A DNA stretch of 64,000 bases from Mycobacterium sp. GTDB taxonomy: Bacteria > Actinomycetota > Actinomycetes > Mycobacteriales > Mycobacteriaceae. Below, one piece after another: positions 1-64,000 of this stretch. Every line of letters begins with the position of its first letter. Positions within the stretch are counted from its first letter, which is position 1. The stretch lies in NCBI GenBank assembly GCA_020438905.1, contig JAGQTQ010000048.1, positions 43,867 to 107,866 on the forward strand. Reading direction: 5' to 3'. The position numbers and the translations under genes were made by a program. The notes beneath the pieces are model-generated. The model was not told the origin of the DNA. It did no database searches and worked only from the letters and a program-made list of their open reading frames with translations.

Positions 1-252
1 CGGGTCCGCGGTTTCCAGCAACGCGTTGCGGGCGGCCGACCGACACCGGTCAGCCGACGCCGGGTCGGCGCAGCGGCCGACGAGTACACCGGTACGGTCG
101 TCGCCCAGTGGGACCACCTCGTGCCAGGAGCCGGGATGGTTGGCGGTCGAGTACCGCACCGCGAAGGCACGTGGGGCGGGCACGGAAGAGACGCCGCCAC
201 CGGCCCCCCCGGCGCGGACGCCGGACTCGGATCCGAGTCCTTCTGCCACCAT
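1..252 (-). CDS. SpoIIE/PP2C-like protein, N-terminal fragment (cut by window edge)
   Basis: An open frame begins with ATG at 252 and runs without a stop off the left edge (84 codons seen). After a Gly/Ala-rich start, residues about 27-60 read like the opening strands of SpoIIE/RsbU-type PP2C phosphatases (AVRYSTA, then WHEVVPLGDDRTGVLVGR). The usual GGDWYD and GDV metal-binding aspartates appear as GSWHE and GRCAD, so catalysis is doubtful. The family would suggest partner-switching regulation, but only the first third is visible and the assignment is a pattern match. It diverges from the secreted-protein gene at 368. Confidence 0.45.
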   Translation of the reverse strand, partial: MVAEGLGSESGVRAGGAGGGVSSVPAPRAFAVRYSTANHPGSWHEVVPLGDDRTGVLVGRCADPASADRCRSAARNALLETADP

Positions 253-355
253 TTCAGTCCTCTTTGCTTGGCTGATCGCCGCAGCTTAGCAAGGAAACCG
301 CAAGTGTTTTCCGCGCGGCTGGCCCGTTTGCCCGAGCGGGTCGATGCCGAACCGT

Positions 356-361
356 TAGGCT
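356..361 (+). promoter_or_regulatory. -10 hexamer (TAGGCT) of a probable leaderless gene
   Basis: TAGGCT fits the mycobacterial TAnnnT -10 pattern and ends 6 nt before the ATG at 368. Transcription would therefore begin at or next to the start codon. No Shine-Dalgarno sequence is visible. The promoter is inferred from spacing only. Confidence 0.45.
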
Positions 362-367
362 CTGGGC

Positions 368-811
368 ATGTTGCGCCACATGGTCATCGCCGCCGTCCTC
401 GCCGGGGGCGCCTTGGGAGCCGCCCCGTCCGCCGGTGCCGACGGAACGCAGCGGTCCTACCCCGGCGATGTCCCCGGTATGAACTACGAGGCGCACCTGA
501 GCGCACCGTGTTACCGGTGGGACCGGTTCATCTTCGGCCGCGGACCCGGCGGGCAGGCGCTGGCGTGCCACTTCATCGCGGGCCAGTCGTACGTCGGCAT
601 GGACCGGCCGCCGGAGGGCACCGGCTTCTGGGTGGTCTCGCCGAAGCTGTACGGCGTCCAGGAAGTGGGGTCCTCGTGCCCCGGTTCACAGGCGGCGGCG
701 CAGTCGCCCGACGGGCTTCCGATGCTGTGCCTGGGCGATCAGGGCTGGCAGCCCGGCTTCCTGCGCAACGGCCCCTGGGGCAATGGGAGCCAGTTCGACC
801 GGGTCGGCTGA
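368..811 (+). CDS. small secreted protein, unknown function
   Basis: 147 aa. Residues 1-24 form a Sec-type signal peptide (short Arg/His n-region, Ala/Leu/Gly core, cleavage probably after SAGA). The mature part is rich in Gly, Pro and aromatic residues and has four cysteines (APCYRW, ALACHF, SSCPGS, MLCLGD), suggesting two disulfides. No catalytic motif is recognised. It resembles small exported proteins of unknown role common in mycobacteria. The start is supported by the -10 hexamer placed for a leaderless message. Confidence 0.75.
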   Translation: MLRHMVIAAVLAGGALGAAPSAGADGTQRSYPGDVPGMNYEAHLSAPCYRWDRFIFGRGPGGQALACHFIAGQSYVGMDRPPEGTGFWVVSPKLYGVQEVGSSCPGSQAAAQSPDGLPMLCLGDQGWQPGFLRNGPWGNGSQFDRVG

Positions 812-822
812 GGGGACGGCCG

Positions 823-1956
823 CTACAGGGCTGCGGCCGCCTCGTTGAACGCGTTGAGCCGGTTGGTGGCATCCAGGTACTCCTGAACCCACCGTTCGAT
901 GACGGCGGCGCTCTTCTCCACCCGGGAAAGCTGGCCAACCACCTGGCCGACCGGGTTGAAGGCGACGTCCACGGTCTCGTCGGGATAGCGGCTGGTGGCG
1001 GCCACGGCCATTCCGGAGACCATGTACTGCAACGGCATTCCGAGTGGCTCGGGGTTGCCGGCCGTTTGCCACGCCTCGGTCCAGTCGTTGCGCAACATGC
1101 GGCACGGCTTGCCGGTGAACGATCGGCTGCGCACCGTGTCGCGGCTGGTGGCCCTGGCGTAGGCGGCCTGCTGAACGGGGGTGTTCTGGGCTTCCTCGAC
1201 CATCAGCCACTGCGACCCCGACCACGCGCCCTGACAGCCCATGGCCAGCGCGGCGGCGATCTGGTAGCCGCTGCCGATCCCGCCGGCGGCCAGCACCGGT
1301 CGCGGCGCCACCTCCCGGACCACCTGCGGCCACAACACGATCGAGCCCACATCACCGCAGTGGCCGCCGCCCTCACCGCCCTGGGCGATGATGATGTCGA
1401 CGTCGGCCTCGGCGTGCTTGCGGGCCTGCGCCGGCGAACCGCACAGGGCGGCGACCTTGCGCCCACTGGAGTGGATGTGGGAGATCATCTCGGCCGGCGG
1501 TGTGCCCAGCGCATTGGCGATCAGCGCGACCTTGGGGTGCCGCAGCGCCACCTCGACCTGTGGGGTCGCCGTCGCCTCCGTCCAGCCGAGCAACTGCAGG
1601 GCGTGCGAATCGGCGTCCTCGGTCGGCACGCCATGGTCGGCCAGGATCTTCTTGGCGAAGTCCAGATGCTGCTGGGGGACCATCTTGCGCAGCATGTCGG
1701 CGAGGTCGTCCCCGGACATGTCCGCGTCCATACCCTCGTAGGAGTTGGGGATCACGATGTCGACGCCATAGGGGCGTTCACCGATGCGTTCGTCGATCCA
1801 GTTCAGTTCGATCTCAAGCTGTTCGGGGGTGAAGCCGACCGCACCCAGCACGCCGAAGCCGCCGGCCTTACTGACGGCCAGCACCACATCCCGGCAGTGG
1901 GTGAATGCGAAGATCGGGAACTCGATGCCGAGTTCGTCGCAGAGGGGTGTGTGCAT
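823..1956 (-). CDS. nitronate monooxygenase family flavoprotein
   Basis: 377 aa TIM-barrel FMN enzyme of the nitronate monooxygenase/2-nitropropane dioxygenase family. Seen: N-terminal GIEFPIFAFTH, the glycine/histidine stretch QGGEGGGHCGD at about 192-202 and the phosphate-binding AAGGIGSG at about 223-230. The family oxidises alkyl nitronates or works as an uncharacterised NADH:quinone-type flavoprotein. The ATG has GAGGAG about 7 nt upstream. A perfect 20-bp palindrome matching the KstR operator lies 22 nt upstream, so membership of the sterol-catabolism regulon is likely. It resembles M. tuberculosis Rv1894c. The substrate is unknown. Confidence 0.88.
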   Translation of the reverse strand: MHTPLCDELGIEFPIFAFTHCRDVVLAVSKAGGFGVLGAVGFTPEQLEIELNWIDERIGERPYGVDIVIPNSYEGMDADMSGDDLADMLRKMVPQQHLDFAKKILADHGVPTEDADSHALQLLGWTEATATPQVEVALRHPKVALIANALGTPPAEMISHIHSSGRKVAALCGSPAQARKHAEADVDIIIAQGGEGGGHCGDVGSIVLWPQVVREVAPRPVLAAGGIGSGYQIAAALAMGCQGAWSGSQWLMVEEAQNTPVQQAAYARATSRDTVRSRSFTGKPCRMLRNDWTEAWQTAGNPEPLGMPLQYMVSGMAVAATSRYPDETVDVAFNPVGQVVGQLSRVEKSAAVIERWVQEYLDATNRLNAFNEAAAAL

Positions 1957-1977
1957 GGCGGGCTCCTCGGGGCGGGA

Positions 1978-1997
1978 AACTGGAACGTGTTCCAGTT
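1978..1997 (-). promoter_or_regulatory. KstR-type operator (perfect palindrome)
   Basis: Two 9-bp arms, AACTGGAAC and GTTCCAGTT, flank a 2-bp centre. Positions 1981-1994 fit the published KstR consensus TnnAACnnGTTnnA exactly. It lies 22 nt upstream of the nitronate monooxygenase start. KstR is the TetR-family repressor of mycobacterial cholesterol genes. The site is seen; KstR control is inferred. Confidence 0.7.
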
Positions 1998-2068
1998 AGG
2001 TTCGAGTCTAGCCGCCAACCAACCAGTGCACGAGGAACGCCAGCATGCCGGCCAGACAGATGAGGTGA

Positions 2069-2368
2069 TCACCCAGACACGGCGTTGGGCACGGTGCGCA
2101 GCAGGGCCAGTGCGATCGGGCCGCCCGCGAGCACCACGGACAACGCGATCATCCATCCGGGCCCGACAACGCGTGTCACCTCAACGGCCAACGCCACCAG
2201 CAGGACTCCCATCACCGCGGCTATCAGTGCGCTCATCGGTCGGGACGTGGTCGTCGCGCGGCGGTAGTACGCAGAGATCGAGTCCAGCGCGCACGCCGCC
2301 CCGGCAGTGCCGCCGCTAAGGTCCCGACGAAGGATCTGAATGTCGAAGATCAGATCCACCCACAGCAC
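2069..2368 (-). CDS. small membrane protein, unknown function
   Basis: Up to 99 aa. The last 55 residues hold two hydrophobic segments (LIAAVMGVLLVALAVEV and MIALSVVLAGGPIALALL) separated by a short VVGPG turn, so a two-helix membrane protein is likely. An internal ATG at 2236 would give just this 55-aa part. Neither start has a clear ribosome binding site, so the 5' end is uncertain. It lies 113 nt upstream of the nitronate monooxygenase gene on the same strand. Function is unknown. Confidence 0.5.
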   Translation of the reverse strand: MLWVDLIFDIQILRRDLSGGTAGAACALDSISAYYRRATTTSRPMSALIAAVMGVLLVALAVEVTRVVGPGWMIALSVVLAGGPIALALLRTVPNAVSG

Positions 2369-2485
2369 AGCCAGCGGGAAGCACCCGCGCAGGCCGCCAC
2401 GATGTGGACCGTCATCGGCCCTCCTAACAGGGGTAGATTAGAAGGTGCGCTCAACGTAGAGCGTTGTCGATGAATGAGGTGTTCC

Positions 2486-2875
2486 ATGGCCAATCTCAGA
2501 AGAGCCACACTCGGAAGAGCCTCTCTCGGGGGAGCCACTCTCACCCAGTCGGCAGGTGCGCTGATCGCTGCGACCGCCACGGCGGGGTCGCTTCTCGCGG
2601 GTGGCCTTGCCGTCGCCCCTGCGGCGTCGGCCGATCCGACTCCGATGCCCGAGGCCCCCTGCTACAACGGCGTCTTCCCACTGAACCCCTACGTGGACAA
2701 CTGTGCGCTGCCGGCACGCCCGCGTCGCACGCTGGGCTCCGCCCCGGATCAGACCGCGCTGCTCAACTGCAACATCGGCAGCGATGCCCTGCGGGCACAG
2801 TGCCTGTCGCTCTACGTCAACGGCGGCTACGGCTGGTATCCCGGGGCCGTCCTGGTTCCCGGCTATCACCCGTGA
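2486..2875 (+). CDS. small secreted protein, unknown function
   Basis: 129 aa from the ATG at 2486, which has GAGGTG about 5 nt upstream; a second in-frame ATG at 2474 is less well placed. The first ~48 residues form a long signal peptide ending in APAASA. The mature ~80 aa contains four cysteines (APCYNG, DNCALP, LNCNIG, AQCLSL) and ends in a Gly/Tyr-rich tail. It is similar in style to the secreted protein at 368-811, with paired cysteines and a small beta-rich fold. No known domain is recognised. Confidence 0.7.
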   Translation: MANLRRATLGRASLGGATLTQSAGALIAATATAGSLLAGGLAVAPAASADPTPMPEAPCYNGVFPLNPYVDNCALPARPRRTLGSAPDQTALLNCNIGSDALRAQCLSLYVNGGYGWYPGAVLVPGYHP

Positions 2876-2954
2876 CATCGGTGCCCGGCGGAGCGTAGAC
2901 GCCCCGCACCCGGTGCGTGGGAGCGCCCGCCGCCCCCGGGTAGCCTGACGCCCC

Positions 2955-3695
2955 ATGGGACGCGTAGACGACAAAGTGGCACTGATCAGCGGCGGGGCCC
3001 GGGGGATGGGTGCTGCCGACGCCCGGATGCTGGTGGCCGAGGGGGCCAAGGTGGTACTCGGCGACATTCTCGACGAGCAGGGTGCGGCATTGGCCGCCGA
3101 GTTGGGCGACTCCGCCCGCTACGTGCACCTCGACGTGACCAGTGCCGAGGACTGGGCGGGGGCCGTCGAGACCGCCGTGAACACCTTCGGCAAGCTCAAC
3201 GTCCTGGTCAACAACGCCGGGATCGCCCAGGCCGCGCCCCTGAAGACGGTCGACATGACCCGTTGGCAGAAGGTCCTCGACGTCAACCTCACCGGCCCGA
3301 TGCTGGGTATCAAGGCCGTCATCGAGCCGATGGTCGCCGCCGGCGGCGGATCCATCATCAACATCTCCTCGATCGAGGGCCTGCGCGGCGCGGTCTGGAT
3401 GCACAGCTACGTGGCCTCGAAGTGGGGACTGCGCGGGCTGACCAAATCGGCCGCGCTGGAACTGGCGCCGGAGAAGATCCGGGTCAACTCGATCCACCCG
3501 GGCTTCATCCGAACCCCGATGACCAAGCACCTACCCGACAACATCGTCTCCGCGCCGATGGGCCGGCCGGGGACACCCGATGAGGTGGCAACATTCGTGG
3601 TGTTCCTAGCCAGCGACGAGTCCTCGTTCTCGACCGGGGCGGAGTACGTGGTGGACGGCGGCTTGGTGACCGACGTGCCGCACCGATCGATGTGA
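2955..3695 (+). CDS. short-chain dehydrogenase (Rv2002/FabG3-like, 20-beta-hydroxysteroid type)
   Basis: 246 aa classical SDR. Seen: the Rossmann glycine motif GGARGMG at 13-19, GDILDE after beta-2 (an Asp that favours NAD over NADP), NNAG at 86-89, catalytic Ser around 138-139 and YVASK at 152-156. The sequence tracks closely with M. tuberculosis Rv2002 (FabG3), an NADH-dependent 20-beta-hydroxysteroid dehydrogenase, including the end motif SSFSTGAEYVVDGG. The substrate is probably a steroid or other bulky ketone. TAGCCT at 2941-2946 is a plausible -10. The stop codon lies inside the first unit of an 18-bp tandem repeat. Confidence 0.88.
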   Translation: MGRVDDKVALISGGARGMGAADARMLVAEGAKVVLGDILDEQGAALAAELGDSARYVHLDVTSAEDWAGAVETAVNTFGKLNVLVNNAGIAQAAPLKTVDMTRWQKVLDVNLTGPMLGIKAVIEPMVAAGGGSIINISSIEGLRGAVWMHSYVASKWGLRGLTKSAALELAPEKIRVNSIHPGFIRTPMTKHLPDNIVSAPMGRPGTPDEVATFVVFLASDESSFSTGAEYVVDGGLVTDVPHRSM

Positions 3696-3759
3696 GCCGA
3701 TTCAGCGATGTGAGCCGATTCAGCGATGTGAGCCGACTCAGCGATGTGAGCCGACTCAG
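3688..3759. repeat. 18-bp direct repeat, four copies, spanning two gene ends
   Basis: Four head-to-tail copies of CGATGTGAGCCGATTCAG (copies 3 and 4 have GACTC in place of GATTC). The first copy holds the TGA of the SDR gene and the last holds the stop of the convergent HAD gene. The array is thus the whole convergent intergenic space plus the last codons of both genes. The 18-bp length is a multiple of three. Confidence 0.9.
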
Positions 3760-4577
3760 TCGCCTTTGCGCCGGCCGCGCAACGCCAACCCGCTGAAGGC
3801 CGCGGCCAGGGCGGCCCGGCCCAGGGCCGGCAGATGGCCGAGCGCGTCGGCCGGTCCGCGTCGGCCGTCGGCGCTGATGTGCAGCACCGGCCATCCCCGG
3901 GCGGCGGCCATCGTCGCCAGACCCGCCCGCGGGTTGACCGGACGCGGGTGGCCGACCAGTTCCATCAGCGGGGCGTCCTCGTCGCCGTCGGCGTAGAAGT
4001 AACTTCGCCGCAGCTCGATCCCGCGCTCGCCGCAGAACCGTTGTGCCGCAGCCGCTTTCTGTCGTCCCCAGATGATCGGTTTGGCTATCCGTCCGGTGAG
4101 CAGCCCTTCGGAGTCCAGTTCGAAGGTGTTGCACACCACGTTGTCGATCCCCAGCGCGCGGGCGACCGGTTCGGCGTGGATGGTCAACGCCGAGGAACTG
4201 ATCACCAGGGTGTGGCCACGGTCGCGATGGGCTTCGACGACCTGGCGCATCAGCGGATAGACCCTGGGGGCCACCTGCTCCGCGAAGACCCGCTCGCCGG
4301 CGGCGTCGAGCTCCTCCAGTGACTCACCACGCAGATAGCCGGCGGCGCGCACCAACAGCCGCTCGAATTGCATACGGCCCAGCTTGTAGCGCAGCGAGGC
4401 CTCGACCACACCGAGTACCTCGCCGATCCGGGCCTGACCGCGGCGCAACCGGTCGCCGGCGTGCGCGGCCGCGGTGAAGCCGGCGACCAGGGTGCCGTCG
4501 AGGTCGAAGAACGCGCCGACGGCCGGCCCGGGGGGACTTGCGGCGATGGCGGCCAGTGGATCAGTGACCGGGTTCAC
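3756..4577 (-). CDS. HAD-IB family phosphatase (SerB-like)
   Basis: 273 aa. Motif I is DLDGT at 25-29 with the nucleophile Asp25, motif II is VISSS at about 125-129, and the metal-binding motif is YADGDEDAPL at about 195-204. The helical cap at 35-110 is typical of subfamily IB (phosphoserine phosphatase-like). Family members dephosphorylate small phosphomonoesters; in mycobacteria similar proteins are often fused to or near acyltransferases, but none is adjacent here. Its start overlaps the end of the upstream EamA transporter by 4 nt, implying translational coupling. The substrate is unknown. Confidence 0.82.
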   Translation of the reverse strand: MNPVTDPLAAIAASPPGPAVGAFFDLDGTLVAGFTAAAHAGDRLRRGQARIGEVLGVVEASLRYKLGRMQFERLLVRAAGYLRGESLEELDAAGERVFAEQVAPRVYPLMRQVVEAHRDRGHTLVISSSALTIHAEPVARALGIDNVVCNTFELDSEGLLTGRIAKPIIWGRQKAAAAQRFCGERGIELRRSYFYADGDEDAPLMELVGHPRPVNPRAGLATMAAARGWPVLHISADGRRGPADALGHLPALGRAALAAAFSGLALRGRRKGD

Positions 4578-5482
4578 GGGCCCGGCCGTTCGGTGGTTCG
4601 GGCCGAGAACTCGGCCTCCAGTTCCTCCTCGTAGGCGCCCTCGTCGCGGCCCAGCGCGATGGTGGCCGCGGCCATCGCCGCGAGCGCGATCCCGAGGACC
4701 ACGGCGGTCGGCGGATTCACCACGAGATGCTCACCCAGGACGATCTGACCGAGCAAGACGGCCACCACCGGCTCCAGAACCAGCATCGCGGGCACCGAGG
4801 CCTGCAGCGATCCGGCGTGGAACGCCGACTGCTGCAACAGGGTGGCGACCACCCCGACCAGAGCCAGAACGTAAACGACCGGCGAGGTGAGCAATCGCGC
4901 CGACGCGCCCTCGGTGACGGTGTTCATGACGATCTTGGTCAGCACCGAGACCACCCCGAACAGCACGCCGACCGCGGTGGCCAGCAACAGCGCGCGCCGC
5001 CAGCCGGAGAGCCGGGTCGCCACCGGCACGGTGGCGACGGCGACCGCCAGCGCGACCGCGGCCACGGCCACGGCGGGCCGCTCGGATCCCTCGTAATCGC
5101 CGGGAGCGGCTCGCGCCAGGGCGACGAACACCCCGAGCGCGAGCGTGAGAAGCAGGGCCCAGCCCCATTCGGTCCGGGTCACCCGGCGGTTGGCCAGCCG
5201 GGCGCTGAGGGGAAGGGCGAACAGCAACGCCGAGACCAGCAGTGGGGCGACGAACAGCAGAGAGCCGAAGGCCAGAGCGACCGCCTGGAAGGCATACCCG
5301 GTGACGGCGGCGCCGGTGCCCGCCCACCACAGCGGCCGGCGCAGCAGGGTGGTCACCATCACCGCGCTGACGCCCTGGTGGTCGGGGACGTCCATGGTCG
5401 CCCGCTGGCGCACCACGATGCCGATGGCGATGAACACCGCGCTGGCCAGTGCGGCGGCCACTACAAGGGCGTGCTCGAGCAA
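4574..5482 (-). CDS. EamA/DMT-family membrane transporter
   Basis: 302 aa with about nine to ten hydrophobic helices and short loops, ending in an acidic cytoplasmic tail (DEGAYEEELEAE). The two-fold repeat and the C-terminal LEPVVAVLLGQIVLGEHL segment are characteristic of drug/metabolite transporters. The start is a TTG at 5482 with AGGGA about 8 nt upstream. The ATGA overlap with the downstream HAD phosphatase indicates one operon. A phosphatase-exporter pairing might mean a dephosphorylated product is moved, but that is speculation. Confidence 0.8.
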   Translation of the reverse strand: MLEHALVVAAALASAVFIAIGIVVRQRATMDVPDHQGVSAVMVTTLLRRPLWWAGTGAAVTGYAFQAVALAFGSLLFVAPLLVSALLFALPLSARLANRRVTRTEWGWALLLTLALGVFVALARAAPGDYEGSERPAVAVAAVALAVAVATVPVATRLSGWRRALLLATAVGVLFGVVSVLTKIVMNTVTEGASARLLTSPVVYVLALVGVVATLLQQSAFHAGSLQASVPAMLVLEPVVAVLLGQIVLGEHLVVNPPTAVVLGIALAAMAAATIALGRDEGAYEEELEAEFSARTTERPGP

Positions 5483-5600
5483 GGTCGCTGTCCCTTCGGC
5501 GTCGGTGGCCCGTGATCCGGTGCCCCTGACGAATCTAGGTCACCGTGATCAGGTCGGGGCGCGCCTACCCGATCCGTGTCAGTCCACCGCAGACACTGCG

Positions 5601-8384
5601 TCAGTCCACCGGAACCACGGTGGGCTCCCCGCCGTACCCGGTCACCCGGACCCATCCCGGCGTGGGCCCGCCGGGCGGCACCCGGCCCTGGATCTCGGCG
5701 GTCTCGTGGGGAAAGACCGTGACGTAGTTGTCGTCGTACTCGATCGGCAGGATCTCGTCGGAATCCGGCGAGGTGAGCAGCTCCGCCCGATAGAAGAACG
5801 CGACCGTCGGGCTCGGGTTGCTCAGCCGGACGGTGACCTCGCCGGCGGATTCCCCGGCGCGCGCGGTGATATTCATCCTCGGCCTGGCGATGGTGTTGAG
5901 TGCGGTCATATCGGCCCAGCTGACCTGGGTGGTGGCGAAGGCGGTGTCGTTCTCGGGTGGTCCGAGGTCGTCGATCTGCCGCGATTGCCAATAGACGTTC
6001 TCGGTCAGCCGGGTTCCATCGGGCTCCAGCAACTCGGCGCGGACGAAGAACACCGGCGAGTCGGTCGGGCCGGGTCCCAGCGTGAGTGCCGCGGCGACGC
6101 CACCGGACTCGACGGCGATACCCTCGGCCCGGCGGTCGTCGCGCACCCGCCCGGAAAGGTCATAGATCCGCACCCGCACCCGCAGGCCCTTGCGGTCGTC
6201 AGGGCCCTGGTTCACCACGCGGACGTGGGCCTGACGGTGCTCACCGGTGGCGTAGGAGTCGAACACCACCGACAGCGGGCGCAAGCCCTTCTTGGCGCCG
6301 TAGTAGGCCCCGCCCGGCCGCAGGTAGTAGTCGAAGATATTGCCGAAGAACGACGGCCAGTGACTGTTGAGCATCCAGTAGATCGTCATCTTGTGGCTGT
6401 CCCAGCCGCTGGCGGCGAAGGACTCGAATTGCGCACGGGTGGACTCGTAGTGGGCCAGCTGGGCCTTGTCAGCGAACATCTCGGCGCTGGTGGACGTGCC
6501 GTATCGCAGGTCGATCACCCGCCGGATACTGGTCAGCCCGGCATTGCCCGGATTGGCGCCGGCATGGAAGTACCAGGTGTCGTTGATCGGCCACAGCTTG
6601 TCCGGCGGGATGAACGACCGCAGGCTGGCGAACGGCGGGATGTGCTCGTTGTCGCCCTGCTCGGCGCTGGATCCCCGGGCCGCGCGGTAGCGGCCGGCGA
6701 ACCAGTAGGACGGCGGGCGCCAGCTGTAGGGGCCGGCCATCTCGATCCCGTCCCACAGCGGCGTCCCGTCGGGCGCGCGGGCGAAGGAGGAGACGGTGTC
6801 GACGACGGCGTTGGGCCAATGCAGATCCTCGAGAATCCGCCGGTAGGCAAGTCGCACGTCCTCGGGCGGCCGGCCGTCACTGGCGTTGGCCCAGAGGAAC
6901 ACCGAGGCGTGCGGGCGCAGCATCGCGATCTGGGAGGCCAGGCTGTCCCGCGCGACCCGGTGGTCCTCGCCGTCCCACTGTTGCCATCGCTCCCACTGGT
7001 TGCAGCACATCCACCCGTACATCAGCGGGATGCCCATCTCGTCGGCCATCTCGACGAAGCGTTCCGAGGCGATCTTGGACTCCAGCCGCAGCATGTTCAC
7101 CCCGAGGTCGCGTGCGTAGCGCAGGATGGCGGCGTCGCGGTCCGGGTCGTAGGAGTAGAGCAGATCCGGGGTGTAGGTGGCGCCGCGCACCAGCAGGTCG
7201 CGGCCGTTGACCCGAAGCGAGAAATCCCCGTCGCCGCCGGCGCCGCGGACCCCGTGCACGGTGCGGACGCCGAAGCGAAGTGCCGCCGTCGCGGTGGGGG
7301 TTCGGTTCTGCAGGAAGTCAATCCTGAGGTCGTAGAGGTCGGGCCGGCCCAGGGTGTAGGGCCACCACAGGTCGGGACGGATGAGGGTGAGTTGGGGGAA
7401 TTCGTCGGGGGAGTAGGCGATCTCGCGCCGCTCATCGGGTTCCAGAGACACCGGTTGTTCGACCCGGACGGTGTCCTTGCCCTCGCGGGTGATGGTCGCG
7501 CGCAGGACTCCGCGAACCGAGACCGCCGAGTGGTTGCGCACGTCGGCGTACACGGTCAGCCGGGCGCTGTCGGTGGCCGGTAGCGGCAGTTCGGTCGTCA
7601 CTGCGGCCGGGCCGATGCCTACTTCGCCGAAGGCGCGAAGATGCACCGGCTTCCAGACTCCGGCGTTGCGGTCGGAGACGAAGGAGACCCCGTCTCGGTG
7701 GCCGAGATAGCGCCAATTGATCCAGTCGTACCAACTGTCGGCCAGTTCGACACCGTCGAGGCCCTGGACCGCCCGTTCGGGAGTGATCTTGACCGCGAGC
7801 GTGTTGAGCCCGCCCGGGGCGATCGATGAGGTCACATCGAGTTGATGGTCGGCGTACATGCCGACGATCCGGTCGCTTCCGGCGATGCGGCGGCCGTTGA
7901 GCCAGATCTCGGCCCGGTAGTTGATGCCGGGGAAATCCAGCAGGTAGGTGGCGAAGCCCGCCGGTGCGCTGAAGGTGGTGCGGTACCACCAGTCCTGCAG
8001 GTAGAGATCCTGGGGAACCTCGGTGAGCAGGTTCGTCCCGTAGTAGAGGTTCGGGTAGACCCCGGCGTCCTGCAGGATCCCCAACACCGTGGCCGGCATC
8101 CGGGGGACGGCGGTCCAGGCCGCGTCGTCATAGCCCGCGGCCGATACCGTGGCGCCGTCGGCGGGCAGGCCGGTCGCCGAGGTGAGTTTCCAGCCCCCGG
8201 ACAACTCGACGTTCTGCCCGGCGGGTGGGCTTGGCGCAGTGAGAAGCCGGTAGTCGAGAACCCGGTAGTCGCCGGCGCACAGAACCAGCAGCACGACGGC
8301 GGACAGCGCCAGCCAGGTCCTCGCCACGATGCCCGATTTTGGCAGAACCGCGGGGGAAGTCCCGACCCCACCGTGGGCCGACAT
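5601..8384 (-). CDS. glycoside hydrolase family 2, exo-beta-glucosaminidase/mannosidase type
   Basis: 927 aa from the ATG at 8384. A single hydrophobic segment at about 24-38 suggests a signal anchor or signal peptide. The GH2 order is present: jelly-roll (about 55-250), Ig-like domain, TIM barrel from about 385, then C-terminal beta domains. The barrel carries SVFLWANASD at 494-503 and SSAEQGDNE at 572-580. In the CsxA-like branch of GH2 the acid/base is Asp in the first motif and the nucleophile Glu in the second, matching D503 and E575. A secreted exo-acting enzyme on chitosan- or mannan-type oligosaccharides is likely; the exact sugar is not decided. Confidence 0.82.
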   Translation of the reverse strand: MSAHGGVGTSPAVLPKSGIVARTWLALSAVVLLVLCAGDYRVLDYRLLTAPSPPAGQNVELSGGWKLTSATGLPADGATVSAAGYDDAAWTAVPRMPATVLGILQDAGVYPNLYYGTNLLTEVPQDLYLQDWWYRTTFSAPAGFATYLLDFPGINYRAEIWLNGRRIAGSDRIVGMYADHQLDVTSSIAPGGLNTLAVKITPERAVQGLDGVELADSWYDWINWRYLGHRDGVSFVSDRNAGVWKPVHLRAFGEVGIGPAAVTTELPLPATDSARLTVYADVRNHSAVSVRGVLRATITREGKDTVRVEQPVSLEPDERREIAYSPDEFPQLTLIRPDLWWPYTLGRPDLYDLRIDFLQNRTPTATAALRFGVRTVHGVRGAGGDGDFSLRVNGRDLLVRGATYTPDLLYSYDPDRDAAILRYARDLGVNMLRLESKIASERFVEMADEMGIPLMYGWMCCNQWERWQQWDGEDHRVARDSLASQIAMLRPHASVFLWANASDGRPPEDVRLAYRRILEDLHWPNAVVDTVSSFARAPDGTPLWDGIEMAGPYSWRPPSYWFAGRYRAARGSSAEQGDNEHIPPFASLRSFIPPDKLWPINDTWYFHAGANPGNAGLTSIRRVIDLRYGTSTSAEMFADKAQLAHYESTRAQFESFAASGWDSHKMTIYWMLNSHWPSFFGNIFDYYLRPGGAYYGAKKGLRPLSVVFDSYATGEHRQAHVRVVNQGPDDRKGLRVRVRIYDLSGRVRDDRRAEGIAVESGGVAAALTLGPGPTDSPVFFVRAELLEPDGTRLTENVYWQSRQIDDLGPPENDTAFATTQVSWADMTALNTIARPRMNITARAGESAGEVTVRLSNPSPTVAFFYRAELLTSPDSDEILPIEYDDNYVTVFPHETAEIQGRVPPGGPTPGWVRVTGYGGEPTVVPVD

Positions 8385-8423
8385 GCGAGTTCGACGGGGC
8401 GGGCCGAAGTCCCGACGGAGGTC

Positions 8424-8429
8424 TAGGCT
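8424..8429 (+). promoter_or_regulatory. -10 hexamer (TAGGCT) of a leaderless gene
   Basis: TAGGCT ends 6 nt before the ATG at 8436, the spacing expected for a leaderless mycobacterial transcript. No ribosome binding site is present upstream of the ATG. Confidence 0.45.
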
Positions 8430-8435
8430 TGTGCC

Positions 8436-9095
8436 ATGACTGATCAGGACCGTGCCGTTACCCGCCGCGCCATCGCCGACGCTCTGCTGACCGCGTTGGA
8501 GAGGCGCCATGAAGTCCTCGACGCCATCGTGGATTCCGCCGACCGCGAGGCCGCCGTGGAGGCCGTCACCGCGCTGCTGGGGAAGTCCCGGGTCGGCGCG
8601 GAGGCGGTGATGGGCATGTCATTCGACCAGCTCACCAAGGAGTCGCGACGCCAGATCGCCGCCGAACTCGATGACCTCAACAGCCGGCTGAGCTTCACCG
8701 TGACCGAACGGCCCGCCAGCGCCGATGACACCCTGCGGCTGCGCCCCTTCTCCCACGACGCCGATCGCGATCTCTTCGGCGCCCGCACCGAGGAGATCGG
8801 TGCCGCCGGCGACGGATCCGGATCGCCGGCCGGCGACCTCGATGACGAGATCACCTCGGCACGCGATCGCCTGCGCGCCGAGGAGGCTGCCTGGTTCGTG
8901 GCTCTCGACGGCGAGGAGAAGGTCGGCATGGTGTTCGGCGAACTCGCCGGTGGCGAGGTGAACGTCCGAATCTGGATTCACCCCACCCACCGCAAGAAGG
9001 GCTACGGGACCGCCGCCCTGCGCAGGTCCAGGTCCGAACTGGCCGCCGTGTTCCCCGCGGTCCCGCTGGTGGTGCGCACCCCCGGCGGCTTCTGA
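8436..9095 (+). CDS. GNAT-family N-acetyltransferase with topoisomerase-like N-terminal helix region
   Basis: 219 aa in two parts. Residues 1-85 (RRHEVLDAIVDS, then AVMGMSFDQLTKESR) resemble the coiled-coil/exit-gate region of GyrA/ParC, where AIL.M....LT.LE recurs. Residues about 98-219 form a GNAT fold with the acetyl-CoA pyrophosphate motif HRKKGYGTA at 185-193. Such fusions are annotated as GNAT proteins in mycobacteria; their substrate is unknown. The next gene begins 3 nt downstream, so the two are probably co-transcribed. Confidence 0.75.
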   Translation: MTDQDRAVTRRAIADALLTALERRHEVLDAIVDSADREAAVEAVTALLGKSRVGAEAVMGMSFDQLTKESRRQIAAELDDLNSRLSFTVTERPASADDTLRLRPFSHDADRDLFGARTEEIGAAGDGSGSPAGDLDDEITSARDRLRAEEAAWFVALDGEEKVGMVFGELAGGEVNVRIWIHPTHRKKGYGTAALRRSRSELAAVFPAVPLVVRTPGGF

Positions 9096-9098
9096 GGA

Positions 9099-10343
9099 GT
9101 GGCGGCGGTTCCGGAGGCCTTCCGATACCCGCAGGCCCGCAGGGGCACCGGGCACGCGCGGCTCCGGGACCGCGTGTTGCGGCTCAGCGGCGTCGACCTG
9201 TTTCCGACCGATGAGGTCGCTGCGGCGTTCATCACCGGCCTGACCGAGGGTGACCCGGTCGCGGAACGGTTCGTGGCCGAGACCTACCACGGTGAGCTCG
9301 GCGCCCGGAAGGCGCGCGAACTCGTCGAGCAGGCCCTGGAATCGGGCATCGACAACATCGGTGAGGTGCCCGATTCGCTGCGGGCCCTGGTCGAGGACTT
9401 CGAGCGCGTTCCGGACTGGGTGGACATCGACCTGGTCGAGGAGGGTGCGGCGGTTTGGCGACGGTGGGCGTACGTGTTAGGTGCGGTCGGCAACGCCGGC
9501 ACGATGGACACCTACACCGAAAGCTGGCTGGCGCTGCCGCTGTCGTTGTCCGGCGGCTATGCCGGCGAGCGGGCGCTGCATCGCTATATGGAGACCTCAC
9601 GCTGGTGGATCGAGGTGAGCAGGCCCGGTGCGGTGTTGCGGCCGGGTTCCGTTGCCCGGGCCATCTCGATGCATGTGCGGATCATGCACGTCAGCGTCCG
9701 GGCCCGGGTCAAAGAGCACCCTGAGTGGGATTACCAGCGGCTGGGTCTGCCGATCAGCCAGTCGGCGATGCTCCTGACCCTGCTGGGGGGTAGCGTCGCC
9801 CCGGCGCTGGGCCTGACGGCACTGGGATTCATCACCTCACCGCGGGAGATGCGCGCGGTGCTGCACTTCAACCGGTACTGCGGACATCTGGTCGGCGTGC
9901 GTTGCGAGGGCTACTTTCCGGAGACGGTGTTGGACGCATGGCGGATTCTGTTCATGGCCGACTCGGCGCGCAGCTACGACTCGGCACAGACCGGCGCCGA
10001 ACTCGTCGAGTCCTTCGTACCGGCATTCGCCCCCAAAGCCGGCCAGCGCGGCCTGAACAGGCTGCGCGCCGGATACCACTACCGGGTGCAGGCGGGTTAT
10101 TCCGGCCTGTTCATGCTGCCGTGGAATCGGAAGCGCTATGCGCTGCCATCACCGGTGCCGGGGATGGCGCTGCTGCTGCTGCGCGCGCCGCTGATCGCTG
10201 GGGCGGAGGTCGCTCGCCGGCTGATTCCCGGTGTGGATGAGCGCTGGCAGCGCTTCGCTCTGCGGCGTTGGGAACGGTGGTACCGCTGGCAGTCCGGGGG
10301 CAGGGACGCCGAGTTCAAGGCGGCGACCCCCCTGCGCCGATAG
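9099..10343 (+). CDS. MpaB-like/DUF2236 oxygenase family protein
   Basis: 414 aa, GTG start 3 nt after the previous stop. The mostly helical sequence carries the family signature [14 protein letters not shown] (about 191-204), where a His and Arg coordinate or contact haem in the related latex-clearing proteins (Lcp). Further family features are RYCGHLVGV and the C-terminal [13 protein letters not shown]2236 members include rubber oxygenase-like and mycophenolic-acid-type oxidative-cleavage enzymes. No signal peptide is seen, so it is probably cytoplasmic or membrane-attached (helix near 235-255). Haem binding is inferred from the family. Confidence 0.75.
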
Positions 10344-10354
10344 TCTTCAAGCCG

Positions 10355-11626
10355 ATGAGCGCACGCGCAGGAATCCTGGTGACCGGAACCGAGGTGCTGA
10401 CCGGCCGGGTCGCCGACCGCAACGGTCCGTGGGTAGCCGATCGGCTGCTCGAACTGGGCGTCGAATTGGCTCACATCACCATCTGCGGAGACCGCTTCGC
10501 CGATATCGAGGCACAGTTGAGGTTTCTGCGCTCCGAGGGTGTCGACCTGATCGTGACGACCGGCGGCCTCGGCCCGACCGCCGACGATATGACCGTCGCC
10601 GCGGTCGCCCGCTTCTGTGACCGCGACCTCGTGCTTGACAAGGCGATGGAGACCAGGATCGGCGAGATCGTGGCCGGCTGGATGGCCCGCTTCCCGGACG
10701 TCGACGCCGAGGCGCTTCGCGCCGCCAATCGCAAACAGGCGATGGTGCCCGTCGGCGCTGAGGTCCTCGATCCGGTCGGTACCGCGCCCGGTGTGGTCGT
10801 CCCCGGTGAACCCACGGTGCTGGTGCTCCCGGGTCCGCCCAAGGAATTGCAGGGGATGTGGGCGGCAGCGGTGTCCACCGACGCGGTACGGCAGGCTCTG
10901 GCCGGCCGCACGGTGTACCGGCAGGAGACCGTCCTGATGTTCGGGGTGGCGGAGTCGGGTCTGGCCGAGACGCTGCGCGAGGCCGAACGGCTGGTAGCCG
11001 GTTTCGAAGAGCTGGAGATCACCACCTGTCTTCGGCGGGGCGAACTGGAGGTGGTCACCCGCTACGAACCCGGCGCCGAGCAGACTTACCACACGCTGAT
11101 GGAACTCCTGCGCCGGCGGCACGGCGCCGCGATCTTCTCGGAGGACGGCACGGGAATCGACGAACAGGTGGCCGGATTGCTGGCGGGCCGGCGGATGGCC
11201 ACCGCGGAATCCTGTACCGCGGGAATGCTGGCCGCGCGGCTGGCCGATCGCCCGGGTTCGTCGGCGTACCTCACCGGTGGCGTCGTGGCCTACGCCAATG
11301 AGGCGAAGGTGGCTCTGCTCGGTGTGGACGCTGCGCTGATCGCCGAACACGGGGCGGTGTCGGCCGAGGTGGCCGAGGCGATGGCCGCGGGGGCACTGCG
11401 TCGATTCGACGCCGACACCGCGGTCGCGATCACCGGGGTGGCAGGACCCGGTGGCGGCACCGCGGACAAGCCGGTGGGCACGGTGTGGTTCTGCGTGGCG
11501 CTGGGCGACGGACAGCTGCTGACCCGGTGCGTCCGGGTGCCCGGTGGGCGCGCCGACGTGCGGGAGCGCTCGACCACGGTGGCGATGCACATGCTGCGCC
11601 GAATCCTGACCGGCGCCGAATCCTGA
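10355..11626 (+). CDS. cinA: CinA family protein (nicotinamide-nucleotide amidohydrolase)
   Basis: 423 aa from the ATG at 10355; TAGTCT at 10341-10346 fits a leaderless start. The N-terminal half is a MoCF/molybdopterin-binding-like domain ([29 protein letters not shown]). The C-terminal CinA/PncC domain carries [29 protein letters not shown] and [11 protein letters not shown]. The family deamidates nicotinamide mononucleotide and can hydrolyse ADP-ribose, recycling NAD by-products; in mycobacteria CinA also affects tolerance to NAD-adduct drugs. Corresponds to Rv1901 in M. tuberculosis, which lies near katG there too. Confidence 0.93.
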
Positions 11627-11640
11627 CCAGCTTCCGGCCG

Positions 11641-12450
11641 TCAGCCGGGGGCCAGTGCCGCCCGTTCGACCGGAAAGTCGAAATAGGTGACCGGGTAGGG
11701 TTCGCCGATTCCGGCCGGGGCGTAGGTGAAGTGCCACCACTCCTTGTCGTAGTTGACGAATCCCTGCCGTTGCAGGCCCTCGACCAGCAGCAGCCGGTTC
11801 TTCGCCTGATCGCCGCCGACACGCGGGTCGGCGGTGTTGGCCAGGGTGTCGAAGCAGTCGAAGCCGGTGCCCATGTCGATCGAGTCGTCCGGAAACCGCA
11901 GGGCCTGCAGGGCGGCGCAGTCGACGAGAGGTCGGCTGGGGAGGCGTGAAGGGGCCGCGCCGGCGGCTGCCGCCAGCGGAACAAGGGTCACGTCCAGCGT
12001 GCTGCCCCGGCTGTGTCCGGACCGCTCCGCGATGTAGCCGTCGGCGAACAGCACGGACTTGTCGACGCGGGGATAGAACTCCGCTTTCATCCGCTGATCG
12101 GCCAGGTTCTCCGCCCAGCCCACGAAGTCGTCGACCGCCCGCTGCGGCCGGTAGCAGTCATAGACCTTCAGGCTGTACCCGTCCTCGAGGAAGTCCTGCT
12201 GAGCTCGCGACAGCGCCTCTGCGGCCGGGCGGGTGAGGATGCACAAGGGCTCCCAATAGCCGTCGACCGGGTCGCCGGTGAAGTTGTGCGGGGTGATGTA
12301 GGGGATGTCGTCGAGGATGCTCGGGGCGATGTCCTGGAGTACGACGAACTCCTGCGGCGCGGCCGGAGGCGGTCCCGCGGCGGCCTGCCCAGCGCACAGG
12401 AGCAGGGCGGCGAGAACTGCCGATGCCCTGCTACCCGAGGCCCAACGCAT
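11641..12450 (-). CDS. secreted D-alanyl-D-alanine dipeptidase (VanX-like, peptidase M15D)
   Basis: 269 aa. A signal peptide (residues 1-25, ending AGQAAA) is followed by the M15 fold. The zinc site is complete: SGHSRGSTLD gives His146 and Asp153, and EWWHF gives catalytic Glu237 and His240. VYDCYRPQRA at 97-106 is the conserved Arg-containing motif. Homologues hydrolyse D-Ala-D-Ala. There is no VanH or VanA partner here, so peptidoglycan fragment recycling in the envelope is more likely than glycopeptide resistance. Its ATG abuts the stop of the ureohydrolase gene upstream, implying an operon. Confidence 0.87.
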   Translation of the reverse strand: MRWASGSRASAVLAALLLCAGQAAAGPPPAAPQEFVVLQDIAPSILDDIPYITPHNFTGDPVDGYWEPLCILTRPAAEALSRAQQDFLEDGYSLKVYDCYRPQRAVDDFVGWAENLADQRMKAEFYPRVDKSVLFADGYIAERSGHSRGSTLDVTLVPLAAAAGAAPSRLPSRPLVDCAALQALRFPDDSIDMGTGFDCFDTLANTADPRVGGDQAKNRLLLVEGLQRQGFVNYDKEWWHFTYAPAGIGEPYPVTYFDFPVERAALAPG

Positions 12451-13494
12451 TCAGTCGGCCAGCGGGGACGGCGGTCCCGGTTTGGCCTTCGCGGCGTCGC
12501 GGCGGCGTGCCGCCATCCCGGCCAGCGCCTCGAACACCACGCGATGGGCGGCGTTGACGGTCAGCTCGGCGTGGTCGTATGCCGGTGCCACCTCGACCAC
12601 ATCGACGCCGGCGACATCATGCTCGTAGCAGAGTTGGCGCACCATCCTCAGCAGGTCCGCGCTGGTGATCCCACCGGGCTCCGGAGTCCCGGTGCCGGGG
12701 GCATGAGCGGGGTCCAAAACGTCGATGTCGACCGAGACGTAGAGCTTGTCGGCCTTGGCGAGCGCCTCGCCGACGGCACGGCGCATCACCTCCTTGAAGC
12801 CGAGGTCCCAGATCTCCTGCATGGTGTGCCAGGTCATGCCCTGGTCCTGCATCCATTCGAAGGTGTCCTGCGGCGGCCAGTAGCCGCGCAGACCCACCTG
12901 CACAAAATGGGTGCCGGGCACCGCGCCGGACTCGATGAGCCGACGCATCGGAGTGCCGTGGCTGGCCAGATTGCCCTCGATGATGTCGGCGGTGTCGGCG
13001 TGAGCGTCGAAGTGAACGATCCCGACGTTGCCGTAGCCGTGCACATCGGCGACCGCTGTGGCCGCCGGCCAGGTGATCGAATGGTCCCCGCCGAGAATCA
13101 CCGGAACGATCCCGCGCGAGGCGATGGCGTGCACCCTTTCGCGGATGTTGGCATGGGATCGCTCGGTCTGGCCGTGCGGGCAATAGGCATCGCCGAAGTC
13201 CACCACCTCGAGCCAGTCGAAGATCTCCAGACCGAGGTCCAGGTGGTACGTCCCCGGTTCGTATGCGGTGGCGCGGATGGCGCGGGGACCGAAACGCGCA
13301 CCCGGACGGTTGGTCGTGCCCACATCGAAAGGCGCACCGACGATCGCCACGTCGGGCTGCCAGGAGTCGAGTTGTTCGGGTTCGGTCAGGAAAGGCCGCT
13401 GCCCGAAGGAGACCATCCCCGAATAGGCGATCTCAAGTTGCTCTGCCATACCCGGCGGTAGGTCGCGGGAAGGCCGGTGGTGGTCGCCGCTCAT
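12451..13494 (-). CDS. agmatinase/ureohydrolase family enzyme
   Basis: 347 aa of the arginase/agmatinase superfamily. The binuclear metal motifs are intact: GGDHS 135-139, FDAHAD 162-167 and SVDIDVLDP 254-262, followed by GTGTPEPGG. The N-terminal FDVGTTNRPGARFGPRAIR is agmatinase-like. It would hydrolyse a guanidino compound (agmatine, guanidinobutyrate or guanidine) to urea plus the amine; residues that set specificity cannot be read with certainty. It precedes the VanX-like gene without spacing. It is separate from the arginine deiminase operon at 37.8-42.6 kb, so the cell has two guanidino-degrading systems. Confidence 0.85.
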   Translation of the reverse strand: MSGDHHRPSRDLPPGMAEQLEIAYSGMVSFGQRPFLTEPEQLDSWQPDVAIVGAPFDVGTTNRPGARFGPRAIRATAYEPGTYHLDLGLEIFDWLEVVDFGDAYCPHGQTERSHANIRERVHAIASRGIVPVILGGDHSITWPAATAVADVHGYGNVGIVHFDAHADTADIIEGNLASHGTPMRRLIESGAVPGTHFVQVGLRGYWPPQDTFEWMQDQGMTWHTMQEIWDLGFKEVMRRAVGEALAKADKLYVSVDIDVLDPAHAPGTGTPEPGGITSADLLRMVRQLCYEHDVAGVDVVEVAPAYDHAELTVNAAHRVVFEALAGMAARRRDAAKAKPGPPSPLAD

Positions 13495-13528
13495 GGCGGT
13501 GACATTACCGGCCCGCCGCTGCCGAGGC

Positions 13529-14645
13529 TCAGTCCTGATCCGGCTCAGGATCTGTGTCGGCTACCCCACCAAGTCGAGGATCCAGAAGGTATTCGGCCCG
13601 GTTCCCGCCCCGCCGCCGAGCCCGGTGCATCGCCGCCACGGCCAGCCGGATCACCTCGTCGAGGACGTCATGCGGCGGGCGGTCGGCCAGCGGTCCCAAC
13701 GGGGTGCTCACCACGCCGATGCTGGCGGTGAGGCCGCCCGGGGCCGCCGCGACCGCACCCCGGATCCGCTCCGCGAGCGGGGTCGGGTCGGGGCTGGTGA
13801 ACACATCGGCGACCAGGAACTCGGCGTCGTCGACGTGCCCGACCACTGCATCGCGCCGCACCGTGTCGCGCAACGCCGCGGCGACGGCGATGCGGGCCCG
13901 GTCGATGCCGCGGCGGCCATACAGGCTCATCACCGCGCCGGTGCTGTCGATGCTGACGACGGTGACCACCAGGAACCGGTCATCGTCCCGATTGCGGGCC
14001 CCGAGCAGCGCTGCGGCGAGTTCGTCGAATGAGGCCCGGTTCAACAACCCGGTCAACGGCTCCACATCGTTGCGCTCCCCGGCCGCCGCGGCGACCTTGG
14101 CGATGATTCGTGAAGCGATGAGCACCACGACGTTGATGAGCACCACGGGGATCGTCACCGCCAGCGCCGCCGGCACGTTTGTCAACGCGATCCGTACGGA
14201 AAGAGACATGATGGTGGCGGTTGCGAGCGCCGCCACGAACACCTGCAACGGGACGCCGTGGAACAGCGCCGAATAACCGAGTGCGAACGGGAACGCCACC
14301 GAGATCAGGAGACCGGACATCGGGTTGACGCCCACGACGGAACCCCCCCGCCAGCAACAGCGAGCCCACGATCGCGATGGTTATGGACTGCGCACGGGTC
14401 GGCCATCGGTAGCGCAACCATGGGACCGCCAGCGCAATACAGACCAAGGGCGTGACGGCCAGCAATGCTCTGCCGCCCGGAATCGGGCTGGCCGCCGGGT
14501 CGGCAGCGGCGAGCAATGGCGGTAGGCCCAAGACCAGGATGCAGCCGGCCACCACGCGCATGGCGGTCTTCTGGTGACCTTGGGCGGTCAGCCGTGAGGT
14601 GATCACGTAGTACTGATCGGGCATGCCGCCGGTGATGAGTTTCAT
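13529..14645 (-). pseudogene. GGDEF-like membrane protein interrupted by a +1 frameshift
   Basis: The start ATG at 14645 gives about 100 residues with several membrane helices up to SLLLAGG. The frame then fails at a run of seven C (plus strand 14343-14349). Removing one base rejoins the reading to GVNPMSG and a continuous 268-codon frame ending at 13529, with more membrane helices, PLTGLLNRASF (the DPLTGLxNR start of a GGDEF domain) and GHVDDAEFLV in place of RxGGDEF. The signature loop is thus degenerate, so diguanylate cyclase activity is unlikely even if the frame is restored. ATGA overlap with the methyltransferase upstream. A homopolymer assembly error is a real alternative to a genuine pseudogene. 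Confidence 0.75.
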
Positions 14646-15241
14646 CGGGCCGCCCGGTGCACCGACACCGCGTAGTCGCCACCGGTGAACGGCGCGCGCG
14701 CCCAGGTGGCCCAGCGGTCCACCGCAACCAGGCCTGCCGCCGCCGCCAGGTCGTCGTAGCGCCGCAGCCCGAGGCGGTCGGGCCGAAGGCTGAATCCGGC
14801 CACCATCAGACCGCCGGGGGCCAGCCGGGCGGACAGATTCGACAGCACCCGTCCCTCAGTGCCCGGTTCGGTGAAGATCATCACGTTGCCGGCCAGCAGC
14901 ACCAGGTCGACGATGCGGGGAAGCCGATCGTCAACCCCGGCCAGATCGGACAGGTCGGCGCTGATCCAGCTCAGTTCGGGCGCTTTTGCGCGGGCCGTGC
15001 CGAGCATCTCCTCGTCGGCGTCGACGCCCACGACGGGGTAACCCCGCCGGGCGAGCTCGATCGCCACCCGCCCGGTGCCACAGCCGGCATCCAGGACCGA
15101 CCTGCCGCCGGAGTCGGCGAGCAGCGATTCAACCAGATCCGCCTCACCGTGGATGTTCTGCCCGGCGGCGGCCATGGACTCCCAGCGGCTGTCGTAGACC
15201 TCACCCCGGGGCGGCTCGTTTCGTTGCCAGCAGGTGCTCAT
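14642..15241 (-). CDS. class I SAM-dependent methyltransferase
   Basis: 199 aa. The SAM-binding motif I is LDAGCGTGR (50-58), followed by the acidic end of beta-2 in GVDADEEML and motif SADLSDL. The post-motif APGGLMVAGFSL is typical of small-molecule methyltransferases. The start ATG at 15241 is adopted; the 3' end overlaps the GGDEF-like gene by 4 nt. The substrate is unknown. Confidence 0.85.
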   Translation of the reverse strand: MSTCWQRNEPPRGEVYDSRWESMAAAGQNIHGEADLVESLLADSGGRSVLDAGCGTGRVAIELARRGYPVVGVDADEEMLGTARAKAPELSWISADLSDLAGVDDRLPRIVDLVLLAGNVMIFTEPGTEGRVLSNLSARLAPGGLMVAGFSLRPDRLGLRRYDDLAAAAGLVAVDRWATWARAPFTGGDYAVSVHRAAR

Positions 15242-15259
15242 CGGTCCATCTTTGCACTA

Positions 15260-16006
15260 TCAGGGCTCGGCAACGACAATCAGCTGGTTGCCGTCCTGCT
15301 CGACCCGCATACCTGCGCGACCGGCGGCCGCGGCGACCGCGGCCGCGTCATCGGGTTCGGGGGTGGCGGTGGCCAGCGCGCGGGCCAACCGGCCTTTATG
15401 CGCCTTGTTGAAATGGGTGACCTTGGTTCGGCGTCCGTCAGGGTGCTCGGTAATGACGTCGACGCGCACCGCGTCCTCGAGCCGGCCCAGGCCGACGTAG
15501 GCCCCTGATCGCAGATCGACCACGAGTTCCCGGCCGGCCAGTTCGGCGAGCACGGGCTGCAGAACCGGCCTCCAGCGGGTCGCAAGACCGGGTCGGCCGG
15601 GCAGCTTGGACGACGCCGAGAGCCGGTAGGCGGGAATGTGATCGCCGGCGCGCACGAGCCCGAACAGCGCCGAGCCGATCGCCAGGCGGGCGTCTGCGCG
15701 GGAGGCGGCGGCCCCGCGAAGTGATCCGATGTCCAGCGTGTCGTAGAGCACGCCGGTGTAGCGGCGGATGGCGGGCAGGGTCGGCGAGTCGAGCAACACG
15801 GCGTTGCGCCCGATCTCGCCGTCCTGGGCCGCCGAGATCCCCAGCGCCTGGCGACACGCCGGGGGATCCGAGGCGAGATCGACCAGTTCGGTGACCAACT
15901 CCGCGCGCAACTCGGAAAGCTCGGGCCAGCCGAGGTCCGGCAGCCTCAGCGGCGGTCCGTCGCCTCCGGCACGTTTGGTTTCCGACGGGGGCAGCAGCAC
16001 GATCAC
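15260..16006 (-). CDS. yaaA: YaaA family peroxide stress protein
   Basis: 248 aa, the full length of the DUF328/YaaA family. Seen: the N-terminal LLPPSETK at 4-11, the central YTGVLYDTLD and the C-terminal KVTHFNKAHKGRLARAL. E. coli YaaA binds DNA through helix-hairpin-helix-like elements and limits intracellular free iron during peroxide stress. The gene lies 18 nt upstream of the methyltransferase gene, which suggests an operon. Confidence 0.85.
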   Translation of the reverse strand: MIVLLPPSETKRAGGDGPPLRLPDLGWPELSELRAELVTELVDLASDPPACRQALGISAAQDGEIGRNAVLLDSPTLPAIRRYTGVLYDTLDIGSLRGAAASRADARLAIGSALFGLVRAGDHIPAYRLSASSKLPGRPGLATRWRPVLQPVLAELAGRELVVDLRSGAYVGLGRLEDAVRVDVITEHPDGRRTKVTHFNKAHKGRLARALATATPEPDDAAAVAAAAGRAGMRVEQDGNQLIVVAEP

Positions 16007-16033
16007 GGTTCAGACGCTAACCCGGCGGGTGAT

Positions 16034-16780
16034 TCATGGCTCGCCGAACCCGGCCGCGGCAAGAGCCCGCCGACCGGTGGGTCCGGTGACGAAGTCGACG
16101 AAACGGCGCGCCAGGGCGGCGTCGCGGGAAGTCTTGAGAACGGCGATCCGGTAGATGTTGGGCATCCCCGCGGCCTCCGGTAGCGGGACTGCCGTGACGG
16201 CACCACCGGCCGCCCGGGCATCGGTGAGGTAGACGAGTCCCGCGTCGGCCTGCCCGCTGGCCACCTTGTTCAGGACGTCGGTCACCGAGGACTCCTCGCT
16301 GACCGGATCCAACCGGACACCGGTCTCGTCGCGCAACCGTGGTAGCGAGGAGCCGCAGGGCACCTGGACCGCACACACCACCAGAGTGGCATCGCCGAGA
16401 TCCCGAATCGACGCGATCGACTTGGGGTTTCCCGGCGCAACCGCGATCGTCAGGAGGTTGGAGGCGAACGGGATCGGCGGACCGGCGAGCAGCCCGGCGC
16501 GGGCCGCCCGATCCATCGTCGCGGTGTCGGCGGCGGCCAGAACGTCGGCGTCGGCGCCCTGGGTCAGCTGACTGAGCAAGGTCGCCGATCCCGCGGTCGA
16601 CAGTTCCACCTCGGAGCCGGGATTCGCGTCGGCAAACGCACCGGTGAGATCGACGAACGCCGTCCGCAGGGATGCGGCGGCGAAGACCACCAGTTGCCCG
16701 TGGGATGTCGGGGGAGAGCAGCCGGCGAGCAGCACCACCAGCAGCGTCGCGAGGATCCGCACGGCACGCATGGTGGTCAC
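16034..16780 (-). CDS. modA: molybdate ABC transporter substrate-binding lipoprotein
   Basis: 248 aa. A lipobox VLLAGC puts the lipidated Cys at 21. The mature protein has ModA landmarks: VFAAASLRTAF, the oxyanion-binding region STAGSATLLSQL, and QADAGLVYLTDA near the C-terminus. It would capture molybdate or tungstate at the outer face of the membrane. No modB or modC is adjacent, so the permease and ATPase must be encoded elsewhere or it is an orphan. Both GTG 16780 and ATG 16771 are possible starts. Confidence 0.85.
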   Translation of the reverse strand: MTTMRAVRILATLLVVLLAGCSPPTSHGQLVVFAAASLRTAFVDLTGAFADANPGSEVELSTAGSATLLSQLTQGADADVLAAADTATMDRAARAGLLAGPPIPFASNLLTIAVAPGNPKSIASIRDLGDATLVVCAVQVPCGSSLPRLRDETGVRLDPVSEESSVTDVLNKVASGQADAGLVYLTDARAAGGAVTAVPLPEAAGMPNIYRIAVLKTSRDAALARRFVDFVTGPTGRRALAAAGFGEP

Positions 16781-16797
16781 CGACGCGGCAGGGCTGA

Positions 16798-17319
16798 TCA
16801 GTACGCCGGAAGCTGGCCGTTGCCGGACTGGCCGGCCAGACCGTTGAGCACGTCAAGGCTGTGCCGTAGCTGCAGCTGCGATAACCACGGCGGGTTCTGT
16901 CCCGGCGGCGGCGCGTCGGTCGAGGTCCAGGCCTGGCATCCATTGGTTTTGAAGGCGACGTCGGTCGGGGCGATCGTGACCGTCTGAGGCTGTTTGGTGA
17001 GCGCGTTCTCCAGGGTGGTGTCCTCGGCGCCGATCCGCCGCCAGTAGCAGGTCTCACCGGGCAGCGGGCCGGGGGAGGTGTAGACGCCGGGAAGGATGTC
17101 GGCGCCCACGGCGAAAGTGCCGTCGTGATCCATCGCGGCCGGACCGGGCGCGGCCCCGGTCTCGTGGGGCGCTACCGGCGCGGGGGTGGGGACGTCGGTC
17201 GAGGGCGAGGGGGTGCCGGGATCGGCGTTCGAGAGCGCCCCTACAGAGAGCGCCCCTACAGAGAGCGCCCCTACAGAGAGCGCCGAGGCCATCGTCGATA
17301 TCAGCGCCCGCACGATCAC
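16798..17319 (-). CDS. secreted protein with repeat-expanded signal peptide, unknown function
   Basis: About 173 aa from a GTG at 17319 (a second GTG lies at 17313). The signal peptide core is made of repeated SVGAL units encoded by a 15-bp tandem repeat, followed by a Pro/Thr-rich linker. The mature domain contains DGTFAVGADILPGVY, CYWRRIG and a single further Cys in TNGCQAW, a pattern seen in actinobacterial exported proteins where GTY.VG.DI.PG.Y recurs. The role is unknown. It lies downstream of the STAS gene on the same strand; the longer open frame overlapping that gene is not supported. Confidence 0.65.
   Translation of the reverse strand: MIVRALISTMASALSVGALSVGALSVGALSNADPGTPSPSTDVPTPAPVAPHETGAAPGPAAMDHDGTFAVGADILPGVYTSPGPLPGETCYWRRIGAEDTTLENALTKQPQTVTIAPTDVAFKTNGCQAWTSTDAPPPGQNPPWLSQLQLRHSLDVLNGLAGQSGNGQLPAY
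17231..17284. repeat. 15-bp in-frame tandem repeat, 3.6 copies, inside a signal-peptide coding region
   Basis: Units of GAGAGCGCCCCTACA occupy 17231-17245, 17246-17260 and 17261-17275, followed by a partial copy. On the minus strand they encode SVGAL pentapeptides in the hydrophobic core of a signal peptide. Copy-number change would alter core length without breaking the frame. Confidence 0.9.
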
Positions 17320-17350
17320 CGAGGGTACGCGGTCGCGGACTCCCGCCAGG

Positions 17351-17779
17351 TCAGGCGGTCTTGCGCAGCAACGGCAGCAGCATGCGCCGCCGTTTGAGGA
17401 CGGCGTCGTCGAACTGGTGCTCGGCCTCGGCGACCGATTCGATGACCGGCAGGACCTCGATGCGACGGCCCAACCGCCGGTTGACGACCGCACCGGAAAC
17501 CAGCGCCCAACTCACACCGGCGGCCGCGCAACGGTGCTCCACGGCGTCCAGGAGCTCAGCGGCCTTGGGCGAGAACACCGTCACTGCGCTGAGGTCGATG
17601 ACGAACGGGGTGTCGGGCAGGACGAAGCGCGCCACGTAGTCGATGATCGGGTCGAGGTTGCGCGCGTCGATGCGGCCGCTGACGGTCACGACGGTGGCAC
17701 CGTGCCGACTGTGACCGCGGATGTGCGCGCCCTGATAGTCCGCCGCGGGATTGCCGTAGCGCGAGGTGAAGCTGGTCAT
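17351..17779 (-). CDS. STAS-domain protein (anti-anti-sigma factor-like)
   Basis: 142 aa. The central fold VVTVSGRIDARN, then FVIDLSAVTVFSPKAAELL, is the STAS pattern of SpoIIAA/RsbV-type antagonists. The serine of the phosphorylatable DSSG loop may correspond to FSPKA here. An Arg-rich C-terminal tail follows. It could be part of a partner-switch pathway controlling a sigma factor; no anti-sigma kinase lies next to it, although a SpoIIE-like fragment sits at the left edge of the window. Confidence 0.8.
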   Translation of the reverse strand: MTSFTSRYGNPAADYQGAHIRGHSRHGATVVTVSGRIDARNLDPIIDYVARFVLPDTPFVIDLSAVTVFSPKAAELLDAVEHRCAAAGVSWALVSGAVVNRRLGRRIEVLPVIESVAEAEHQFDDAVLKRRRMLLPLLRKTA

Positions 17780-17997
17780 GGTGTCCGCCCCTCATGTCGA
17801 CTGTTCCGACCGCCGACCGCCGAATAACGGCCGCACCAAAGACGTTATGACGGAACTCTAAGGCGCCCGGGTGTGGTGTTTAAATCTCTGGTGAGAATGC
17901 GTTTGCGCCGCTCAGGCGCCAAGGCGATGATCTCGATTCGGTTGCCGTGCGGTCGGCTGGATCGGCGATGTCCGACCGTTCTCGTACGGTGTGGCCC

Positions 17998-18642
17998 GTG
18001 CGGGAGGAATCCGACTCTGCGGCGACGGCCCTGAAGTGGTTGGGCCTCTGGTGTGCCGCGACGGCTTTGCTGGCGTACCTGGGGTGGGTCAGCGGGGTGT
18101 CGTGGTGGATCCCCGCCACACTCGGCGTGCCGGGGATCGCGGTCTCCTGGCGGCGGTGGTGGTCGACCTGGCTGCGGCAGCGGCTCGAGGCCCGGCGTGA
18201 TGCGCTCTACCGGGCCAGCGGGCAGGCGGCCGTTGATGCGATGGCCGGTGTGGATTTCGAGCACTACGTAGCCGCTGTGCTGCGCGGCGCCGGCTTCGCC
18301 GTCGAGGTGACGAGGGCCACAGGCGATTTCGGGGTGGACCTGATAGCCGCACGGGACGGTGTGCGTACCGCGGTGCAGTGCAAGCGTCAGTCCAGCGCGG
18401 TCGGCGGTGCGGCGATTCAGCAGGTCGTCGCCGGCGCCGCCGTCCACGACTGCACGGCAACGATGGTGGTGACCAACCATTCGTACACCCGGGCCGCCAC
18501 ACAACTGGCCGAGGTGCACGGCTGTGTTCTCGTCGACCGGGTCCGGTTGGCGCGGTTGGCGCGACTGCGAGGCGCCCGGGTGGTCTTACGCAATTCTGAC
18601 CCTCAGCACTCCGCCGTGGCGCAGGCCGGCCCGGCTCAATAA
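17998..18642 (+). CDS. membrane-anchored Mrr-like restriction endonuclease-fold protein
   Basis: 214 aa from a GTG at 17998; earlier in-frame starts at 17947 and 17968 are possible. Two hydrophobic helices at about 14-52 are followed by a basic linker and an Mrr_cat domain (FEHYVAAVLRGAGF, then TGDFGVDLIAARDG and VQCKR). The PD-(D/E)xK site is present as Asp114, Gln127 and Lys129. Such TM-plus-nuclease proteins are widespread in actinobacteria; roles in modified-DNA restriction or membrane-proximal DNA processing have been suggested but are not established. Confidence 0.8.
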   Translation: MREESDSAATALKWLGLWCAATALLAYLGWVSGVSWWIPATLGVPGIAVSWRRWWSTWLRQRLEARRDALYRASGQAAVDAMAGVDFEHYVAAVLRGAGFAVEVTRATGDFGVDLIAARDGVRTAVQCKRQSSAVGGAAIQQVVAGAAVHDCTATMVVTNHSYTRAATQLAEVHGCVLVDRVRLARLARLRGARVVLRNSDPQHSAVAQAGPAQ

Positions 18643-18679
18643 CCTCGGGGCATCGTGCGTCGCGTCTGGAGGTTTAGCC

Positions 18680-19177
18680 GTGAAGAGATCACTCACGTCG
18701 TTGTTGGCAGTCCTTGCGGTGACGCTGGGCCTTTCCGGATTGGGCCTGTCCCGACCGGCATCCGCGGTCGCGGACGACCTGAACTTCAGCGGTACCACCC
18801 TGAGTGGGGCCCCGTTCAACGGGGCGAGCCTTCAGGGCAAGCCCGCCGTGCTGTGGTTCTGGACGCCGTGGTGCCCGTTCTGCAATCAGGAGGCCCCCAG
18901 TGTCAGCGCGGTCGCGGCCGCAAACCCGGCGGTGACCTTCGTCGGGGTGGCAACGCGCGCCGACGTCGCCGCCATGCAGGGGTTCGTCTCCAGGTACAAC
19001 CTGAACTTCACCAACCTCAACGACGCCGACGGATCCATCTGGGCGAAGTTCAAAGTGCCGTGGCAGCCGGCCTATGTGTTCCTGCGGCCCGACGGGTCCT
19101 CGACGTTCGTCAACAACCCGACCTCGGCGATGTCGCAGCAGGAGCTCACCGACCGGGTGCGTGCGTTGACTTCCTGA
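18680..19177 (+). CDS. mpt53: secreted DsbE/MPT53-type thioredoxin-fold oxidoreductase
   Basis: 165 aa from a GTG at 18680 with GGAGG about 8 nt upstream; longer in-frame starts lie inside the previous gene. A signal peptide ends at PASA (about residue 29). The thioredoxin-like fold carries the active site WCPFC (Cys65-Cys68) and the cis-Pro segment VPWQPAYVF. It is very close to M. tuberculosis MPT53 (Rv2878c), an extracytoplasmic disulfide oxidoreductase. The CcdA-like gene begins 4 nt downstream and would supply electrons across the membrane. Confidence 0.92.
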   Translation: MKRSLTSLLAVLAVTLGLSGLGLSRPASAVADDLNFSGTTLSGAPFNGASLQGKPAVLWFWTPWCPFCNQEAPSVSAVAAANPAVTFVGVATRADVAAMQGFVSRYNLNFTNLNDADGSIWAKFKVPWQPAYVFLRPDGSSTFVNNPTSAMSQQELTDRVRALTS

Positions 19178-19181
19178 CAGC

Positions 19182-20042
19182 GTGAACACCGAGCTGCTGG
19201 GCCTGGCGCTGAGCGCAGGGATGGTTGCAGCCCTGAATCCCTGCGGTTTCGCGATGCTGCCGGCCTACCTGACCCTGGTGATCCATCGGGATGGCGACGG
19301 GAAGAGCGAGGCGGTCGTCAGGGCTCTGGGTGCGACGGCCGCGATGGCCTTGGGCTTCCTCGCGGTGTTCGGCTCGTTCGGGCTACTGACGGTGGCGGTG
19401 GCCGCCACGGTGCAACGGCACCTGCCCTACGCGACGCTGGTGGTCGGGGTGGCGCTGACCGGTGCCGGAATCTGGCTGCTCACCGGTCGGGCATTACCGG
19501 GACTGAGCAGCGCCCCGCTGTTGCGCTCGACGACTCGGTGGGTTCCCACCGCGCGGCTGGGTTCGATGTTCGGTTATGGGGCCGGATACGCGATTGCTTC
19601 CCTGACCTGCACAATCGGTCCGTTCCTGGCGGTTACCGGCAGCAGCCTGCGCAGCGGATCCGCGCTGACCACCGTCCTGGTCTACGTCGCCTACGCCCTC
19701 GGCATTGCTCTGGTGGTTGGGGTGCTGGCCGTTGCCGTGGCACTGGCCGGCACCACGTTGGTCGAGCGGACGCGGCGAATTCTTCCGCACATCAACCGGA
19801 TCAGCGGCGTGGTGCTGGTTCTTGTCGGTCTCTACGTGACGTACTACGGATGGTTCGAGTTGCGCCTGTTCGCCGGCGGCGGCGCCACCGATCCGGTGAT
19901 CGACACCGCGGGACGGATTCAGCGAGGGCTGATGGGTTGGGTCTACCACAACGGTGCGTGGCCGTGGTTGCTGATACTGGCTGTACTGGCCGCTCCGGCG
20001 GCGGTCACCGTCGCCGCCCGCCGGCATCGCCGAAGTCGGTAA
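19182..20042 (+). CDS. ccdA: CcdA-type membrane thiol-disulfide electron carrier
   Basis: 286 aa with six to eight membrane helices. The two CcdA redox cysteines are visible in NPCGFAMLPAY (Cys21) and SLTCTIGPF (Cys143). CcdA relays reducing equivalents from cytoplasmic thioredoxin to exported thioredoxin-fold partners. The partner is almost certainly the MPT53-like protein encoded just upstream. GTG start, 4 nt after the mpt53 stop. Confidence 0.9.
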   Translation: MNTELLGLALSAGMVAALNPCGFAMLPAYLTLVIHRDGDGKSEAVVRALGATAAMALGFLAVFGSFGLLTVAVAATVQRHLPYATLVVGVALTGAGIWLLTGRALPGLSSAPLLRSTTRWVPTARLGSMFGYGAGYAIASLTCTIGPFLAVTGSSLRSGSALTTVLVYVAYALGIALVVGVLAVAVALAGTTLVERTRRILPHINRISGVVLVLVGLYVTYYGWFELRLFAGGGATDPVIDTAGRIQRGLMGWVYHNGAWPWLLILAVLAAPAAVTVAARRHRRSR

Positions 20043-20057
20043 GACGAGTCCACGGAT

Positions 20058-20360
20058 ATGATCAATCACATGCCGATTTGCAGCCGCAGGTCAGTTCGCG
20101 CCTGGTGCGGGGCCGCTGGAGCGGTTCTCGCACTCGCCGGCGTACCGGCCGCCATCATCACCATCGAACCCGGCGGAGAGGCCCGAGCCGATGTTTGTGC
20201 TTCGGCGGGACGTCGGGTCACGGTCAGCGGATGCGCCAGCCTGTCCGATGTGATGGCCCCATACGTGGTTCCGCCGGACGCCTACGCGCCGATCACCCCG
20301 AACGCCAGCGCCTGCGTGGGCTGGAACGGACGCTGGGTCAGCGCGAACGGCTGCACCTAA
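20058..20360 (+). CDS. small secreted cysteine-containing protein
   Basis: 100 aa (a second Met at 20070 is possible). A signal peptide of about 43 residues ends at GGEARA-DVC. The mature 57-aa peptide has four cysteines (DVCASAG, SGCASL, SACVGW, NGCT) and an aromatic VGWNGRWV motif, suggesting a compact disulfide-bonded fold. Unknown function. It is 15 nt downstream of ccdA, so its disulfides may be formed or isomerised by the neighbouring MPT53/CcdA pair. It ends just before a strong terminator. Confidence 0.7.
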   Translation: MINHMPICSRRSVRAWCGAAGAVLALAGVPAAIITIEPGGEARADVCASAGRRVTVSGCASLSDVMAPYVVPPDAYAPITPNASACVGWNGRWVSANGCT

Positions 20361-20365
20361 AGGCC

Positions 20366-20420
20366 GGTACAACAAGAACCCCGCGGAGCCGATGGCCCCG
20401 CGGGGTTCTTGTGTTGTACC
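20366..20420. terminator. strong bidirectional intrinsic terminator
   Basis: A long inverted repeat: GGTACAACA then AGAACCCCGCGG on the left, CCGCGGGGTTCTT then GTGTTGTACC on the right, with an 11-nt loop. The inner 13 bp pair perfectly. It lies between the convergent small secreted-protein gene and katG and can stop transcription from both sides. Confidence 0.88.
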
Positions 20421-20423
20421 GAA

Positions 20424-22706
<2,283 letters not shown>

Positions 22707-23159
22707 TCACGGTTGTGACCGCAGGTTGTGCCGATTCGAGCAGTCGGGGCAGATGCCCCAGTAGATGACCTCGGCCTCGTCGAACTCGAAGCCTTCCGGG
22801 ATTCCGGAGTCGTCGGCAGTCAGGCAGGGCGCGTCGCCGACCGCGCAGTCCACGTCGCCGATGCTTCCACACGAGCGGCACACGACGTGATGGTGGTTGT
22901 CGCCGACGCGGGACTCATAGCGAGCGACCGAGCCCGACGGCTGGATGCGGCGCAGCAGACCGGCCCCGGTCAGGGCCGCCAGCACGTCATAGACGGCCTG
23001 ACGGGACACATCGGGCAGGCATGCGCGAACCGCACCGAAGATGGTGTCGGTGTCGGCATGCGGGCAGGCTTGCACAGCCTCGAGGACCGCGACGCGCGGG
23101 CGGGTCACCCGCAGGTCGGCGGAGCGCAACTGCTCGGCGAAATCCGGCCCAGACGACAC
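22707..23159 (-). CDS. furA: Fur-family repressor FurA
   Basis: 150 aa, GTG start. The winged-helix domain (VSRQAVYDVLAALTGAGLLRR) is followed by the metal-binding dimerisation domain with DNHHHVVC, CRSCGSIGDVDC and ICPDCS. It matches mycobacterial FurA closely. FurA represses its own promoter and katG and is released by oxidation. The start lies 7-12 nt after a plausible -10 hexamer, so the message is probably leaderless, as reported for other mycobacterial furA genes. Confidence 0.95.
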   Translation of the reverse strand: MSSGPDFAEQLRSADLRVTRPRVAVLEAVQACPHADTDTIFGAVRACLPDVSRQAVYDVLAALTGAGLLRRIQPSGSVARYESRVGDNHHHVVCRSCGSIGDVDCAVGDAPCLTADDSGIPEGFEFDEAEVIYWGICPDCSNRHNLRSQP

Positions 23160-23165
23160 GGGTCG

Positions 23166-23194
23166 ATCCTGTCGCGCTTTCTGGAATCAGTCAA
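23166..23194 (-). promoter_or_regulatory. furA-katG promoter with overlapping FurA operator
   Basis: On the minus strand TTGACT (23194-23189) is a near-perfect -35 and CAGGAT (23171-23166) a -10 at 17-bp spacing. The AT-rich stretch between and upstream (GATTCCAGAAAG) matches the conserved mycobacterial FurA-binding region. The GTG of furA follows about 7 nt after the -10. The site is seen; repressor binding is from established knowledge of this operon. Confidence 0.75.
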
Positions 23195-23222
23195 GTTTCC
23201 CCGCTGGGTAGGGTGTCAGATC

Positions 23223-24110
23223 GTGCCACTCAACACGGTCGCGGTCGAAATGGTGCCGCCCAACGCCGATCGCAGCCTGTCCGATCAACTCGACGAGGCC
23301 CGCAAGGTCGCCCGGATCTCCGCAGAACTCGGGATCGCGGAAAAGATCGGTCACGTCATGATCCCCGGCATGATCGCCGAGGACGATGACCGTCCGGTGG
23401 AGATGAAGCCGAAGCTCGACGTCTTGGACTATTGGACACTGATCTCGCCGGAACTGCCCGGCGTCAAGGGTCTGTGCACCCAGGTGACCGCGTTTTCCGA
23501 CGAGACCACCCTGCGGCGGCGACTGACCGATCTGATCTCGGCCGGCATGGAGGGCATCGCCTTCGTCGGGGTGCCCCGAACCATGAGTGACGGCGAGGGT
23601 TCCGGCGTCGCTCCGACCGATGCGCTGGATATCTTCCGGGATTTGGTGCCCAACCGCGGCGCGATCCTGATCCCCACCCGCGACGGTGAGGCCGACCGGT
23701 TCGGCTACAAGTGCCGCCAGGGTGCGACCTATGGCATGACGCAGTTGCTCTACTCCGACGCGATCGTTGGTTTCCTGGCCGAATTCGCCCGCGGCAGTGA
23801 CGAACGGCCCGAGATCCTGCTGTCCTTCGGTTTCGTGCCGAAGATGGAAAGCCGTGTGGGACTGATCAACTGGCTCATTCAGGATCCCGGCAACGCCGCC
23901 GTGGCCGCCGAACAGGCTTTCGTCAAGGAACTCGCCGCCGCCGAACCGCCGGTCAAACGCCGGCTCATCGTGGATCTCTACAAGCGGGTGGTGGACGGTA
24001 CGGCCGGCTTGGGGTTTCCGCTGAGCATTCACCTCGAGGCCACCTACGGCTACTCCGCTCCCGCGTTCGACACCTTCGCCGAGATGCTGGACTACTGGTC
24101 GCCCCGGTGA
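23223..24110 (+). CDS. non-canonical methylenetetrahydrofolate reductase (Rv2172c-like)
   Basis: 295 aa from a GTG at 23223. Sequence signatures HVMIPGMIAEDDDRPVEMKPKLDVLD, VPRTMSDGEGSGVAPTDAL and NWLIQDPGNAAVA match the mycobacterial Rv2172c family, which has been reported to reduce 5,10-methylene-tetrahydrofolate despite weak similarity to classical MetF. The product supplies methyl groups for methionine synthesis. It diverges from furA across a 63-bp region. Its TGA lies in the first unit of a 15-bp tandem repeat. The longer in-frame extension to 22728 runs opposite to furA and is rejected. Confidence 0.8.
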   Translation: MPLNTVAVEMVPPNADRSLSDQLDEARKVARISAELGIAEKIGHVMIPGMIAEDDDRPVEMKPKLDVLDYWTLISPELPGVKGLCTQVTAFSDETTLRRRLTDLISAGMEGIAFVGVPRTMSDGEGSGVAPTDALDIFRDLVPNRGAILIPTRDGEADRFGYKCRQGATYGMTQLLYSDAIVGFLAEFARGSDERPEILLSFGFVPKMESRVGLINWLIQDPGNAAVAAEQAFVKELAAAEPPVKRRLIVDLYKRVVDGTAGLGFPLSIHLEATYGYSAPAFDTFAEMLDYWSPR

Positions 24111-24173
24111 AGACAGCCCCGGTGAAAACAGCCCCGGTGAAGACAGCCCCGGTGAAGACAGCACGGTGAAAAC
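24101..24173. repeat. 15-bp tandem repeat, almost five copies, covering a stop and a start codon
   Basis: Units of GCCCCGGTGAAGACA at 24101, 24116 (AAACA variant), 24131 and 24146, then a partial divergent unit from 24161. The first unit includes the TGA of the MTHFR gene (24108-24110) and the last includes the GTG start of the MenC-like gene (24166). The whole intergenic spacer is repeat. Confidence 0.92.
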
Positions 24174-25137
24174 CTGGATCGACTTCGACGCGGCACCGGT
24201 CTTTGCGATCCCGCTGACCGATGCCGTCGGCGGAATGGACGTCTGCGAGGGAATGCTCATCGAGGGGCCGCAGGGCTGGGGCGAGTTCAGCCCGCCGGCC
24301 GGCTGTGACGACCGGCAGGCGGCGCGCCGGCTCACCGCGGCCATCGAGGTCGGCACGGTCGGGTGGCCCGACCCGGTGCGGGGCCGGGTGCCGGTCGCAG
24401 TCACGGTCCCGTCGGTGGATCCTTTACGGGCCCACCGGATAGCGGCACAGTCCGGTTGCCGCACGGCCGCGGTCCGGGTGGGGGAGGGTCCGTTGAACGA
24501 CGACCTGGCCCGCCTCGAGGCGGTGCGGGACGCACTGGGCCCATCGGGCGCCATCCGGTGCCAGGCGCACGGTCACTGGGACCTCGACACCGCCACGGCC
24601 GTGATACCTGCGCTCGACAATGCCGCCGGTGGACTGGAGTTCGTCGAACAACCCTGCGCCGGGCTGGATGACCTTGCGGCGCTTCGCCCCCGGGTTGAGG
24701 TACCGGTCGCCGTCGGCCGGACTATCAGCGATGCCGACGAACCGTTGGGGTTGCGTGTGGGCGCGGCCGCCGATCTCGCCGTCCTGAATGTCGCGGCTCT
24801 CGGCGGGGTGCGCCGTGCATTGCGTGTCGCAGAGAGCGTCGGCCTGCCCTGTGTGGTGGCCGGTGAGCTCCAGAGCAGCATTGGGATCGCAGGCGGACTT
24901 GCCCTGGCCGGAGTGCTCGATGACGCTGGTTTCGCCCACTCCCTCGGCGGCGCCCTCCTGCTGGCCGGGGACGTGGTCAGCGACGGCCGGTCGCTGATTC
25001 CGGATGACGGTCAGCTGCCGGTGGCACCGATGCCTTCGGCGCCCGACCCGGTCCGGCTGGAGCGGTTCGCCGCCACCGACCCCGAGACGGTCGCGCGTTG
25101 GCGGAGCCTGCTCGCGTCGGTGCAACGTTATCTGTAA
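24166..25137 (+). CDS. MenC-like enolase-superfamily protein lacking catalytic residues
   Basis: 323 aa resembling o-succinylbenzoate synthase of actinobacteria (LIEGPQGWGEF, LEFVEQPCAGLDDL, ADLAVLNVAALGGVRRAL). Compared with active MenC, the KxK base motif is AVR (Ala102, Arg104), the first metal Asp is Gln133, the third metal site ADES is GRT (184-186), and the opposite Lys is Asn208. Only Glu161 of EQP remains. The fold is likely kept but dehydration chemistry is not. GTG start with no Shine-Dalgarno, inside a tandem repeat. It may be a scaffold, a repurposed enzyme or a decaying paralogue. Confidence 0.78.
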   Translation: MKTWIDFDAAPVFAIPLTDAVGGMDVCEGMLIEGPQGWGEFSPPAGCDDRQAARRLTAAIEVGTVGWPDPVRGRVPVAVTVPSVDPLRAHRIAAQSGCRTAAVRVGEGPLNDDLARLEAVRDALGPSGAIRCQAHGHWDLDTATAVIPALDNAAGGLEFVEQPCAGLDDLAALRPRVEVPVAVGRTISDADEPLGLRVGAAADLAVLNVAALGGVRRALRVAESVGLPCVVAGELQSSIGIAGGLALAGVLDDAGFAHSLGGALLLAGDVVSDGRSLIPDDGQLPVAPMPSAPDPVRLERFAATDPETVARWRSLLASVQRYL

Positions 25138-25158
25138 TACCGGGTATCTGTAATACCG
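25129..25158. repeat. 16-bp-period duplication over the MenC-like stop codon
   Basis: TATCTGTAATACCG occurs at 25129-25142 and again at 25145-25158. The first copy contains the TAA stop of the MenC-like gene. The second copy also forms a small GGTAT/ATACC inverted repeat with the end of the first, a weak hairpin candidate. Confidence 0.8.
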
Positions 25159-25202
25159 CTGGTACGGCCCTTCCTCGACAGCGTGCCGAAGCAACAGTCC
25201 CA

Positions 25203-26576
25203 CTATCCGGGTTCGTCGTCCTCGGCGCGCAGGATCTCTTCAGGGTGGTGGTAGTGGTTGATGCGGTGCTGACCGCGATCGAGGTGGGGCGGGGGAATCC
25301 ACTCGGTTCGGTTGTCACTGCTGCGCTTTCGGGTGGTCCATCCGGCGGGGGTGTCATCGACCAGACGGTTGTCGCAGCCGCAGGCCAGGGTGAGTTCGTC
25401 GATGTCGGTGTTGCCGCCGTGCTGCCAGTCCCGTTCGGCATGGTGGACCTGGCAGCGGTCGGGCGGGGCGGTGCAGTCGGGTTTGGTGCATCCGCGTTCC
25501 AGTGCGTGCAGCGCGAGACGTTGTCCGGGGCTGGCGGTACGCCGCTTGCGGCCGTAGTAGAGCTGAACCTCGCGCGGGTTGTGGAAGAGCGCCAGGTAGG
25601 GGTGGGCGCCGGCAGCCGCCATTCGGATCAGGGTCGGGATGGGTAGCTGAGTTCCACCGCCGGTGTGAGCCCGACCGGCGGCGGCGGACAACTCGGCCAG
25701 CGTGGTAGTGGCCACGATGGTGACCGGAAGCCCGTTGTGTTGACCCAGCGTGCCCGATGCCAGCATGGCGCGGCACACGGTGTGCAGGGCGTCGTGGCTG
25801 CGCTGAGCGGAGTTGCGGGTGTCACCGCTGATCTGCTCTTGGGACGGCACACCGTCGACACACGGAGACTCGTCGTCGGGGTTGGAGTATCCGGGGGCCG
25901 CGAGTTTGGCGAACAGGGCGTCGACGGTGGCCCGCAGCTCTGGAGTGATCCAACCGGTGAGCCGGCTCATCCCGTCGAGACCCTGCGGTCCGATGGTGAT
26001 GCCGCGTTTGCGGGCGTGCTCCCGCTCGTCGTCGAGGGTGCCGTCCTGGTCGAGATAGCCCAGCAACTGCCGAGCGACCTTGCGAAGCCCCTCCGGGGTC
26101 AGTCCGCCCGCGAGCCCGCCGAGCTGGGATTCGGCGGCCGCCCGCGTTGCCGGGTCGACATCGGCCGGTAGGTGGTCCATGAAGTCGCGGATCACCGTCA
26201 CGTGATCGGTGCCGATATCCCCGCGGGCCTGTGCGGCAGCGGTTGCCGGCAGCTCCGGTTCCAGCTGCTCGCCGGTAACGGCCCGACGCTGCCCGAGCGC
26301 AGCGGCGTCGGCGATCCGGCGGCTGGCATCCGATCCGCTGATTCCCAGCCGCTGCGCCAGCACCGAACGCCATGATTTGGCGCCCATGTCCTTGGCGGTG
26401 GCCTGGGATTGCAGGTGCGTGATCAGCGTGTGCTCGAGAGCGGGCTGGCGGCGACGATGCACTTCCAACCGGTCCAGCACCGCCAGCACCTGTCCGGCGC
26501 TCAGTGCGTCGACCTTCAATGAGGCCAACTTGTCCCAGAACGCCTCGAGGTCGTCCAGTGCGGCCAAGATCTCCAT
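25203..26576 (-). CDS. DUF222/HNH endonuclease domain protein (13E12 repeat family)
   Basis: 457 aa from the ATG at 26576 (an extra 10 codons are open upstream). The N-terminal ~300 residues are the helical DUF222 region (LDRLEVHRRRQPALEHTLI, SDASRRIADAAALGQRR). The C-terminal HNH-like finger reads CTKPDC, then CQVHHAERDW, then NTDIDELTLACGCDNRLVDD. These proteins are abundant in mycobacterial genomes, where 13E12 copies also serve as phage attachment targets; their biochemical role is unclear. No inverted repeats or direct target duplications flank it here. Confidence 0.85.
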   Translation of the reverse strand: MEILAALDDLEAFWDKLASLKVDALSAGQVLAVLDRLEVHRRRQPALEHTLITHLQSQATAKDMGAKSWRSVLAQRLGISGSDASRRIADAAALGQRRAVTGEQLEPELPATAAAQARGDIGTDHVTVIRDFMDHLPADVDPATRAAAESQLGGLAGGLTPEGLRKVARQLLGYLDQDGTLDDEREHARKRGITIGPQGLDGMSRLTGWITPELRATVDALFAKLAAPGYSNPDDESPCVDGVPSQEQISGDTRNSAQRSHDALHTVCRAMLASGTLGQHNGLPVTIVATTTLAELSAAAGRAHTGGGTQLPIPTLIRMAAAGAHPYLALFHNPREVQLYYGRKRRTASPGQRLALHALERGCTKPDCTAPPDRCQVHHAERDWQHGGNTDIDELTLACGCDNRLVDDTPAGWTTRKRSSDNRTEWIPPPHLDRGQHRINHYHHPEEILRAEDDEPG

Positions 26577-26636
26577 GTATCGAACACTAGTTCGACATTC
26601 TGACAAGTTTCGACGCCGAGCCCGCCGGACCGCGGA

Positions 26637-27632
26637 TCAGGGCTTTCCGCCCTCGGGCAGCGCGGCCGACACCGTCCGCATCACCGTCCGCTTGAGCTTC
26701 CCGGCCGCCGTGCCGGCCGTCGCCGCCAGCCTCGAGCGGTGCGGCGGATCCAATGACAGCGTGTCGCCAACGGCGACGCGGCCGGGGATCATCACCTCGG
26801 CGTAGACCCCTAGACACCGGCGCGCATGGGAGGCGATCGTTCTGGTGATGGCCGGGTCCCGGGGGAGCTCGGGCTGATCGTGGGTGGGCATCACGCACCG
26901 GATGGTGGGAATCAACGGCGACAAGGTGGCTTGCCCCGCCCGCAGCGCGCCGCCGCACCAGCCCAGTTCAGGGTGGTCCGCTTCATCGGTCGAACCGGAG
27001 TCGGCCGATTCGATCAGGACAGTGGGCCGGAAGCGCCGGACATCGAAGTCCGAGCCAGGCGCCAGGGCCGCCATGGTTCGCAGCGCCCGATCCGTGAGCA
27101 GATGCACCGGGTAGGCGTCCACGTAGCTGCCGATCGGGGTCGCGTAGCGGCTGATCTCGGCGAGTTTGCGCACCGGGAACATCGACAGGTCCGGCAGCGG
27201 GTCGTCGGGACCGAGCCCGAAGATGGTGCGCATATCGGTCTTGGTGGCCATCGGGCCGCGGTACTGGTCGCGATCGGCGATCGGGGGCAGCGCCCGTAGC
27301 TCCACCGCCCGATCCAGATAGTCCGACAGCATCGCGTGCACCGCCGGATCCGAGCTGGACACCTCCCGGCCCTGGGGAAGCCCGATGATCACTTCCGGCG
27401 CGTGCCCGGGTCCGGCATCGGCCGGCGGATCGGTGGCGTAGCGGGCCGTGCACCACAGCAGCCCGGGCAGCCGCTTGGCGCTCGTGGTGGCGCCCAGTTC
27501 GACATCGCGGACCGCCCAGGTCCGGTCCGCATGCAGTCCGAGCTCGCCTATCCGCGCGCTCGCGACCTGCTCACCCGCCATCGACTTGACCGGGTATCGC
27601 CAGATGGAAGCGATGCGGCCGACCTCGCCCAT
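26637..27632 (-). CDS. MOSC-domain protein (MOCO sulfurase C-terminal/YiiM-like)
   Basis: 331 aa. An N-terminal MOSC_N beta-barrel (RIASIWRYPVKSMAGEQV, LHADRTWAVRD) precedes the MOSC domain with FRPTVLIE, the conserved cysteine in PTIRCVMPTHDQ, and RCLGVYAEVMIPGRVAVGD. Family members bind the molybdenum cofactor or act in sulfur transfer or N-hydroxylated substrate reduction (mARC-like). It is divergent from the CitE-like gene. The orphan ModA at 16 kb is the only other molybdenum-related gene seen. Confidence 0.85.
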   Translation of the reverse strand: MGEVGRIASIWRYPVKSMAGEQVASARIGELGLHADRTWAVRDVELGATTSAKRLPGLLWCTARYATDPPADAGPGHAPEVIIGLPQGREVSSSDPAVHAMLSDYLDRAVELRALPPIADRDQYRGPMATKTDMRTIFGLGPDDPLPDLSMFPVRKLAEISRYATPIGSYVDAYPVHLLTDRALRTMAALAPGSDFDVRRFRPTVLIESADSGSTDEADHPELGWCGGALRAGQATLSPLIPTIRCVMPTHDQPELPRDPAITRTIASHARRCLGVYAEVMIPGRVAVGDTLSLDPPHRSRLAATAGTAAGKLKRTVMRTVSAALPEGGKP

Positions 27633-27748
27633 GAGTCGAGACTACGCCGCAACCAGCCGATCGCCCCCACTGATTTTGGCCCACAACCCGGCCAGTGCCA
27701 CTATTGGACGTCAACTTTGCCGCAGCGGAAGGCATCAGGGCCACAGCG

Positions 27749-28672
27749 ATGTATGACCAAGCCACCGGATGGGATACCGGTACCGACACCCAGGACGTGG
27801 GAAGTCGCATCGATCCGGTGCTGGCTCGCAGCTGGCTGCTGGTCAACGGCGCCCAGTACGACAAGTTCGCCCCGGCCGCGCAATCGCGCGCCGACATCGT
27901 CGTGCTCGACATCGAGGATGCGGTCGCCCCCAAGGGCAAGGCAGCTGCCCGGGAGAACGTGGTGCGCTGGATCGGGGAGGGCAACTCCGACTGGGTGCGC
28001 GTGAACGGTTTCGGCACCCAGTTCTGGGCCGATGATCTCGCGATGCTGGCCGGCACCTCGGTCGGCGGGGTGATGCTGGCGATGGTGGAGTCCGTCGACC
28101 ACGTCACCGAGACGGCCAAGCGGTTGCCGAACGTGCCGATCGTCGCGCTCGTCGAGACCGCCCGCGGTCTGGAGCGGATCACCGAGATCGCCGCGGCCAA
28201 GGGCACTTTCCGGTTGGCCTTCGGGATCGGCGATTTCCGTCGTGACACCGGGTTCGGCGAGAACCCGACGACCCTGGCCTACGCCCGCTCGCGGTTCACC
28301 ATCGCCGCCAAGGCGGCGCACCTGCCCGGCGCCATCGACGGCCCGACCGTGGGATCCAGCGCGTTGAAGCTCAGCGAGGCGACCGCTGTCTCAGCGGAGT
28401 TCGGCATGACGGGCAAGATCTGCCTGACCCCAGACCAGTGCCCGAACGTCAACGAGGGTCTGTCTCCGTCGCAGGAGGAGATCAGCTGGGCCAAGGAGTT
28501 CTTCGCCGAGTACGAGCGCGACGGCGGGGAGATCCGCAACGGTTCAGACCTTCCCCGTATCGCGCGTGCCACCAAGATCCTCAACCTGGCCCGTTCGTAT
28601 GGCATCGAGATCTCGGAGTTCGACGACCAGGCCGTGCACGTGCCGGCGCCGTCGGATACCTACCACTACTGA
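27749..28672 (+). CDS. CitE-like HpcH/HpaI aldolase/acyl-CoA lyase
   Basis: 307 aa from the ATG at 27749; a GTG at 27695 would add 18 residues. TIM-barrel features are SWLLVNGAQYDKF, DIVVLDIEDAVAPKGK, MLAMVESVDHV and FGIGDFRRDTGFGENPTTLAYARSR with the metal-binding acidic residues kept. Citrate lyase beta-like proteins outside citDEF operons usually cleave or hydrolyse malyl-CoA-type thioesters (Rv2498c acts on 3-hydroxyacyl-CoA types). This one stands alone, so the substrate is open. Confidence 0.82.
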   Translation: MYDQATGWDTGTDTQDVGSRIDPVLARSWLLVNGAQYDKFAPAAQSRADIVVLDIEDAVAPKGKAAARENVVRWIGEGNSDWVRVNGFGTQFWADDLAMLAGTSVGGVMLAMVESVDHVTETAKRLPNVPIVALVETARGLERITEIAAAKGTFRLAFGIGDFRRDTGFGENPTTLAYARSRFTIAAKAAHLPGAIDGPTVGSSALKLSEATAVSAEFGMTGKICLTPDQCPNVNEGLSPSQEEISWAKEFFAEYERDGGEIRNGSDLPRIARATKILNLARSYGIEISEFDDQAVHVPAPSDTYHY

Positions 28673-28723
28673 GCCGGTCCGGCGTTCGGAAGCGCCGACG
28701 AAGCCGGCGCCGTACCGATCCGC

Positions 28724-30137
28724 TCAGTTCTTGACGTGACGGTCGGCCACGTCGAGAGCCGCGTCGAGAATCGCCAGCCCCTCGGCCACCTCGGCATCGG
28801 TGACGTTGCACGGTGGGCAGACGTGGATGCGGTTGTAGTTGGCGAAGGGCAGCATTCCGCCCGACTTGCACGCGGCGATGACCGCATTCATCGCCGGACT
28901 GGACGCACCGTACGGCGCGAGTGGCTCCCTGGTCGTGGGGTCGGAGACCAACTCGATCGCCCAGAACACCCCGAGTCCGCGCACCTCGCCGACCGAAGGG
29001 TGTCTGGCTGCGAGTTCACGCAGGCCCGGGCCCAGCACCTGCTCGCCGATGCGAGCGGCGTTGGAAACCATGCCCTCGTCTTCCATGGCGTTGATCGTCG
29101 CCACCGCGGCAGCACAGGCCAACGGGTGACCGGAATAGGTGAGCCCGCCGGGGTAGGGCCGTTCGGCGAAGGTGGAGAAGATCGCGTCGTTGATCGCCAC
29201 GCCGCCAAGTGGCACGTAGCCCGACGTCACACCCTTGGCGAAGGTCATCAGGTCGGGCACCACGTCGAAGTGGTCGATGGCGAACCACTTCGCCGGTCCG
29301 GCCGAAGCCGGCCATCACCTCGTCGGCGATGAAGACGATGCCGTGCCGGTCGCAGATCTCCCGCACGCCGGCCATGTAGCCGGGCGGGGGGACCATGATG
29401 CCCGCGGTTCCGGGCACCGATTCCAGGATGATCGCCGCGATCGTGGCGGGACCCTCGTGCTGGACGAGGCGCTCCAGGTAGTCCAGTGCCCGCGCGCATT
29501 CCTGCTGCTCGGTATCGGCGTGGAACGACGAGCGGTACAGGAACGGGCCGTTGAAGTGGACGACGCCGGCGCTGCCGTTGTCGCTGGCGTAGCGACGGGG
29601 GTCCCCGGTGAGGTTGATCGCGGTCTCGGTGCCGCCGTGATAGGACCGGTATCGGGAGAGCACCTTGCGCCTGCCGGTGTGCAGGCGGGCCATCCGCACC
29701 GCGTGCTCGACGGCATCGGCACCGGCATTGGTGAAGAACACATGATTCAGATCGCCGGGGGTGCGTTCGGCGATCAACCGGGCGGCCTCCGAGCGGGCGG
29801 CGTTGACGTGCTGGGGCGCGATCGTGCACAGCTTGGCCGCCTGTTCGGCGATCGCCGCGACGACCTTGGGGTGCTGATGGCCGATGTTGGTGAACACCAG
29901 CTGCCCGGAGTAGTCGAGCAACTTGTTGCCGTCGCCGTCCCACACGTAGGCGCCCTCGGCGGCCACGATCGTCATCGGCGTGATCTGCGCCTGCGCCGAC
30001 CAGGAGTGGAACACATGCCGGCGGTCGAGCTCGTAGGCGCGCCGACCCTCGGCGATCGCGGTGTCGACGTCCTGCCCGTTGGGGAGGACTTGCTCGGTGG
30101 CAGCGGGTTCTGTCACTGCGGGTTCAGTCACGGTCAT
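28724..30137 (-). pseudogene. class III PLP aminotransferase interrupted by a frameshift
   Basis: The 5' part starts at ATG 30137 and carries SYHGGTETAINLTG and FIADEVMAGFGRTG, then loses frame at about 29291-29293, where one extra base (plus CTTCGCC versus expected CTTGCC) changes GKWFAID to EVVRHRP. The 3' part, open from 29263 to 28724, continues VPDLMTFAKGVTSGYVPLGG with the PLP Lys. Together they make about 470 aa, normal for an aspartate/ornithine/GABA-type aminotransferase similar to Rv3329. The tail CPPCNVTDAEVAEGL is intact. Either a recent inactivation or a base-call error; nothing else in the gene is damaged. Confidence 0.8.
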
Positions 30138-30386
30138 GGCCGCGAAGTCTACCGACACTCCGGGCGCACTTCGCAGGCCACTTTTCGGCCACGTTCGGGT
30201 TCGCCGACAGCACTGTTGGATCACGGTTCGGCAAAGTGCCCTGCACCGATCCGGCGACGGCTAGTAGCCGGGAATCTGTTGTTGTAAAAGTGGTTGTAGT
30301 GACTGATGAGGTGCGGGCTTCCGAGTTCGACGCCACGTCAGCGACATCAACAACAAATGCGATCACGCGAAAGAAGTGGAGTGAAC

Positions 30387-30881
30387 ATGAAGCGCATGGG
30401 TGCGGCCGTGGTCGGCCTGGTGCTGCTCTTCCTGACGGCCCTGCTGGGACCCGCCCAGGCCGCCGCGGCCCCGGTCTCGGTTTCCCGGGAACAGGCCGTC
30501 AAATACGTCATCGAACGAGGCCTCGCCCAGCGTGGCGTGCCCTACTCGTGGGGCGGTGGCGGCATCGACGGGCCCAGCCTGGGCAACGGTCCGGGCGCCA
30601 CGATCGTCGGATTCGACTCCTCCGGGCTCATCCAGTACGTCTACGCCGGCGTGAACGCCAAGCTCCCGCGGTCTTCGGGAGCGATGTACAACGTGGGGCA
30701 GAAGGTCACGCCCGCCCAGGCGCTGCCGGCTGACCTGATCTTCTACGGTCCCGAGGGAACCCAGAGCGTCTCGATGTTCCTGGGCAACAACCAGATGTTG
30801 GAGGTGACCGAGACCGGCGTGGGAGTCTCGCCGGTGCGGACCGCCGATATGGCCCCCTATCTGGTGCGCATCATCGCCTGA
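30387..30881 (+). CDS. RipD-like NlpC/P60 pseudo-peptidase, secreted
   Basis: 164 aa from the ATG at 30387 with GGAG upstream. A signal peptide ends AQAAAA. The NlpC/P60 fold is present (GVPYSWGGGG, PRSSGAMYNVGQ, PADLIFYGPEGTQSV) but the catalytic Cys motif DCSG is DSSG and the catalytic His region reads VSMFLGNNQ. This matches RipD (Rv1566c), which has Ala at the Cys position and binds peptidoglycan without cleaving it. The C-terminal PVQQA repeats of M. tuberculosis RipD are absent. Likely a cell-wall binding or regulatory protein. Confidence 0.87.
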   Translation: MKRMGAAVVGLVLLFLTALLGPAQAAAAPVSVSREQAVKYVIERGLAQRGVPYSWGGGGIDGPSLGNGPGATIVGFDSSGLIQYVYAGVNAKLPRSSGAMYNVGQKVTPAQALPADLIFYGPEGTQSVSMFLGNNQMLEVTETGVGVSPVRTADMAPYLVRIIA

Positions 30882-30918
30882 GCAGGTCACGGCAGGCAGC
30901 CGTGAGCCCGCGGCCCGG

Positions 30919-31212
30919 TCACACGCAGTCGGTGCAGATCGACTCGTGACCGCGGCCGCGGGCCAGTCTGCTTCGGTGGTGGACCAGAAAGCAGCTGCGG
31001 CAGGTGAACTCGTCTGCCCGCTTTGGGATCACTCGCACCACCAATTCCTCGTCGGACAGGTCGGCGCCGGGGAGGTCATAGGAGTCAGGCGAGTCGGAAT
31101 CGTCGCTGTCCAGCGAGGCGGGGGAGTCCTTGCGCCGCCCGGTCAGTTCGGCCAGCGGCTCGTCGTCGGTCTCAACCGATGTGCGACGAGGTGTGTCGTA
31201 GTCAACGGTCAT
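30919..31212 (-). CDS. DUF4193 zinc-ribbon protein
   Basis: 97 aa from the ATG at 31212 (the longer frame to 31257 is unlikely). An acidic, Asp/Ser-rich N-terminal region (SPASLDSDDSDSPDS) is followed by a four-cysteine ribbon FTCRSCFLVHHRSRLA and ICTDC. DUF4193 proteins are conserved in actinobacteria beside or far from housekeeping genes and have no assigned function; the architecture suggests nucleic-acid or RNA-polymerase contact. Convergent with the RipD-like gene. Confidence 0.85.
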   Translation of the reverse strand: MTVDYDTPRRTSVETDDEPLAELTGRRKDSPASLDSDDSDSPDSYDLPGADLSDEELVVRVIPKRADEFTCRSCFLVHHRSRLARGRGHESICTDCV

Positions 31213-31329
31213 GGGTTCGTGCCTTTCAGGGTGCCGGTCCGCCGCCGACGCTCCCAATCACTGCGTGCCGGGGCGAATGCCGATCTATTCCCGGACCGCG
31301 GCGGACCTAAACACTGCGGTCCCGGATGA

Positions 31330-32118
31330 TCAGATCCGCCACAGCGATTCCTGGGCGACACTGGCCACCAGGGTGCCCGAGCCGTCGCTGATCGACCCGA
31401 AGGCCAGCCCGCGAGCGTCGCTGTGGCTCACAGCCACCGCGTCGTAACAGTGCCACTGGTGCGGATCGACCGGCCGGTGCAGCCACAGTGCGTGATCGAG
31501 GCTGGCGGCGCCGCCGGGTCCCGGCTCCTGCCGGCCGGGTGGGCGGGCGACGGAAACCATGCCGATATCGGAGACGAATGTCAGCGCGCAGGCCCGCAGC
31601 AGCGGGTCGTCCTCAATGGGTTCGGGGGAGCGGAACCAGAACGGCTGGGTGGGCCACTGCGGTTGTGGGCCGGCGGCCACCCGGGTCTCGAAGTGACCCA
31701 TCCATCCCTCCGGGGGCGTTACGACGGTGGTTGCCTCGGCCAGCGGCAGCCGCGGACGGGCGGGGCGGTGCCAGTCCAGGGTTTCCTCCGGCCGGTGAAA
31801 GGAAGCCAGCATCTCGAAGATCGGCACGCCCTGCTGGCCGGCCGTCACCCGCCGGGTGGCGAAGGAACGGCCGTCGCGGGTCATCTCGACGTCGTAGTCG
31901 ACGTCGACACCGACCCGGCCTCCTCTGATGAAGTAGGCGTGCAGCGACTGGGGTAGCCGGGTGGGATCAACCGTGGCCCCGGCGGCGGCCAGCGCCTGAG
32001 CCGCGATCAAGCCGCCGAAGAGTCGGGGCCCGGCCCCCAGCGCATTCGACGTCCGGAAACTGCTGGTGCCGGGACCGCCCTGCCGCAACTCCACCAGTCG
32101 GGCGATCCAGCTCGGCAT
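31330..32118 (-). CDS. TesB-like acyl-CoA thioesterase
   Basis: 262 aa double hot-dog protein. Seen: LFGGLIAAQALAAA, SLHAYFIRGG, SDIGMVSV with the catalytic Asp, SLDHALWLHRP and the terminal ASVAQESLWRI with the catalytic Gln. It would hydrolyse medium- or long-chain acyl-CoA to free acid. It is divergently transcribed from the fatty-acyl-AMP ligase across 65 bp, so acid release and acid activation may be linked. Confidence 0.87.
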   Translation of the reverse strand: MPSWIARLVELRQGGPGTSSFRTSNALGAGPRLFGGLIAAQALAAAGATVDPTRLPQSLHAYFIRGGRVGVDVDYDVEMTRDGRSFATRRVTAGQQGVPIFEMLASFHRPEETLDWHRPARPRLPLAEATTVVTPPEGWMGHFETRVAAGPQPQWPTQPFWFRSPEPIEDDPLLRACALTFVSDIGMVSVARPPGRQEPGPGGAASLDHALWLHRPVDPHQWHCYDAVAVSHSDARGLAFGSISDGSGTLVASVAQESLWRI

Positions 32119-32170
32119 ATTTCTCCAGCGACTGAGGCGGTGGGGACCGGCCCACGATAGCCCCCGCGCC

Positions 32171-32176
32171 TAGACT
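32171..32176 (+). promoter_or_regulatory. -10 hexamer (TAGACT) of the FAAL operon
   Basis: TAGACT ends 7 nt before the ATG at 32184, suiting a leaderless transcript. No Shine-Dalgarno is seen before the ATG. Confidence 0.5.
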
Positions 32177-32183
32177 GCTCGTC

Positions 32184-34034
32184 ATGGAGCGGGCCCGGGG
32201 GCAGGACTTCGACGCCCCGGAGGGCCTGCTGAACATCGAAGACTGTGTGGACGCCGACGGCGAGATCGCTCTGCCGCCCCACACCACCCTGGTTTCACTG
32301 ATCGACCGCAACGTCGCCAACGTCGGAGAGACGGTCGCCTACCGGTTCCTGGATTTCGCCCGCTCCGAGGGCCAAGTCGCCGAGATCACCTGGACCCAGC
32401 TCGATGTGCGCATCCGCGCCATCGCCGCGCGAATCCAGCAGAGCGTGGGACCGCGAATCCAGCAGAGCGTGGGACACGGTGCGCGGGTGGCGATTCTGGC
32501 TCCCCAGGGCCTGGACTACGTCGCCTCGTTCTTCGCCGCGCTCAAAGCCGGCACCATCGCGGTTCCGCTGTTCGCGCCGGAACTGCCCGGCCACGCCGAG
32601 CGGCTCGAGGTCGCCCTCGCCGACGCCGCGCCGGCGGTCTTGTTGACCACCCGGTCCGCCACCGAGGCGGTCGAGGGCTTTCTGCGAAAGCTGCCCGGGC
32701 CCACTCCGCCGCTTGTCGTCGTCGACGAGATTCCCGATTCGGCCAGCGAGGAGTTCACCCCCGTCGACATCGCGATGGACGACGTCTCCCATCTGCAGTA
32801 CACCTCGGGGGCCACCCGGGCACCGATCGGTATCGAGATCACCCATCGGGCATTCGTGACCAATCTCGCGCAGATGATCCTGTCCATCGACCTTCTGAAC
32901 CGAAACACCCACGGCGTCAGCTGGTTACCGCTCTACCACGACATGGGTCTGTCGATGATCGGGTTTCCGGCGACATACGGGGGGCACTCGACGCTGATGT
33001 CACCCACAGCCTTCGTGCGTCGGCCGCACCGCTGGATCAGGGCGCTCTCGGACGCGTCGAAGGAGGGCCGTGTGGTGACCGCGGCACCGAATTTCGCCTA
33101 CGAGTGGGCCGCCCAGCGTGGCAAGCCCGCTCCGGGGGAGGACATCGACCTGTCCAACGTCGTGATGATCATCGGTTCGGAGCCGGTCAGCATGGCCGCG
33201 ATCGACCAGTTCAACGACGTCTTCGGCCCCTACGGCCTGCCCGCCACCGCGATCAAGCCCTCCTACGGCATCGCCGAAGCCACCCTGTTCATCGCCAACA
33301 TCACCCCCGGAGCGCATGCCCAGGCTGCCTACTTCGACGGTGAGCGACTCGCCGAAGGACATGCGGTGAAAGTCAGCCCCGACGCCCCGGGCGCCGTCGC
33401 CCACGTGTCCTGCGGTGTCGTGGCGCGAAGCCTTCGGGCGGTGGTCGTCAACCCGGACACCGCCGAGGAACTGCCCGACGGCTCAGTGGGTGAATTCTGG
33501 CTGCACGGCGACAACGTCGGGCGCGGCTACTGGGGACAACCCGAACAGAGCAGGCTGGCGTTCGGGGCCCGGCTGGCCGCGCGGCTGCCTGAGTCAAGCC
33601 GCGCCGAGGGGGTGGCGCCGGACGCCGACTGGTTGCGCACCGGCGACCTGGGCATGTTCGTCGACGGGGAGTTATACGTCACCGGACGCATCGTGGATCT
33701 GATGAACGTCGAGGGCCGCACGCTATACCCGCGGGACGTCGAGATCACCGTCGCCGACGCCTCGCCGCTGGTGCGCCGCGGCTACGTCACCGCGTTCACC
33801 GCACCGGATCTGGTGATCGTCGCCGAACGCGCGCCGGGAACGACCCGGTCGGACCCGCAGCCGGCCATCGAGGAGATCCGCGCCGCGGTGGGCCGGCGTC
33901 ACGGCGTCCGCCCCGCGGAGGTCATCCTGGTTCCGGCGGGCGCTATTCCCCGGACCACCAGCGGAAAGCTGGCGCGCCGGGCCTGCCGCAGTGCCTATCT
34001 CGAAGGAACGCTGCAGGGCAGGGTGAGGCGTTGA
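32184..34034 (+). CDS. fatty-acyl-AMP ligase (FadD/FAAL family)
   Basis: 616 aa ANL-superfamily enzyme. Seen: a P-loop-like LQYTSGATRAPIGIEITHR, WLPLYHDMGLSMIGF, KPSYGIAEATLFI, LRTGDLGMFVDGELYVTGR and the hinge/C-domain NVEGRTLYPRDVE with PRTTSGKLARR. The YPRDVE-type motif and the HDMGL segment are typical of FAALs that activate long acids as acyl-adenylates. No polyketide synthase or carrier protein is adjacent. An 8-residue unit RIQQSVGP is tandemly duplicated near residue 83. Its TGA overlaps the ATG of the next gene. Confidence 0.88.
   Translation: MERARGQDFDAPEGLLNIEDCVDADGEIALPPHTTLVSLIDRNVANVGETVAYRFLDFARSEGQVAEITWTQLDVRIRAIAARIQQSVGPRIQQSVGHGARVAILAPQGLDYVASFFAALKAGTIAVPLFAPELPGHAERLEVALADAAPAVLLTTRSATEAVEGFLRKLPGPTPPLVVVDEIPDSASEEFTPVDIAMDDVSHLQYTSGATRAPIGIEITHRAFVTNLAQMILSIDLLNRNTHGVSWLPLYHDMGLSMIGFPATYGGHSTLMSPTAFVRRPHRWIRALSDASKEGRVVTAAPNFAYEWAAQRGKPAPGEDIDLSNVVMIIGSEPVSMAAIDQFNDVFGPYGLPATAIKPSYGIAEATLFIANITPGAHAQAAYFDGERLAEGHAVKVSPDAPGAVAHVSCGVVARSLRAVVVNPDTAEELPDGSVGEFWLHGDNVGRGYWGQPEQSRLAFGARLAARLPESSRAEGVAPDADWLRTGDLGMFVDGELYVTGRIVDLMNVEGRTLYPRDVEITVADASPLVRRGYVTAFTAPDLVIVAERAPGTTRSDPQPAIEEIRAAVGRRHGVRPAEVILVPAGAIPRTTSGKLARRACRSAYLEGTLQGRVRR
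32428..32475. repeat. 24-bp exact in-frame tandem duplication inside the FAAL gene
   Basis: Two adjacent identical 24-bp copies (32428-32451 and 32452-32475) encode RIQQSVGP twice. The length keeps the frame. They lie in the N-terminal helix region before the first ATP motif. Confidence 0.92.
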
Positions 34035-34996
34035 TGCTCACCCGCCTGGTCGAGCTCTACCGCCGCACCGGCGCCGACGTTCCGTTCGGAAACCCCTTGC
34101 CATCACACGGAACCGAGATGGAGGGCTGGTTCTGGCGGGTCTCCGACGAGGCCAGCGGCCGGGCCGTCGTCGCCCTGTGCAGTGTCAACCGCCACCGAGA
34201 GGGTGACTGGTCGACCGCCGCCGTGGCGGTCCATCCGGGACAGGTGGTCCGCGCCGCCGCGCTGGACGGGGCGCAGTCCCGCCCTGCGCCGTTCGCCGTC
34301 ACAGCGGGCGATGACACGGAAGGCTTCACGGTCGGGACCGATCGGGTGCGTTTCCGGCTCGGGGATCTGAGCCTGGACATGCGGATCAGCGAACAGCTTG
34401 CCTGGCCCAAAGCTTTCGGCGGAGGCGGGGTGTTCTCGGCGATCCCGTTCCTCAACCAGTACTGGCATCCCTACTGCCTGGGCGGAAGAGCCAGCGGCAC
34501 CGTCGAATACGGCGGTGAAAGCTGGACCTTCGACGGCGCGAAGCTCTACGCGGAACGTAACTGGGGTGCCGGATTCCCGCTGCGGTGGTGGTGGGGGCAG
34601 GCACATGACTTCGGCACCGACGATGTCTGTGTCGCCTTCTCCGGGGGCCTGTTGTCACTCGGGCCGATCGCCCGTGACGTCAACGGCGTGGTGGTCCGGG
34701 TGGGCGGCACCGTCATCAGGATGACGCCGCCCGTGCCGGTGCGCTCGCAGATCGGCGACGACCAGTGGATGATCCGCGGGCGTTCGCCCCGTTACGAGAT
34801 CGAACTCACCGGCGACGGCAGGCACATACCGCCGCATGTGCTGCCGGTACCGCTGCCCGGTGAGCGCCGCAATATCGACACCGACTTCGAGCATCTCGGC
34901 GGCAGGTTGCGCTGCACGGTCCGGCGCTCCGGCCGGCTGCTGTTCGACGGAACCTCCGAACTGGCCGGCCTGGAGGTCGGCACCCGCCCGCAATAG
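34034..34996 (+). CDS. tocopherol cyclase-like (lipocalin-type) protein
   Basis: 320 aa, ATG overlapping the FAAL stop (TGATG), so translation is coupled. The beta-rich sequence has Tocopherol_cycl features: FLNQYWHPYCLGGRASGTVEYGGE, KLYAERNWGAGFPLRWWWGQAHDF, and VCVAFSGGLL. Homologues include chromanol-forming cyclases and carotenoid 1,2-hydratase-like lipocalins. No signal peptide is seen. The pairing with an acyl-AMP ligase suggests modification of a lipid or isoprenoid-quinone-like compound; the actual reaction is not known. Confidence 0.78.
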   Translation: MLTRLVELYRRTGADVPFGNPLPSHGTEMEGWFWRVSDEASGRAVVALCSVNRHREGDWSTAAVAVHPGQVVRAAALDGAQSRPAPFAVTAGDDTEGFTVGTDRVRFRLGDLSLDMRISEQLAWPKAFGGGGVFSAIPFLNQYWHPYCLGGRASGTVEYGGESWTFDGAKLYAERNWGAGFPLRWWWGQAHDFGTDDVCVAFSGGLLSLGPIARDVNGVVVRVGGTVIRMTPPVPVRSQIGDDQWMIRGRSPRYEIELTGDGRHIPPHVLPVPLPGERRNIDTDFEHLGGRLRCTVRRSGRLLFDGTSELAGLEVGTRPQ

Positions 34997-34998
34997 CT

Positions 34999-37716
34999 TC
35001 AGGCCCGATCCGCCCGGGGCCGGCGCAGCCACTTGTCGATCCCCACCACGACGCTCACACCGAACGCGATCGCGAAGACGCGCGACCACGCAGGCAGTCC
35101 GATCGGCGCGGTGCCGAAGAGGGTGTTCATCACCGGCAGGTAGGTGATGGCCAACTGGGCGATCGCCTGCACCGACACGCCGAGGATGATCCACCGGTTG
35201 GAAAAGAACCCGATCCGCCATACCGAACGGGTCAGCGACCGGCAGCTGAAAAGGTAGAACGCCTCGACGACGACGAAGAGGTTGAGCGCGGCGGTACGCG
35301 CCTCGGCCAGTTCCGCGCCCTTGTTCAACTCCCACTCGAAGAGCCACCAGGCGCTGGCGACGAGCATCGTCGACACCAGCAGGATCCTGACCATCAGTGC
35401 CCGGGTCAGCAACGGCTGCGCCGGATCGCGTGGCGGCCGGCTCATGATGCCGGCCTCCTTCGGCTCGAAGGCCAGCATCAGGCCGAGCGCGACAGCGGTG
35501 GTCATGTTGATCCAGAGGATCTGGGTCGGCAGGATCGGTAGGGCCACACCCATGGCGATCGCGACGAGGATCACCAGCCCCTCGCCGAGGTTGGTGGGAA
35601 GTGTCCAGGTGATGAACTTGGTGAGGTTGTCGAAGACGCCCCGGCCCTCCTCGACGGCGGCTTCGATGGTGGCGAAGTCGTCGTCGGTCAGCACCATGTC
35701 CGCGGCATCCTTGGCCACCTCGGTGCCACCTCGACCCATGGCCACACCGATGTTGGCCTGCTGCAACGCCGGTGCGTCGTTGACACCGTCGCCGGTCATC
35801 GCGACAACATGCCCCCGGTCCTGGAGGGCTTTGACCAGACGCAGCTTCTGCTCAGGGGACACCCGGGCGAAGACACTGGCGCCGTCGGCGGCGCGGGGGA
35901 GTTCCTCCTCGCCCAACTCGCTCAACTCGACGCCGGTCAGTACCGAAGCGGGTCGGCGTTCCCCCTCGGTGAGCACACCCACCCGGGCGGCGATCGACGC
36001 GGCCGTGCCGGCGTGGTCGCCGGTGATCATCTTCACCGCGATACCCGCCGTTCGGCAGGCCGCAACCGCGGCGGCCGCCGTCGCACGCGGGGGATCGAGC
36101 ATCGCCTGCAATCCCGTCAACGTCAGATCTTCCAGCGAGTCGGCCCCGAACCGCTGGGGATCCGCCCCGGTGCGGACCGCCGTGGCCAGCACCCGCAGAC
36201 CCCGGGCGCTCAGCGACGCCGCGGCGGCCAGCACACCGTCGTGGTCCACGGGCTCGGCCTCGCCGTCGGCCCGGAGCTGGGCCGAACACCGGCCCAGAAC
36301 GCGCTCGACCGCGCCCTTGACCAGAATCACATGCCCGCCGTCGGGATCGCGGTGCAGGGTTGCCATGAACTGCCGCTCGGAACTGAACGGGACGACCCCC
36401 CTCCGCGGCAGGGTTGCGGCCAGGTCCTGCCGGTGCAGACCAGCCTTGGCGGCCACCACCAGCAAGGCTCCCTCCGTGGGATCCCCGAGGACCTCCCAAC
36501 GGGACTGGCCCTCTCCTTCAGACGCTTCCTCCTCCTGCGTCAGGGAGGCGTCGTTACAGCACACCCCGGCCACCAGAGACCAGCGCAGTGCGGCGTTGTC
36601 CGCCGGCGACGAGCCGGTCAACGTGCCATCGGGGCGGTAGCCCGTGCCGCTGACATCGACCACCCCGGCCGGAGTCCAGATCGCCCGCACCGTCATCTGG
36701 TTCTCGGTCAGAGTTCCGGTCTTGTCGGTGCAGATGACGGTGGTCCCGCCGAGGGTCTCGACGGCGGGTAACCGCCGGATCACCGCGCGGCGCCTGGCCA
36801 TCCGGGAGACGCCGATGGCCAACGTGATGGTGACTGCGGCCGGCAGCCCTTCCGGGATCGCCCCGACCGCCAGCGCGATCGCCGCGGTGAACGTTTCGAC
36901 GGCGTCCTGGCGACGCAGCAGGCCCGCGGCGAAGGTCAGGGCCGCAAGCCCGAGGATGGCGACGGTCAGGATCTCGCTGAACCGGGCGAGCTTGGCCGTC
37001 AGCGGTGTCGCCAGCACCTCGGCGGCCCCGACGAGGCGGTGAATCGCTCCGAGTTCGGTCTCTGCACCGGTCGCCACCACGATCCCGGCCGCCGAACCCG
37101 ATGTCACCAGCGTCCCGGAGTAGGCGATGTTGGATCGGTCGGCCACAACACTGTCGCGGGCGACGACGGCCTCGTCCTTGTGGACGGGTTCGGACTCCCC
37201 GGTGAGCGCGGACTCGTTGACGGCGAACTCGGCGTCGCGCACGAGTCTCAGATCGGCCGGGACCTTGTCGCCGGCCTCCAGCAGCACGAGGTCACCGGGG
37301 ACGAGTTCCTCGGAGGGCAGGATCCGATCCCGGCCGTCGCGCACCACCTTGGCATCGGTTCGGACCATCGAGCGCAGGCCCTCCAGCGCCGCCTCGGCCC
37401 GGGACTCCTGAATGAACCCGACGACCGCGTTGACCAGCACCACGGCGAAGATCACCGTGGAGTCGATGAACTCACCGAGCGCGGCGGTGATCACGCCGGC
37501 CACCAGCAGCACGTAGATCAGCGGATGGTGGAACTGCCGCAGGATCCGGATCAGCAACCCCGCACCGCGGATCGCGGGCAGGGCGTTGGGGCCGAACGTC
37601 TTGAGCCGATCGGCGGCCTCGTCGTCGGACAGCCCGCGCTGCGGATCGCTGCCCAGCAGCAGCACCACCTCGCGGGCGGGCAGCCCGTGGTGCGCGGCGC
37701 CGAGTCGGGAGGTCAT
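34999..37716 (-). CDS. P-type cation ATPase (CtpF-like, P2A type)
   Basis: 905 aa. Seen: cytoplasmic N-terminus, TGES actuator at 172-175, PEGLP in M4 at 288-292, phosphorylation site DKTGTLT with Asp331, nucleotide-binding KGAVERVL, hinge MTGDGVNDAP, and a C-terminal membrane bundle with a cation-ATPase C domain. The PEGLP plus SERCA-like C-domain places it with Ca2+/Mn2+-type pumps; M. tuberculosis CtpF (Rv1997) is the closest familiar protein and exports Ca2+. Convergent with the tocopherol-cyclase-like gene, 2 nt apart. Confidence 0.88.
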   Translation of the reverse strand: MTSRLGAAHHGLPAREVVLLLGSDPQRGLSDDEAADRLKTFGPNALPAIRGAGLLIRILRQFHHPLIYVLLVAGVITAALGEFIDSTVIFAVVLVNAVVGFIQESRAEAALEGLRSMVRTDAKVVRDGRDRILPSEELVPGDLVLLEAGDKVPADLRLVRDAEFAVNESALTGESEPVHKDEAVVARDSVVADRSNIAYSGTLVTSGSAAGIVVATGAETELGAIHRLVGAAEVLATPLTAKLARFSEILTVAILGLAALTFAAGLLRRQDAVETFTAAIALAVGAIPEGLPAAVTITLAIGVSRMARRRAVIRRLPAVETLGGTTVICTDKTGTLTENQMTVRAIWTPAGVVDVSGTGYRPDGTLTGSSPADNAALRWSLVAGVCCNDASLTQEEEASEGEGQSRWEVLGDPTEGALLVVAAKAGLHRQDLAATLPRRGVVPFSSERQFMATLHRDPDGGHVILVKGAVERVLGRCSAQLRADGEAEPVDHDGVLAAAASLSARGLRVLATAVRTGADPQRFGADSLEDLTLTGLQAMLDPPRATAAAAVAACRTAGIAVKMITGDHAGTAASIAARVGVLTEGERRPASVLTGVELSELGEEELPRAADGASVFARVSPEQKLRLVKALQDRGHVVAMTGDGVNDAPALQQANIGVAMGRGGTEVAKDAADMVLTDDDFATIEAAVEEGRGVFDNLTKFITWTLPTNLGEGLVILVAIAMGVALPILPTQILWINMTTAVALGLMLAFEPKEAGIMSRPPRDPAQPLLTRALMVRILLVSTMLVASAWWLFEWELNKGAELAEARTAALNLFVVVEAFYLFSCRSLTRSVWRIGFFSNRWIILGVSVQAIAQLAITYLPVMNTLFGTAPIGLPAWSRVFAIAFGVSVVVGIDKWLRRPRADRA

Positions 37717-37845
37717 CAGTCACCAGTGTTGCGACGAGGGCGTCGGTGCGCAACGACCGAACCGATTCTCGCCGATCCCGTAACGCGGGTGACCGGAAGT
37801 CGTTAGCTTGCAGGAAAGCGCTCGCGCCGGTACCGGAGGTAACGC

Positions 37846-39321
37846 ATGTCCGCAGCGGATATCACGGCACCGCCGTCGAAGCCCGCCGCCACCCGACCCG
37901 GGCTGGGCCTCGCCGCGCTCACCGCGATCGTGGTCGGTTCGATGATCGGCAGCGGCATCTTCGCGCTGCCGTCTCAGATGGCCGGCAGTGCCGCGCCCGG
38001 ACCTCTGCTGATCGGCTGGGCCATCACCGGCGTCGGAATGCTGATGCTGGCCTTCGTGTTCCAGACCCTCGCCGAGCGCAAGCCGGACGTCGACGGCGGC
38101 GTGTACGGGTACGCGCGGGCCGGCTTCGGCAACTACATCGGCTTCACCTCGGCGTTCGGCTACTGGGCATCGGCCTGGATGGGCAACGTCGCCTATCTCG
38201 TGCTGCTGTTCGCCACTCTGGGAACTTTCTTCCCCGCGTTCGAGGGTGGGGCGACCCTGCCGGCGATCCTCGGGGCCTCGATCCTGCTGTGGATCGTTCA
38301 CGCGATGACCCTCCGTGGTGTGCATACGGCGGCGTTCGTCAACACCGTCGTCACCATCGCCAAGGTCGTACCCATCCTGACCTTCATCGCGATCGCGATC
38401 GTGGGCTTCAAGGCCGGCCTGTTCTCGGCGGACTTCTGGGGCAAGGCCACCACCGTGGACGGGGAGCCGTTGGGCTCCACCATGCATCAGGTCAAGAACA
38501 TGATGCTGGTGACCGTCTGGGTCTTCATCGGCATCGAGGGTGCGGCCGTCTACTCCAAGCGGGCGGCCAACCGCAAGGATGTCGGCCGTGCCACCGTGCT
38601 GGGCTTCGTGGGCGTGCTGGCGTTGCTGCTGCTGGTCAATTTCCTGTCCTACGGGCTGATGGCGCAGGCCGAGATCGCCGACCTTCCCGACCCGTCGATG
38701 GCCGGTCTGCTGGAACATCAGGTCGGCGCGTGGGGCGCCACCTTCATCTCGATCGGTCTGATCATCTCGCTGCTCGGTGCGCTGATCGCCTGGGTGCTGC
38801 TGTGTGCCGAGATCCTTCAGATCCCCGCGCTCGACGCGGTGATGCCCGAGCAGTTGGGCCGGGAGAACTCCCGCCACTCGCCGGTGTGGGCGCTGTGGCT
38901 GACCAACGGCTGCATCCAGCTGATGCTGTTGTGGACGCTGGCCAACGAAAGCACCTATCTGAGCCTGGTGCTGCTGGCGACCTCGCTGATCCTGCTGCCG
39001 TACCTGTGGTCGGCGGCCTACCAAGTGCTGCTGGCGGTCAAGGGGGAGACCTATGAGTCCGGTCAGGGGCGTACGCGCGATCTCATCATCGGTGCCGTCG
39101 GATTGGTTTACGCCATCTGGCTGGTCTACGCCGGTGGCACCGAGTACCTGCTGACGGGTGCGTTGTTCTATTTCATCGGCACGGCGCTGTTCGTCTGGGC
39201 GCGAAAGCAGCACGGCCTGCCGGTGTTCACCAAGGCCGAATGGATCATCTTCGCCGTCGTCGCGGCGGCATCGGTTCTCGCCGTCGTGCTGATCGTCAAC
39301 GGTCAATTGGCCATCGGATGA
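37846..39321 (+). CDS. arcD: arginine/ornithine antiporter
   Basis: 491 aa APC-family carrier with 12-13 helices. The TM1 motif [19 protein letters not shown] and TM6 [16 protein letters not shown] are those of ArcD/basic amino-acid antiporters. It exchanges arginine for ornithine across the membrane without net energy. A strong GGAGG lies 6-7 nt before the ATG. It opens the arcDABC operon, with spacings of 44, 37 and 10 nt to the next genes. Confidence 0.9.
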
Positions 39322-39365
39322 GGTCCGGGCACAAACACAACCTCCGGATGGAGAAAGGGCAGACC

Positions 39366-40622
39366 ATGTCAGGTACGGAACCCCGGGTCGGGGTGTATTC
39401 GGAGATCGGAAAGCTGCGGCGGGTGCTGGTGTGCCCACCCGGCCTGGCCCATCAACGCCTCACCCCGGACACCGCCGACGAACTGCTCTATGACGATCTG
39501 CTGTGGGTGCAGCAGGCCAAACGCGACCACTTCGACTTCGTCTCCAAGATGGAGGATCACGGCGTCGAGGTACTACAACTCAACGTGGTGCTCGAAGAGA
39601 TCATGGGCAGTCCGGAGGCCCGAAAGTGGTTGCTGGACCGCAAGATCGTTCCGAATCAGGTCGGAATGGGCATCGCCAGGGAAGTCCGGCCGTGGCTCGA
39701 CGAGATGCCGGCCGACACCCTGGCCGAACTGCTACTCGGCGGAATCCCGTTCCACGAGGTGCCCAAAGAGGTTGCCGGCCCGTTCACCACGTCCTTCGGT
39801 GAGACCAGCAAGACCGGCTTCGTCATCAAGCCGCTGCCCAACACGCAGTTCATGCGAGACAACTCGTCCTGGATCTTCAAAGGTGTCACGCTGAACCCGA
39901 TGTTCTGGCCGGCCCGCCGCCAGGAAACGCTGATCACCACCGCGGTCTACAAGTTCCATCCGGCCTTCGCCGGCGAAACCTACGACGTCTGGCTCGGTGA
40001 CCCCGACGGCGAACCGCACGACTACGGCGCCATGACCCTGGAGGGCGGCGACGTCATGCCGCTCGGCAAGGGAACCGTGCTGATCGGCATGGGGGAGCGC
40101 TCGTCGCGTCAGGGCATCGTCGAAGTCGCGCGGAATCTGTTCAAGGCCGGCGCCGCCGAACGGGTCATCATCGCCGTGCTACCGCGGTCACGGGCGGCCA
40201 TGCACCTTGACACGGTCTTCACCTTCTGTAACACCGACGTCCTGACCGCCTTCGCGCCGGTCATCGACCACGCCCGCGCGATCAGCTTGCGGCCCGACGA
40301 CAAGTCCCCGGTCGGTATGGACATCCGGGTCGAGGACAAGGGACTGGTGGACGTCGTCGGCGAGGCACTCGGGGTGACCTTCACGGTCGTGGAGACCGCC
40401 GGCGACGTCTACGGAATCCAGCGTGAGCAATGGGACGACGCCAATAACGTCGTCGCCCTGGAACCCGGTGTGGTCGTCGGCTACGACCGCAACACAGGGA
40501 CCAACACCGCACTGCGCAAGGCCGGCATCGAGGTCATCACCATCGACGCGAGCGAGCTCGGCCGAGGCCGCGGCGGCGGCCGGTGCATGACCTGCCCGAT
40601 CCTGCGTGACCCCGCCTACTGA
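39366..40622 (+). CDS. arcA: arginine deiminase
   Basis: 418 aa from the ATG at 39366, full family length. Catalytic elements are visible: Asp in FMRDNSSW, Glu/Asp in LEGGDVM, His in HLDTVFTF and the nucleophile Cys in GGGRCMTCP near the C-terminus. It converts arginine to citrulline and ammonia in the cytoplasm. AAAGGG lies upstream. It forms the first step of the ADI pathway with arcB and arcC. Confidence 0.95.
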
Positions 40623-40659
40623 TTCCACTGCACGCCGACCAACCGAGGAGATTTCAGAC

Positions 40660-41664
40660 ATGCCGTTCAACCTGCAGAACCGCGACCTGCTCAGCCTTGT
40701 CCATCACAGCGAGCGGGACTTGATCTATCTGCTCGATCTGGCGCGGGACCTCAAGCGCGCCAAGTACTCCGGCGCCATCCGGCACAGCCTGGCCGGCAAG
40801 AACATCGCGCTGATCTTCGAGAAGACCTCGACCCGCACCCGCTGTGCGTTCGAGGTCGCCGCCTATGACGAGGGCGCGCACGTCACCTACATCGACCCGA
40901 CCTCGTCCCAGATCGGCCACAAGGAGTCGATGAAGGACACCGCGCGGGTGCTCGGCCGGATGTATGACGCCATCGAGTACCGCGGCGCCGGGCAGGAGAT
41001 CGTCGACGAACTCGCCAAATACGCCGGCGTTCCGGTCTTCAACGGCCTGACCGACGAATATCACCCGACCCAGATGCTTGCCGATGTCCTCACCATGACC
41101 GAGCACTGCTCCAAGCCTTTGCACGAGATCTCCTACGTCTTCGTCGGAGACGGCCGCAACAACATGGGCAATTCGCTGCTGCTGGTCGGTTCGAAGCTGG
41201 GCATGGACGTGCGGATCCTCGCGCCCAAGGAGCTACAGCCCACCGCCGACCTGGTCACAATGTGCGAAGGTTTCGCCAAGCAGTCCGGGGCACGCATCAC
41301 CATCACCGACGACGTCGAGAAGGGCGTCAAGGGAGTGGACTTCATCCACACCGACGTCTGGGTGTCGATGGGTGAGCCGATCGAGAGCTGGGGCGAACGC
41401 ATCAAGTTGCTGATGCCCTACCAGGTGAACGCCGAACTCGTTGCGGCGGCGGATAATCCGCGGGTGCGCTTCATGCACTGCCTGCCTGCCTTCCACAACT
41501 CCGAGACCAAGGTCGGCGCGAAGATCGCCGCGCAGTACCCGGAGCTGAAGAACGGCATCGAAGTGACCGACGACGTGTTCGAGAGCCCGATCAACATCTG
41601 CTTCGAGCAGGCCGAGAATCGGATGCACACGATCAAGGCCGTCCTCGTCTCCTCGCTGGCATAG
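40660..41664 (+). CDS. arcB: ornithine carbamoyltransferase, catabolic
   Basis: 334 aa from the ATG at 40660, GAGGAG upstream. The carbamoyl-phosphate motif STRTRCAFE, the HPTQ-equivalent YHPTQMLAD, and the ornithine-binding HCLPAFH are intact. Its operon position between arcA and arcC indicates the catabolic direction: citrulline plus phosphate to ornithine and carbamoyl phosphate. The insert [11 protein letters not shown] is typical of OTCases. Confidence 0.95.
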
Positions 41665-41674
41665 CGGGGTAGGC

Positions 41675-42580
41675 ATGAGGATCGTGATTGCGCTGGGCGG
41701 TAACGCGCTGCTGCAGCGGGGCCAGCCGATGACGGCGGAGAACCAACGGGCGAACATCCGCCTGGCCGCCGAACGTATCGCGGCGGTGGCACCGGGCAAC
41801 GAGATCGTCATCGCGCACGGCAACGGCCCCCAGGTGGGGCTGCTGGCTTTGCAGAGCGCGGCCTATACGGCGGTGGACCCGTATCCGCTCGATGTTCTGG
41901 GCGCGGAGACCGAGGCGATGATCGGCTATGTGATCGAACAGGAACTGGGAAACATCCTGCCGGCCGAACAGCCGTTCGCCACGCTGCTGACGATGATCGA
42001 GGTCGATCCGAGCGATCCGGCCTTCGACAACCCGACCAAGCCGATCGGCCCGGTATACGACAAGGAGACCGCGGAGAAACTCGCCGCGGAGAACGGCTGG
42101 TCCATTGCCCCCGACGGCGACAAGTTCCGCCGGGTGGTGCCCAGCCCGCGGCCGAAACGGATCTTCGAGATCCGTCCGATCCGCGCTCTGGTCGACCAGG
42201 GGTGCATCGTCGTCTGCGCCGGCGGCGGCGGCATCCCGACGATGTACGGCGAGGACGGAAAGTTACACGGGGTCGAGGTGGTGATCGACAAGGATCTCGC
42301 GGCCTCGCTGCTGGCCGAGGAACTCGGCGCCGACCTGCTCGTCATCGCCACCGACGTCGACGGCGTCTACACCGGCTGGGGCACACCGGATCAGGTGAAA
42401 CTCGGTTCGGTCACCGTCGATGAGGTGGTCGGGATGAATCTGCCCGCCGGTTCGATGGGGCCGAAGGTGGCCGCGGCATGCGAGTTCGCCACCAAGACCG
42501 GCAATGAGGCGGTCATCGGTTCGCTGGCCGACATCGACCAGATCGTGGCCGGCACGGCCGGGACGAGGGTGCGCCGCTAG
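41675..42580 (+). CDS. arcC: carbamate kinase
   Basis: 301 aa amino-acid-kinase fold. Seen: [40 protein letters not shown], and [26 protein letters not shown]. It transfers phosphate from carbamoyl phosphate to ADP, giving ATP, CO2 and ammonia. As the last arc gene it makes the operon an ATP-yielding, alkali-producing route. Confidence 0.95.
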
Positions 42581-42601
42581 CCGGCGGCAGAGGGACCACC
42601 G

Positions 42602-44119
42602 GTGAACCAGCAATCGCGCGCCGCCGTCCTTCCCGACATGTCCGGTCTGCCGGGCCTGCGGGCCTACCTGGACTCCCTGGACACCTCTGAAAGGACTGCT
42701 GCGAGCGCCCGGCTGGCCTCGATGCCGCCGGCAGACCTGCGCAGCCTGGGCGCCAGCGAGGCCCAGCGCATCGAACACGGTGACTACACCGCCCCCGTCG
42801 AGGGCGAGCTCCCCGAGGGCCTGACCGGAACCCTCTACCGCAACGGACCGGGACGCTGGGAGGACCACACCGGCCGCCCCCTGCACCATCTGTTCGACGG
42901 CGACGGCATGATCTCGGCGTTCCGCATCCAGTCGGGCGAGGTCCGCTACCGCAACCGCTATGTGCGGACCCCACACTTCCGCGGTCGCGGAACGACCCGT
43001 CATCTCGGCACCGATGCGGCCGGCGGCTGGCTGGCCAATATCGGCAGTTTCCCACCGAACCTTGCCAACACCAACGTCGTCGAGCACGCCGGCCACCTCT
43101 ATGCGTTGTGGGAGGGCGGCCCACCGCACGAGGTCGACCCGGAAACCCTGGAGACGCTCGGGATACGCCGGTTCTCCGGCGAACTGCACTGGGCCGGAAC
43201 CTATTCGGCGCACCCGTGTCTGTGTCCGAGCAGCGGTGAGATGTTCAACTTCGGCGTGGAGTTCGTTCCCACACCGCATCTGCGGGTGTACCGGACCGAC
43301 CGGCACGGCAAGCTCAGGCACTACCGGTCGGCCTCGCTGCCGTACGTGGCGATGGTGCACGACTTCGCGATCACCGAGCGCCATCTGGTGTTCCTGGTAT
43401 CGCCCATCATCCCCGACGGCATCCCGATCGCGCTGGGGCTCAAGTCTTTCGGCGACGGGATGACCTACCGCCCGGAGCGGGGCAGTTCCTTCGTGCTGAT
43501 TCCGCGTGACGGCGGCAAGATCCGCCGGATCGAGCACGAGGCCGTTCTGCAGTTCCATCTCAGTAATGCCTATGACGACCGTGGCGACATCGTCGTCGAT
43601 GCGATCACCTACGACAACGGTGACCTGCTGGACTGCATCGCCCGGTTCAGAACCAGCCCGATGGACCGGGTGTCCTCGGAATTCACCCGGTTCCGCATCA
43701 CCGCCGGGGGAAGGGTCGTCCGGGAGCGGCTCAGCGATACGGCCTGCGAGTTCCCGCGTCATCACCCCGATCGGGAGGGCCGGCCGCATCGCTACGCCTA
43801 CGTCAACACCAAGCAGAACCTCGGGACACTCTTCGACGGGATTACCAAACTCGACCTGTCCGACAACTCCGAGACCACCCATACCGCTGCAACGCTGGGG
43901 AACAGCTTCTGTGAACCGGTGTTCGCACCCCGGCCGGGCGCGATCGAGGAGGACGACGGATGGCTGCTGTCGGTCGAGTACCAGGCCGATCGGCACGCCT
44001 CGCGCCTGGTGATCCTCGACGCCACCGACCTGGCCCGGGGTCCGGTGGCCACGGCCCAGTTGGATCAGCACGTACCGCAGGGCTTTCACGGGAACTTCGC
44101 GGCCCGACGGGCGGTCTAG
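42602..44119 (+). CDS. carotenoid cleavage oxygenase (RPE65 family)
   Basis: 505 aa, GTG start 21 nt after arcC. Seven-bladed propeller with the four iron-binding histidines in SAHPCLCP, AMVHDFAIT, VLQFHLSNAY and the terminal QGFHGNF. It would cleave a polyene double bond of a carotenoid or stilbene-type substrate with O2. It follows arcC on the same strand and may be read from the arc operon, though no functional tie is obvious. No carotenoid biosynthesis genes are in the window. Confidence 0.87.
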   Translation: MNQQSRAAVLPDMSGLPGLRAYLDSLDTSERTAASARLASMPPADLRSLGASEAQRIEHGDYTAPVEGELPEGLTGTLYRNGPGRWEDHTGRPLHHLFDGDGMISAFRIQSGEVRYRNRYVRTPHFRGRGTTRHLGTDAAGGWLANIGSFPPNLANTNVVEHAGHLYALWEGGPPHEVDPETLETLGIRRFSGELHWAGTYSAHPCLCPSSGEMFNFGVEFVPTPHLRVYRTDRHGKLRHYRSASLPYVAMVHDFAITERHLVFLVSPIIPDGIPIALGLKSFGDGMTYRPERGSSFVLIPRDGGKIRRIEHEAVLQFHLSNAYDDRGDIVVDAITYDNGDLLDCIARFRTSPMDRVSSEFTRFRITAGGRVVRERLSDTACEFPRHHPDREGRPHRYAYVNTKQNLGTLFDGITKLDLSDNSETTHTAATLGNSFCEPVFAPRPGAIEEDDGWLLSVEYQADRHASRLVILDATDLARGPVATAQLDQHVPQGFHGNFAARRAV

Positions 44120-44128
44120 GGACCGGGT

Positions 44129-44500
44129 CTATTCCGCTTCCAGCCGCGCCCGAATGACCGCCAACCGCTGCCGAAGATCCTCCTCGCTGATCACCCCGCG
44201 AGCCAGCAAGGAGTGCGCCAGGGCCACCAACTGATTCTCCGGGAACGGCAGATCGGCGTACCGGGTGGCCGAGAGTTCGTCCTCCTCGTCGCGGCGCTGC
44301 TGGAACGTGAAGTCCACCCGCGCACCCGTCGCGCAGCTTGTGTCCAGCACGTCGCAGAGGCCATCGAGGCTGGTCTTCCACGGCGGCAACGGATTCTCCA
44401 CGCCGTACTTCGCAGCCATGACAGGCCAGGTCTGACGGCGCTCGGCGATCTCGTCGAGGACGGAGAAATCCCCGTCTGCGATGTCGTCTGCGCCGGTCAT
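44129..44500 (-). CDS. nitrile hydratase/thiocyanate hydrolase accessory (metallochaperone) protein
   Basis: 123 aa. It resembles the N-terminal part of nitrile hydratase beta subunits (PENQLVALAHSLLARGVISEEDLRQRL), the relationship known for NHase activators and the SCNase P15K protein. Such proteins help insert cobalt and oxidise the active-site cysteines. Two cysteines (LCDVLDTSC) are present in the middle. The ATG overlaps the alpha-subunit stop by 4 nt, so the three genes form one operon. Confidence 0.72.
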   Translation of the reverse strand: MTGADDIADGDFSVLDEIAERRQTWPVMAAKYGVENPLPPWKTSLDGLCDVLDTSCATGARVDFTFQQRRDEEDELSATRYADLPFPENQLVALAHSLLARGVISEEDLRQRLAVIRARLEAE

Positions 44501-45219
44501 TCGTCGATCGGGCGGACGGCCGGACGGACGAGCGGAGTCACGTTCGTCGTCACCCCCGGCTTGGGCAGTGCCACCCCGATCAGACAGTCGCGGGTGATGA
44601 TCTCGGCCAACTGGTCCTCGGTCCAACCCTCGGTGCCCTCCGGCCGCATCGGCATGACCATGAAGCGGTGCTTCTGGTTGGAGTCCTCCACGCGGACCTC
44701 GACCCCCTCGGGTAGTTGCAGACCGAACTCGGCGAGCACCTGCCGGGGCCAACGCACGATCCGGCGCCGGTAGTTCGGCGTGCGGTACCACTCGGGGGAG
44801 TTGCCCAGGATCGGGCGCGGATAGCAGGAGCACAGCGCGCAGACGATCACATGGTGCAACGTCGGGGTGTCCTCGAGGATCTTGAACGCGGTGAAGTCGC
44901 TCGGAGTGCCGAAGCCGGTCGGATCGAGCCAGTCGACCCCGACCTCCTTGGAGGCGGCCACCGCATCGGCCACGGCCAGCTGCTTGAACGCCGGGTCCAG
45001 CCACGCCTTGGCGACCAACCGTGCCGCCGGGGTGGGGCCGATCTGCTCGGCGTACTCGGTGAACACCCGGTGTTGCTCGGCGGTGAAAAGGCCTTTCTCG
45101 ATGCACAACTCCCGCAGTGCGATCTCGAGAACCTCGAAGTCGGTGATCTCATCGACCATCGGCTTGACGGTACGGATGTGGTCGCCGTCGATGCTGTGGT
45201 CATGTCCGTGATCAGACAT
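44497..45219 (-). CDS. cobalt-type nitrile hydratase alpha / thiocyanate hydrolase gamma-like subunit
   Basis: 240 aa. The metal claw VCALCSCYPR places Cys127, Cys130 and Cys132, the cysteines that bind Co3+ and are modified to sulfinic and sulfenic acids. Arg follows CYP where typical nitrile hydratases have Trp. The length (240 versus about 205 for NHase alpha) and the C-terminal extension VALPKPGVTTNVTP are nearer to the gamma subunit of thiocyanate hydrolase (about 243 aa). The N-terminus is His-rich (MSDHGHDHS). Substrate: thiocyanate or a nitrile. Confidence 0.82.
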   Translation of the reverse strand: MSDHGHDHSIDGDHIRTVKPMVDEITDFEVLEIALRELCIEKGLFTAEQHRVFTEYAEQIGPTPAARLVAKAWLDPAFKQLAVADAVAASKEVGVDWLDPTGFGTPSDFTAFKILEDTPTLHHVIVCALCSCYPRPILGNSPEWYRTPNYRRRIVRWPRQVLAEFGLQLPEGVEVRVEDSNQKHRFMVMPMRPEGTEGWTEDQLAEIITRDCLIGVALPKPGVTTNVTPLVRPAVRPIDE

Positions 45220-45245
45220 CGTCGGGTGCTGTTCCTTTCGGGGAG

Positions 45246-46082
45246 TCAGACGGCCTGGAGCCAGCGCTCGGGGATCTCGGTCTGCAGGGTGTCGGTGGAG
45301 GGGCCGGTATAGGCGTCCCAGAGTTCGGACTGGTTGAACCGCACGATGTACATCCACTCCGGCGGGGCGTCCTCGCGATCCCAGGTCTCGTCCTCGGGAG
45401 CCGGGGTCTCGTAGGCGACCTCGGCGATGACCCCCTCGGCGCCGCGACAGTACTCGGGCGTGCGGGTGTAGAACATCGCCGGCAGTTCCCTGACCCGCAC
45501 ACGATCGCCGGCTTTGAAGCGCGCTTCGCCGGCCTGTCCGGCGAAGCGGTCCGGATCACCCTTACCCATCGCCTCGACGATGTGCTTGTTGCGCTTGACC
45601 TTTGACGGGTCACCCACGCACTTGGGCGCGGCTTCGGGGTACTGGCCGCCAAGACCTCCCGCGTAACGCTGCTGCACCTCGGCGAGCCGGTCGGTCAACT
45701 CACCCCAGGTGATGTACTTCTTCTCGATCAGCACGCGTCCGACCGACCACAACCATCGGCTGTAGTACGGCAGACCGAGGTAGATCGCCCGGCCCACATC
45801 GACGTTGCCCAAGCGGCGGCGCTCCTCGGACACCCAGACGCCGCCCCAGCCGAGAACCTCGCAGAGCACGTAGGTCATCAACTCCCACTGCTCTTCCTGT
45901 TTGTTCTCGTACAGGTGCGGGAAGTCCAGTTCGCCGCCGACATCGTGGCTGGTCTTCAGGTAGGCGAGCCAGTGCGCGTGGGTGATCTCGTCGGGGGTGG
46001 GCCACTCGGGCACTTCGGGAAAAATGGTCTTAAGACGCGATACCAGGGCCAACTGCGCCGCGCGCTCACCTGCAGTGCTCAA
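45246..46082 (-). CDS. nitrile hydratase beta-like / fused thiocyanate hydrolase beta-alpha subunit
   Basis: 278 aa from a TTG at 46082 with GGGGGA 6 nt upstream; ATG 46103 is the alternative but has no ribosome binding site. The N-terminal helical part (WPTPDEITHAHWLAYLKT, PYYSRWLWSVGRVLIEKKYITWGEL) and the C-terminal SH3-like barrel (RFKAGDRVRVRELPAMFYTRTPEYCRGAEGVI) match NHase beta. The combined length equals the separate beta plus alpha subunits of thiocyanate hydrolase, so a fused form is proposed. First gene of the operon. Confidence 0.8.
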   Translation of the reverse strand: MSTAGERAAQLALVSRLKTIFPEVPEWPTPDEITHAHWLAYLKTSHDVGGELDFPHLYENKQEEQWELMTYVLCEVLGWGGVWVSEERRRLGNVDVGRAIYLGLPYYSRWLWSVGRVLIEKKYITWGELTDRLAEVQQRYAGGLGGQYPEAAPKCVGDPSKVKRNKHIVEAMGKGDPDRFAGQAGEARFKAGDRVRVRELPAMFYTRTPEYCRGAEGVIAEVAYETPAPEDETWDREDAPPEWMYIVRFNQSELWDAYTGPSTDTLQTEIPERWLQAV

Positions 46083-46117
46083 GGAACATCCCCCTGACTC
46101 CATCGGCAACTGTGGCG

Positions 46118-46146
46118 AACCTAACAGAACAGCCGGATGTTGTCGG
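46118..46146 (-). promoter_or_regulatory. candidate promoter of the nitrile/thiocyanate hydrolase operon
   Basis: Minus strand CCGACA (46146-46141) and TAGGTT (46123-46118) sit 17 bp apart as -35 and -10. Transcription from about 46111 leaves a ~29-nt leader containing GGGGGA before the TTG at 46082, which supports that start over the ATG at 46103. Confidence 0.4.
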
Positions 46147-46171
46147 CCGCTTCGGGACCGCCGCGGTGCCG

Positions 46172-46771
46172 CTACGAGGCGTCGAGGATCTTGATCGCGA
46201 AAACCAAGGTGTCGCCCGGCTCGATGCCGGCGCGCGGCTGCCCATTGGGATAGCCGTCGGCGGAGGTCATGGCCACCGCAACGGTGGACCCGACCTTCTG
46301 ACCGGCGATGGCCTTCTGGAAGCCGGGCACCACCCCGTCGAGCGGGAAGTCGACCGGAGCTCCGCGCTCGTAGCTGCTGTCGAAGACGTGTCCGTCGCGG
46401 CCGTCGACGCCCATGTAGCAGACCGACACCGTCGCAGTGGGGGCCACGACCGGCCCGTCGCCGGCCTTCAGCGTCTTGACCTGTGTCTCGGTGACGCTGA
46501 AGGGTTCGGTGACCTTCACCATGGGAGCGGCGGAGTCGGTGGAGCCCGCGACAGCAACGCTGCCGGTCGCGCCGTCCAGCATCCACTCGGCTGCGGTGTC
46601 TCCCGCCGGCGCGGCAGTGGGGCAGGCGCTGGCCGGTGAAGCGGTCTCGGTGGAGGCTTTCTGCAAGGGTGACTGGCTTACCGATGTGGAGTCCTTATCG
46701 GAGCCGCACGCGGCAAGTGACAGGGCAAGCGAGGCGGCGCAGGCCGCGAGCACGACGCGAGAGTGATTCAC
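46172..46771 (-). CDS. FKBP-type peptidyl-prolyl isomerase lipoprotein
   Basis: 199 aa from a GTG at 46771. Lipobox SLAACG marks membrane anchoring on the outer face. A Ser/Thr/Ala linker precedes the FKBP domain (VDGRDGHVFDSSYERGAPVDFPLDGVVPGFQKAIAGQKVGSTVAVAM, then EPGDTLVFAIKIL). It would assist folding of exported proteins. Other start codons upstream are unlikely because the lipoprotein signal begins right at this GTG. Confidence 0.87.
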   Translation of the reverse strand: MNHSRVVLAACAASLALSLAACGSDKDSTSVSQSPLQKASTETASPASACPTAAPAGDTAAEWMLDGATGSVAVAGSTDSAAPMVKVTEPFSVTETQVKTLKAGDGPVVAPTATVSVCYMGVDGRDGHVFDSSYERGAPVDFPLDGVVPGFQKAIAGQKVGSTVAVAMTSADGYPNGQPRAGIEPGDTLVFAIKILDAS

Positions 46772-46887
46772 GGCGGCCACGCTACATGCCGCTGGCGGCG
46801 GCATCGGGGAGGTTACCGATGAGCTGCGGAAGTGCCATGATGAAGGTCGCGAACCGCGCAGCGGCCCGAACGAGGGAGATGACCGCG

Positions 46888-48723
46888 ATGCACTGGCATT
46901 CCCATCGTCACTTTCACCTGGGCCATCACGTCCATTTGGGTTTCCACCATCCGCGGCCTGCAGGCGTCTACGTCGGCAGAGTCGGGGCGCTAGGCGTTGC
47001 ACTGGGGATAGGGACGGCGATGGCCACGGGGTTCTGCGGAGCCTGTATCGCCTCGGCCGACGCCGGGGACTCGGGCACCTCATCGGCGGGGGCCCCGCGC
47101 ACATCCACCTCGCAGTCGGTCAGCGCCGGGCCCCGAAGGCCGTCGCGGACGGCGGCCCCGACAAGCCTGAGCGGTGTCGGCAACGTTCCGCGGGCAGCCT
47201 CGGCGGCGGAGCCGAAGGCCGCTGAGACTCGGCGCTCGGCGCCGGCGGCGATCGCCCGCGCGAGCACTGTCCTCGTCGATCTTCCCGAGACACCCGTCGT
47301 GCCTCCCGCGGCATTGCTTGCCGCGCCGCCACCGTCCGCCGCGACCATGGAGCGAGCACAATCCGGCACAGCGGTGCCGGCGCCGGGCATGGCAGGGTCC
47401 GCGGCCCCGACGATGACCGTCGCGCAGGCCGCCGCTACAGCCACGATCCTGCCGGGTCCCGCCGCCGGCGTGTTCCAGCAGAAGCGGGTCAACAATTTCG
47501 CCGCGTCGCTGTCCGAGGCCCTTTCAGGCAACACATCCGGGGTGGCCGCCGATGCCGCCGTGGCCCTGATGGCGGGGGCTGCCCGTCGCGAAACCGATTC
47601 CACGACCCGGGTTCCCCGTGGAGCGGCCGCCCGAGCGGCCACCACCACCGGTGCCACCACGACGGGGACTACCGCCGCCGAGTTCGAGTCGATGAGTCTC
47701 ACGCCGTCGAACGCCGGCCGGGCCGTCCTCGACCGCAACGCCTCGGGTGGATACGCACTCGCCCTGACCGGCAGCGCAACGGTATCCGCAACAGTGATCT
47801 TGACGGATTCGACGGCACTGACCATCCGGGCCAAGGCCGGTTCAGGTGCCCCCGATATGACTCTGTCGATCGACGGGGTGCCGATCACGACGGTGGTCGT
47901 CAGTTCGACGAACTGGTCGGACTACACGATCACCGGCGTCATCTCGTCCGGTTCCCACCTGCTCGCCGTCTCATCGTCCAACGCCACATCCGCTGGCGCC
48001 CTGTACCTCGACAAGCTCACCGTATCGTCGGGGCCCGTCATCGAGGAATTCCTCGGCAAGTCCAAGTCGGCCCCCAACAGCGCTGTCTGGACGACGAAAA
48101 CCGGCTCAGGCTGGGACCCCGGTATCGAGACCTACAAACCCAGTAACGCCTACCTCGACGGTAAGGGACACCTTGTCATCAAGGCGGATAAGACCCGGAG
48201 CGGCTACACCTCCGGGTGGGTGGAGTCGAAGAACAAGATGAGCTACGGCTACGGCACCATCACCGCGCGGATCAAAGTGCCTCAGGGACAAGGACTCTGG
48301 CCTGCTTTCTGGCTCAAGGGAGCCGACGAGGACACCACGGCGTGGCCGCGGTCCGGCGAGATCGACGTTCTGGAACTGCCCAGCACGACCACCACCCTCT
48401 ACTCCACTCTGCACGGCCCCATTGCGGGCAGCACCAGAACACAGCAGGCCCAGATCATCTCGAATCTGCCCGATCTGTCCGCCGATTACCACGACTACTG
48501 GGTCCGACACCTCAAGGACGAGATCACCTTCGGCGTCGACGATCAGACGCTGGGGACCCTGACGCCGGACTCCCTGGATCCAGGGGAAACGTGGGTGTAC
48601 AACCGGCCGATGCAGGTCATCCTGAATCTCGCCGTGGGCGGTCCGTGGGCGGGAGCGCCGGACGGTTCCACCAAGTTTCCGGCGTTGATGCTGGTGGACT
48701 CGGTGCGCTGGGATCCGGCCTGA
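46888..48723 (+). CDS. secreted GH16 endo-glucanase with His-rich N-terminus and carbohydrate-binding module
   Basis: 611 aa from ATG 46888 (GAGGGAG about 9 nt upstream; ATG 46879 possible). Residues 1-21 contain ten histidines, before a signal segment ending ACIASA. About 200 residues of Ala/Pro/Thr-rich linker follow, then a beta-sandwich CBM-like domain (about 264-383), then the GH16 catalytic domain with GEIDVLE, the catalytic glutamates being Glu491 and Glu496. GH16 enzymes cut beta-1,3/1,4-glucans or galactans. The terminal region LNLAVGGPWAG is the usual GH16 end. It converges with a second GH16 gene. Confidence 0.85.
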   Translation: MHWHSHRHFHLGHHVHLGFHHPRPAGVYVGRVGALGVALGIGTAMATGFCGACIASADAGDSGTSSAGAPRTSTSQSVSAGPRRPSRTAAPTSLSGVGNVPRAASAAEPKAAETRRSAPAAIARASTVLVDLPETPVVPPAALLAAPPPSAATMERAQSGTAVPAPGMAGSAAPTMTVAQAAATATILPGPAAGVFQQKRVNNFAASLSEALSGNTSGVAADAAVALMAGAARRETDSTTRVPRGAAARAATTTGATTTGTTAAEFESMSLTPSNAGRAVLDRNASGGYALALTGSATVSATVILTDSTALTIRAKAGSGAPDMTLSIDGVPITTVVVSSTNWSDYTITGVISSGSHLLAVSSSNATSAGALYLDKLTVSSGPVIEEFLGKSKSAPNSAVWTTKTGSGWDPGIETYKPSNAYLDGKGHLVIKADKTRSGYTSGWVESKNKMSYGYGTITARIKVPQGQGLWPAFWLKGADEDTTAWPRSGEIDVLELPSTTTTLYSTLHGPIAGSTRTQQAQIISNLPDLSADYHDYWVRHLKDEITFGVDDQTLGTLTPDSLDPGETWVYNRPMQVILNLAVGGPWAGAPDGSTKFPALMLVDSVRWDPA

Positions 48724-48727
48724 CGGC

Positions 48728-51694
48728 TCAACCCGGGTACTGATCCGGTGAGGCGTAGAAGCCGTTGGGCCAGGTTTCGGGTTCATAGGTGTCGGCCGGC
48801 GCGTAGGTCGGCGTGATGCGGACCCAATCGATGTCCAACGACGTCGTGTCGAAGTCGGGATTGCCCGCCCAGCCGACCTGATCGCGGTATCCGGACGCAG
48901 GGAACCAGATTCCGATCCAGAAGCGCGACGCGCGGTGCGGAACATTGTCCTGGCCGAACGGTTCGCCGGTGTAGCGCGCCACCTCGACGCCGTCGATGGA
49001 CCAGGCGACGTACGGGGCGACGCCGTCGCCGCCGGCCCACCAGTCGTAGGCGTAGGTGTGAAACTCACCGTCGGCAACCAACTCGCCGATATCGGGCCGA
49101 AGGGATACGTTGCCGCCCTCGCCGCCGAACTCGCCGCCCCAGGTGTTGGCTCGCGCATGGTCGAAAGTGACCGGGTCGTTCGGCGACCCGTCGTCGCGGG
49201 CGGTGGGGAACTCCCAGTCGATCTCGGAATTCCTGATCCGGTTGGCCTCGGTCCAGTACTCCGGCTGGGTGGGGGAGTACTCGATGTAGTGGAAGCTCCA
49301 GAAGGCAGTCGCCGCGCCGAGCACCTGCGGCACCCGTGCGCGGACCTCGTAGCGTCCCGATGCGTAGTAGTCGCGGGTGACGATCACGGCACCGACCCGG
49401 GTGGTGCGTCCCCCGTGGCCGAGGACGTCTCCGGTGTAGTCATCGCCATGCGCGCTGAGGTGCACGACCCCGTCGGCGACCGCGACGTTGGCGGGGACCA
49501 CGCCGCCGTTGTCCCCGCCCCAGGCCTTGTCGGCGATGAGCCACCGCTGCGGGTCGATCCCGTTGTCGAAGTCGTCGAAGAGTTCAGGCTGTGGACTGGG
49601 GTAGGGGTTGGGGGTATCCAGCCATTCGTCTCCGTTGGCACGAATGGTGATGTCATCGACGTAGAGGGCGTTGCCGTCGCCCTTCCAGTTCTCCGCGACC
49701 ACCTTGACCGGAGTCCAGGAATCCGTTGTGGTGAAAGCGATTTCGACCGGCTGCCAGGTGGTGTCGGTGATGAGCTGCCACGCGGTCAGCGATCCGTCCG
49801 GGCTGGATACCGTGAGGGTGGCGTCGCCGGCGTCGACGCGGGCGCGGGCGGTCAGCACGTACTCGCGGCCAGGCGCCAGAAGCATCGGCAGATCTTGAGC
49901 GATACGACCGGTTTGGTCCGGGGTCGAGGCGATGCGGATCGTGCCGTCGGACTGCCGCACGGCCTGGTCGAGCACCCAGCTGCCGGCATCGGCGTCGAAA
50001 TCCCCGTTGGCGACGAGGTTTTCACCGATGCCGGGCAGTGTCACCAGCGGCGGGGGCGAGGCGCCGGGGGTGGTCGGGTCCACCGCCGGCGGATCGAGAC
50101 TGCCTTCGACGAACACGATGTCGGTGACGTGCACAACGCCCGCCGGCGAATTACGGCCGGCGGCGACGAAGACCGTGACCGCCGTCGAGTCGGCACCGGT
50201 GTAGACGGTGAGCCGCTGTTCGGTCGGCGAGGCCGATTGCGCGGATCCGGTCTTGTCGAGTTGAGGACCGTCGACGACGCCCCAGACCCCCCACACATCG
50301 CTGGGCTCCGTACCGGTCGTGCTCATGGTCACCGACAGGGTGTAGAGCGTCTGCGGTTTGAGACCGGTTATCCGTTGGGTGATACGCGCGTCGTCGGTCG
50401 CTGTCGCCGAGAGGGCGACACCGTCATCGGCGACCGAGACGGCTCCGGAGGCGGACCATGAGCTCAGTCCATCGGCGAACGTCGGGTTCTGCAACAGGTT
50501 TGCGCCGGCCGGATCGGGCTCGGGTTGCGGATCGGGATCTGGTGCCTGAGCGACCGCGATGGTGACCAACGTGGCGGAGCTGACGGCGATACCGTCGGAG
50601 ACGGTGTAGGTGAAACCGTCGGTGCCGCTGAAGTTCTGCTCCGGGGTGTAGGTGAACCCGCCATCCCGGTCGAGAGTGACGGTGCCGTGGGTCGCGTTGG
50701 CCTCCAGCGAGGCGGTCAACGGATCTGCGTCGGGATCGGTGTCATTGGCCAGCAGGTTGCCCGTCACCGGGACACCCTCGCTGGTGGTGAATGCGTCGGC
50801 GACAGCGGTGGGCCGGCGATTGATTCCGGCCACCGATGCGGTGACCATGACCACCAGGCTGTCCGGACCGCTCAGTCCGATGAGTTGGGCAAGGGTGTGG
50901 AGCAGTGTCTGGACGACCCCGGCCGGACCGGAAAGCCGGTAGGCGCTTCCGGCGTCGATGGTGACGCTGAACTGATCGGTGCCGCCCGCCCGGGCGAACT
51001 CAGGGTCTGGTGCGTACGTGTACCCACCACCGGAGTCGATCACGACCGTGCCGTGCGCCGGTTGGTCGGTGAGCTCGTAGCTCAGCAGGGCATCGATCGG
51101 TCCGGCCTGGAGATCGCCGGTGACGACGCCATCGGCCGATTGGCCGGTCGTCTGGACCGGGCTCGCGGTGGGCTGTTTGCCGAAGAGCGTGTAGCGGATG
51201 ACCTCACCGAACGGCGGGGGACCGGCTGCGGTCGAGGCGGAACCCGCCGTGGCTCGAACTGGCGCGATCACCTCGCTGACACCACCCGCTGTGGTCACCG
51301 CGGCGGCCGGTGCGGCTCCGATGTCCCGAATCCAGCCGTCGCCGGGGGCGGATCCCCGCGGCACTCCCGCCCTCCTGGGGGTCGGCGCCGAAGGCCCGGG
51401 GAGTCCAAGGTCCATGACCGGAGTTTTCGGCGCAGCGTTCGGGACGCCGACCACGACGTTTCCACGAATCCGATGCGGTCCGCGGTAGTGGTTGACATCG
51501 GCCGATGCCCCCGCGGAATGGCCGCGTACCGATGTTGCCGGCGCCCGACCGGGCAGCGAACTGCCGACACTTGACGGACCCGTGTCAGACGGGTCGGAAA
51601 GGTCTGCGGAAGCAACTCCGGAAGCCCACGAAAAACCCGCCCCGAGCGCAAACGCCAGCGCCCCGATTCGGCCGATATGACGGGCCGCAGACAC
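48728..51694 (-). CDS. large secreted GH16 protein with cadherin-like and carbohydrate-binding domains
   Basis: 988 aa from a GTG at 51694. Signal peptide (IGALAFALGAGFSWASGVASA), a low-complexity linker, two tandem-95/cadherin-like repeats (one reads LLANDTDPDADPLTASLE, then HGTVTLDRDGGFTYTP), two CBM4/9-like domains (ANLLQNPTFADGLSSW and ENLVANGDFDADAGSW) and a C-terminal GH16 domain with SEIDWEFP (Glu824, Asp826, Glu828). The GH16 part resembles beta-porphyranase/agarase- or lichenase-type folds; exact substrate uncertain. It ends 4 nt from the neighbouring GH16 gene. Confidence 0.85.
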   Translation of the reverse strand: MSAARHIGRIGALAFALGAGFSWASGVASADLSDPSDTGPSSVGSSLPGRAPATSVRGHSAGASADVNHYRGPHRIRGNVVVGVPNAAPKTPVMDLGLPGPSAPTPRRAGVPRGSAPGDGWIRDIGAAPAAAVTTAGGVSEVIAPVRATAGSASTAAGPPPFGEVIRYTLFGKQPTASPVQTTGQSADGVVTGDLQAGPIDALLSYELTDQPAHGTVVIDSGGGYTYAPDPEFARAGGTDQFSVTIDAGSAYRLSGPAGVVQTLLHTLAQLIGLSGPDSLVVMVTASVAGINRRPTAVADAFTTSEGVPVTGNLLANDTDPDADPLTASLEANATHGTVTLDRDGGFTYTPEQNFSGTDGFTYTVSDGIAVSSATLVTIAVAQAPDPDPQPEPDPAGANLLQNPTFADGLSSWSASGAVSVADDGVALSATATDDARITQRITGLKPQTLYTLSVTMSTTGTEPSDVWGVWGVVDGPQLDKTGSAQSASPTEQRLTVYTGADSTAVTVFVAAGRNSPAGVVHVTDIVFVEGSLDPPAVDPTTPGASPPPLVTLPGIGENLVANGDFDADAGSWVLDQAVRQSDGTIRIASTPDQTGRIAQDLPMLLAPGREYVLTARARVDAGDATLTVSSPDGSLTAWQLITDTTWQPVEIAFTTTDSWTPVKVVAENWKGDGNALYVDDITIRANGDEWLDTPNPYPSPQPELFDDFDNGIDPQRWLIADKAWGGDNGGVVPANVAVADGVVHLSAHGDDYTGDVLGHGGRTTRVGAVIVTRDYYASGRYEVRARVPQVLGAATAFWSFHYIEYSPTQPEYWTEANRIRNSEIDWEFPTARDDGSPNDPVTFDHARANTWGGEFGGEGGNVSLRPDIGELVADGEFHTYAYDWWAGGDGVAPYVAWSIDGVEVARYTGEPFGQDNVPHRASRFWIGIWFPASGYRDQVGWAGNPDFDTTSLDIDWVRITPTYAPADTYEPETWPNGFYASPDQYPG

Positions 51695-51847
51695 CCAACC
51701 ACCCCCGGGAACCCGTTCGGATCGCCGACGCGACCAGCGGTAAGTCGCCAGGCTAACACGAACAGTGACCGGGGTCACACTACGGCGCTGAATGGCGGGC
51801 TCGCTCGATGCCAGCCGGTGATGGACGGTGATCAGAACGCGCAAGCC

Positions 51848-51870
51848 TATAGTGATGTACGTTGTGATGT
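51848..51870 (+). promoter_or_regulatory. vapB promoter with direct-repeat operator
   Basis: TATAGT (51848-51853) is a good -10; GTGATGT is repeated at 51852-51858 and 51864-51870, a 12-bp period, right up to the ATG. Antitoxin binding here would block transcription, the usual autoregulation of type II modules. Confidence 0.55.
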
Positions 51871-52137
51871 ATGCGGCGCACCAATATCTACCTGGACGAG
51901 AAACAAACGGCCAGCCTCGACAGGTTGGCCGATCAGCAGGGCGTGTCCCGCGCTGAGCTCATTCGCCAACTATTGGATCGCGCCCTGAACGACGCCGATG
52001 ACAGCCTTACTGCCGACTTACGGGGGATCGAGGATTCATTCGGGATTCTGCGCAACGTTCACGATGTAGACGAACCCGACCGTCGGCCGGGAACCCGCGA
52101 GGAGCACCTCGAGCGGATGTGGCGCGGTACGTCGTGA
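51871..52137 (+). CDS. vapB: VapB-type ribbon-helix-helix antitoxin
   Basis: 88 aa. The N-terminal RHH DNA-binding fold is RRTNIYLDEKQTASLDRLADQQGVSRAELIRQLLDRAL; the acidic tail (ADDSLTADL, DVDEPDRRPG) would wrap the toxin. It neutralises the PIN-domain toxin whose start codon overlaps its stop. Which numbered VapB this equals is not decided. Confidence 0.88.
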   Translation: MRRTNIYLDEKQTASLDRLADQQGVSRAELIRQLLDRALNDADDSLTADLRGIEDSFGILRNVHDVDEPDRRPGTREEHLERMWRGTS

Positions 52138-52523
52138 TTCTGATCGACTCCGACATCCTCATTGCCCACCTCCGCGGGGTAGCGGCGGCGCGCGATTGGC
52201 TCCTCGACTCCCGGCGAGACGGTCCGTTGGCGATCAGCGTGGTGTCGATCAGCGAACTGGTGGGCGGAATGCGCAGCACACAGCGGCGCGAGGTGTGGCA
52301 ATTGCTCGCATCTATTCGGGCCGAACCGGTCACCGAGATCATCGCGCGACGGGCCGGCGACTTCATGCGCCAGTACGGGCGGAGCCATTCCGGTATCGGC
52401 CTGGGTGACTACCTGGTCGCTGCGACCGCGGACGTCAAGGGCTACGAACCGGCCACGCTGAACGTGGAGCATTTCCCGATGTTCAAGAACTTGTTGCCGC
52501 CGTTCAACACCCGAACGAACTGA
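52134..52523 (+). CDS. vapC: VapC-type PIN-domain ribonuclease toxin
   Basis: 129 aa from a GTG at 52134 that overlaps the vapB stop (GTGA); GTG 52119 is a weaker alternative. The acidic PIN residues are Asp in LIDSDILI, Glu in SISELVGG and Asp in IGLGDYLVAAT. VapC toxins cut tRNA or rRNA; the target here is unknown. Confidence 0.9.
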   Translation: MILIDSDILIAHLRGVAAARDWLLDSRRDGPLAISVVSISELVGGMRSTQRREVWQLLASIRAEPVTEIIARRAGDFMRQYGRSHSGIGLGDYLVAATADVKGYEPATLNVEHFPMFKNLLPPFNTRTN

Positions 52524-52597
52524 AGCGCACCCGAGCGATCCGCGATAGTCGATTCCGTCCCGTTCGCCGCCGCCCGCACCGTGGAGGGGAGGGGAGG

Positions 52598-52831
52598 CTA
52601 GAGCTGACCCAGCGGCCGGCACACGTTGGACAACGGGTTCCAGTACTCACCGGGCCCGCAATCCTCCGCCGGACGCGGCGTCTGGCAGGTGTTGGTGATC
52701 GGATCCCAGAATTGACCGTCGACGCAATTCAGCGGCTCTGCCGAGCCGACACCGGTGCCGAACAGCGACATGACAGTGATGGGGGCGGCCGCCAGCACGG
52801 CGATGGTCGAACGACGCAAGAGATTTCGCAT
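52598..52831 (-). CDS. small secreted protein with two chitin-binding-like cysteine motifs
   Basis: 77 aa from ATG 52831. Signal peptide of about 32 residues ending VGSA. The mature peptide has two copies of a C-x2-G-x-(F/Y)-W-x-P-x2-N-x-C motif (NCVDGQFWDPITNTC and DCGPGEYWNPLSNVC). Such motifs resemble invertebrate/phage chitin-binding fingers. It is the only non-toxin-antitoxin gene between the first two modules and runs against them. Function unknown. Confidence 0.72.
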   Translation of the reverse strand: MRNLLRRSTIAVLAAAPITVMSLFGTGVGSAEPLNCVDGQFWDPITNTCQTPRPAEDCGPGEYWNPLSNVCRPLGQL

Positions 52832-52892
52832 GAACTGATTCTGCCAGGGGACCGTGGAGCAGTATTGCGATACCAAGGCGGGGGCGGCAATC

Positions 52893-52930
52893 GTCTTACA
52901 AATCGTCTGTCTTACAAATCGTCGTACGCT
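52893..52930 (+). promoter_or_regulatory. mazE promoter/operator with 15-bp direct repeats
   Basis: GTCTTACAAATCGTC occurs at 52893-52907 and 52909-52923, a 16-bp period, and TACGCT at 52925-52930 is a -10 placed 6 nt before the ATG at 52937 (leaderless). The repeat is a natural antitoxin-binding site. Confidence 0.55.
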
Positions 52931-52936
52931 GTTGTC

Positions 52937-53170
52937 ATGGGTGACACGATTACGTTCCGGCCAGACGAAGACACCGCGAAGGCTCTGGAGGTCTTGACCA
53001 AGGACGGTACGGCCGTGTCCGCAGCCGTACGATCCGCCCTCATCGAAGCCGCACGGCGGAAGGCCGGCGCGGCAATTCGCGCCGAGGCGGAAAGCCTTGC
53101 CGCAGACGAGTCCGACCGCGCTGAGGCCATGCAGGTGCTGCGCGATATGGAGACACTGCGTGCGTGGTGA
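52937..53170 (+). CDS. MazE-like antitoxin
   Basis: 77 aa. An N-terminal RHH-like DNA-binding part (TITFRPDEDTAKALEVLTKDGTAVSAAVRSALIEAAR) is followed by an Ala/Glu/Asp-rich helix ending EAMQVLRDMETLRAW that would contact the toxin. Paired with the MazF-like protein whose GTG lies 11 nt before its stop. The longer open frame beginning at 52712 is not supported. Confidence 0.85.
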   Translation: MGDTITFRPDEDTAKALEVLTKDGTAVSAAVRSALIEAARRKAGAAIRAEAESLAADESDRAEAMQVLRDMETLRAW

Positions 53171-53471
53171 GGTCTTTCGGTTGCGGGCCCCGCGGGGGAG
53201 CCACGGTCACGAGCAGTCGGGTTCCCGATATGCCGTGGTCGTGCAGTCGGATCAACTTCCACTGTCGACCTGGATGGTTGCGCCGACATCCACGTCGGCC
53301 CGTGCCGCCAGCTTCCGGCCCGAGGTGGAGATCGGCGGCGTGACAACACGGGTGCTTGCCGAGCAAACCGCCGCGGTCGACCCGAGCCGGCTCGGCGAGA
53401 GTGTCGGGTTCCTGAGCTTCGCCGAACTGCGCCGCGTTGACGCGGCTTTACGCATCGTCCTCGATCTCTAA
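53160..53471 (+). CDS. MazF/PemK-family endoribonuclease toxin
   Basis: 103 aa from GTG 53160. RGEVFRLRAPRGSHGHEQSGSRYAVVVQSD is the MazF N-terminal strand-loop (the QxGxRP-type motif reads QSGSRYAVV), followed by WMVAPTSTSA, RVLAEQTAAVDPSRLG and a C-terminal helix VDAALRIVLDL. MazF enzymes cut specific RNA sequences; sequence preference cannot be read. Confidence 0.87.
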   Translation: MRGEVFRLRAPRGSHGHEQSGSRYAVVVQSDQLPLSTWMVAPTSTSARAASFRPEVEIGGVTTRVLAEQTAAVDPSRLGESVGFLSFAELRRVDAALRIVLDL

Positions 53472-53535
53472 AGGCCGCCGCACCGGCACGGGAACAATCG
53501 GCAAGCGATGTCTACAGTTCGTCTACGCCGGTTAA

Positions 53536-53769
53536 ATGGCAGCGGAAACCACAACCGTCCGAGTTCGACGTGCCGATTCTGAGCGGCTGCAATCACTGGC
53601 CAAGGCTCGCCAGATCGCCGTCGTCGACGTCGTGCACGCAGCCATCGACGCCCTGGAGCGGCAGGAGTTCCTGCGGGGGCTCAACGGGGACTACCAGCGC
53701 CTGCGCAGCGATCCCGAACTTTGGGAGCAATACCTCGCCGAGCGTCACGAGTGGGACGCGCTGGCTTGA
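53536..53769 (+). CDS. MazE-like antitoxin
   Basis: 77 aa. RHH-type N-terminus TTTVRVRRADSERLQSLAKARQIAVVDVVHAAIDALERQ and an acidic/aromatic C-terminal tail (PELWEQYLAERHEWDALA) of the sort that occupies the MazF active groove. A 12-bp-period repeat of GTCTAC lies just upstream (53513-53530) as possible operator. The stop is shared with the toxin start (TTGA). Confidence 0.83.
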   Translation: MAAETTTVRVRRADSERLQSLAKARQIAVVDVVHAAIDALERQEFLRGLNGDYQRLRSDPELWEQYLAERHEWDALA

Positions 53770-54101
53770 TCTGGCGGGGTGAGGTCTACCGCGTCGATCT
53801 CGGCCGGCCGGTCGGACACGAGCCGGCCTTTCGCCGCCCGGCGGTGGTTGTATCGGTCGACATCCTCAACAACGGACCGGCCGGCCTGGTGGTCGTCGTC
53901 CCGATAACCACCGTCGGCTACGGCCTGCGAAGCCACGTCGAACTCGACCCGGCCAGCAGCGGGCTGGAGCACATTTCCTTCGCTCGCTGTGACCAACTGC
54001 GGATGGTCTCCGTCGAGCGACTGTCATCCCGCCATGGAATGGCCGGTCCAGAACAAATGCAAGCAATCGACCAGGCACTGCGCTTCGTCCTCGACCTGTA
54101 G
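53766..54101 (+). CDS. MazF-family endoribonuclease toxin
   Basis: 111 aa from a TTG at 53766 overlapping the antitoxin stop. IWRGEVYRVDLGRPVGHEPAFRRPAVVVSVD is a clear MazF N-terminus, followed by VVVVPITTVGYGLRSHVELDP and a C-terminal helix MQAIDQALRFVLDL. The S1-S2 loop GHEPAFRRP is complete, so it is probably active. Confidence 0.88.
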   Translation: MIWRGEVYRVDLGRPVGHEPAFRRPAVVVSVDILNNGPAGLVVVVPITTVGYGLRSHVELDPASSGLEHISFARCDQLRMVSVERLSSRHGMAGPEQMQAIDQALRFVLDL

Positions 54102-54285
54102 CGCTCGGCCAGAGGGCGGGTATTTCCGCATTCCGCGGCCGGCTTGGTGTACCGCAACCATGCGGGCCAACCCGCGCCGGCGAAAGGCGGGACGACGGCG
54201 TCGGCGTCTCGGTGCCACTCTCGGCGCCTGATGGGCTGCAACTCGGTGGTCGCAGTCTGCATCCCAAATCGGTACCATCGTAGGC

Positions 54286-54522
54286 GTGAGCAAGCAGATC
54301 GCCGTCCGCCTTCCCGAGGACGTCGTCGAATTCATCGACAACGAAGTCGACCGGAGGCGTAGTGAGAGCCGCGCGTCATTTGTGCTCAAGGCGCTCCAAC
54401 GCGAGCAGCGCCGGCTGATCGCGGCCCGCGATGCAAGAATCCTCGCCGAGGAGGGCAGCGCAGACGATGACTTCGATGCGCTTGCCGCTCGTGCCTCCAC
54501 CTTCGAACTGGATATCGATTGA
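54286..54522 (+). CDS. MazE-like ribbon-helix-helix antitoxin
   Basis: 78 aa from GTG 54286; TACCAT at 54273-54278 fits a leaderless -10. The RHH core is KQIAVRLPEDVVEFIDNEVDRRRSESRASFVLKALQRE and the C-terminus is acidic (EEGSADDDFD). Its stop overlaps the toxin start as TTGA. Confidence 0.87.
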   Translation: MSKQIAVRLPEDVVEFIDNEVDRRRSESRASFVLKALQREQRRLIAARDARILAEEGSADDDFDALAARASTFELDID

Positions 54523-54818
54523 GACCGATCCACATTGCCCAGCTCGACAAGGCCCGCCCGGTTCTGGTCCTGACTCGGGAACTCGTGCGGCCTCACCTCA
54601 CCAGAGTTACCGTCGCACCGATCACAGGAACCGTCCGGGGCCTGTCGACCGAAGTTCCGGTCGGCGTGCGCAACGGACTCGAAAAGGACTGCGTCGTCAG
54701 CATCGACAACATCGCGACGATCCCGGTCGCCGCATTGAGGCGCCAGATCGGGTTCTTTCTGCCGGATCAAGAAGAATCGCTGACAACGGCGATTCATCAC
54801 GCCTTCGATCTCGAATGA
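54519..54818 (+). CDS. MazF-family endoribonuclease toxin
   Basis: 99 aa from a TTG at 54519. The N-terminal strands are RPIHIAQLDKARPVLVLTRE with the KARPVLV motif, then VTVAPITGTVRGLSTEVPVG and a C-terminal helix ending AIHHAFDLE. This short, basic form is typical of actinobacterial MazF9/PemK-like toxins. The dif-like site lies 86 bp downstream. Confidence 0.88.
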   Translation: MRPIHIAQLDKARPVLVLTRELVRPHLTRVTVAPITGTVRGLSTEVPVGVRNGLEKDCVVSIDNIATIPVAALRRQIGFFLPDQEESLTTAIHHAFDLE

Positions 54819-54904
54819 TCAACTTGACTATGGCCCCTCGCGCGCCGCGGGGGTAAAGCAGCTGTTCAACGGGGGTGGGATCAGACCTCGATCACACCAG
54901 CTTA

Positions 54905-54932
54905 AGTTGACATAATGTGGCTTATCGGCAAA
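54905..54932. other. dif: dif-like XerC/XerD recombination site
   Basis: Two 11-bp arms, AGTTGACATAA (54905-54915) and TTATCGGCAAA (54922-54932), flank a 6-bp spacer TGTGGC. On the minus strand this is XerC arm, spacer, XerD arm. The XerD arm TTATGTCAACT matches the E. coli dif arm TTATGTTAAAT at 9 of 11 positions, and the XerC arm at 7 of 11, with ATAA/TTAT flanking the spacer as in known dif sites. It lies in a 433-bp gap without genes (54819-55251); nothing else is seen in that gap. Confidence 0.72.
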
Positions 54933-55251
54933 AACCTGAACTGGGCGAACGGTGAACTGCAGGCCAGAGTGCCCGGCCAGCGGTCCGACGGGTGTCGGAG
55001 CCCCTGCTTCGATCGACTGGCCATGACTTCCTCGTCAAGTCAGACCTCCCGCGGGTGCGAGAACTGTGTGCATGGGTTCCCCACTCAGCGGAGCCGCTAT
55101 GGCGTTCACGCAGTGGGCGTGAAATGACTCGGTTTCCGCCCCCAGCGCCCCCATGGCCGGCCACAGCTAAAACGTCACTGTGACGCTTTGAACGCCGCCG
55201 GCTGAGGGACTCTCGCCGTCATCACCATGCCCGCTATCGCGGTCCACGCCG

Positions 55252-55596
55252 TCAAAGACCCAACCCCCGCCGAAGTCCCCGATCGACGTCGTCCATGATG
55301 TTGGCCGGCAAGTCGCCGATCCGATCCGACAGGTCCGTCTTGTTGAGTGTGATGAGTGCGGTGATGTTGACGACCGAATCGCGCGGTAGCCCCGTTGCTG
55401 CGGCAGGCAGGAACACGTTGCCCGGCATCGCCGCCAAGGCCGTGTTCGAGGTGACCACCGCGGTGAGCACGGTCGCGATACGGCTCGCGTTGTAGGGGTC
55501 GGATTGGATCACCAGCACAGGGCGACGTTTGGCTGGTCGGCTACCGCCCGGCGCTCCCAGATCCGCCCAGTAAAGCTCAGCCCGGCTGATCACCAC
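55252..55596 (-). CDS. mazF6: mRNA interferase MazF6 (Rv1991c-like)
   Basis: 114 aa. RAELYWADLGAPGGSRPAKRRPVLVIQSDPYNASRIATVL and NVFLPAAATGLPRDSVVNITALITLNKTDL follow M. tuberculosis MazF6 (Rv1991c, MazF-mt3) almost residue for residue. MazF6 cleaves pentanucleotide U-rich RNA sites including rRNA. Its start overlaps the antitoxin by 7 nt. Unlike the four modules to its left it is transcribed leftward, away from the second vapBC and towards dif. Confidence 0.92.
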   Translation of the reverse strand: MVISRAELYWADLGAPGGSRPAKRRPVLVIQSDPYNASRIATVLTAVVTSNTALAAMPGNVFLPAAATGLPRDSVVNITALITLNKTDLSDRIGDLPANIMDDVDRGLRRGLGL

Positions 55597-55838
55597 TCGT
55601 CGTCTGCTGCATCCAGGACCCGATGCCCGATGGCTACGGCGACGACCTCCGATTCGTCAGTGGCATCAAGGCGTTCAAGGGCACTGTCGATCCGGCTGGT
55701 CAGGGATTGGGCGTCCAACTCATCCAAGTAGCGCTGCGCGGCTCGGGCGAAAAACTCCGATCGGCTCATGCCGAGTTCCGAGGCGGTCCGGGACACCCGA
55801 TCGAACGTCTCGTCCGAGACGGAGATGGCTGTCTTCAC
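55590..55838 (-). CDS. mazE6: antitoxin MazE6
   Basis: 82 aa, GTG start. KTAISVSDETFDRVSRTASELGMSRSEFFARAAQRYLDELDAQ is the RHH domain typical of MazE6 (Rv1991A); the tail DAADDEW is the acidic C-terminus. TATACT at 55850-55845 and GTATAA repeats lie directly upstream, and the message is probably leaderless. Confidence 0.9.
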   Translation of the reverse strand: MKTAISVSDETFDRVSRTASELGMSRSEFFARAAQRYLDELDAQSLTSRIDSALERLDATDESEVVAVAIGHRVLDAADDEW

Positions 55839-55844
55839 GGTCCG

Positions 55845-55861
55845 AGTATAACTTGGTATAA
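55845..55861 (-). promoter_or_regulatory. mazE6 promoter/operator
   Basis: On the minus strand TATACT (55850-55845) is a -10 placed 6 nt before the GTG. The plus-strand hexamer GTATAA occurs at 55846-55851 and 55856-55861 (10-bp period), a likely MazE6 binding site. Confidence 0.5.
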
Positions 55862-55960
55862 CCGACGGGTGGCCCGCTTCCGCGCCACGAGAGCGACAAC
55901 TCAGGTTTCGGCGTAATCATCTGTCCGCGTCGGTTTGAGCGCGCCGCAGCGGTCCCACTC

Positions 55961-55990
55961 GTATATATCGCCCGTCATCACAGATATACT
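55961..55990 (+). promoter_or_regulatory. vapB promoter with inverted-repeat operator
   Basis: GTATAT (55961-55966) and ATATAC (55984-55989) form an inverted repeat, and TATACT (55985-55990) is a -10 placed 6 nt before the GTG at 55997. It lies in the 158-bp divergent region between mazE6 and vapB. Confidence 0.5.
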
Positions 55991-55996
55991 GCGTGG

Positions 55997-56191
55997 GTGG
56001 GCAAGCACTTGGTGGATATTGATGAGCAGGCATTGGAGCTTGCGCGTGCTGAGCTTGGAACAACCACGATCAAGGCGACCGTGAACGCTGCGCTGCACAA
56101 CGCCACATCGGGGCGGGCGAAGCGCACGGCTGCGGCGCTGGACACTCTGGCCTCGGCGAATCTGGACGATCGCGCCGAGGCGTGGCGCTGA
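55997..56191 (+). CDS. vapB: VapB-type antitoxin
   Basis: 64 aa, GTG start. The pattern KHLVDIDEQALELARAELGTTTIKATVNAALHNA, then acidic residues DDRAEAW, is that of type IIA VapB proteins whose RHH fold is shifted to the N-terminus. It overlaps the vapC start by 10 nt. Confidence 0.87.
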   Translation: MGKHLVDIDEQALELARAELGTTTIKATVNAALHNATSGRAKRTAAALDTLASANLDDRAEAWR

Positions 56192-56595
56192 GATTCCTGG
56201 TCGACACCAGTGTGATCAAGCGGCTGGCTCAGCCCGCCGTGCGGCAGGTGGTCGAGCCGCTCGCTGAGGCCGGCGAACTTGCCCGCGCCCGAATCACTGA
56301 TCTGGAAGTCGGATATTCCGCGCGTAACGCAGCCGAGTGGGACACCCTCATGACGGCGCTCGAGATTTTCAAACCCGTTGATACGACGGATGCTCATCAC
56401 CGCCGGGCCCTTCAGGTGCAGCGGCTGTTGGCTCAGCGAATCCAGTGCGGTCGCAAGATCCCCGATTTGCTCATCGCTGCGGCGGCCGAGGATCACGGTC
56501 TCACCGTGTTGCACTACGACACCGACTTCGACCAGATTTCCGCGGCAACCGGTCAGCCCAGTCAGTGGGTGGTGCCTGCCGGCACCGCCGACTAA
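56182..56595 (+). CDS. vapC: VapC-type PIN-domain ribonuclease toxin
   Basis: 137 aa, GTG start. PIN residues: Asp in FLVDTSVI, Glu in ITDLEVGY, Asp in KIPDLLIAAAAE and Asp in DTDFDQI. It is a complete VapC; the RNA target is unknown. It is convergent with htpG, 62 nt apart. Confidence 0.9.
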   Translation: MALRFLVDTSVIKRLAQPAVRQVVEPLAEAGELARARITDLEVGYSARNAAEWDTLMTALEIFKPVDTTDAHHRRALQVQRLLAQRIQCGRKIPDLLIAAAAEDHGLTVLHYDTDFDQISAATGQPSQWVVPAGTAD

Positions 56596-56657
56596 GTCTG
56601 ATGGTTCTGCGGCGGCGTTAGCGGCCGACGTCACCGATCTGCGGTTCTTCGCAGGAC

Positions 56658-58601
56658 CTACACCACCGTCTGAGCCAACCTGGCGGCAAGCAGCCCGGCA
56701 AACCTGGCCGGGTCGTCCAGTGCCCCGCCTTCGGCCAGAAGCGCTGTCCCGTAGAGCAATTCGGCGGTCTCGCCGAGGGAACGCAACTGGGCGTCGTCAC
56801 CCCCCGCCTGGTGCGCCTGGCGCAGGCCCGCGATGAGCGGATGGTTGGGGTTCACCTCGAGTGTCCGCTTGCCCACCGGAACGTCCTGTCCGGAGGCTCG
56901 GTACATTCGCGCCAGTGCCGGCGTGATTCCGAAGGTGTCGGTGATCAGGCAGGCAGGCGAATCGGTAAGACGGTGCGACAACCGCACTTCCTTGACGTGA
57001 TCGCCCAGCGTTTCCTGGAGCCAGCTCAGGAGATCGGCGAATTCCCGTTCCTGTTCCTCGCGCTCGGCTCCATGCGCGGTCTTGTCATCCTCGGAGTCGA
57101 GGTCCACCTCACCGCGTGACACCGACTGCAGGGGCTTGCCGTCGAACTCGGTGACAGCCCCGACCCACACTTCGTCGACCGGATCGGTGAGCAGCAGCAC
57201 CTCAAAACCCTTGGCCTTGAACGCCTCCAGGTGCGGTGACTTCAGGAGTTGCTCACGGCTCTCACCGGTGGCGTAGAAGATCTGCTCCTGACCTTCTTTC
57301 ATCCGCCCGATGTAGTCGGCCAGCGTGGTGGGCTCCTGCTCGCTGTGCGTCGAGGCGAAGGATGAGATGCGCAGCAGCGTCTCCTGGTTGTCGAAATCCG
57401 ACAGCAGGCCTTCCTTCAGCACCCTGCCGAACTGGGTCCAGAAGGTGCGGTAGTCCTCCGGGCGCTCCGCCGCCATGTCCTTGATGGCCGACAGGACCTT
57501 CTTGGTGAGCCGGCGACGGATCGCGTTGATCTGCCGATCCTGTTGCAACATCTCCCGGGACACGTTGAGCGACATGTCCTGCGCGTCAACGACACCCTTG
57601 ACGAAGCGCAGGTACTCCGGCATCAGATCGTCACAGTCGGCCATGATGAACACGCGCTTGACGTAGAGCTGTATGCCGGCGCCGCCGTCCCTGTTGAACA
57701 GGTCGAACGGGGCGTGTGACGGGATGAACAGCAAGGCCTGGTATTCGAAGGTGCCCTCGGCCTTCAGCGGGATGATCTCCAGCGGGTCGTCCCAGGCGTG
57801 CGCGATGTGCTTGTAGAAGTCCTTGTACTCCTCGTCGGACACTTCGTCTCGCGGCCGGGCCCACAACGCCTTCATCGAGTTGACGGTCTCGGTCTCGATG
57901 GTCACGACATCGTCGCCGCCCTCCTCGGCGGCCGGGGTGCGCCTCTCGACATCCATCCGGATGGGCCAGGCAATGAAGTCGGAATACCGCTTGACCAGTT
58001 CGGTGATCTTATGCGCCGAGGTGTAGTCGTGCAGCTCGTCCTCGGTGTCCACCGGCTTGAGATGCAAGGTCACCGAGGTCCCCTGCGGAGCGCCGTCCAG
58101 CGATTCGATCGTGTAGGTGCCTTCGCCGCTGGAGACCCACCGGGTGGCCCCGCTCTCCCCAGCCTTGCGCGTGAGCAGCTCGACCCGGTCGGCGACCATG
58201 AAGGTCGAATAGAAGCCGATGCCGAACTGGCCGATCAGCTCCTCCGAGGCGGCCGCGTTCTTGGCCTCCCGCAACTTCTTCCGCAGTTCGGCGGTGCCCG
58301 ATTTGGCGACGGTGCCGATCAGATCCACCACCTCGTCATGCGACATCCCGATGCCGTTGTCGCGCACGGTCAAGGTGCGGGCATCGGTGTCCAGCTCGAT
58401 CTCGATGTGCAGATCGGAGGTGTCGGCGTCGAGATCCTTGTTCCGGAAGGCTTCCAGCCTGAGCTTGTCCAGGGCGTCGGATGCGTTGGAGATCAACTCC
58501 CGCAGAAACGAGTCCTTGTTGGAGTAGATCGAGTGGACCATCAGGTCCAGAAGCTGGCGGGTCTCCGCCTGGAACTCCAGCTGCTCAACCTGTCCGTTCA
58601 T
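56658..58601 (-). CDS. htpG: chaperone protein HtpG (Hsp90)
   Basis: 647 aa from the ATG at 58601. The GHKL ATPase motifs are MVHSIYSNKDSFLRELISNASDALDKLR (Asn-box), LTVRDNGIGMSHDE and IGQFGIGFYSTFMVAD. Middle and C-terminal dimerisation domains are complete (NVSREMLQQDRQ). It is a cytosolic ATP-dependent chaperone. The longer frame to 58733 is not supported. Confidence 0.96.
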   Translation of the reverse strand: MNGQVEQLEFQAETRQLLDLMVHSIYSNKDSFLRELISNASDALDKLRLEAFRNKDLDADTSDLHIEIELDTDARTLTVRDNGIGMSHDEVVDLIGTVAKSGTAELRKKLREAKNAAASEELIGQFGIGFYSTFMVADRVELLTRKAGESGATRWVSSGEGTYTIESLDGAPQGTSVTLHLKPVDTEDELHDYTSAHKITELVKRYSDFIAWPIRMDVERRTPAAEEGGDDVVTIETETVNSMKALWARPRDEVSDEEYKDFYKHIAHAWDDPLEIIPLKAEGTFEYQALLFIPSHAPFDLFNRDGGAGIQLYVKRVFIMADCDDLMPEYLRFVKGVVDAQDMSLNVSREMLQQDRQINAIRRRLTKKVLSAIKDMAAERPEDYRTFWTQFGRVLKEGLLSDFDNQETLLRISSFASTHSEQEPTTLADYIGRMKEGQEQIFYATGESREQLLKSPHLEAFKAKGFEVLLLTDPVDEVWVGAVTEFDGKPLQSVSRGEVDLDSEDDKTAHGAEREEQEREFADLLSWLQETLGDHVKEVRLSHRLTDSPACLITDTFGITPALARMYRASGQDVPVGKRTLEVNPNHPLIAGLRQAHQAGGDDAQLRSLGETAELLYGTALLAEGGALDDPARFAGLLAARLAQTVV

Positions 58602-58755
58602 GCGATTCCGTTCGACGACGACATTACCGCTCGAATGTACCGCGAAGGATTTGCTGGGAACGTCCGGGCCGACGCCCGCCATCGGCGGCAATACCGACCG
58701 TGAGGCTCGGCAGCGCAACGCATCGACGGGCATGAGCGCGTGCCCGATGGGGCGT

Positions 58756-58761
58756 TAGAAT
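58756..58761 (+). promoter_or_regulatory. -10 hexamer (TAGAAT) of a leaderless gene
   Basis: TAGAAT ends 6 nt before the GTG at 58768, the leaderless spacing seen several times in this window. Confidence 0.5.
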
Positions 58762-58767
58762 TCCGCC

Positions 58768-59583
58768 GTGACACTGAGGGTCGCCGAGATATTGGCAATC
58801 GGGGTGATCGTCGTCCTCGTCGGCGCGGCACTGGTCTATCTGATCGGCTCCTTCCTCTTGATGGCCCGCCACGTGACGCCTCGGCCCGGCCAGCATCACC
58901 TCGCGGCGATGTGGCACGAGCTGTACTACGTGCTGATCACCCAGCCGCTGATCCCGATCTACTACGTCATCGGTCGGCGTCTCGGGCGTGGCGACGGCAT
59001 CCCGGTGATCTTCATCCACGGTTACTTCCAGAACCGGGCCGACTTCGTCTGGATGGCCAGACAATTGCGAAAGTCCGCGAAGGGCCCGCTGTACGGATTC
59101 AACTATCCGTGGTTCGACTCCGTCGATCGCAACGTGCCCCGCTTGGAGCGGTTCGTCGAGCGGGTCTGCGCCGAAACCGGTTGCGAGCGGGTGAGCCTCG
59201 TGGCGCACTCGCTGGGCGGACTGGTGTCCCTGGAGTATGCGCACTCCCCCGCCGGTCAGGGCAAGGTGGCCCACTGCGTCACCATCGGCACCCCGCATGC
59301 CGGGGTGAAGTGGCGCGGCCCGATCCTGGGCCGGGTGGGCAAGGAATTGCGCGAGGGCCAGTTCCACGAGGAGCGCAAGGAGCGCGCCGTGATCTCGCCG
59401 ACCCTGAGCGTCTACTCCACCCACGACAACATCGTGCACCCGCCGTCGACCAGCGAACTGGCCTCCCGCGGCGGCAACGACGTGGCCATCGAGGGCCTCG
59501 GACACCTGTCCCTGCTCTACTCCCGTGAGGTCACCGAGGTTCTCATCGAGTTCATCGACCGGGACGAGGCAGCCTGCGGCTGA
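58768..59583 (+). CDS. membrane-anchored alpha/beta hydrolase (lipase-like)
   Basis: 271 aa, GTG start supported by the -10 hexamer 6 nt upstream. An N-terminal membrane helix (about 8-30) is followed by an alpha/beta hydrolase: VIFIHGYFQNR with the oxyanion HG, nucleophile Ser in VAHSLGG, and the catalytic Asp and His in STHDNIVHP and LGHLSLLYS. It resembles triacylglycerol lipase class 2/LipB-like bacterial enzymes. Probably acts on ester lipids at the inner membrane. The next secreted esterase begins 48 nt downstream. Confidence 0.82.
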   Translation: MTLRVAEILAIGVIVVLVGAALVYLIGSFLLMARHVTPRPGQHHLAAMWHELYYVLITQPLIPIYYVIGRRLGRGDGIPVIFIHGYFQNRADFVWMARQLRKSAKGPLYGFNYPWFDSVDRNVPRLERFVERVCAETGCERVSLVAHSLGGLVSLEYAHSPAGQGKVAHCVTIGTPHAGVKWRGPILGRVGKELREGQFHEERKERAVISPTLSVYSTHDNIVHPPSTSELASRGGNDVAIEGLGHLSLLYSREVTEVLIEFIDRDEAACG

Positions 59584-59631
59584 TCCGACGGGCTCGGTCC
59601 ACGGTTTGACGGGTTTGGCAAACTGGCAGGC

Positions 59632-60525
59632 GTGATGTCGCGTATGGCGGGTTTGTTGACCGCACTTGTCATCCTCGGGGGCGCCGCGAGCGCGCCCGTC
59701 TCGGCCGACGCCCCGGACCCGCCGGGAACCCTGACCTTCGGCGGCCTGCAGCGCAACTATGTCCTGCACGTTCCCCCCGGACCGCCGGCCGGCCTGGTGA
59801 TCAACCTGCACGGGTCCGGTATGAGCGGACAAGATCAAGCAGCGGTGACCGGCTACAACGCCGTCGGCGACCGCTACGGCTTCGTCGTCGCCTACCCGAA
59901 CGGTATCGACGCCAGCTGGGCCGACGGCCGCGGCGCCTCGGTACCCGACCGGCAGGGCGTCGACGATGTCGGCTTCCTGGCGACGCTCATCGAACGCCTC
60001 GCGCGTGACTTCGCCATCCCGCCCGGGCGCGTCTTCGTCACCGGCATGTCCGCGGGAGCATTCATGGCCAATCGGCTGGTCTGCGAGCGCGCCGACCTGG
60101 TCTCCGCCCTGGCCCCGGTGGCCGGAACCCTCGGCGCCGGTCTGGGGTGCGCCCCGTCCAAACCGGTGTCGGTGATGGCCGTTCACGGCACCGCCGACCC
60201 GGTGGTGCCCTACAACGGCGGCCCAATGGTCGGCCGCGGCGGCGCCAGCGAAATCCTCTCGGCACCGGCCCTCGCGGAGCGCTGGCGCGAGGTGAACCGC
60301 TGTCCGGGACCGCTGCTCGATGATCCGCCGGCCGGCGAGATTCAGGAGATGACCGCGGCCGGATGCGCCGACGGTACCGAGGTGGTGCTGGTCCGTATCA
60401 ACGGCGGCGGCCACACCTGGCCGGCCGGTCGCTTCTCGCTACCGGCCGATATCGTCGGGCCGACGACTTACGCCGTGGACGCCTCGCAGGCCAGCGGCGC
60501 GTTCTTCGCCGCACAGCCGGTCTGA
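59632..60525 (+). CDS. secreted PHB depolymerase/feruloyl esterase-like protein (LpqC-like)
   Basis: 297 aa from GTG 59632 (ATG at 59635 equally good). Signal peptide ending VSADAP. Alpha/beta hydrolase of the esterase PHB/LpqC family: VINLHGSGMSGQDQ, nucleophile in TGMSAGAFMAN, Asp in VHGTADPVVPYNG and His in NGGGHTWPAG. It would cleave polyester or aromatic ester bonds outside the cell. No lipobox, so it may be free rather than a lipoprotein. Confidence 0.83.
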   Translation: MMSRMAGLLTALVILGGAASAPVSADAPDPPGTLTFGGLQRNYVLHVPPGPPAGLVINLHGSGMSGQDQAAVTGYNAVGDRYGFVVAYPNGIDASWADGRGASVPDRQGVDDVGFLATLIERLARDFAIPPGRVFVTGMSAGAFMANRLVCERADLVSALAPVAGTLGAGLGCAPSKPVSVMAVHGTADPVVPYNGGPMVGRGGASEILSAPALAERWREVNRCPGPLLDDPPAGEIQEMTAAGCADGTEVVLVRINGGGHTWPAGRFSLPADIVGPTTYAVDASQASGAFFAAQPV

Positions 60526-60546
60526 TCGCGGAATCCTCGCCGTCGA

Positions 60547-60597
60547 GTGAGGAACCACGCAGACCCGCACTCGAACATCGTCTGCGTGACTCCTCAC
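60547..60597. terminator. long imperfect hairpin between convergent genes
   Basis: 18-bp arms GTGAGGAACCACGCAGAC (60547-60564) and GTCTGCGTGACTCCTCAC (60580-60597) pair at 16 of 18 positions around a 15-nt loop. It occupies nearly all of the 72-bp space between the convergent esterase and lipoprotein-like genes. Either a bidirectional terminator or a dispersed palindromic repeat. Confidence 0.7.
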
Positions 60598-61134
60598 TCA
60601 CGGTCCGGCTGTGATGCCTCCGGTGGCCGGGGCGAACTGGATAGCCACGCTTTTCTTGACGGTGGGCGCATCGGCCATCGGCTGACCCGGGCGGCGTTCC
60701 AGAAAGCGGTAGACGAAACGACCCCCGGTGAACTCGATCCCCTGCGGTTCGATGCGGTCACCGAGAAGCACGGCATTCGTTGCGTGGTAGGCGCCGCCGT
60801 CGGCGAAAGCGACGACGGCGTAATAGAAGGCGCCACTGCCGCCCGGGTCATTACGGATCAGCAGCGCCTCGTCGGCTTGCCCGTCACCGTTGACGTCTCC
60901 GGCGACCGGGTCGCCAACGATACGGACGGTGTTCTTCGCGGCCGAACCGGGTGCCGACTCCTTCTCGGCCACTCCGTCGGACAGCGCGAACGTCTGACCG
61001 TCAATCGTCAGCGTGAGGTTCTTGACCGCTGATTCGCCCTTGGTTTCCTGGTCCTGCGCGGAACGGATCGCGGCGAACAACAGGCCCAGGGAAGCTATCG
61101 CCGCGATCAGCCCGATCAGCATCGGCTTCTTCAT
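60598..61134 (-). CDS. membrane-anchored exported protein with FG-GAP-like calcium loop
   Basis: 178 aa. One N-terminal hydrophobic helix (6-24), then an extracytoplasmic domain. GDVNGDGQADEALLI is a calcium-binding DxNxDGxxD loop as found in FG-GAP/dockerin-like proteins. No lipobox Cys. Function unknown; it may bind a periplasmic or wall ligand. It ends directly at the hairpin. Confidence 0.65.
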   Translation of the reverse strand: MKKPMLIGLIAAIASLGLLFAAIRSAQDQETKGESAVKNLTLTIDGQTFALSDGVAEKESAPGSAAKNTVRIVGDPVAGDVNGDGQADEALLIRNDPGGSGAFYYAVVAFADGGAYHATNAVLLGDRIEPQGIEFTGGRFVYRFLERRPGQPMADAPTVKKSVAIQFAPATGGITAGP

Positions 61135-61179
61135 ATCGGTGCCTTACTCGCCGGGCCGGAATGAGGTCGCTCTGAGCTG

Positions 61180-62181
61180 TCATGTCAGCTTGAGGTAGTA
61201 CGAGACGGTCCGCGGCGCCACCTCATTGCCCCCGAACCAGCCACTGACCCTGGCCGCGGTCCACACGTTGGGGGTCAGCCCTTCCGGGTAGGGCTTGAAC
61301 ACCGTCTTGTCGCCGTAGGTCAAGGTGACTCCGGTGTAGTCGACGAGGAACTCGAAGGTCTCGTCGGCGGGAACGGAGATCACTTCGGCGGGATCCTTGG
61401 GCAGGATCCGCACCTTGTCGACGTTGTAGAACGGGGCGATCTCGAACTCCTGGGAAACCAGGTTGTACCGCCACCCCACCATCGCCGAGTCGCGGTCGGG
61501 TTCCAGTGGGGTGAAGGCGATCCCGGTGAACTTGTTCCAGTCGTGCTGGTCCTCGTCCTTCAGGTCGTAGACGGTGTTGGCGGTGAAGGTGCCGGTACCG
61601 GTGACCTGCTGGATGAAGAAGCCGAAGCTGTTCGGGATGGCGAAGTGGGTGCCCTTGTAGATGGTGATCAGCCGGCCGCGCGGGTCGCAGGGAAACAGAC
61701 CGCCGAGAGCCCGAGCGAGCGGCCCCGGGGTGAGGTTCGCCGCGGGAACCTCCGCGGTGTCGGCTGCTGCCGCCATGACCGGCGTCCGGGCGGCGCGGCG
61801 CGGACGGGCGTCCCGTCGGTGGACCTGTGCCGCAGCCTCAGCCGCGGGTTCCGGCGCCACCGGAACGTGAAGATCGGCGGCGCTCGGTGCGGGTGTAGCG
61901 ACCGATAACCGCGAGGTGGCCGCCACTCGGGGTACCGCCGCATTCCCGGAGCCGACCGCCGCCGCGGACCGGGCCGTGGCCGCGGCGGCACGGGGGCTCA
62001 CCGCCCCGGCTGCCGACCTGCGGGGCGATGAGGCTGAATCCGCGGTTCGAGACGAGGGGTCCGCCGGCGCGGCCGAGGCCGGTGCGGCGGTCGCGAACCC
62101 GATCAGTGCTCCCGCTCCCGCGGTGGCAGCCAGAACACCGGCACGTCCCGCCAACACCGCCACGCCCATGTCTCGGAGCAT
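61180..62181 (-). CDS. secreted protein with unknown beta-rich C-terminal domain
   Basis: 333 aa. Signal peptide ending PASAAPA, an Ala/Ser/Arg-rich linker to about 155, then a ~175-aa domain (GRLITIYKGTHFAIPNSFGFFIQQV, then WTAARVSGWFGGNEVAPRTVSYYLKLT). No cysteines in the domain apart from one, no known motif. The layout (export, long linker, one compact domain) is similar to the neighbouring GH16 proteins. Unknown function. Confidence 0.6.
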   Translation of the reverse strand: MLRDMGVAVLAGRAGVLAATAGAGALIGFATAAPASAAPADPSSRTADSASSPRRSAAGAVSPRAAAATARSAAAVGSGNAAVPRVAATSRLSVATPAPSAADLHVPVAPEPAAEAAAQVHRRDARPRRAARTPVMAAAADTAEVPAANLTPGPLARALGGLFPCDPRGRLITIYKGTHFAIPNSFGFFIQQVTGTGTFTANTVYDLKDEDQHDWNKFTGIAFTPLEPDRDSAMVGWRYNLVSQEFEIAPFYNVDKVRILPKDPAEVISVPADETFEFLVDYTGVTLTYGDKTVFKPYPEGLTPNVWTAARVSGWFGGNEVAPRTVSYYLKLT

Positions 62182-62273
62182 AGCCAGTGGTCCGCCGGGC
62201 GCCGGGATTTGGTCTACGCACCGCGGCGGGGTAGTTTCGGGCGCGCCCGAATTCGGCCCCCAGAAAGCGGAAG

Positions 62274-62537
62274 ATGCCCACTCGCCACAGGACTCGCCGC
62301 CTTTCGGCGCGCGCCCACCGAGGCCCGCGCTCGCACCGGGTGCTCCCCGCTATCGCCGGACAGTGCTTCGAAATCGAAATCGGCCAGGAAATCGGCGGTT
62401 GGACCATCCGCATCCCGGAGATCAGCGACAGCACCTGGGCGCCCACCCGCGCCGCGGTTGAGTTGGCCGCCCGCGAGTGCATCGCGAGCCACACCGGGAT
62501 TCCCCTCGGCTACATCTCGGTATGGGTTCGCGACTGA
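62274..62537 (+). CDS. conserved small protein, unknown function
   Basis: 87 aa, or 65 aa if a GTG at 62340 is the start. The conserved part is CFEIEIGQEIGGWTIRIPEI followed by WAPTRAAVELAARECIASHTG and a Trp-Val end. A small alpha/beta fold is likely; similar short proteins are common in mycobacteria near uvrA. The N-terminal 20 residues are Arg-rich and may not be translated. Confidence 0.55.
   Translation: MPTRHRTRRLSARAHRGPRSHRVLPAIAGQCFEIEIGQEIGGWTIRIPEISDSTWAPTRAAVELAARECIASHTGIPLGYISVWVRD

Positions 62538-64000
<1,463 letters not shown>

What the first reader, a model, noticed from the sequence alone, without database searches (positions are those of the whole stretch)
54905..54932. 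dif-like XerC/XerD site inside a toxin-antitoxin cluster
Two 11-bp arms ending in ATAA and TTAT around a 6-bp spacer match the organisation of bacterial dif. The XerD arm agrees with E. coli dif at 9 of 11 positions and the XerC arm at 7 of 11. It lies in the only sizeable gene-free gap of the region. If real, this is either the chromosome dimer-resolution site, so the window is at the replication terminus, or a XerCD-exploiting integration site.
Basis: partly seen in the sequence, partly recalled or inferred. Interest (0 to 1): 0.82.

Follow-up and report, generated by a model that had tools for sequence, protein, structure and literature searches.

The report
Chromosome dif site anchoring toxin-antitoxin cassettes
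The 28-letter site is very probably the place where this mycobacterium's circular chromosome copies are separated after replication, and its outer edge also looks like a docking point where small toxin-antitoxin gene packets have been inserted one after another.

Summary
In detail: window 54905-54932 (minus strand TTTGCCGATAA|GCCACA|TTATGTCAACT) is a chromosomal dif. It is single in its (84.9% complete) assembly. In relatives the same site lies opposite dnaA (28 of 28 chromosomes measured), GC skew changes at or near it in the two sampled, and the spacer, left free in the search, is GCnACA in 74 of 81.

The toxin-antitoxin (TA) cluster is no coincidence. In 82 relatives 29 of 152 MazF genes lie within 10 kb of dif (about 0.5 expected), 28 on the XerD side, 28 pointing at dif. 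A recurrent attachment-like site occurs 83 times near dif in 46 of 81 loci, always on the XerD side, always in one orientation, never in reversed controls. It marks joints of cassette arrays; the newest unit abuts the outer edge of the XerD arm. No second dif was found within 10 kb. A tyrosine-recombinase trio sits at this edge in five loci and beside dif-like sites on several actinobacterial plasmids.

The window holds an old array: its five XerD-side units recur as discrete blocks beside dif elsewhere, but only one weak joint remains (52537-52567). That the trio recombinase does the inserting is inferred. I found no report of such arrays.

The parts
54905..54932 (-). dif: XerC arm 54922-54932, spacer 54916-54921, XerD arm 54905-54915 (28 bp, XerC to XerD on the minus strand)
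54259..54818 (+). dif-proximal unit: antitoxin (54286-54522, ParD/RHH-like, weak) and MazF toxin (54519-54818), pointing at dif
   Evidence: same block on the XerD side in L072, L078, L085, L105; PF02452 E 1.4e-9
53508..54104 (+). unit: putative antitoxin (53536-53769, no antitoxin family matched) and MazF toxin (ORF 53721-54101)
   Evidence: same block beside dif in L085 and L107, parts in L078 and L110; PF02452 E 5.6e-23
52907..53467 (+). unit: putative antitoxin (about 52940-53170, no family matched) and MazF toxin (53157-53471)
   Evidence: same block of about 560 bp on the XerD side in ten other loci; PF02452 E 3.5e-17
52535..52831 (-). unit with a small ORF (52598-52876) with a chitin-binding-like match
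   Evidence: same block in L047, L072, L078, L113; PF01607 E 8.7e-6
52537..52567 (+). weak vestige of the attachment-like site, between two units, in the orientation seen in relatives
   Evidence: best match of model R1 in the whole own assembly, but E 0.19; profile match 52538-52559 E 0.034
51856..52506 (+). unit: RHH antitoxin (51871-52137) and PIN toxin (52119-52523), VapBC-like
   Evidence: same block in L085 and L106; PF01402 and PF01850
55252..55838 (-). XerC-side MazF toxin (55252-55596) and RHH antitoxin (55590-55838), pointing at dif
   Evidence: PF02452 E 2.1e-22; block 55268-55863 shared with the XerC side of L080; not shown to be part of the array
55997..56595 (+). XerC-side VapBC-like pair (PIN toxin 56182-56595), pointing away from dif
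   Evidence: PF01850 E 1.6e-12; not shown to be part of the array

Best explanation
The site is the chromosome's dif, where XerC and XerD resolve chromosome dimers (their action is inferred from the family). The outer end of its XerD arm, with the bases just beyond, also serves as attachment site for a family of actinobacterial integrative elements. An incoming unit recombines at the last bases of the arm (shared core about AGT-AAA) and comes to lie between the intact dif and the previous occupant, so repeated insertion builds an array on the XerD side only, newest unit next to dif. Full-size elements carry a tyrosine recombinase, a small HTH protein and a large third protein; most units are small, often a TA pair, and would have to be moved in trans (inferred). 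The TA genes upstream of dif in the window are such an array, old enough that only one joint is faintly visible. Shown by comparison: dif, the arrays in relatives, their side, orientation and edge. Inferred: which recombinase acts, a circular intermediate, and that the window's units arrived by the same route.
For: dif. Breakpoint at dif: of 81 locus pairs sharing at least 60 bp of one flank, 0 share both flanks. MazF: 29 of 152 within 10 kb of dif, 28 on the XerD side, 28 pointing at dif. Joints: 83 of 83 profile hits on the XerD side in one orientation, 0 in reversed sequence; genome-wide 35 of 41 chromosomal matches within 20 kb on that side. Empty/occupied comparison L046/L056; L072/L105 91.6% identical for 6.3 kb through dif and different beyond it. 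Recombinase trio at the dif edge in five loci and beside dif-like plasmid sites; tandem identical copies at such a site in pA and another occupant in AT5. Window units shared with those loci.
Against: The window's joints are not recognisable except one weak match (E 0.19), and dif in the window is not preceded by the usual unit end. No recombinase hit lies on the window's contig. 35 of 81 loci have no profile hit. 6 of 41 chromosomal model matches lie elsewhere, and four of the six off-chromosome matches (G146:C2) and a second place in G031 have no dif-like site near. Homologues at 41-48% identity lie away from dif in several genomes. In 4 of 19 plasmid hits fetched there is no dif-like site, in 5 it is degraded. 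The attachment site's TTTACTGGTAA resembles the XerC arm at 9 of 11 positions, which could mean that XerC takes part.
Confidence: 0.8

Rival explanations
1. The units are XerCD-exploiting elements (IMEX or dif modules): each brings a dif-like site and XerCD inserts it at dif by exchange in the spacer; the second site then decays.
For: dif is the anchor; XerD half-sites are slightly commoner near dif than in the reversed control (3 against 0 within 300 bp, 18 against 10 within 10 kb; XerC half-sites 40 against 28 within 10 kb). The attachment site contains a stretch matching the XerC arm at 9 of 11 (seen output). Plasmids of relatives carry dif-like sites.
Against: No whole second dif or remnant above control in 81 loci. 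Joints lie at the outer end of the XerD arm. In AT5 two sites with different spacers both remain, unlike exchange in the spacer.
Confidence: 0.12
2. The terminus is simply a tolerant region where horizontally acquired TA genes accumulate without any targeting; the resemblance of units is shared descent.
For: Terminus-near plasticity is well known (recalled); flanks differ between most species; related genomes are not independent.
Against: Strict side and orientation (83 of 83 joints, 28 of 29 MazF), joints at the dif edge within a few bp, same units in different order and distance.
Confidence: 0.04
3. An integron-like system: units are recombined as folded single strands (attC-like).
For: Arrays of mostly single-function units in one orientation at a fixed anchor; short inverted repeats in the joint.
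Against: 7 of 8 folds (4 sites, both strands) are no better than shuffles, one has z -2.16. The recombinase scores far below the integron-integrase cut-off (44.9 against 265 bits).
Confidence: 0.05
4. The window's site is not the chromosomal dif but a plasmid-type Xer site that came in with an integrated element.
For: Relatives have dif-like sites on other contigs; the own assembly is incomplete.
Against: Spacer GCCACA is the commonest chromosomal one (34 of 81), whereas the extra sites examined have other spacers; no better site in the assembly; skew changes sign there, weakly.
Confidence: 0.03

Closest known systems
Actinobacterial dif (Frankia alni prediction in PMC3025954; Actinoplanes SE50/110 in PMC3364876; passages seen)
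   Same: 28 bp, 11-6-11, arms nearly the same, opposite the origin, at the skew change
   Different: Those passages mention no gene arrays beside dif
dif/pdif modules of Acinetobacter (PMC12907356, passages seen)
   Same: Rows of small modules, some of them TA pairs, linked to dif
   Different: There every module lies between two dif sites in alternating orientation; here there is one dif and none elsewhere within 10 kb
Legionella LME-1 at dif (PMC9765430, passages seen); XerCD-exploiting IMEX in general (recalled)
   Same: Mobile DNA uses the dif region as attachment site; neighbourhood of dif varies while dif is kept
   Different: LME-1 carries 22 bp of dif and leaves a second, altered dif; here no second dif, joint at the outer end of one arm
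Integrons (recalled)
   Same: One-sided array of small units in one orientation at a fixed anchor
   Different: No IntI-type integrase above cut-off, no folded site, anchor is dif, genes mostly point at the anchor
Tandem accretion of integrative elements by tyrosine recombinases (recalled)
   Same: Repeated insertion at one attachment site, shared ends between self-moving and small units
   Different: The target is the XerD edge of dif, on chromosomes and on dif-like plasmid sites

Membership tests
chromosomal dif | 28 bp with two arms of 11 around a spacer of 6 | tested here: met
chromosomal dif | one copy per chromosome | tested here: met
   one match in the own assembly, which is 84.9% complete; some relatives have a second, differing site, often on another contig
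chromosomal dif | opposite the origin | tested here: met
   28 of 28 relatives measured, 38.7-49.6% of the chromosome from dnaA; not testable in the fragmented own assembly
chromosomal dif | at the GC-skew change | tested here: met
   two relatives sampled: change at dif in G075, near dif in G009; own contig weak
chromosomal dif | bound and recombined by XerC/XerD under FtsK | not testable with these tools
   a XerC-like gene is in the assembly (320.7 bits, cut-off 335.15); no XerD was recognised
XerCD-exploiting element / dif module | element flanked by two dif-like sites | tested here: not met
   none above control within about 10 kb in 81 loci
integron | IntI-type integrase beside the array | tested here: not met
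   recombinase 44.9 bits to TIGR02249, cut-off 265
integron | folded attC site | tested here: not met
   7 of 8 folds unremarkable
tyrosine-recombinase integrative element (tandem accretion) | recombinase gene at the attachment site | tested here: met
   five relatives and several plasmids; none on the window's contig
tyrosine-recombinase integrative element (tandem accretion) | occupied and empty versions of the attachment site | tested here: met
   L046/L056, pA/AT5; in relatives, not for the window
tyrosine-recombinase integrative element (tandem accretion) | circular intermediate | tested here: inconclusive
   a 4,712-bp circular record pD equals the tandem unit of pA except 2 bp at the joint; it may be an assembly product

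The most novel reading that the evidence does not exclude
Actinobacteria have a cassette-capture system anchored on the chromosome's own dimer-resolution site: a dedicated tyrosine-recombinase family inserts elements and non-autonomous TA cassettes at the outer edge of the XerD arm of dif and of plasmid dif-like sites. Because dif is under selection it is never lost, offers every replicon the same docking place and gives all units one orientation; the TA genes would keep the arrays from being lost.
Probability: 0.6. Interest if true: 0.85.

Novelty: new variant of a known kind. Interest (0 to 1): 0.75.

Why it matters
It would explain why TA modules cluster at dif in this genus and show how genes can be captured beside an essential site without damaging it. 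As plasmid dif-like sites seem to be used in the same way, it predicts traffic of TA cassettes between plasmids and chromosomes. It also gives a simple rule, look at the XerD side of dif, for finding recently acquired genes in these genomes.

Tried and rejected
XerCD-type insertion: searched for second or decayed dif sites by profile, half-sites and mismatch count around 81 dif sites; whole-site counts are at or below the reversed and shuffled controls; half-sites show a small excess (XerD 3 against 0 within 300 bp, 18 against 10 within 10 kb; XerC 40 against 28 within 10 kb; XerC arm plus spacer 3 against 0 within 10 kb). Integron hairpin. Matching arm types at the two ends of one unit: p 0.29, with 11 sites dropped because the core was not found and many arms untypable. 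Conserved gene neighbourhood of dif: in 20 loci, no window gene was shared by more than a few; htpG was found in 17 of 22 chromosomes, never nearer than 242 kb to dif. GGGNAGGG polarity on the own contig: 13 forward, 2 reverse left of dif, 2 and 0 in the 10 kb on the right, too little to conclude. Phages: no homologue of the recombinase at E 1e-20.

Not examined: 59 of 198 genus genomes without a match at up to 3 arm mismatches, and 58 of the 138 matching relatives at full flank; of the 80 loci fetched for the flank study, five are shorter than 20 kb. dif-to-dnaA distance was computed for 28 of the 32 genomes; the other four were left out because dif and dnaA were on different contigs or the contig length was not in hand.

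Full report
THE SITE. Window 54905-54932 reads AGTTGACATAA TGTGGC TTATCGGCAAA on the plus strand; on the minus strand it is XerC arm TTTGCCGATAA, spacer GCCACA, XerD arm TTATGTCAACT. The core ATAA-N6-TTAT occurs once in 64 kb, shuffles give 0.02. The 28-mer is single in the own assembly at up to 3 mismatches. Published Frankia and Actinoplanes dif sites (letters in passages of PMC3025954 and PMC3364876) share most arm positions.

IS IT dif? In the genus 139 of 198 genomes, the own one included, have both arms at up to 3 mismatches. In 28 of 28 chromosomes measured, of 32 with a dnaA search, dif lies 38.7-49.6% of the chromosome from dnaA, median 46.6% (six of the 28 have further contigs). GC skew was sampled in twenty 20-kb stretches of two chromosomes. 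In G075 the best change point lies between the stretches starting at 1.878 and 2.041 Mb (dif 2.007, antipode 1.636). In G009 the mean changes from +0.018 to -0.017 across dif; the best split is at 2.285-2.590 Mb and the next best at 2.740-2.895 (dif 2.663, antipode 3.052). On the own contig the sign changes from +0.020 to -0.006, with only 10 kb to the right. In 81 aligned sites conservation falls off sharply outside the 28 bp. The arms were partly fixed by the search, but the spacer was free and is GCnACA in 74 of 81 (GCCACA 34, GCGACA 30, GCAACA 5, GCTACA 5). I take the site as dif. XerC/XerD action is inferred; a XerC-like gene is in the assembly, slightly under the family cut-off, and no XerD was recognised among the recombinase hits examined.

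A BREAKPOINT. Flanks of up to 5 kb were compared among 81 loci (the window and 80 relatives). In 3,223 pairs an alignment spans dif. In 81 of these at least 60 bp of flank are shared on one side, in 0 on both. When the XerD flank is shared, homology beyond the other edge ends within 5 bp in 25 of 28 pairs; when the XerC flank is shared, in 28 of 53.

MazF AND PIN. MazF (PF02452) was sought in 82 relatives. Of 152 hits 29 lie within 10 kb of dif against 0.53 expected for 5.7-Mb genomes; 28 are on the XerD side, 28 point at dif, 8 are within 500 bp. Related genomes are not independent, and hits on other contigs count as far. PIN toxins in 12 genomes: 2 of 19 hits start within 1 kb of dif.

THE JOINTS. 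The stretches after MazF stop codons showed a recurrent site, AAnACGGCGTAnTTT-ACTGGTAACCCGCCATATTCGATTCCGCCGTATTCC. A profile from nine seeds, iterated, finds 83 hits in 46 of 81 loci, all on the XerD side and in one orientation, none in the reversed sequences; some hits at dif itself cover only the first half. A sequence-only model (R1) finds 47 matches at E up to 0.01 in 22 of 32 genomes. Of 41 on the dif contig 35 lie within 20 kb on the XerD side in the same orientation and 6 elsewhere (three of them in the other orientation); 6 lie on other contigs. Of those contigs G132:C2 has a dif-like site (18 of 22 arm letters) with both attachment sites on its XerD side; G146:C2 has none in the stretches fetched, nor has the second place in G031. 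G152:C1 has a dif-like site (22 of 22) with an attachment site on its XerD side and a very weak match on the other. A scan of named genomes for a strict form of the site gives 40 stretches: 38 in Mycobacterium, Mycolicibacterium or Mycolicibacter, one Antrihabitans, one Acidobacteria MAG.

READING THE ARRAYS. Next to dif the unit end AATACGGCGTACTTT is followed by the XerD arm ACTTGACATAA; at displaced joints the same end is followed by ACTGGTAACC, the start of the next unit. In L046 the old end abuts dif; in L056 the same end lies about 1.7 kb away and two joints lie between. L072 and L105 are 91.6% identical over 6.3 kb through dif; beyond it L105 has about 2.9 kb more before shared stretches that are 99.3% (809 bp) and 95.6% (609 bp) identical. 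Between joints I measured 69 units of 0.16-8.5 kb. Of 105 predicted ORFs in units up to 3.5 kb, 11 match MazF, 8 PIN, 4 Phd/YefM, 2 MazE-like and 2 RHH; the other families shown match one or two each.

WHO INSERTS THEM? In five loci (L043, L055, L082, L104, L111) the XerD edge is followed by a tyrosine recombinase, an HTH protein and a large third protein, reading away from dif; in L055 the recombinase is truncated. In these five the nearest attachment match beyond lies 6.3-11.6 kb from dif (in L111 it covers only the unit end). Among 33 genomes, homologues of 72% identity or more number six: beside dif in G034, G046, G099 and (with an internal stop, overlapping dif) G178, beside the dif-like site of G152:C1, and about 8 kb from dif in G152:C32; a 47% homologue lies 0.27 kb from dif in the latter; seven others of 41-48% lie elsewhere. 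In PLSDB 193 plasmids carry a homologue, most of them Streptomyces or Rhodococcus. I fetched 19 recombinase or element-end hits. A good dif-like site (18 or more of 22 arm letters, or the core CCGATAA-N6-TTATGT) precedes recombinase or element end in ten: Arthrobacter FB24, pHiyo8-1, pA, pC, pYJN5-1, pYJN5-2, AT5, pGA1, PD04, A. agilis. In five it is degraded to scores that chance also gives, or has a 7-base spacer (Rhodococcus M8-20, pCZY, USK10, Pseudonocardia, SB3094). In four there is none (M. chubuense, pD, Streptomyces NBC_01240, M. gordonae). Of 2,400 shuffled 900-base stretches 9 reach 16 and none 18. Several of these plasmids are close relatives.

A NATURAL EXPERIMENT. Plasmid pA of Paenarthrobacter ureafaciens AT has two copies of one element, identical over 4,712 bp, in tandem at the XerD edge of its dif-like site. 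In strain AT5 the same flank (99.86% over 5.6 kb) and site are followed by about 50 kb that in strain AT form a separate circular record, pC, itself with a dif-like site. AT5 keeps both sites with different spacers, so the exchange was not in the spacer. The 4,712-bp circular record pD equals the element, but the tandem period is 4,714, so pD may be an assembly product.

THE WINDOW. Five blocks upstream of dif (51856-52506, 52535-52831, 52907-53467, 53508-54104, 54259-54818) recur on the XerD side of dif in other loci in the same orientation, in other order and distance: the third in ten loci, the others in two to four, some in part. The best match to R1 in the own assembly is 52537-52567, between two of these blocks and correctly oriented, but weak (E 0.19). 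No recombinase hit lies on the contig. The window thus holds what looks like an old array; that its units arrived as in the relatives is inferred.

KNOWN OR NOT? Ten searches of the open-access library listed no paper on such arrays at a mycobacterial or other actinobacterial dif; one search looked for letters of the joint and of dif. I saw passages of seven papers and read none in full. Subscription papers are mostly missing from the library. What I say of integrons, IMEX in general and accretion is recalled.

LIMITS. All evidence is comparative. Genomes were chosen by having the dif arms. 35 of 81 loci have no recognisable joint.

Noticed in passing
G140:C8:35463, G184:C1:153772, G033:C99:12136, G142:C30:24621, G151:C2:49130, G124:C3:61778, G152:C1:128108: Second dif-like sites in relatives, mostly on other contigs, have spacers unlike the chromosomal GCnACA (TAGCGA in three). 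Different spacers may keep Xer recombination from fusing these replicons with the chromosome.
   Followed up: partly
L043, L054, L057, L064, L083, XerC side of dif, about 0.4-3.5 kb from it: A second, XerC-like tyrosine recombinase (about 380 aa) lies on the XerC side, reading away from dif; it may belong to another element family at the opposite edge.
   Followed up: no
L224 5429-6946, L223 1696-3258, L221 5521-6918: The large third protein of the trio is annotated 'recombinase XerD' on several plasmids, but its L043 homologue has no Pfam family above cut-off and no NCBIfam match; the name looks misleading.
   Followed up: partly
L049, just beyond the XerC edge of dif: XerC arm and most of the spacer are repeated about 29 bp away in the flank, a partial dif duplication.
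   Followed up: no
G031:C1:2504937-2506617 (L126): Two attachment-like sites 2 Mb from dif with no dif-like site near, perhaps a displaced array or an integrated plasmid.
   Followed up: partly
L231 and L232/L233 (P. ureafaciens AT pC; AT5 plasmid): About 50 kb with mercury-resistance and triazine-degradation genes is a separate circle in one strain and integrated at a dif-like site in the other.
   Followed up: partly
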